22,863 nt of DNA from a virus. The stretch lies in the IMG/VR virus record IMGVR_UViG_3300030108_001292, positions 1 through 22,863 of that record. The stretch is one strand, 5' to 3'. Shown piece after piece: positions 1 through 22,863 of this stretch; position 1 is the stretch's first letter, and the number at the start of each line of letters is the position of its first letter. The position numbers and the translations under genes are program-made. The notes beneath the pieces are model-generated. The model made no database searches and was not told the origin of the DNA. It was given only the letters and a program-made list of their open reading frames with translations.

Positions 1-2156
1 GCTATTTGATTTGGTTTTACTTTGTAAACTGTGCCATCTGTAACATCCTCTAAAATTAGTAAGTCATTAGATGTATCTACAGTAACACTTGAACCATCCG
101 TTAAGTTAGATGGGTCAACTGTTAATGATACTGCACCAGTTGCTGCACCTCCAGCTAAACCAGAGTTACTTGCAGTATTAACAGCAGTTATATCACCAAC
201 ATCTGGAGCAGATATTTCTATAGTTCCATCTCCATTTGTTATTGTTACACCTGTACCTGCTGTAAGTGTTGCTACTGCTGGACCAGATGTACCACCAATA
301 AGTAGCTCACCATTTGCATCCATAGCAACAGCAGCTAATGTATCTGTTCCAGAATCTTGTGTAATAATTACAGACTTGTCTGCAAAAGATGTTGCTCCTG
401 TACCACCACTTGCTACAGCTAATGTTGCAGATAATCCTGCTGCTGTTCCAGATGTATTCTGATTACCTGCTGAATTAACACCTGGTAAATCAATATTACC
501 CGTACCATCAAAAGATACACCACCAATATTTCTTGCAGTTTGTAAAGCTGTTGCAGTAGCTGCATTACCAGTTGTAGAACCAGATGTTCCAGAAACATTA
601 CCTGTAACATTACCTGTAAGATTTGCTGTAATACTAGAAGGAAGTCCTATTGTAACTGTATCTGTAGCACTTACTGCTACTTCTACTTCATTAGAAGTAC
701 CACTAAATGTTATTGTGTTGCCATCACTAATTGTTTGTGATGTAGAACCATCTGATATTGTAAAGCTGTTCATATTACCAACACCAGTACCAGACAAGAA
801 TGCACTTCTAGTTTGTTTTTTTAGACCACTAGCTGTGTCATCATAAATAATAATTAAATCATTATTGTCAGCAGTTCCTTCGTTACTAAGATTAGGAATA
901 TCTACAGCAAAAGTGTTAGCAGATAAACTAAGTCCAGAACCTGCAACATTACCACTTGTATTTATTGATATAACAGAATCTCCACCCATATTTGAGTGTG
1001 ATGAGCAGTAATAATAAAGATTATCAGCAGTAGCAGCATTGACAACTATTTGTGTATAACCACCAGTAGAACCTGCAGAACCTGCAATCGTAACTCCTGT
1101 AGTATATGCAGAACCAGAGTTGTGTGTACCATTTTTAGTTGTAGATAATCTAAGTGGATGTCCAGAGTTTGTGTTATCTGATTGGTCAAATCTATAAGTT
1201 ACTCCTGGAACAAGTTGTATGTTAGCTGTAAGTTCTCCATCTAAATAATATCTATTACCAGAACCTGGATTAGCTACTGTAACGGCAAACTCTACTATTG
1301 CTGTATTGTTTTCTAAGTTTATAGTTTTGTTTGTAAGTGTTTGTGTGTCATCTAAATCAACTACTGTAGCATCAGATACAGCAGTATTTAATTGTGCCAG
1401 TGTTGTTGTTAGTGTATTGTTTGCTAAATTTATAGACTTGTTTGTAAGTGTATCTGTAGAGCTTTCAGTAACCACTGTAGAATCTACTGCGATACTAATT
1501 TCATTACCACTTGCTGATGTATCTATACCTGTTCCACCTGCAATATCTAATGTTTCAGAATCTAAATCTATAGATATTGGTCCACCACTGTCAGCAGTAA
1601 CATCTAAATCTTCTGCTGTTATTTGTGTATCTACATAACTTTTAACTGCTTTTGCTGAAGGTAATGTTGTATCTGTACCAGCAGTAGATGATAAGTCTGT
1701 ATCTAATACACCAGCCTTTAAGTTATCTACTTCTAAATTAGATATTGTATTGTTATCTGCATCTATAGTTTTGTTTGTAAAAGTTGTTGTAGAAGTAGCA
1801 GAAGGCACTGCATCTATTCTGTCATTTAAATCTTCTATGTGTTGTTGTAATGGCGACATACGCACAACTGAACCAGATGCGTGTGATAAACCAGAAGTTG
1901 CAGCAGAACCTGTTAGATATCTTTTATTTATATTGTCTAAAGTAAGTGTTTTTGTACCAGCATTTATAGATGTAACAAGTACAACTTCTCTATTTGTTGC
2001 ACTATCTGGATTTAAAACTAAATAACAAGGCGCTGTAAGTGTGTTTGATGCAGAATCAACGACAGAGTTTACTGTCATAGTTAAATCTGATGCACCAATA
2101 GTACCTGTTAAAGTTGTTTCAAACGCATTTAATAAGTTAGTTTCTTGTGCTGTCAT
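1..2156 (-). CDS. Tail fibre / receptor-binding protein with cupredoxin-like insert (partial at left edge)
   Basis: This frame is open for 718 codons from an ATG at 2156 and still open at the window edge, so the C-terminus is missing. It starts one base after the stop of the preceding tail gene. The N-terminal ~115 residues (MTAQETNLLN...) end in a short helical stretch (LQQHIEDLNDRID) and probably form the virion-attachment part. Residues 125-290 hold three LTNKTI-type repeats. Residues 289-396 look like a cupredoxin fold with His333, Cys384, His387 and Met390. The rest is Gly/Ser/Thr/Asn-rich beta-repeat sequence (LTGNVTGNVSG, IGGVSFDGTGNIDLPGVN, VASGGTGATSF) typical of marine phage fibres. 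It should bind the host surface. Base composition matches its neighbours. Fibre identity is inferred from repeat style and last place in the tail module; the exact receptor is unknown. Confidence 0.85.
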   Translation of the reverse strand, partial: MTAQETNLLNAFETTLTGTIGASDLTMTVNSVVDSASNTLTAPCYLVLNPDSATNREVVLVTSINAGTKTLTLDNINKRYLTGSAATSGLSHASGSVVRMSPLQQHIEDLNDRIDAVPSATSTTTFTNKTIDADNNTISNLEVDNLKAGVLDTDLSSTAGTDTTLPSAKAVKSYVDTQITAEDLDVTADSGGPISIDLDSETLDIAGGTGIDTSASGNEISIAVDSTVVTESSTDTLTNKSINLANNTLTTTLAQLNTAVSDATVVDLDDTQTLTNKTINLENNTAIVEFAVTVANPGSGNRYYLDGELTANIQLVPGVTYRFDQSDNTNSGHPLRLSTTKNGTHNSGSAYTTGVTIAGSAGSTGGYTQIVVNAATADNLYYYCSSHSNMGGDSVISINTSGNVAGSGLSLSANTFAVDIPNLSNEGTADNNDLIIIYDDTASGLKKQTRSAFLSGTGVGNMNSFTISDGSTSQTISDGNTITFSGTSNEVEVAVSATDTVTIGLPSSITANLTGNVTGNVSGTSGSTTGNAATATALQTARNIGGVSFDGTGNIDLPGVNSAGNQNTSGTAAGLSATLAVASGGTGATSFADKSVIITQDSGTDTLAAVAMDANGELLIGGTSGPAVATLTAGTGVTITNGDGTIEISAPDVGDITAVNTASNSGLAGGAATGAVSLTVDPSNLTDGSSVTVDTSNDLLILEDVTDGTVYKVKPNQI
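968..1292 (-). other. Cupredoxin-like domain encoded inside the tail fibre gene
   Basis: Residues 289-396 of the fibre form a compact, less repetitive block between fibre repeats. It contains RYYLDGEL, then SGHPLRLS with His333, a glycine-rich stretch, and finally YYYCSSHSNMGGD with Cys384, His387 and Met390. One upstream His plus C-x2-H-x2-M near the domain end is the type-1 copper ligand pattern; the C-x2-H-x2-M spacing is that of amicyanin. Whether copper is bound is inference, since the fold may be used only structurally. Confidence 0.65.
1302..1787 (-). repeat. Three LTNKTI(N/D)xxNNT repeats in the fibre shaft
   Basis: Three copies lie at about 1746-1787 (FTNKTIDADNNT), 1413-1457 (LTNKSINLANNT) and 1302-1347 (LTNKTINLENNT). 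The NNT triplets are at residues 135, 246 and 283, spaced 111 and 37 codons, so the larger gap is exactly three times the smaller. The motif is familiar from marine phage fibres and suggests a repeating trimeric beta shaft. The two expected intermediate copies are not recognisable, so the exact periodicity may be chance. Confidence 0.7.
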
Positions 2157-2157
2157 T

Positions 2158-4074
2158 CTATCCTAATCTACCTACTCCTAATAGTTCTATACCTAATCCT
2201 ACTCCAGAACTTGAAGTTTGTATTACTTTGCTACCTCTAAATCTTACTAAACAATACATGGTCACAGAACCTCTTGGAGATATTTCTTCAATAGGACTGC
2301 TGACATTTTCTATTATACCTCTTAATAACGTATCTGGTCTGAATATCTCTAGCTGTACGTTCTTACCCTCTTTGTTTCTTAATGCTTGATACACTAAATC
2401 ACCTTGACCTTTTACTTGTAATGCTTTTCTAAATGGTCGTTCTACCTGGTCAGATATATTTATTGGCATATCAACTACTAAGTCATTTACCAACTGGAAT
2501 CCTCTAATTGCAAAGGACAACATTTCTGGTGATTGTGAAGTATCGTCTGTATTTATCTCTATTTTTCCTGCTATCCATCTACCATCAACAAGTGTCATAA
2601 CTTCTTCGTCACCACCTGTACCAGAAAATATTGATACTTGTTCTCTCCATGTAGCAGCTGTTGGGTTATTAATATCTGCAGCAATTGTAGAAGTAAACAA
2701 TTTTACAGAACCAGAACTTACAACATTGGTATTTAATTTTGCACCTACCCACTGTTTTTTCTCTGATGTAAAGAAATCAGCTAAAGCTGTAATTACATAA
2801 CCTGTAGATACATAAGTTGTTTGTTCTCTGTATAAACCACCAGTAGCAACTGTTGCAAATAATCTATCAGAAAATACAGATATTCCTTCTACTATTCCAC
2901 CTTCTGCAAACTCTATATCTCTTGCTATACCACCAGTTGGTAAATAATATCTCCAAAGATTTGTAACAGTGGCTGAATCTTTTATACCTGTAAAAATACT
3001 ATCTCTTGTAGAAATTATTTTATAAGGTGCCTGGTCTATAGTTGTATCTCCATCACCCCATTGTTTTATAAGCTGTGCATTTATTAACACGTATAAACTA
3101 TTAGCATTTGTAATCTCTGCCCTATACAATCTACCTATTTTGCCACTAGCTGTGTTTTGATATGTACCATAAAATATAAATCCTTGTGCTGCATCTATAG
3201 CATTAGGTACTTCACCTTCTATAAATGTTTGACCTTTAAGTGTTAATGATGATGATTCATCGGTAAAAGAATATATATATCCATCTGATGCTGCACCTAA
3301 TACAACAGCACCACCATCTGCTAGGTCAGTCCACTCTGTACCAGTAGGTAATGTTTTCATTGTTGTTGGTGAACTTCCACTTGTTACCTGGTATAAATCA
3401 CCAGAAGTATCACTAGCTACAATCCTACCCTTCATGGACCAAATCTTACTAAAAGTTTTTGTACTATTAAATGAAGAGTATGTGCTAGCAGCTGTTCTTT
3501 TATAAATTACACCATTTGCAACAAGATATAATTGTGTGCCTAATACAGCCATTCCTGTTATAGCATTACCTGCACTTGGTGCAGTTTCTGATGTAACAGT
3601 TACAGATGCAGCTGTTGGTGTATCTATTCTTTTAAGAACATCACTATCTGCAAAAAATATAGAGCCACCTAATTCTTCCATGTACAAATTAGAGTTAGAA
3701 GAACTAGATAGTTCTGTTGTATCGTGTAACAAAGATATATTGTATTCTTGTCCTACTTCTTTACCACTAAATACATCAACACCTTTACTATCCCAGAACC
3801 TTTGAAAATCTGTATCAGCTGCATTTCTTCTATGTGCTTTATCTAAACCACTACCACCAGCAAAATCTGTCCTGGAATAAATCTGACCAAATTCTTGTTG
3901 GAAATCTTCTGGTGTTTCTGATGTTTGTATAGCTTGGGCCTGTAACGGTGCTGTATTTATTGTCATTTGTCTGTCTGGTGCAACAGCAAAACGCAAGAAT
4001 AAATCGTCTAGGTTAGCCTCAAAACCTTGTGATTCTGGTGCAGATGTATTGCTAGGTGAAGGTAATACAGACAT
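2158..4074 (-). CDS. Propeller-like tail protein (tail nozzle / hub candidate)
   Basis: This is a 638-residue protein starting at an ATG whose A is shared with the upstream TAA (TAATG overlap), which suggests translational coupling. Residues ~85-120 contain the segment SGLDKAHRRNAADTDFQRFW, of a type I recall from other phage tail proteins. Residues ~130-430 hold repeated short strands such as LYLVANGVIYKRT, IVASDTSGDLYQV, VLGAASDGYIYSF, RLFATVATGGLYRE, which resemble the blades of a beta-propeller. The C-terminal third is a separate beta-rich region. Its place between the adaptor and the fibre fits a tail tube/nozzle protein analogous to T7 gp12, but no clear homology is visible. No signal peptide or membrane segment is seen. 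Confidence 0.65.
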   Translation of the reverse strand: MSVLPSPSNTSAPESQGFEANLDDLFLRFAVAPDRQMTINTAPLQAQAIQTSETPEDFQQEFGQIYSRTDFAGGSGLDKAHRRNAADTDFQRFWDSKGVDVFSGKEVGQEYNISLLHDTTELSSSSNSNLYMEELGGSIFFADSDVLKRIDTPTAASVTVTSETAPSAGNAITGMAVLGTQLYLVANGVIYKRTAASTYSSFNSTKTFSKIWSMKGRIVASDTSGDLYQVTSGSSPTTMKTLPTGTEWTDLADGGAVVLGAASDGYIYSFTDESSSLTLKGQTFIEGEVPNAIDAAQGFIFYGTYQNTASGKIGRLYRAEITNANSLYVLINAQLIKQWGDGDTTIDQAPYKIISTRDSIFTGIKDSATVTNLWRYYLPTGGIARDIEFAEGGIVEGISVFSDRLFATVATGGLYREQTTYVSTGYVITALADFFTSEKKQWVGAKLNTNVVSSGSVKLFTSTIAADINNPTAATWREQVSIFSGTGGDEEVMTLVDGRWIAGKIEINTDDTSQSPEMLSFAIRGFQLVNDLVVDMPINISDQVERPFRKALQVKGQGDLVYQALRNKEGKNVQLEIFRPDTLLRGIIENVSSPIEEISPRGSVTMYCLVRFRGSKVIQTSSSGVGLGIELLGVGRLG

Positions 4075-4979
4075 TATGCACTATAGTTAATGTTCATTAT
4101 TGATACTGGTGCAGGATATAGAGAACGTAGATTGCCTCTTGCCTCATCTATCAGTAATGACCTAAGTCTAAGTAGTGCATTCCTTAATCTCTCTCCAGAA
4201 CCTACTGGGTAATTTTCTGCAGCTAATTTTTCTGTAATAAATTCTTGTGTTGTAGCATCAATATCAGTTGCACCTACAATATCTGCAACAGCACCTACCA
4301 TAACAATTTGATGGTATTCATCTTCTAATAAACAAGTTGTAGCTAAATCATCTGTTTCAGCACTTGGTCCAACAAATTTTCTTTTGATAACTAAATGTAC
4401 AGTTCTTCCGTTTGTTGTGTTATAAAACTGTACTGCTGTATTTGTAGATGATGGTGGGAAGTCTTTTAGTAATTCTATACCAGCAGATGTGTATTTGTCA
4501 CCATCTGAATTTTGTACATAAGAAGTTAAGACCTCTACTGTTGATGCTGGAACTTCTTGATATGTTGTATTTGCAGTTACGTTTGTAGTAGTTACATTAT
4601 ATAAAGATGGATAAAGTCTAACAATATTGTCAAACACAGCATCAAAAACACTTTTTCTTGGGAATGTTGGATTAATAAATATATTTGCTTTATCACTATG
4701 AGTAGCAGCTGTAGTACCAGCATATCCTCTAGCAACTGTCAATGTTCTAGTAGAAGTGTTAGCTGCTGTAACTAACATAATCTCCTGGTCAACTTCTACT
4801 AAAGCACCATTACCTAATAAGTTTTCTTCTTCTGATGAAAATAGACCAGATTCATAAGTTATAGTTGTACCTGTAGTATCAGATACTGCTCCATCTAAAC
4901 GAGAAAAAGCAGATAAATCATCTGGCTTGTTTAAAAAATCTCTATAAATTCTATCTATAAGTGTGCTTACTGCTGCCAT
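4074..4979 (-). CDS. Head-tail adaptor / connector protein
   Basis: This 301-residue protein follows the major capsid gene and precedes the propeller-like tail gene, the usual place of an adaptor ring protein (compare T7 gp11). The start is the ATG at 4979, preceded by AGGAATAT as ribosome binding site. It begins with a helical segment (STLIDRIYRDFLNKPDD). Residues ~30-110 are beta-rich with a turn-containing LTVARGYAGTTAATHSDKA, common in phage baseplate and adaptor proteins. The C-terminal third is helical (EDEYHQIVMVGAVADIVG, ERLRNALLRLRSLLIDEARG), as expected for a protein docking on the portal. The role is inferred from position and architecture, not from a signature motif. Confidence 0.6.
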   Translation of the reverse strand: MAAVSTLIDRIYRDFLNKPDDLSAFSRLDGAVSDTTGTTITYESGLFSSEEENLLGNGALVEVDQEIMLVTAANTSTRTLTVARGYAGTTAATHSDKANIFINPTFPRKSVFDAVFDNIVRLYPSLYNVTTTNVTANTTYQEVPASTVEVLTSYVQNSDGDKYTSAGIELLKDFPPSSTNTAVQFYNTTNGRTVHLVIKRKFVGPSAETDDLATTCLLEDEYHQIVMVGAVADIVGATDIDATTQEFITEKLAAENYPVGSGERLRNALLRLRSLLIDEARGNLRSLYPAPVSIMNINYSA

Positions 4980-4994
4980 ATATTCCTATGTTAC

Positions 4995-5022
4995 TAGAGG
5001 GAGAAGTATTTATCTCCCTCTA
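4995..5022 (-). promoter_or_regulatory. Perfect 10-bp GA/CT hairpin just downstream of the capsid gene
   Basis: TAGAGGGAGA (4995-5004) pairs perfectly with TCTCCCTCTA (5013-5022) across an 8-base loop. It lies in the only gap between the capsid gene and the adaptor gene. In the minus-strand RNA it is followed by AGTAACATAGGA, so there is no U-tract and it is not a standard terminator. It more probably blocks 3'-exonucleases and stabilises capsid mRNA, or marks a processing site. Confidence 0.55.
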
Positions 5023-5046
5023 ATAAATATACTATCTAATTCCTAA

Positions 5047-5985
5047 TTAGGAAGTAGATGTACTGTGAATATTACCGTGGAACTGTTCTGGTCCATAGTT
5101 CAATCCAACTTCACCATAAAGTTGGAAATTGTACGCAGCACCAGTTTGTGCCAATGGCTCCACAAAGAAATGTCCTTTTCCTGGAATATCCAAGAAAACT
5201 GGTTTCATATAAGCCATATCAACAATTAATACTTGTGATGCTGGAATTTGTCTAGCATACTGTATTCCGATTTCACCGAAGTCGGTTTCAATTGTTGTAA
5301 TATTTACACCACCGATGTTTCTATCTCTTGGCGCTAATGCCAATGCAGATGAGAACAAGGAAGATATTTTTTGTTTGTTAAAAGCATTTGCAAATAACAC
5401 TGGTTGCTCAAATGGCGCACCATTGTCTGCCATGCTCTTTAAACAAGCATCAATATCTGCTTGTGTTAAAGCATCTCCTCCAGCATTTATCTTGTTAGTT
5501 GTAAGTGCTGCTCCAAGACCTCTGGTCTTACGGGCAGTAGATACATCTGTATCAGCTTGATATGTGCCTTGGAAGAATGAGAACTCAATATCTCTAGCAG
5601 CTCTTTTCATAGCTAGGTCTAGTTGGAAAGCAAGTTCGTCTTGAACTGGTTGATTTCCAAGTATTGATTCTCCACTTATGTTGCCAGTAGCAGCTTGTTT
5701 TGTGTAGGAAACTTGTACACCGTATTGCATAATTTGTGTAACGTTTACTACTTGACTTCTGGTCCTTGCAGCATAAGAAGGGTCTGCTCCCTCAACAGCT
5801 ACTGTTTGTGCAGCTGCTGCATTGTCAACAGTTTGCCAAGTAAATTGTTTGGATTTACTGGAAACTCCTCCAGTCATTCCACCCATCATAGAAAGCAAAG
5901 GGGTATCACTTGGGGTGATATTGAATAATTCACCTACGAAATTAGGTAAATCATAAGTATCGCCCATTCCTGTAATTGCACCCAT
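5047..5985 (-). CDS. Major capsid protein, SU10-like (HK97 fold)
   Basis: A 312-residue protein with the N-terminal pattern of the SU10-type capsid family (DUF5309, as I recall it): DLPNFVGELFNITPSDTPLL, then a KSKQFTWQTV segment, VEGADPSYAARTRSQVVNVTQI, and a long helix with LDLAMKRAARDIEFSFFQG. It would form the icosahedral shell. The ATG at 5985 is preceded by a strong AAAAAGGAGAAACCAAC ribosome binding site, consistent with high expression. The scaffold-like gene lies 19 bases upstream and a stable hairpin follows. No N-terminal prodomain or separate prohead protease gene is evident, which matches use of a separate scaffold. Confidence in capsid identity is high; assignment to the SU10 branch is from memory of the family. 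Confidence 0.85.
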   Translation of the reverse strand: MGAITGMGDTYDLPNFVGELFNITPSDTPLLSMMGGMTGGVSSKSKQFTWQTVDNAAAAQTVAVEGADPSYAARTRSQVVNVTQIMQYGVQVSYTKQAATGNISGESILGNQPVQDELAFQLDLAMKRAARDIEFSFFQGTYQADTDVSTARKTRGLGAALTTNKINAGGDALTQADIDACLKSMADNGAPFEQPVLFANAFNKQKISSLFSSALALAPRDRNIGGVNITTIETDFGEIGIQYARQIPASQVLIVDMAYMKPVFLDIPGKGHFFVEPLAQTGAAYNFQLYGEVGLNYGPEQFHGNIHSTSTS

Positions 5986-6004
5986 GTTGGTTTCTCCTTT
6001 TTAC

Positions 6005-6478
6005 TTAATTAATGTTTAACTGTTTTTTCAATTGTTCTGTTTTGAGATTAGAACTTGTTGTCCAATCACCATCGGCTTGCGCTTGCGCTATTTGGTCATC
6101 TAAAGCAACTGGTTCTACAGGTATTGAATCGTCAATCATAGCATCCAAATTTTGTTGACTACTAACTACTCTTGCTTTTTGTGCATCTTCTGGTCCAGGT
6201 TCGGTAGGACTTTCTGAGGTCCATCCGTATTGTTCCTGGGCAAATTGCTGTATAGCATCAGCTTTTAGTTCGCCTTTGTACAAATCTTTTAATGCTTTAC
6301 CCTGCCCAGATTCTGGGTCAAAGCCAGCATCTTTGATAGCAGAATCCATCTTTACAGACTTATATTCTTTTTCTACTACTTCAAGTTCTTTAACTCGCTC
6401 TCGCAAGTTCTTGATAGCATTACTATCTTCTTGTACTTTTTCTTCTTCTATGTTTTCCATATTTTCTTCATTTACCAT
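6005..6478 (-). CDS. Scaffolding protein candidate
   Basis: This 157-residue, highly charged protein is encoded directly upstream of the major capsid gene, the classic scaffold position. Residues ~1-50 are Glu/Lys-rich and strongly predicted as coiled coil (NLRERVKELEVVEKEYKSVK). The middle contains GFDPESGQGKALKDLYKGEL and a tryptophan segment QEQYGWTSE. A Gln/Ala-rich tail ends in a basic helix (SNLKTEQLKKQLNIN), as in scaffold C-termini that touch the capsid subunit. The ATG at 6478 has an AGGAG box six bases upstream. It would be an internal assembly chaperone that exits or is degraded on maturation. No catalytic motif is seen, so it is not a protease. Confidence 0.75.
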   Translation of the reverse strand: MVNEENMENIEEEKVQEDSNAIKNLRERVKELEVVEKEYKSVKMDSAIKDAGFDPESGQGKALKDLYKGELKADAIQQFAQEQYGWTSESPTEPGPEDAQKARVVSSQQNLDAMIDDSIPVEPVALDDQIAQAQADGDWTTSSNLKTEQLKKQLNIN

Positions 6479-6793
6479 TTTTTTCTCCTACTCCAAGTAT
6501 TACTAAAACTCCATCATCCTTGGGAATATGACGGGATAGGCGACAAAATTAAATTAACAACAATGAGAATTGCCAGCCACTTCTGACTATTGAATACAGG
6601 GAATTTGATACACAATTCACACCCCGAGGTGAATCGGAAGTTGTAGCATCCATTTATATTCGCAGACGTCCACAATGCGATAATTTTATTATAACCTATA
6701 AAAATAAAATAGTGGGTTTTTACACCCACTATTTTTAGTACGTAATCACGAAAGGAAGGTATATCTTTTCTGTTGCCAGAAAAGTAATCCAAT
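6479..6793 (-). promoter_or_regulatory. Long structured leader upstream of the scaffold-capsid genes
   Basis: About 310 bases without a convincing gene. Read as minus-strand RNA from a start near 6793 it contains, in order: an 8-bp stem with GCAA tetraloop (6784-6765); a 12-bp terminator-type hairpin followed by ATTTTTAT (6735-6706); an 8-bp hairpin CGATTCAC/GTGAATTG (6636-6613) extended by GATGC/GTATC (6650-6607), with a competing CCGA/TCGG stem; and a 5-bp GTCAG/CTGGC hairpin (6587-6572). The AGGAG of the scaffold gene follows. The order suggests an attenuated or switch-like 5' leader, but function is inferred only. Confidence 0.4.
6706..6735. terminator. Bidirectional rho-independent terminator hairpin
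   Basis: AAAATAGTGGGT (6706-6717) pairs with ACCCACTATTTT (6724-6735) in 12 perfect base pairs with a 6-base loop. On the minus strand the stem is followed by ATTTTTAT and on the plus strand by T then A. It could stop leftward transcripts entering the scaffold-capsid genes, or act as an attenuator inside their leader. Confidence 0.75.
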
Positions 6794-6799
6794 GAACTA

Positions 6800-6828
6800 A
6801 TTATAAACAACTTTTAAAATTTTCTTAA
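6800..6828 (-). promoter_or_regulatory. Leftward sigma70-type promoter candidate for scaffold and capsid
   Basis: On the minus strand TTAAGA (6828-6823, 4 of 6 consensus) is separated by 17 bases from a perfect TATAAT (6805-6800). A very A/T-rich tract upstream (6829-6850) could serve as an UP element. Transcription would begin near 6793, ahead of the terminator-like hairpin. A second bare TATAAT (6693-6688) lies downstream but has no recognisable -35. Confidence 0.45.
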
Positions 6829-6893
6829 AAAAAATTTAATTTTTTTTTTGAGCCTATAAACATTACGTTTATTTTGTAAAAACACTTAATATC

Positions 6894-6924
6894 TTATGTT
6901 TTTCATGATATTCAAAAAACATAA
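6894..6924. repeat. Operator-like inverted repeat beside the rightward promoter
   Basis: TTATGTTTTT (6894-6903) and AAAAACATAA (6915-6924) are perfect 10-base arms around an 11-base spacer. The right arm ends one base before the -35 box of the rightward promoter, a good place for a repressor or activator site. A smaller inverted repeat, ATAAAC/GTTTAT, sits at 6856-6872. Confidence 0.4.
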
Positions 6925-6925
6925 T

Positions 6926-6954
6926 GTGGCATAAGTACACAGATGTGGTATAAT
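6926..6954 (+). promoter_or_regulatory. Rightward extended -10 promoter for the two-gene cassette
   Basis: GTGGCA (6926-6931) is 17 bases from a perfect TATAAT (6949-6954) preceded by TG at the extended -10 position. The predicted start is near 6961, and the first cassette gene begins at 6983 after an AAAGGAAGG ribosome binding site. Confidence 0.65.
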
Positions 6955-6982
6955 GAATTGTAAGCTAAAGGAAGGATTACAA

Positions 6983-7108
6983 ATGTACGGAGCATTTGAA
7001 TCAGAAGAAGAGTACGAAGAGTACGTTAAAAACGGTGACTGGTTTATAGATACTCAATCACCAGATTACTGGAAACAATTAATAGACGATGCGAAGGGAG
7101 ATAAGTAA
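6983..7108 (+). CDS. Small acidic protein of unknown function (cassette gene 1)
   Basis: A 41-residue product (MYGAFESEEEYEEYVKNGD...) that I do not recognise. It is strongly acidic, with seven Glu or Asp in the first 20 residues, and rich in Tyr and Trp. The ATG has AAAGGAAGG seven bases upstream and a good promoter 30 bases upstream. Its TAA overlaps the ATG of the next gene (TAATG), so the two are likely translated together. Size and charge would suit an inhibitor that binds a host or phage protein, or a nucleic-acid mimic, but this is speculation. It is read opposite to the structural operon around it. Confidence 0.7.
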   Translation: MYGAFESEEEYEEYVKNGDWFIDTQSPDYWKQLIDDAKGDK

Positions 7109-7500
7109 TGAGTGAATTTGTAGAAATAGATAGAAGTGACATAGCAAAAAATGAATTGCTAAAGAACGGCACTGAAACATCAGTAAGAGATAATACCCAT
7201 TTTATTCTAGGAGATAAACTAGAAACAATCTGGTGGAAACAAATTAATCATGAAGAGATGACAACTGGAGAAGTTGATAGTGGTTATCAAATTGATTTTG
7301 TTGACGGAACACAACTAAAGTTATCTACTTTACAACTGTTCAGCATTATTAATGATTATGAACTTACAAATATTGAAACAAAACGTTGGACATTACACGA
7401 GATTAATAAAGATACTTGGAAGGGAACTATACGGGACCAAGTAGTGTATAAAAATCTTAATGATGAAAAAGTTTACGAAAAAATAAAAGAACAAGTATAA
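7108..7500 (+). CDS. Conserved-looking hypothetical protein (cassette gene 2)
   Basis: A 130-residue soluble protein of mixed alpha/beta character that I cannot assign. The ATG overlaps the stop of the 41-residue gene and has AAGGGAG seven bases upstream. It has no Cys, no membrane segment and no signal peptide. Strand-like segments (HFILGDKLETIWWKQI, YQIDFVDGTQLKLS) are followed by a charged C-terminal part (WTLHEINKDTW, KVYEKIKEQV). It ends seven bases before an intrinsic terminator and converges with the minus-strand gene ending at 7552. A self-contained promoter-genes-terminator unit inside a structural operon is the layout of a phage moron, often expressed independently and affecting the host. 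Confidence 0.8.
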   Translation: MSEFVEIDRSDIAKNELLKNGTETSVRDNTHFILGDKLETIWWKQINHEEMTTGEVDSGYQIDFVDGTQLKLSTLQLFSIINDYELTNIETKRWTLHEINKDTWKGTIRDQVVYKNLNDEKVYEKIKEQV

Positions 7501-7506
7501 TAATCT

Positions 7507-7553
7507 AGCAAAGCCCTAACAGTTTAGCTCAATTGGCTGTTGGGGTTTTTGCT
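7507..7553. terminator. Intrinsic terminator between convergent genes
   Basis: CCCTAACAG (7514-7522) pairs with CTGTTGGGG (7537-7545), with one T-G wobble, and is followed by TTTTT on the plus strand. An outer AGCAAA/TTTGCT pairing (7507-7512 with 7548-7553) could lengthen the stem. It ends the rightward cassette; on the minus strand the U-run is weaker. The stop codon of the leftward gene lies at its edge. Confidence 0.75.
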
Positions 7554-8379
7554 ATTCTTGTTGAAGTCCAGTCACTCTTGAACCTCGTCTAGCAGCACCA
7601 CCGACTGGTGCAAACAATGAAGATTCTTCTGCCTCTAATCTGCTGATATTTTCAAGAACATCTGCATCTTGAAATACAACAGCTTGTGTAAATTGTTCTA
7701 ATGATAATTCTTCTGCATCTGGGTCAATTCTTTGTTGAACTTCTATAAGTCTTGGTAAATCTCTTTGTGCTGCACTGTACAATTGTCTTGCTTGTTGTTG
7801 TGTTAATCCAGCAGCTCTTAGATTCTCTGCCTCTGTTCTTGTAATTGTAAAGCCAGCTCTTGCTGCCTCACCACCAATTTGTGCTGCTGTGATTCTACCT
7901 TGTATTAATTCTTCACCTATTGACGGGTCCAATGCACCCATGAATATAGCCTCTGGTGTTAAGTCAACATTGTAATTACTAGAAAAGAAGTTTTGTACTC
8001 CTTGAATGTTATCTACAATTCCTTCATAAGCTGCGCTTACTCTTTGTTGAAACTCTCTTGCAGATACTTCTCCTTCTAATAAATTAACAAATCTATCTGC
8101 CAACAATACTCTTGATGTTTGTTCTGGTATTCCATACTCCTGGAGTGTTCCAATGTAAGAACGTTCTAAAGCCTTGTATGTATTTTCGTTATATCTAACT
8201 TGACCAGTTGATGGATTGTAGTTACCTGGGAACTCTGTTTTATATTCATCTGTTTGTCTTACCTCTTGTATTGCAGTAACTGGATTACCAGACTTAGCCC
8301 ATTCTTGTGCAAACAGATTTAAAAGTGTTGCTGATAAGTTAGGATATAATGCTTGTGCCTCTTCTAAGTAAGTAGCCAT
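7552..8379 (-). CDS. Probable internal virion protein (275 residues)
   Basis: A helical protein with no recognised enzymatic motif. Its ATG overlaps the preceding TAA (TAATG at 8379). Residues ~1-60 are helical with Tyr/Gln-rich turns. Residues 85-130 form an amphipathic region (LLADRFVNLLEGEVSAREFQ). The C-terminal part has two Gln/Arg-rich helices (GLTQQQARQLYSAAQRDLP) and ends in LEAEESSLFAPVGGAARRGS, a flexible Gly/Arg tail. It is the last gene of the block that starts with the giant protein, and the whole block has the size and helical character of podovirus ejection proteins. That role is inferred from context only; a structural head protein is the alternative. Confidence 0.6.
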   Translation of the reverse strand: MATYLEEAQALYPNLSATLLNLFAQEWAKSGNPVTAIQEVRQTDEYKTEFPGNYNPSTGQVRYNENTYKALERSYIGTLQEYGIPEQTSRVLLADRFVNLLEGEVSAREFQQRVSAAYEGIVDNIQGVQNFFSSNYNVDLTPEAIFMGALDPSIGEELIQGRITAAQIGGEAARAGFTITRTEAENLRAAGLTQQQARQLYSAAQRDLPRLIEVQQRIDPDAEELSLEQFTQAVVFQDADVLENISRLEAEESSLFAPVGGAARRGSRVTGLQQE

Positions 8380-10358
8380 TATTGATTTACTCCAAAGCTA
8401 CTCTCTACTGAACCAGCTGCACCACCAAGTGCATCTGTCAATGCTTGTGTAGCCTCAATATTTACTTTTGTAATATCTTGTTCTAAACCTTTAGTTCTTA
8501 ACAACTGTTGTCCTTCTTCATAATTGTTTGATGCTACCATATCTTGCCACCATCCTTGTGTTTCATCAGCCTCTTGTCCCCATGTTTGTCTTGTCAATCC
8601 TCTCCATGGTGCAGCAATATCATCATACGTTAATTCTGGATTTGTGTATTTAGGGAATATTGCAACTCTACTTGTCTTTAAACTTTCAATCAAAGCAGAT
8701 TCATAATCTGGATTGTTACGTAACCTACCAGCTTTTTCTGCAGTTTCTGCATCTGTCAATTTACCAAATACTGGACCAAGATATTGAGTATAAAGCTGTC
8801 TTATTCTATCTTCTTGTTCTGCACTTCTGTTTAATCCACCAAGACCAGCAGTGCTTATATAAGTTGTAAAGTCTGCATCTCTTGTACCACTTCTAAATGG
8901 GTCTGCAAATAAAGCTAATTGTTCTGTTGTATAAGATTCTGACCATTGACCAGTAACCCATTTGTTTGCAATCCATTGTGATAATGCGTCTGGTGCAGCT
9001 AACTCTTGATTAGTTTCTGAATCATATCCACCAGAAACACCAGCAGCTCTTAGTGCCGATGCAATTTGTATTTTATAATCATTAGCTTTTTGAATAGCAG
9101 ATATTGGGTCCCTGTGATAAAACAATAACCAATCACGTTCTGTATCTGTGTGTGTTTTATACCAATTAGTTCCTGCCCATTCTGCAACAGTTACTTCTCT
9201 ATCTTCTAATGCTGCCTCTGCAATAAGTGCTACTGAATCTGGGTCTAGTAACCAAGGTTGTATTGTGGCCTCTTGTGCTAGAGTTTCTGCAAATGATGTA
9301 AATGGATGTGGCGCTCTTCCAGTTCTTGGGTCATTACCTGGTAAGTCTGCACTGTTACCAGCTACTAATCCAGTCAAATCTAAATCTTCTGAAGTTAAAA
9401 TAGCATTAATAAAGTAATCTGCTCCTGGTGTTACAAATCCAGCTTTTATTGGGTCATTATCTTTTACTGTGTAATACAAGAATATCGTACTACCTTGATA
9501 CAGTTCACCTGCTCCTGGCACTGCATAACGTAAATAAAGCTGTCCTTCTACCTCAACTAAATCTGCTCCTTCTGGAATATTATTAAATTGATTTTTATTT
9601 GAATTTATATTTCTTCCTGGTGTAGGAGTTTGAGGTCCACCACTTGGAGGTCCACCATCATCACCACCGTCACCACCATCATCACCACCATCATCACCAC
9701 CATCATCATCACCAGTATCACCAGTATCACCAGTATCACCAGTATCACCACCTGTTGTAGTCGGTATTGAACTTCCTTCTGAAGGTGGTTTAGTATCATC
9801 TGATGTAGTTGGAAATGGTATTCCTGGTCCTTCTGCTACATCTTCATATCCTAAAGCTCTTAAAAATGTATCTCTTTCTAATCCTCCACTTTCAGATAAA
9901 GTTTCCTGTACACTTTTTTTCATTACCTCATCTAAAGCACTAGCGAATTGTGACCTTTCAAAAGAACCAGTAGCAGCATCTGGAACATTTAATTGTCCAA
10001 CTTGTTTTTCTGTATCAGTAATAATAGTTGTAGGTCTTTCTGATTCTTTAAATATTTGTTCATTTGTTTTTTTAGGTGTTGCTATTGATAAAGGTTCGTA
10101 TATTCTGTTTGCTATATTTAAAGCAGCAGATATTTCATCTTCATTAAATTGTGTAGATTTTTTGACATTTAGACCCATCTTGTCATCATCAAGAATTTCA
10201 CCAGTTCTTGTATTTACTTTTGAACCTCTTAATTGAGCATCTATATCATTTTGAGATATTGCCTCTTTAACAGTTCCAGATTTTTTACCTGTATCTAATT
10301 TTTTTGCAATATAATATAATGCTAAATCTCCAACGTACTTTTCACCTGTAAATGGCAT
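8379..10358 (-). CDS. Probable internal virion protein with Asp/Gly linker (659 residues)
   Basis: Two regions are joined by a disordered linker. Residues 1-180 are charged and partly helical (GEKYVGDLALYYIAKKLDTG). Residues ~195-250 are low complexity: (DTG)4, then an Asp/Gly run, then PPSGGPQTPTPG. Residues 260-659 are a folded, Trp/Tyr-rich region with SQWIANKWVTGQWSESYTTE and a late ELTYDDIAAPWRGLTRQTWG segment. No catalytic motif is recognised. The ATG at 10358 shares bases with the stop of the transglycosylase gene, so the products are probably made in matched amounts and travel in the same particle. The linker suits a protein that unfolds to pass through a narrow tail, but this is inference. 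Confidence 0.6.
   Translation of the reverse strand: MPFTGEKYVGDLALYYIAKKLDTGKKSGTVKEAISQNDIDAQLRGSKVNTRTGEILDDDKMGLNVKKSTQFNEDEISAALNIANRIYEPLSIATPKKTNEQIFKESERPTTIITDTEKQVGQLNVPDAATGSFERSQFASALDEVMKKSVQETLSESGGLERDTFLRALGYEDVAEGPGIPFPTTSDDTKPPSEGSSIPTTTGGDTGDTGDTGDTGDDDGGDDGGDDGGDGGDDGGPPSGGPQTPTPGRNINSNKNQFNNIPEGADLVEVEGQLYLRYAVPGAGELYQGSTIFLYYTVKDNDPIKAGFVTPGADYFINAILTSEDLDLTGLVAGNSADLPGNDPRTGRAPHPFTSFAETLAQEATIQPWLLDPDSVALIAEAALEDREVTVAEWAGTNWYKTHTDTERDWLLFYHRDPISAIQKANDYKIQIASALRAAGVSGGYDSETNQELAAPDALSQWIANKWVTGQWSESYTTEQLALFADPFRSGTRDADFTTYISTAGLGGLNRSAEQEDRIRQLYTQYLGPVFGKLTDAETAEKAGRLRNNPDYESALIESLKTSRVAIFPKYTNPELTYDDIAAPWRGLTRQTWGQEADETQGWWQDMVASNNYEEGQQLLRTKGLEQDITKVNIEATQALTDALGGAAGSVESSFGVNQ
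9651..9746 (-). repeat. In-frame 9-base minisatellite coding for an Asp/Gly/Thr linker
   Basis: On the plus strand ACCAGTATC is repeated four times exactly (9711-9746), coding for DTG four times. It continues into imperfect CACCATCAT-type units (about 9651-9710) that code for an Asp/Gly run. All units are multiples of three, so copy-number change keeps the frame open. It is a coding repeat, not a CRISPR array. Confidence 0.9.
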
Positions 10359-11041
10359 TAGCTCTCGTTCCTTCTAATAAAAGTTTTTATTAAATTGCCT
10401 TCTAAGCTGCCAGCATCTTTTGGTACTTGTGATTCGTAGTCAGAAGTTGTATCTGGAACTAAAGCTCTAAGCATATCAGCTGCATATTTTTCAAATTTGT
10501 TTTGTTCTGGTGTCATACCATCTGATTGAGTTTGTATATTTGGTGTTACAGTTTGTGTAGAAGTTTGACTTACATAAGAATCAACAGTATCGTTACTTGC
10601 AGTTTCCAATACTTTTTCATACTTATCCATGACACTATTTACATATTCAGACACATTTGGTCCAAAACTCTCTAGGTTTTCTATATTACCAACTGAATCA
10701 AGACCTAATTCTTTTGCTTTATTTGCTGTACCTGGTCCTGCATACCATGCAACAGCTACCAAATCCCAACTACCATAAGTGTTGTAATACTCTGTAAACT
10801 TATATGCAGCCACAATATCTTGCATTTCTGGAACTCTCCAATCTGCACCTTTGTAACCTGCTTGTTCTGCCCACTTATCCCAGTTAATATCTAGTATTCC
10901 ATAAGCACCTAATGCCTGGACTTGTACTGGATTACCGTCATAACCTTTTATAACTGTTGGTTTATGTTCCAATAAATAATCTCCACCAGCATTTTCCTGG
11001 CTTTTAATTGATTCCATAAAAGCTACTAATTCTTGTGACAT
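10358..11041 (-). CDS. Virion-associated lytic transglycosylase (SLT type)
   Basis: A 227-residue protein with the soluble lytic transglycosylase layout. The likely catalytic Glu16 is in IKSQENAGGDY, followed by GAYGIL (45-50), AWYAGPG (98-104) and the late Tyr in SEYVNSVM (133). Such enzymes cut the glycan strands of peptidoglycan without hydrolysis, forming 1,6-anhydro sugars. Residues ~150-227 are a Thr/Ser/Gln-rich linker and a basic tail (IKTFIRRNES), perhaps for attachment in the virion. There is no signal peptide or holin beside it, and it sits among probable internal proteins, so it more likely opens the wall for DNA entry than lyses the cell. Substrate preference cannot be read from the sequence. 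Confidence 0.8.
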   Translation of the reverse strand: MSQELVAFMESIKSQENAGGDYLLEHKPTVIKGYDGNPVQVQALGAYGILDINWDKWAEQAGYKGADWRVPEMQDIVAAYKFTEYYNTYGSWDLVAVAWYAGPGTANKAKELGLDSVGNIENLESFGPNVSEYVNSVMDKYEKVLETASNDTVDSYVSQTSTQTVTPNIQTQSDGMTPEQNKFEKYAADMLRALVPDTTSDYESQVPKDAGSLEGNLIKTFIRRNES

Positions 11042-11042
11042 G

Positions 11043-12065
11043 CTAGTTTGGCCTCCCAGCGATGCTACGAAGAATAGAAGTCCTAGTGTTCCTTGCAGAA
11101 TAATTTTCTCCTAACCTTGCTTTTTCATTTTCAGTAATCCTATCAAACTTTTCTTTCATTCTACTTGCTGGGTTTATTTGTGTAAGTCCTTGTTCATCAA
11201 TGGCTTGTTGTACATTTTCTGCTGCATAATTACCGTATTGACCTTGTAACAAATCATCACCAGTAAAAGCTGGTTGTGCTTGTGCAACTTGTCCTAGTTC
11301 TTCTGATTGCTTATAAGCTGCCTCTGCTTGTTTATATAATTCATTTGATAATAACTTTATTTCATAAGGTGAAGGGTCACGGTTAAGTTCTCTTGCATAA
11401 AGATTCTTAACTGATTGTGCATTTTCTGCTGGGTCTTGTGGTAAAAACACCTCTGTATCTGGCATTATAGGAACTGGATTAGCAACAAATTCTTTTAAAA
11501 CATTTCTCCATGCTGAACCATTTTGCTTTTCTATTTCTGTAACACCACCATAATTAGCTTTTCTAAGTACAATTTCAAAAGCATTTTGTGTTGGTGTGTC
11601 CCATTCTCCTGGAATAAATCCATCACCTACACTAAGTAATCTTGCATTTATTAAGTCTGCTTGTATTCCAGCAATCTGTTCATCTCCTATTGCAGAAAAT
11701 AAATTTACCAAATCATTTTGTGTATAAAAATCTGTAGCACCTTCTCTTGGTGGTACGTATGTTGCTGGCACTCCAATGTAAGCATCTGTGTTTCCAAACA
11801 ATCCAGTTTGTTCTCTTGCTGCTGCAACAGCTGCATCATCTGATGTAATACCAGCTAAATCTTGTCCAGATATAGCAAAATCTACAACATATTGAGGTAT
11901 GTTGTATGCAAGTAAAAATGTTATTGCCTCTTCAATAGTATTGGCATTTAAAATATCTAGTCTTTGGTCTGCTGTAATTCCTATTTTATTTGTACCTAAT
12001 GTAGCATCATCATTAATTTGTGTAATTAATTTCTCTACTCTGTTAAAAAATTCATCAACTGTCAT
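11043..12065 (-). CDS. Probable internal virion protein (340 residues)
   Basis: An unrecognised helical protein whose start overlaps the end of the giant gene by 11 bases. Residues 1-75 are helical (VDEFFNRVEKLITQINDD). The middle carries ATYVPPREGATDFYTQNDLV and an acidic GDGFIPGEWDTPTQ turn. Residues ~225-265 contain NLYARELNRDPSPYEIKLLS, a motif style shared by several phage internal proteins of this gene block. The C-terminus is Arg-rich (LGENYSARNTRTSILRSIAG). No membrane helix or active-site motif is visible. Position between the giant protein and the transglycosylase favours an ejected or inner-core protein. Confidence 0.6.
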   Translation of the reverse strand: MTVDEFFNRVEKLITQINDDATLGTNKIGITADQRLDILNANTIEEAITFLLAYNIPQYVVDFAISGQDLAGITSDDAAVAAAREQTGLFGNTDAYIGVPATYVPPREGATDFYTQNDLVNLFSAIGDEQIAGIQADLINARLLSVGDGFIPGEWDTPTQNAFEIVLRKANYGGVTEIEKQNGSAWRNVLKEFVANPVPIMPDTEVFLPQDPAENAQSVKNLYARELNRDPSPYEIKLLSNELYKQAEAAYKQSEELGQVAQAQPAFTGDDLLQGQYGNYAAENVQQAIDEQGLTQINPASRMKEKFDRITENEKARLGENYSARNTRTSILRSIAGRPN

Positions 12066-15000
12066 ATAGTCCCTTTAATAATTCTATATCCTCTTCTGCC
12101 TCACGTAATTCTCTTTCAAATATTTCTTTTGCTATCGGAGCAAATTCTGGCTTTGTAACCAATATAGCCTTTATCTTATCTCTTAACAAGGTCCTATAAG
12201 GTGCTAGTTTACTTGCACGTCTAAACGATGTATCTGTATAACCACCTGGTAGTTTTTTTGTATCTGCAATTACTTTATCTCTCAACATAAGATATTCTTT
12301 TAATCCTTCTGCTGCTGGATTGCCAGCAAGTCTTGGGTCTAATACATAAGTTGTTGGATTAATCCATGTGTATAACTCATCAATCAAATCATCTATCTCT
12401 GGTTTAGTAGGAGTGTAATCAATACTTCTACCATATCCTGGGTATCTCATAGCTATCTCTGCTTTTTTATTTCTTTTAGCTTGTATTGATACTTTGTCAT
12501 TTTTATTTAAAAGATTGTTCTTTTTAAGAAATGCCTCATATTCTAAATTACCTAACAGAATATTTTTTGATTGTACCCATTGTTCAGCAGTCTTTGGAAC
12601 TCTATCACCACTTAAAAGCTGTGCATAATATTGTTCATATAAAAATTCAGAATCTGTTTCGTCAATCAAAAATGCGTAAGTCAAATCAAATTTTTCTACA
12701 AGTTCTGGATTTTTTCTTTCCCAAACAGCACCGTCTTGTGTTACTGGTCTTTTCTTAACAGTAAATGTTCTACCAGTTGCCATAGCTACTGGGTCAAAAC
12801 CAAATCTATCAGTGAATACTTGTACAGCTGTAGTTGAATCTTGTACAGCATTCTGAATATTCCAATACTCTTGCGCTAATGTTTCAAATAAATAAAAGGT
12901 ACCTGTTTGGTCAGATATTTCATATTTAGGTGCAACTGGTCCAGCTGGTCCAATAGCTTGTGCAATTGACCTTATGATAAATATTTTTCTTGCATAATCA
13001 GATGCTAATTCAATACCTGCACTTGCACCTTCTGGTGTATTATCTTCTATTTGTCCTGCATATAACAATGCTTTATAAACATCAATAGTGGTATTAGAAA
13101 ATTGTCTTTTAGCCTCTGCACCACCAATTTCATAAGCTGTTCTTAATTTTTTTAACCATGATGGTTCTGGAATTGTTGAACCTAAAAGCTCACCTATATT
13201 TTCTACTCTTGGTGGAGAAAAATCACCAAAGAATAATGTTTCTTCCCATTTACCTGGTCTTAATAAATTAAATTGTTTATTTATAACAGCCATAGGTACG
13301 GTTATTGTTGGACCGAATCCTGGCACAATATTACCTGCTATGTTTAGTGATTGTGCAAATACTGGTAAATTAACTTTTACACCGTTCTCTTCTAAATCTT
13401 TAAACATAAATTTTTTAATTAATCCTTCTCCTGGATAACCAAACAACTCTTCACCAGTGTTAGGGTCTTTGTAAAAGAATCCTTTTTGACCTTCATCATC
13501 AAAAATAGGATTTGGTTCACGACCAGATTGCACTACTTGTTGTACTCTTCGTAAAGGTCTTAGACCTTCTGATTTAAGTAATCTTGCCCATGTTGTAAAT
13601 ATTTCTAAGTATGCCTCACCGAATGGGAAGATAGCTCTTGTAGCATTACCAAGTCTTGTTTTAGTTGTTACATCATAAAGTAATTTTTTTGTTTGCGTAA
13701 GTGCATGTGATGATGCTAATTTATCTACAAGTTCTACACCACTTACACCACCTCTTACACCTTCATAACTTTGTAGTTGTTTTAATACTTTTTTTTCTAA
13801 AGCAGTACCAGTTGCAAGTCCTGCCTCTTCTGCTTGTTTTACAACTTTTCTAAGTGTTGGTGCATTTAAGTGTTGACCAAACTCTCCTACTTTTTCCCAG
13901 TAATGTTTTTTAAATGTTGGCGCTCTTGACATTGTTTTTGTTGGCACTGTCATAAATAAATTAAATGCCATATCTACATAATCATCAAGTATTCTTGTTT
14001 GTCTTGATATAGAATTTTTAAGTTCTCCTCTTGCAGATTCTGGTAAAACTTTTTTATATTTTTTTATAAAATCTTTTTTTATCTTTTCTTGATTTTTTCT
14101 AAGTTGTGTAGTTATTGATGTATATTCCTGTTCTTTAAGTTGACCAGCCCAATACTTTTTCATATCTACATTTTTAAGACCTACAAGTTCTTGTGCTGTT
14201 AAATCTTCATCTGCTAATGCTTTTAATAAACCTTCATTACCATTTTCATCAATCCAGTTTCTTGCAGCTCTAGGTGTGCCAGCTTTTGCTGTAGTAGTTG
14301 CAACTTTACCACCAGTAGCTTGTGCAACTGCAGCATTTACATAATGAACAAACTCTTCTGCTTTTGCAGCTCCTGGACTACTAGAAAAACCTGCACCATT
14401 AAAAGCATGACCTTTTGCTCCTGTAACTTTTCTAACATGTTTATTTAAAACATTTCCTGGAGTTTGTGTTTCTTTTATTATTTTTCTAAGTTCAGCACTT
14501 CTTTTTGCAGCTGTAGGTTGTAGTTGTGCTTGTGCAAGTCGTCTTGACAATGGGTCAAACTTATGTTGCATAAAGTTTCTAAATGATGCCTCACCCCAAG
14601 CTCTTACATTTTCTGACCTGGTAACAGTAGTAAATTCACCTGTTGCACCGTAACCTCTTCTTATTGCACTAGGTGTACCTGCACCATTTAAAGTTACATC
14701 AATAAAACTTGCATTATCCTCAAAGCTGCCTAATAAAGTTTTTCCAGATTCTTTTTCTTTACCTATAACTCTTGCAATCATTTGTGCTGGATGTGTAATA
14801 ACATTTGTTACACCAGATGCCATCATTCTTAGTTGTTCTTCTAAAATCACACGTACTGTCCATGCTGGTCTTAAAAGAACAAGAGGTTTAAACAATGCAC
14901 CATAATACCAATCCATAAATCTTGTTACTGTTTCTGCACCACTGTTTGCAGCAATCTTACTTCCAATTTTTCCAAATTTTTTATCTAGTGTTTTTGCAGC

Positions 15001-16725
15001 TCTAATTACATCTCTTGTGTTTGGTAAAAATATTTCATCTGCAAGTTGCTGTGCAGTAACTGGGTCAACAAGTTCATCAACTCCATCTAACTTACCACCT
15101 TGTAATTTTTTAAGAACATCTGTCAATGGTAGGTTATCTCCAGTTGATTCTATTGCATAACTTCTTACAATACCTTTTTCTTTTCTTGCACCAGATATAA
15201 ATTTAGCTTGTACTTCTAATCCACTATCAACAAGAGTTTGTTGAAACTTAGTTAAGTTTTCTTTACCACCTAAAGCCTTTACAACTTGTGGTTTAAAATC
15301 TCTTGTTATAAAATCATTTACTAATCTAGCAGTAGCTGTAGGTGCATCTGCATCATTAAGTGCTTTTATAGATGCAGACATAAACTTAGTTCTTATTGCA
15401 GCTTGTTGTCCTTTATCCATTTCTGATGTTGCTAATCTAATAAATCTATTTAATTTAACAAAAGCGTCATCTTTGTTTTCGGTAACTAATCTGTTACCGT
15501 ATGTTCTCTCTAACATTTTTGTTAAACGATTACCTTTTTTTCTGACGGTTGGAACATTACCTGCTGTAGCCTCTAGCAATAGATTTTTCTTTACAAGATT
15601 TTCTGTAAAGTCTGCATCTATTTCTTCAAAAGACTTACCTTTATTTTTAACTTTAAATTTTTCTAACTCATCATAAAATTTAAAATCATCAATGTTATTT
15701 TTAGATGCAGCAATAATGTCAGACGTAGAGTTTTCATATAGAAATTTTTTAAATCCTACACCAGCTTTACCAGCTAAAAACTCTTGTGTAGTAGGACCAA
15801 ATATACTTTTTCTTGCACCTTGTAATAAACCAGTGTTTTCAAAAATCTTAGCTGATTTACTTAGATTATTTAATTCTACAAATGTAGATTTAGATTTTCC
15901 AAGTTTACCAACACCAAAACCAAGTAATGCTACTGGGTCAGCAAATATCTGTGCAATAATATCTATTGCTCCAGTCATGTAATTATATGCTTTTGTGCCT
16001 GGTTCTATTATTTCATCAATAGGCTTAAATAAATATCTTCCAATTGTAACTGTAGGTTCTAATCCAGCAGCTCTAAATTTTTCTGCACGTTCACCAACAA
16101 ATTGTATTTGATTTGCTTTTTTCTTTTGTTCTTCGTATATTTGTACACCTAAAATATTATCTCTTACAAACTCTCTTGCAGCTAACGGGTCAACACCTGC
16201 AGCTAATAAATTTTTATATTCATCAGTTTGTGTTGGGTCTGTTGTACCTAAGAACCATCCTTCACCTAAATCTAAATCTTTTCCTGCAGCTTTTGCAGAA
16301 TCTATTTCACCTAACAAAGTTGCTTTACTTAATTTAGCAGCCTCATCATGTGTAAGTCCTTGTTGTCTGCCTTCTAAATATCTAACACCTCTTGGCGCAC
16401 CACTTTCCCATAAGTTTTGAAATCCTATAAAAGCACCTCTTACTGCTCTACGTGTAGCATCTTTTAGTTTTTCAAATCCATTTTCTTCTTTTAAAACAGA
16501 TTCCTTCATTACTATTTGACCTAATCTTGGGTCATCTTCTGCTATACCTAGTTTTACTGCACCTACTAAAGAACCTTTACTAATTGTTGGATAACGTTTG
16601 ATTATTGCTGATGCAAGGTTAGCTTGTTCTTGATTGACTGAACTAGGTGCTACAGCTTTACTTATAGCTCTTTTTGTTTCTGAATCATCTTGAAACGATG
16701 ATGCGTCAAAAGTGCTGTATGACAT
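12055..16725 (-). CDS. Giant internal virion / ejection protein (1556 residues)
   Basis: This is the largest gene in the window, about one fifth of it. It is rich in Lys and helices, with no signal peptide. Notable parts are an N-terminal head-like region (residues 1-220); an amphipathic segment AYNYMTGAIDIIAQIFADPV near 240; a Lys-rich middle; WYYGALFKPLVLLRPAWTVR followed by ILEEQLRMMAS near 625-650; RLGNATRAIFPFGEAYLEIF near 1050; and a long acidic-basic helical C-terminus (REAEEDIELLKGLYDS). The hydrophobic or amphipathic patches could insert in the membrane after ejection. T7 gp16 and similar proteins have this size and the same neighbour, a transglycosylase, although there the activity is fused. 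Polymerase, methylase or protease motifs were sought and not seen. It could also be a multi-domain inner-capsid protein. Confidence 0.65.
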   Translation of the reverse strand: MSYSTFDASSFQDDSETKRAISKAVAPSSVNQEQANLASAIIKRYPTISKGSLVGAVKLGIAEDDPRLGQIVMKESVLKEENGFEKLKDATRRAVRGAFIGFQNLWESGAPRGVRYLEGRQQGLTHDEAAKLSKATLLGEIDSAKAAGKDLDLGEGWFLGTTDPTQTDEYKNLLAAGVDPLAAREFVRDNILGVQIYEEQKKKANQIQFVGERAEKFRAAGLEPTVTIGRYLFKPIDEIIEPGTKAYNYMTGAIDIIAQIFADPVALLGFGVGKLGKSKSTFVELNNLSKSAKIFENTGLLQGARKSIFGPTTQEFLAGKAGVGFKKFLYENSTSDIIAASKNNIDDFKFYDELEKFKVKNKGKSFEEIDADFTENLVKKNLLLEATAGNVPTVRKKGNRLTKMLERTYGNRLVTENKDDAFVKLNRFIRLATSEMDKGQQAAIRTKFMSASIKALNDADAPTATARLVNDFITRDFKPQVVKALGGKENLTKFQQTLVDSGLEVQAKFISGARKEKGIVRSYAIESTGDNLPLTDVLKKLQGGKLDGVDELVDPVTAQQLADEIFLPNTRDVIRAAKTLDKKFGKIGSKIAANSGAETVTRFMDWYYGALFKPLVLLRPAWTVRVILEEQLRMMASGVTNVITHPAQMIARVIGKEKESGKTLLGSFEDNASFIDVTLNGAGTPSAIRRGYGATGEFTTVTRSENVRAWGEASFRNFMQHKFDPLSRRLAQAQLQPTAAKRSAELRKIIKETQTPGNVLNKHVRKVTGAKGHAFNGAGFSSSPGAAKAEEFVHYVNAAVAQATGGKVATTTAKAGTPRAARNWIDENGNEGLLKALADEDLTAQELVGLKNVDMKKYWAGQLKEQEYTSITTQLRKNQEKIKKDFIKKYKKVLPESARGELKNSISRQTRILDDYVDMAFNLFMTVPTKTMSRAPTFKKHYWEKVGEFGQHLNAPTLRKVVKQAEEAGLATGTALEKKVLKQLQSYEGVRGGVSGVELVDKLASSHALTQTKKLLYDVTTKTRLGNATRAIFPFGEAYLEIFTTWARLLKSEGLRPLRRVQQVVQSGREPNPIFDDEGQKGFFYKDPNTGEELFGYPGEGLIKKFMFKDLEENGVKVNLPVFAQSLNIAGNIVPGFGPTITVPMAVINKQFNLLRPGKWEETLFFGDFSPPRVENIGELLGSTIPEPSWLKKLRTAYEIGGAEAKRQFSNTTIDVYKALLYAGQIEDNTPEGASAGIELASDYARKIFIIRSIAQAIGPAGPVAPKYEISDQTGTFYLFETLAQEYWNIQNAVQDSTTAVQVFTDRFGFDPVAMATGRTFTVKKRPVTQDGAVWERKNPELVEKFDLTYAFLIDETDSEFLYEQYYAQLLSGDRVPKTAEQWVQSKNILLGNLEYEAFLKKNNLLNKNDKVSIQAKRNKKAEIAMRYPGYGRSIDYTPTKPEIDDLIDELYTWINPTTYVLDPRLAGNPAAEGLKEYLMLRDKVIADTKKLPGGYTDTSFRRASKLAPYRTLLRDKIKAILVTKPEFAPIAKEIFERELREAEEDIELLKGLYDS

Positions 16726-16726
16726 G

Positions 16727-17071
16727 TTACCCCTTTAGTAATTGTGCTAGAAGTGGGTCACCTGTTAAGTCATAAAATTTTTGTATTAAAGATTCTGTAG
16801 TGTCAATCGGTTCTTGTGAACCAACACCTGGACCAAAATCTAAACCATCTTCTACTGGTCTTAATGGTTGATTAGTAGGTTCAAAGACACTTGCAGCTGC
16901 AGTTGGTGCTGGTGCTGGAAGTGGTAATTCTTCTGTTAGATTTAAATTTTGTACTTCACTATTAAGTGCTTTTAGGGGTTCTTTTTCTCCATAAGTCATT
17001 CTTGTTTGGTCAATATAATTATTAGATGCTGGCTTTACAGCTGAATTTCTTTTATTTATCCTCGTTGCCAT
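16727..17071 (-). CDS. Small head-region protein with Pro/Ala linker (114 residues)
   Basis: I do not recognise the family. The N-terminus is basic (MATRINKRNSAVK), followed by a Pro/Ala-rich disordered stretch (ELPLPAPAPTAAASVFEP), and a final helix (IQKFYDLTGDPLLAQLLKG). I chose the ATG at 17071, not the longer frame from 17092, because AAGGAG lies exactly six bases upstream of it and the extra residues would be an odd MMMKEKM. This start lies inside the end of the preceding gene (20-base overlap). Placement between portal and giant protein suggests a minor head or portal-associated protein. Confidence 0.65.
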   Translation of the reverse strand: MATRINKRNSAVKPASNNYIDQTRMTYGEKEPLKALNSEVQNLNLTEELPLPAPAPTAAASVFEPTNQPLRPVEDGLDFGPGVGSQEPIDTTESLIQKFYDLTGDPLLAQLLKG

Positions 17072-17270
17072 CATCTTCTCCTTCATCATCAAATATAAAA
17101 GTTTGACTAATAATTAAATATCCATTAGGTAAATCTATAGTTGGTAATCTATTGTGAAATAATCTAGGTTCAAATAAATCACTCTCTAATAATATATCGT
17201 CACCTAGTTCGTCAACATCTTCTAAAGAGTTCCAAACTATATCAGCAAATTGTTTATTTATATCTTTCAT
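17052..17270 (-). CDS. Small acidic head-region protein (72 residues)
   Basis: This short protein is coupled to the portal gene by an ATGA overlap (17267-17270). It is acidic throughout (NSLEDVDELGDDILLESD) with a possible beta hairpin (DLPNGYLIISQTFIF) and an Asp/Glu tail. No homology is recognised. The acid tail resembles DNA-mimic or assembly-partner tails, and the coupling implies production close to portal levels, but its role is unknown. Confidence 0.65.
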   Translation of the reverse strand: MKDINKQFADIVWNSLEDVDELGDDILLESDLFEPRLFHNRLPTIDLPNGYLIISQTFIFDDEGEDDGNEDK

Positions 17271-18994
17271 CCTATTCCTAATACTTGTTGTATAGAAGGC
17301 GCAGGTCCCGTGGTGGTGGGACCTTGACCTTCTAATAATTGAGCCTCTGGCTCTGGTATGTCGGGTTTTTCTGCTGTAAAAAATTTATCTAAGATGTTCT
17401 GCATATTACCTGGATTTTTTCTAATTTGCACAACAGCCATAATAGCTTTTTGGTCACCACCAGCTGCTTGTTGTAGTAAAGTATCTTCTAATACTTTATC
17501 CATTTTTTCTCTTGTAATTCTTTCATTAACCATAGCTAGGTTATCTAATCCGTCTAAGTTTTCTTGTAATGTTTGTGTATCAATAACACCAGAGCTTAAA
17601 AGCTGCAATCCAGTAACAATTTTTTGTGGTTCATCATAACCAGCCATAGCACCATAAACACGTCTAGTTTTAAAAGCACCGTTTATATCTGTATTAGGGT
17701 CATACTTTTCAGAAAAGAACTCATTGTTATAATATCCAGATAGTTCTTTGTTTCTACCACCATACATGTTTTCATCCCATTCAAGTCTTTTAGAATCAAT
17801 CTGTTCAACTGCATCTGCTAATACTGTGTGATATTCTCTAATCATCAATGACATAGATGCACCTAATTCTTCTAATCCTCTACCTGTTGCAAAACTCAAT
17901 GGTGATTGTGAATCATCTTGTGCTGGGTAAGATGCACCAACACGTAATTGACGTTCTATTCTATCTATCTGTTGAAAAATTTGATAAGGGATATTAGATG
18001 CTGGTTTTGATACAGAACTACCTGGAGAAAAATAGTTTACTGCAAATCTGCCTTTTTTATATTGTCCAGATTCTAATTCACCAGTAATGTTTGTTTCTGT
18101 AAATACAGCATCTTCCATAGCAATTATTGACATAACATTTATCTTTGCCATTGATGCCATCAATCCAATAATCTGGTCATATTGACCTTGCATTTGGTCA
18201 AAAGAAAATTTCTTTGCAACAACAAAAGCTGGTCCACTTTGTAAAGGGTTAGGAATAAAATCTAATATTGTACTTGATGACATGTGGTAGATGTATGTGC
18301 CTTCTTCATTGTAGTATTCAGATACCAGGTCACCTTCGTTGTTTGAGTTTGCCCAAGAACCATTGTAAGAATCTTGATATGCTGATGCGTAACCACTAGC
18401 AACATTAACTGTGTTATAACCTTTTTTTATTTCTTTTTCAAACTGTGGATATATTTTTGCTAAAGATGCTTTAGGTACACGTCTTACAATAGACATTTCT
18501 TTTGGCATTTGGTCTGCACCAAAGTAACCAGGAAAACAGTTATAAGGGTCACGTAATTCTGCACAAGGATAAGGTGTTCCATCTGGGCCTTTTTTTTCTT
18601 TTATAATCCATACTGCAAAACCATAACCTGGTAACCATCTACCAACTTGTGGCATTTGTAAATCTAATCTTTGTACATCATCATAAGCTGTAACAATTCT
18701 TGCTATTTTATCTGCTCTTTTTCTTGCACGTTCAGAATCTTTATTGTTTGGTACATCTACTTTTAAGTTTGGTATTCTACCTATTTTTTGTGCTAGATGT
18801 TCAAGTCCAGACATCATAAGGTTAGGCATAGGTACTTGCCATTCTTCAAAACCTTTTATCTGGTCACCTAATAAAGCAAGTAATCCAGAAGGACCACCGT
18901 TCATAATAGAACGAATACGTCCACGTGAATTATGTTTATCTTGATTGTCGTAATGTAGCTGCGTTATTTTATCTTGTAATTCTGCTGTATTCAT
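17267..18994 (-). CDS. Portal protein
   Basis: A 575-residue protein directly downstream of the large terminase, the usual portal position. The N-terminus has RIRSIMNGGPSGLLALLGDQ followed by a helix and LMMSGLEHLAQKIGRIPNLK, of a type I recall from portals of actinobacterial and marine phages. The wing region has beta segments around GYGFAVWIIKEKKGPDGTPY. A helical stretch at 330-390 includes QQIDRIERQLRVGASYPAQD, and the C-terminus is helical, then Pro/Gln-rich. It would form the dodecameric ring for DNA passage, dock the terminase and bind the adaptor. The start ATG at 18994 follows the terminase stop by four bases. Length is normal for a portal. Function rests on position and pattern. Confidence 0.8.
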   Translation of the reverse strand: MNTAELQDKITQLHYDNQDKHNSRGRIRSIMNGGPSGLLALLGDQIKGFEEWQVPMPNLMMSGLEHLAQKIGRIPNLKVDVPNNKDSERARKRADKIARIVTAYDDVQRLDLQMPQVGRWLPGYGFAVWIIKEKKGPDGTPYPCAELRDPYNCFPGYFGADQMPKEMSIVRRVPKASLAKIYPQFEKEIKKGYNTVNVASGYASAYQDSYNGSWANSNNEGDLVSEYYNEEGTYIYHMSSSTILDFIPNPLQSGPAFVVAKKFSFDQMQGQYDQIIGLMASMAKINVMSIIAMEDAVFTETNITGELESGQYKKGRFAVNYFSPGSSVSKPASNIPYQIFQQIDRIERQLRVGASYPAQDDSQSPLSFATGRGLEELGASMSLMIREYHTVLADAVEQIDSKRLEWDENMYGGRNKELSGYYNNEFFSEKYDPNTDINGAFKTRRVYGAMAGYDEPQKIVTGLQLLSSGVIDTQTLQENLDGLDNLAMVNERITREKMDKVLEDTLLQQAAGGDQKAIMAVVQIRKNPGNMQNILDKFFTAEKPDIPEPEAQLLEGQGPTTTGPAPSIQQVLGIG

Positions 18995-18998
18995 ATCT

Positions 18999-20891
18999 TT
19001 ACCATGGTGCCGTATTCATAGAACTTATGTTCATGTTTCCATAGCTAGGGTTATAATCATATCCCATCTCTGCAATAAATTCTTTTTGTAACCTTCTTAC
19101 AATTTTTATTGGAAACCAACTTGCCATAACTATATCCGACTTATATCCTTTGCTACTTGCTTTGTTAGCAGCATTTGAAAAATACAAAAGCTGCCTACGA
19201 TATATATTACTCTTATTTTGTGAATCTGCATTACCATAAGGAAGATTTACAAGGCCTTTGTCAAATAGCTCACTCATGGACCCGACACCGAAATATGGGT
19301 CAAATTTATTTTTTTGTGTTTGATGTCCTTCTAAATGTATGCCACGTGATGCAGTCCACTCTTTTAATTCTCTATCTTGTCTAATTGCACGTTGAAATCC
19401 ATTCTCTTCAATAATCCAATGTGAACATTGATACTTACTGTGCCATTCTTTTATAGTTTTAAATGCTTGTGGAATACCACCACCTTTTTTATTTTCTATA
19501 TCTACCATGTAAAGTTTGCCATTTTCTACATCGTATGCCCATAAAAATGCTGCCTGGTAACCCGTAGCAGCTGGGTCAAGACCAGCAATCAATCTAGTTC
19601 TAGGTGGTACGTGTCCAACTATTCTTGAATCATCTCTTGCTGCATCTAAAGAATCTACTTTAAACATTTGTAAACCTTCTGAAAAAGGTCTGTTTAAGTA
19701 AACCATTTCAAATATCGCAAGACCACCTGTTGTTTCGGCATTTCTCCTTTGTGCCATGAGCCACTTATAACTTCTTTTTGATGACCATAACATGTGTTTT
19801 GTATGGTCTTTTGGTTCACCACTATCAATAGGAATATCTAAGCTATGAGCTGATTCTATTATTTTCTCCCATTCATCATTGTCAATCAAAGAGTTATACA
19901 AATCATCTGGATGTTGTCTTGAACCTATGACAACAATTGCTGTATGTTCCTCTTTACGTGATGACAATGTTGTAGTCCACCATCGTTTTGTTTGTTCACG
20001 TGAACTAGGCTGCACAGTTGTACCGTGGTCCTCAATATCATCTGCAATAATTAAATCACAGTCACGTGATAGTATCTTGCCACCTTTGCCTACAGCCACC
20101 ATAGTCGGTGATTTGATACCAGTTACGGTTCTAGTCTTTACAGTAAATTGTCCAGAACTCCAAGTTTTACCTGTTCTGCTTTTTGGTTTAAAAGTTTCTC
20201 CTGGTCCACAAAAATCTTCTATTAGTTTTTCGTTATTCTCTAAATGGTCAAGCACTGCACCTACAGAGTTTTTTGCAATATCTTCATTACCACCTACCCA
20301 CATAACCCTTATGTTTGGATTTTGACATATCTGCCATACAGCAAAGTGTGTAAGTAAATCTGTTTTACCGTGTCGTGGTGGTGATAGAATCATAAGCTGT
20401 TCACCTTTGTCAATAGCTTTTAGAATATTTTTTATCCAGTTTTTGTGAAACTTAGCTGTTTCGTATTGTTGCCCAGTTTCTGTTAAGAAGTATCTATCTC
20501 TAAATTTTTTAAAAGATTTTAAAGAATCCTTAGCCTCTTCTGGTATATCCCAGTTTTCTCTTGCTGCTAGTTTTGCTTTATCTTCTTTGTAAGCAAGCAT
20601 CATTCTTGCTACAACACTCTGGTCAACTCCTATATCTTCTGCTACAAATTTTTGTGTAAGTAAACCTTCGTCTATTTCTTGTGCATAATTCTCTACAAAA
20701 TATAAATAATGTTCTCCACGATTAGCTCTATTGTTAGGTGTTTGTAATTTTTCTTGTTCTTTTTTTTCTGCAGTTCGTGTCCTGGCATTTGCAGCTTTAG
20801 TACATTGTATTTTGCAATACTTTTGTCTGCCATGTGCTTGTTTAAATTTATCACCACAATGTGGACACTTGACTGTTTTAAGATTTGCCAT
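18999..20891 (-). CDS. terL: Terminase large subunit with N-terminal zinc knuckle and HTH
   Basis: The packaging motor and nuclease, 630 residues. The ATPase has Walker A SPPRHGKT (170-177) and Walker B DLIIADDIED (279-288). The RNase H-like nuclease has Asp439 in GLDPAA, Glu495/496 in WIIEENGF and Asp586 in KSDIVMASW. Before these, residues 1-120 hold a Cys4 zinc site (C9-x2-C12-x13-C26-x3-C30), a charged linker and a helix-turn-helix-like segment (LTQKFVAEDIGVDQSVVARM, 78-97). These are DNA-recognition elements normally found in small terminases. No separate small-terminase gene is identified nearby. The protein is longer than a typical TerL by about this extension. The ATG lies inside a 27-residue upstream gene, again pointing to coupled translation. 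Confidence 0.95.
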   Translation of the reverse strand: MANLKTVKCPHCGDKFKQAHGRQKYCKIQCTKAANARTRTAEKKEQEKLQTPNNRANRGEHYLYFVENYAQEIDEGLLTQKFVAEDIGVDQSVVARMMLAYKEDKAKLAARENWDIPEEAKDSLKSFKKFRDRYFLTETGQQYETAKFHKNWIKNILKAIDKGEQLMILSPPRHGKTDLLTHFAVWQICQNPNIRVMWVGGNEDIAKNSVGAVLDHLENNEKLIEDFCGPGETFKPKSRTGKTWSSGQFTVKTRTVTGIKSPTMVAVGKGGKILSRDCDLIIADDIEDHGTTVQPSSREQTKRWWTTTLSSRKEEHTAIVVIGSRQHPDDLYNSLIDNDEWEKIIESAHSLDIPIDSGEPKDHTKHMLWSSKRSYKWLMAQRRNAETTGGLAIFEMVYLNRPFSEGLQMFKVDSLDAARDDSRIVGHVPPRTRLIAGLDPAATGYQAAFLWAYDVENGKLYMVDIENKKGGGIPQAFKTIKEWHSKYQCSHWIIEENGFQRAIRQDRELKEWTASRGIHLEGHQTQKNKFDPYFGVGSMSELFDKGLVNLPYGNADSQNKSNIYRRQLLYFSNAANKASSKGYKSDIVMASWFPIKIVRRLQKEFIAEMGYDYNPSYGNMNISSMNTAPW

Positions 20892-20961
20892 TGTAGTTAT
20901 CTATTTCTTCTTGTGTTAATTCGTCATCTAAATCATCTAAGATGAATGTATCAAGAATCAT
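20878..20961 (-). CDS. 27-residue acidic leader peptide coupled to terminase
   Basis: ATG at 20961 overlaps the upstream gene's TGA (ATGA), and the TAA lies 14 bases inside the terminase gene. The product (MILDTFILDDLDDELTQEEI then DNYNGKS) is acidic, unlike the basic peptides around it. It may exist mainly to carry ribosomes to the terminase start, which has no strong ribosome binding site of its own, or be a real small protein. No match is known to me. Confidence 0.5.
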   Translation of the reverse strand: MILDTFILDDLDDELTQEEIDNYNGKS

Positions 20962-21149
20962 TTTTTCTTTTTTTTCTTGTCAGCTACCCTTGACTTCTGT
21001 ACTTTTTTCGTATTTATTCTTTTACCAGCTTTATATGCCTTAGCAGTACGTTTTATCTCTGCTGCACGTTTTCTAGCAGCTGCGTCAGATAAACCTGCTA
21101 AATATTTTGCTGGTACACCAAATCTATAAGGTTGTGTTCTCTTTGCCAT
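20958..21149 (-). CDS. Small Lys/Arg-rich protein (63 residues)
   Basis: A very basic protein with an N-terminal folded-looking part (YRFGVPAKYLAGLSDAAARK), a helical middle (RAAEIKRTAKAYKAGKRI) and a tail of six lysines. The start overlaps the preceding stop (TGATG). The central 'YLAGLS-x-R-x(5)-I' style is one I recall in small conserved proteins of marine phages, but without function. The charge suggests nucleic acid binding, perhaps DNA condensation or help for the terminase encoded just after it. Confidence 0.75.
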   Translation of the reverse strand: MAKRTQPYRFGVPAKYLAGLSDAAARKRAAEIKRTAKAYKAGKRINTKKVQKSRVADKKKKKK

Positions 21150-21367
21150 CAGCGCAAGTCAGTGTCATGTTTTTTAGAACCACGAATAAAACTATTTACT
21201 CTACCCATGGCCCAAGCACCCATACTTGTACCTGGTCTTGAACCAGAACTAAGATATGCAGCTTGACCTCTACGATACACTTTTTTTAATGTAGCTAGAG
21301 ATATGCCACTTGATTTAGCTTTTTTTATTAATGCTGCGTTTGCACTTGCTGGTATTTTTGCTGCCAT
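21149..21367 (-). CDS. Small phage protein with VYRRGQAAY...RPGTS...AWAMGRVNSF motif (DUF5824-like)
   Basis: A 72-residue basic protein. LKKVYRRGQAAYLSSGSRPG and SMGAWAMGRVNSFIRG match a small domain that I recall as DUF5824, common in marine phages and often placed close to head genes or fused to other head proteins. Function is unknown. The ATG shares bases with the upstream stop (TAATG at 21367). It is predicted helical, with a short basic tail. Confidence 0.75.
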   Translation of the reverse strand: MAAKIPASANAALIKKAKSSGISLATLKKVYRRGQAAYLSSGSRPGTSMGAWAMGRVNSFIRGSKKHDTDLR

Positions 21368-21486
21368 TATTTCTTTATCTTCTTGACTTTACCGTTTGCT
21401 GTTCTTGCAAACTTATGTGTTTTAGTTTCTCTAATTAAAGTACCATAGTATCTTTTGCCACCCCACATCCAACTTACTCTGGCCAT
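21367..21486 (-). CDS. Tiny basic protein (39 residues)
   Basis: MARVSWMWGGKRYYGTLIRE and a Lys-rich end (NGKVKKIKK). The ATG at 21486 shares bases with the upstream stop and its own stop overlaps the next start, both as TAATG. The frame is supported by these overlaps rather than by any family match. Strand-like residues plus Trp/Tyr suggest a small beta fold that could bind nucleic acid. Confidence 0.65.
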   Translation of the reverse strand: MARVSWMWGGKRYYGTLIRETKTHKFARTANGKVKKIKK

Positions 21487-21659
21487 TATTTACCTACAGC
21501 TTTTTGTGCGTTCTTGTGAGCTTGTGTAAAAGTTGCACCACGTTTCATAGAGTTCAGCATATATTGCATGTGTCTTTTTGTGTGGTGTTGACTATGTTTT
21601 TTCATAGTGTCTTGTTGTCTTTTTGTAAGACTAGACATGTCTATACCTTTAATCTTCAT
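21486..21659 (-). CDS. Small His/Lys-rich protein (57 residues)
   Basis: MKIKGIDMSSLTKRQQDTMK, then KKHSQHHTKRHMQYMLNSMK and a C-terminal FTQAHKNAQKAVGK. The last motif (S/T-x-A-H-x-x-A-x-x-x-V-G) is one I recall from small conserved marine phage proteins. It has no Cys; the His cluster (HSQHHTKRH) could bind metal or phosphate. Start overlaps the previous stop as ATGA. Predicted fully helical. Function unknown. Confidence 0.7.
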   Translation of the reverse strand: MKIKGIDMSSLTKRQQDTMKKHSQHHTKRHMQYMLNSMKRGATFTQAHKNAQKAVGK

Positions 21660-21769
21660 TTCATTCTTCTTAATTTTTTAAAATCAGATGCAGTTAACTT
21701 ATCGTAAGGTGGTGTTAACTTAGCAATCTTTTTTTGTTTTTCAGAATAACCTTTTTTACCTTTAGGCAT
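21656..21769 (-). CDS. Tiny basic protein (37 residues)
   Basis: MPKGKKGYSEKQKKIAKLTP followed by PYDKLTASDFKKLRRMK. The pattern 'KQKKIA...PP-x-DK-(L/I)-T-x-x-DFKKLR' is familiar to me from marine phage small proteins. A strong AAAGGAG sits five bases before the ATG, overlapping the preceding gene's stop codon, so this is a well-initiated real gene. Function unknown. Confidence 0.75.
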   Translation of the reverse strand: MPKGKKGYSEKQKKIAKLTPPYDKLTASDFKKLRRMK

Positions 21770-21778
21770 ATTTCTCCT

Positions 21779-22036
21779 TTACCAATCTTTACAAGCCCAG
21801 TAACGAGCTGTTGTCTTATCTTTTGCTGTACTACATTTGTGCCTGGCACGAAATGATGCACGTGCTTTTGGATTATTTTTTCTGACTGGCATGTTAGGGT
21901 CACCGAACATAACCTTCTTGACTTTGCCATTATCCATGACAAAAACTTTTTTAGATTTTCTTCCGTAACCTGGTTCGCCTTTTCTAATAGCCGTAGGACT
22001 ATTTAGCTTAACCTTCATGCCTTGATATTCAGCCAA
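21779..22036 (-). CDS. Small conserved phage protein, FGDPNM/FRARHKC family (TTG start)
   Basis: An 85-residue protein with VMFGDPNMPVRKNNPKARAS, then FRARHKCSTAKDKTTARYWA and CKDW at the end. This pattern recurs in many marine phages (I recall it as DUF5872, unverified), sometimes fused to head proteins. Cys68 and Cys82 with His66 may form a metal site or a disulfide. No ATG precedes residue 7; TTG at 22036 gives MAEYQGMKVKLNSP, which matches how I remember this family starting, and AAAGGA lies upstream. An ATG start at 22018 is the alternative. Its place in the late operon suggests a small structural or assembly role. Confidence 0.8.
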   Translation of the reverse strand: MAEYQGMKVKLNSPTAIRKGEPGYGRKSKKVFVMDNGKVKKVMFGDPNMPVRKNNPKARASFRARHKCSTAKDKTTARYWACKDW

Positions 22037-22038
22037 TC

Positions 22039-22092
22039 TTAATACATTCCTTTTTTCTTTTTTTTCTTCTTGCCTTTTTTATGATATGGCAT
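22039..22092 (-). CDS. 17-residue poly-lysine peptide, first gene of the late operon
   Basis: MPYHKKGKKKKKKKGMY, ending in TAA three bases before the next gene's TTG. It has a strong AGGAGA six bases upstream and is the first reading frame after the promoter. Eleven of 17 residues are Lys or His. Such peptides are easily missed by gene callers. It may neutralise DNA, act as a leader peptide, or be non-functional; the ribosome binding site is the main evidence. Confidence 0.5.
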   Translation of the reverse strand: MPYHKKGKKKKKKKGMY

Positions 22093-22105
22093 TGTTTCTC
22101 CTATC

Positions 22106-22111
22106 TATAAT
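22106..22111 (+). promoter_or_regulatory. -10 box for a likely leaderless zinc-finger gene
   Basis: Perfect TATAAT six bases before the ATG at 22118, so transcription should start at or next to the start codon. No ribosome binding site is present upstream of that ATG. The -35 region is weak. Confidence 0.5.
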
Positions 22112-22114
22112 AAT

Positions 22115-22143
22115 ATTATGGCAGAATACATTTCGGGTAACAA
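22115..22143 (-). promoter_or_regulatory. Leftward promoter of the late operon
   Basis: On the minus strand TTGTTA (22143-22138) is 17 bases from CATAAT (22120-22115). The start would be near 22108, leaving a leader of about 15 bases with AGGAGA before the first gene. The -10 box shares a palindrome (ATAATATTAT, 22110-22119) with the divergent rightward -10 box, so the two promoters probably exclude each other. Confidence 0.5.
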
Positions 22144-22324
22144 GTACCCTAATTCCAAACGGAATGCGCAGTACCAAAAGAATCGGACCTGCGTTGATTC
22201 TGCATGTACTACTATTTTATCTCAATATAATAAATACAAATATTGTTATAAACACAAACCTAAATCTTATCCAAGAATCAAAGGCAAGTATGTTGATGAA
22301 ACAAAACAAAAACCCCTGGGCTGA
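22118..22324 (+). CDS. Small zinc-finger protein (actinobacterial-type C4-C...C2-H)
   Basis: A 68-residue protein with C25-x4-C30-x12-C43-x2-H46, in the context RTCVDSACTTILSQYNKYKY and CYKHKP. The 'LSxYN' between the Cys pairs is a pattern I associate with small zinc fingers of actinobacteria and their phages. One zinc ion is expected. It probably binds DNA or RNA polymerase and could control the switch between the divergent promoters at its own start. It is the first rightward gene after the late operon, with basic flanks (KRNAQYQKNR, PRIKGK). The opposite-strand frame over the same bases lacks any such signature. Confidence 0.75.
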   Translation: MAEYISGNKYPNSKRNAQYQKNRTCVDSACTTILSQYNKYKYCYKHKPKSYPRIKGKYVDETKQKPLG

Positions 22325-22556
22325 AAAAAAATTTTTTTCTCTGAATTGTAAGTTAGGAAAATTTCTAGTAGAGTTTAATCGCACAAACAACATGGAGATA
22401 GTAGCAAGATACAGGTAAAGGGGACATCGGGAGTACAAAAGCCTTACCATGCAGCCAGCATGACCAACTAGAAAGACAAGTAAGGTACCCAAGGTCTAGC
22501 AAAACATCCTAGTTCAAAATAAAAAATATAAAAAAAAATAGCCCGTTATATTCAAA
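22325..22556. other. Non-coding segment with A8T7 tract and structured repeats
   Basis: About 230 bases with no convincing gene. It opens with an A8T7 tract (22325-22339), which should bend DNA. A possible rightward promoter, TTGTAA-17-TAGAGT, lies at 22346-22374. The centre holds the nested inverted repeats listed separately, and the end is A-rich. The long minus-strand frame at 22217-22492 is hydrophobic low-quality sequence and is not taken as a gene. Confidence 0.5.
22431..22514 (+). ncRNA. Candidate structured RNA
   Basis: CATGC/GCATG (22448-22452 with 22458-22462) is stacked directly on CCTTAC/GTAAGG (22442-22447 with 22480-22485), with a 17-base bulge carrying ACTAG. Outside, GGG..TA pairs with TACCC (22486-22490). 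ACTAG in the bulge can pair alternatively with TCTAG (22495-22499) or with CTAGTT (22509-22514), giving competing folds. There is no clear terminator and the strand is uncertain. It fits no tRNA cloverleaf. Confidence 0.3.
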
Positions 22557-22703
22557 ATGACCCCCTATAAAATTACATTATTAATGAGATGCAAAGAATG
22601 TAAAAGAAAACTTAAATCAATAAATGATACTAACTTTTATTGTGATAGTTCTCCTACAATGTGTAGTTTATCTACAAAAACAATTAACAAACACAAGATA
22701 TAG
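22557..22703 (+). CDS. Possible zinc-ribbon peptide (48 residues)
   Basis: MTPYKITLLMRCKECKRKLK then SINDTNFYCDSSPTMCSLST. Cysteines C12-x2-C15-x13-C29-x6-C36 would suit one zinc. No ribosome binding site is seen for ATG 22557 or the internal ATG 22584; TATATT at 22547-22552 could allow near-leaderless expression. It lies between the zinc-finger gene and the right-edge promoter. The regular cysteine pairs are the main evidence. A chance frame is possible in such AT-rich DNA. Confidence 0.4.
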   Translation: MTPYKITLLMRCKECKRKLKSINDTNFYCDSSPTMCSLSTKTINKHKI

Positions 22704-22745
22704 TATATCTTTACAGATACACATTATATAGTATTAAATTGGCAA

Positions 22746-22763
22746 TAACACAATATGTTGTTA
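22746..22763. repeat. Operator-like inverted repeat
   Basis: TAACA (22746-22750) and TGTTA (22759-22763) flank an 8-base centre, about 25 bases upstream of the -35 box of the right-edge promoter. A tandem CGAATA repeat follows at 22764-22775. Possible binding site for a regulator. Confidence 0.3.
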
Positions 22764-22788
22764 CGAATACGAATACCCATCACGCAAA

Positions 22789-22817
22789 TTTACATTCCCG
22801 TTTGTTTGTCCTATAAT
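22789..22817 (+). promoter_or_regulatory. Strong rightward sigma70-type promoter at the right edge
   Basis: TTTACA (22789-22794, 5 of 6) is 17 bases from a perfect TATAAT (22812-22817). It would transcribe genes beyond the window, probably early or regulatory ones. It is the best promoter in the window by consensus. Confidence 0.7.
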
Positions 22818-22826
22818 ACGTATTAT
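22813..22826. repeat. 14-base perfect palindrome over the -10 box
   Basis: ATAATACGTATTAT is perfectly self-complementary and covers the -10 box and start region of the right-edge promoter, the place where a bound dimeric repressor would block RNA polymerase. Confidence 0.55.
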
Positions 22827-22863
22827 GTTGCGCAAGCACGTCAATAAAATAAGCCTTTTAGAA

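Follow-up and report, generated by a model that had tools for sequence, protein, structure and literature searches.

The window analyzed here is a stretch of 22,863 nucleotides, the first base of which is also base 1 of a 35,930-base (35.9-kb) marine virus record. The last gene of the window encodes a fibre-like product and runs off the contig end (Table 1). Since the window starts at the first base of the record, the C-terminus of the fibre is absent from the data. The same virus record encodes an SU10-like major capsid protein, and its terminase is distant from those of cultured phages, with about 26–28% identity to the best matches. Elsewhere in the window, a 1556-aa protein (12055–16725) had zero Pfam matches and is probably an internal virion protein. 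No RNA was found when the window was scanned with Rfam.

The fibre is built in part from two kinds of repeat: LTNKTI-type repeats that end at residues 274–291, and TGNV-type repeats that start at residue 514. Between them sits the domain that is the subject of this analysis. The first-pass annotation, made from the letters of the window, had noted that residues 289–396 break the repeat pattern, and the coordinates it gave for them, 968–1292, match to within one base. The four residues that it singled out as a copper-ligand set, His333, Cys384, His387 and Met390, are present as numbered, with their codons on the minus strand, and they include the amicyanin-type C-x2-H-x2-M loop that it described. 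The available part of the fibre contains only five histidines, at positions 92, 106, 333, 345 and 387; three of these and one of the two cysteines of the fibre fall within the domain. The pattern H-x(35–75)-C-x2-H-x2-M arose in 5 of 200,000 shuffles of the fibre sequence and is thus rarely produced by chance.

Table 1. Positions of the fibre gene, its repeats, the cupredoxin-like domain and the putative metal ligands in the window.
Feature	Position	Strand	Basis or remark
Fibre ORF, 718 aa inside the window	3..2156	(-)	Low end open; PHROG tail fibre, E 3e-25
Final LTNKTI-type repeat preceding the domain	1284..1337	(-)	Further copies at 1395-1448 and 1728-1781
Cupredoxin-like domain P0001, 112 residues, fibre residues 288-399	960..1295	(-)	AlphaFold2 pLDDT 91, Foldseek, homologues
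His333, putative ligand 1, directly ahead of a beta strand	1158..1160	(-)	
Cys384, putative ligand 2, final residue of the penultimate strand	1005..1007	(-)	
His387, putative ligand 3, final loop	996..998	(-)	
Met390, putative axial ligand 4, final loop	987..989	(-)	
TGNV-type fibre repeats past the domain	561..617	(-)	

The structure of the domain was predicted with AlphaFold2 from 34 aligned viral copies, resulting in a confident beta sandwich with a pLDDT of 91 and a pTM of 0.85. When this model was compared with the PDB by Foldseek, ranks 1–24 were all copper cupredoxins, with E-values from 5e-4, and included rusticyanin, pseudoazurin, auracyanin, plastocyanin and a three-domain copper nitrite reductase; rank 7 was a pseudoazurin with an engineered amicyanin loop. 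The first-pass annotation had called for such a comparison. The predicted beta sandwich does resemble type-1 copper proteins, but the TM-scores were modest (0.46–0.56), suggesting that the domain is a distant member of the cupredoxins. In the model, H46 (His333 of the fibre) lies two residues ahead of strand 48–51, C97 closes strand 92–97, and H100 and M103 are found in the loop preceding strand 108–111. Amicyanin has the same arrangement: one His shortly precedes a strand, the Cys closes the penultimate strand, and the final loop holds the second His and the Met. To control for the motif, a separate prediction was made from the alignment of a natural clade devoid of the ligands. This model again had rusticyanin, AcoP and auracyanin among its matches, so the fold call is independent of the motif. 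To judge from these models, the domain almost certainly has the cupredoxin fold, a Greek-key beta sandwich, with the four residues at type-1 copper positions, as had been suggested from the sequence.

In a first scan, all four ligand residues were found in 101 of 101 domains from the first 80 viral loci, far beyond what would be expected by chance. A wider sample of 508 domains was reduced to 232 non-redundant relatives, to which the window domain was added; four, three, two, one and zero ligands were present in 200, 3, 1, 8 and 21 of these domains, respectively. Most ligand-free cases came from a scan seeded with a ligand-free sequence, so the ratio of 200 to 29 does not reflect how often the two states occur in nature; the message of the tally is the scarcity of intermediates. 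The four ligands are thus kept or lost jointly across homologues, which the first-pass annotation had named as a point to check. Among the four-ligand domains, C-x2-H is found in 200 of 200 and H-x2-M in 199, and Pro follows the first His in 182. When viral sequences were scanned with a ligand-free stretch as the query, 84 of 86 domains kept all four ligands, and one of the other two was cut by a contig end. A tblastn of the stretch against phages had no hits, probably an effect of low-complexity filtering. In an alignment of 31 sequences, culled to below about 62% identity and restricted to those with the ligands intact, the sole invariant columns were G31, H46, P47, C97, H100 and M103; in the unfiltered set behind it, 34 of 35 sequences had all four ligands. 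A survey of the gammaproteobacterial class yielded ligands in 20 of 20 fetched domains, mostly distant lipoprotein relatives. Three relatives have a substitution of the Met ligand, to Gln in one and Lys in two (L347, L319 and L325). Gln is the axial ligand of stellacyanin.

A fold retained in homologues that lack the ligands had been named by the first-pass annotation as evidence against a copper site. Such homologues do exist, but nearly the whole ligand set is missing from them, and mostly in one cyanophage baseplate clade. Their sequences would therefore fit the loss of a metal site rather than refute the type-1 copper reading. Among seven near relatives of the fibre, identity was 80–94% within the domain, 53–90% in the preceding sequence and 39–89% in the following sequence. 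Conservation is thus higher in the domain than in most of the flanking sequence, which would suit a conserved shaft module over a fast-changing receptor tip.

The window domain was not identified as a copper protein by any of the profile models searched. It had no match to PF00127 (Copper-bind; plastocyanin/azurin) and is not assigned to that family, whereas some of its relatives do match, with the four ligands in register. Among single relatives, the best E-value on Copper-bind was 1.9e-5, and the NCBIfam plastocyanin model was matched with an E-value of 0.001; the relative L125 scored 20.4 on PF00127 against a curated cut-off of 21.2. In a profile comparison with cellular PF00127 proteins, the score was 42, compared to at most 14.8 for 60 column-shuffled decoys, and the ligands were in register. 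When the four ligand columns were masked, the score fell to 16.5, near the decoys; most of the case for homology with classical cupredoxins at the sequence level thus comes from the ligand motif. An hmmsearch against solved plastocyanins stayed below significance (E 0.15 and worse), although the ligands were nonetheless in register. Searches of PDB sequences with the single domain and with a profile of close relatives returned no cupredoxin, but mostly antibodies with insignificant E-values. Common descent with the cupredoxins is unproven by sequence alone, but is likely when fold, ligand order and ligand placement are taken together. Weak matches to PF25489 (At5g54830-like domain), an uncharacterized family, were seen in 12 of 31 relatives with a best E-value of 0.012, all of them below the family cut-off or weak.

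The type-1 copper ligands of amicyanin are His53, Cys92, His95 and Met98 (PMC12723479). The phage domain shares with it the ligand order, the C-x2-H-x2-M loop and the beta-sandwich fold, but has Pro rather than Asn after the first His and about 49 residues, rather than 38, between the first His and the Cys. The TIGR02657 amicyanin model did not match the window domain and matched 1 of 31 aligned sequences weakly (E 0.043). Rusticyanin was the best solved-structure match (E 5e-4), and differs from most members of the phage domain in having Ser instead of Pro after the first His. Its spacing between first His and Cys is similar to that of the phage domain, and its copper loop is longer, C-x4-H-x4-M. 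Both are periplasmic electron carriers, amicyanin a free one and rusticyanin an acid-stable one, whereas the phage domain is part of a virion fibre.

By tblastn, the domain was found in 357 phage records. A divergent form at the C-terminus of a cyanophage gp10-like connector was found in 347 phage records, a set that probably overlaps with the first. The organism names listed were Synechococcus, Prochlorococcus, Pelagibacter, Methylophilales, or marine or uncultured; about 350 marine phage records, from cyanophages, pelagiphages and Methylophilales phages, carry the domain. Its viral carriers comprise tail fibres, baseplate wedges and virion structural proteins, and several PHROG tail and baseplate families contain it; the domain can be internal, as in the window fibre, C-terminal, or doubled. 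Cultured phages that have it are HTVC028P, S-TIM5, P-SSM2, Mosig and MED4-213. In Synechococcus phage S-SSM4, the gp10-like connector (T4_gp9_10_N; L298:359–1537) ends in a divergent copy with all ligands present, and the neighboring baseplate wedge subunit (L298:1541–5005) has a cupredoxin-like domain as well as YHYH matches (PF14240, E 2e-22). The YHYH domain is another predicted metal site and a proposed hydrolase (PMC7824862).

Among the cellular copies, some belong to lipoproteins of SAR86 and Woeseiaceae that also have cadherin-like domains, and one secreted protein has three tandem copies ahead of a C-terminal anchor. A gammaproteobacterial lipoprotein family (L275–L291), mostly of about 450–550 aa, contains a divergent copy (HDFYLST, YYQCRNHKxMGG); two of its members had no match in a Pfam scan. 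Three SAR11 genome contigs of over 60 kb (L109, L112 and L137) encode related 587-aa proteins with the domain. The one that was scanned, from L109, has a T7-type tail fibre N-terminus, suggesting that these contigs probably represent prophages or phages caught during infection. In a tree built from 190 domains, the resolution was too low for counting transfers between phages and cells: parsimony gave seven changes, of which well-supported branches force only one.

Judged by the proteins that contain it, the domain is a module displayed outside cells, on phage tail fibres and baseplates and on bacterial surface lipoproteins. His333, Cys384, His387 and Met390 very probably constitute a pre-formed four-ligand metal site. 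The fold, the ligand conservation and the spread of the domain are computed results, whereas its metal and its function are inferred: copper is likely to be the natural metal, and there is about an even chance that the use is structural or adhesive. The explanation that we favor, and consider reasonably probable, is that of a virion-borne type-1 copper cupredoxin module, shared with host surface proteins and serving as a metal-stabilised adhesion or spacer unit. The fibre would probably fold metal-free in the host cytoplasm and acquire copper once the cell has lysed or at the surface of a host. The metal would then cross-link the last loop to the strand bearing His333, and the clamped domain would become a rigid bead, resistant to proteases, within the shaft or at the tip of the fibre, touching the host surface. 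As a counterpoint, the ligand-free clades show that the cupredoxin fold can serve tails without metal.

These same clades, together with weak CBM_4_9 matches in two members of A3 and six of A1, would suit a metal-free carbohydrate-binding or Ig-like fibre module, in which His, Cys and Met were conserved for packing or for a disulfide in the trimer. However, the four polar or sulphur residues covary, with all or nearly none present, and no carbohydrate-binding folds stand at the top of the PDB match list, making such a module highly improbable. A disulfide would conserve Cys alone; since His and Met are kept along with it, this explanation was discarded. A metal other than copper, for example Zn or Fe, might act as a mere structural clamp. 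In solution, zinc can be bound by a Cys-His-His set, it frequently takes the place of copper in cupredoxins produced recombinantly, and the three relatives with Lys or Gln at the Met position are consistent with this. On the other hand, at least 200 of the 232 non-redundant domains have retained the Met ligand, for which a zinc site has no need, and both the order of the ligands and the length of the loop match type-1 copper sites. We consider a non-copper clamp quite unlikely.

Alternatively, the copper of the virion might be put to work during adsorption at the host surface or periplasm, exchanging electrons with the copper or electron-transfer systems of the host or being offered to them, as the copper counterpart of the iron Trojan-horse proposed for marine phages. 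The full blue-copper ligand set is strictly conserved, the phage records found belong to marine picoplankton hosts, and the HxH iron motifs of marine phage fibres have been proposed to act in this way (PMC11705849), all in keeping with a redox or copper-handling device. Against this, no partner domain or redox context turned up in the window, the domain can be mid-shaft or in tandem, far from the membrane, and a type-1 site distant from its partner transfers no electrons. Adsorption could involve electron transfer or copper exchange, but the context lends this no support. A working device of this kind seems unlikely to us, electron transfer by the domain more so, and a role in copper delivery or as a lure very unlikely.

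To our knowledge, no copper protein has been described in a phage tail, and searches of the open-access literature yielded no description of a cupredoxin or type-1 copper in a phage. The nearest published idea is that iron is bound by HxH motifs in phage tail fibres, including T4 gp37 and that of alterophage R22Y (PMC11705849). Those sites share with the present domain a metal in the tail fibre, here putative, and an occurrence in marine phages, but consist of octahedral iron between the His pairs of a trimer. The available part of the fibre has no His-x-His motif, and an HxH iron site was rejected for this reason.

That many of the marine phages that infect SAR11, Prochlorococcus, Synechococcus and Methylophilales carry blue-copper sites in their fibres and baseplates and use them at host entry, through redox sensing of the cell surface or exploitation of host copper handling, is an unlikely proposition at present. 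Because cultured phages carry the domain, the question of copper is directly testable. If copper is bound, the result would name a domain in the proteins of about 350 sequenced marine phages that are now labelled tail fibre, baseplate wedge or hypothetical. Each virion would then carry several copper atoms, and phages would contribute to the copper pool of the sea, in line with a proposal already made for iron.
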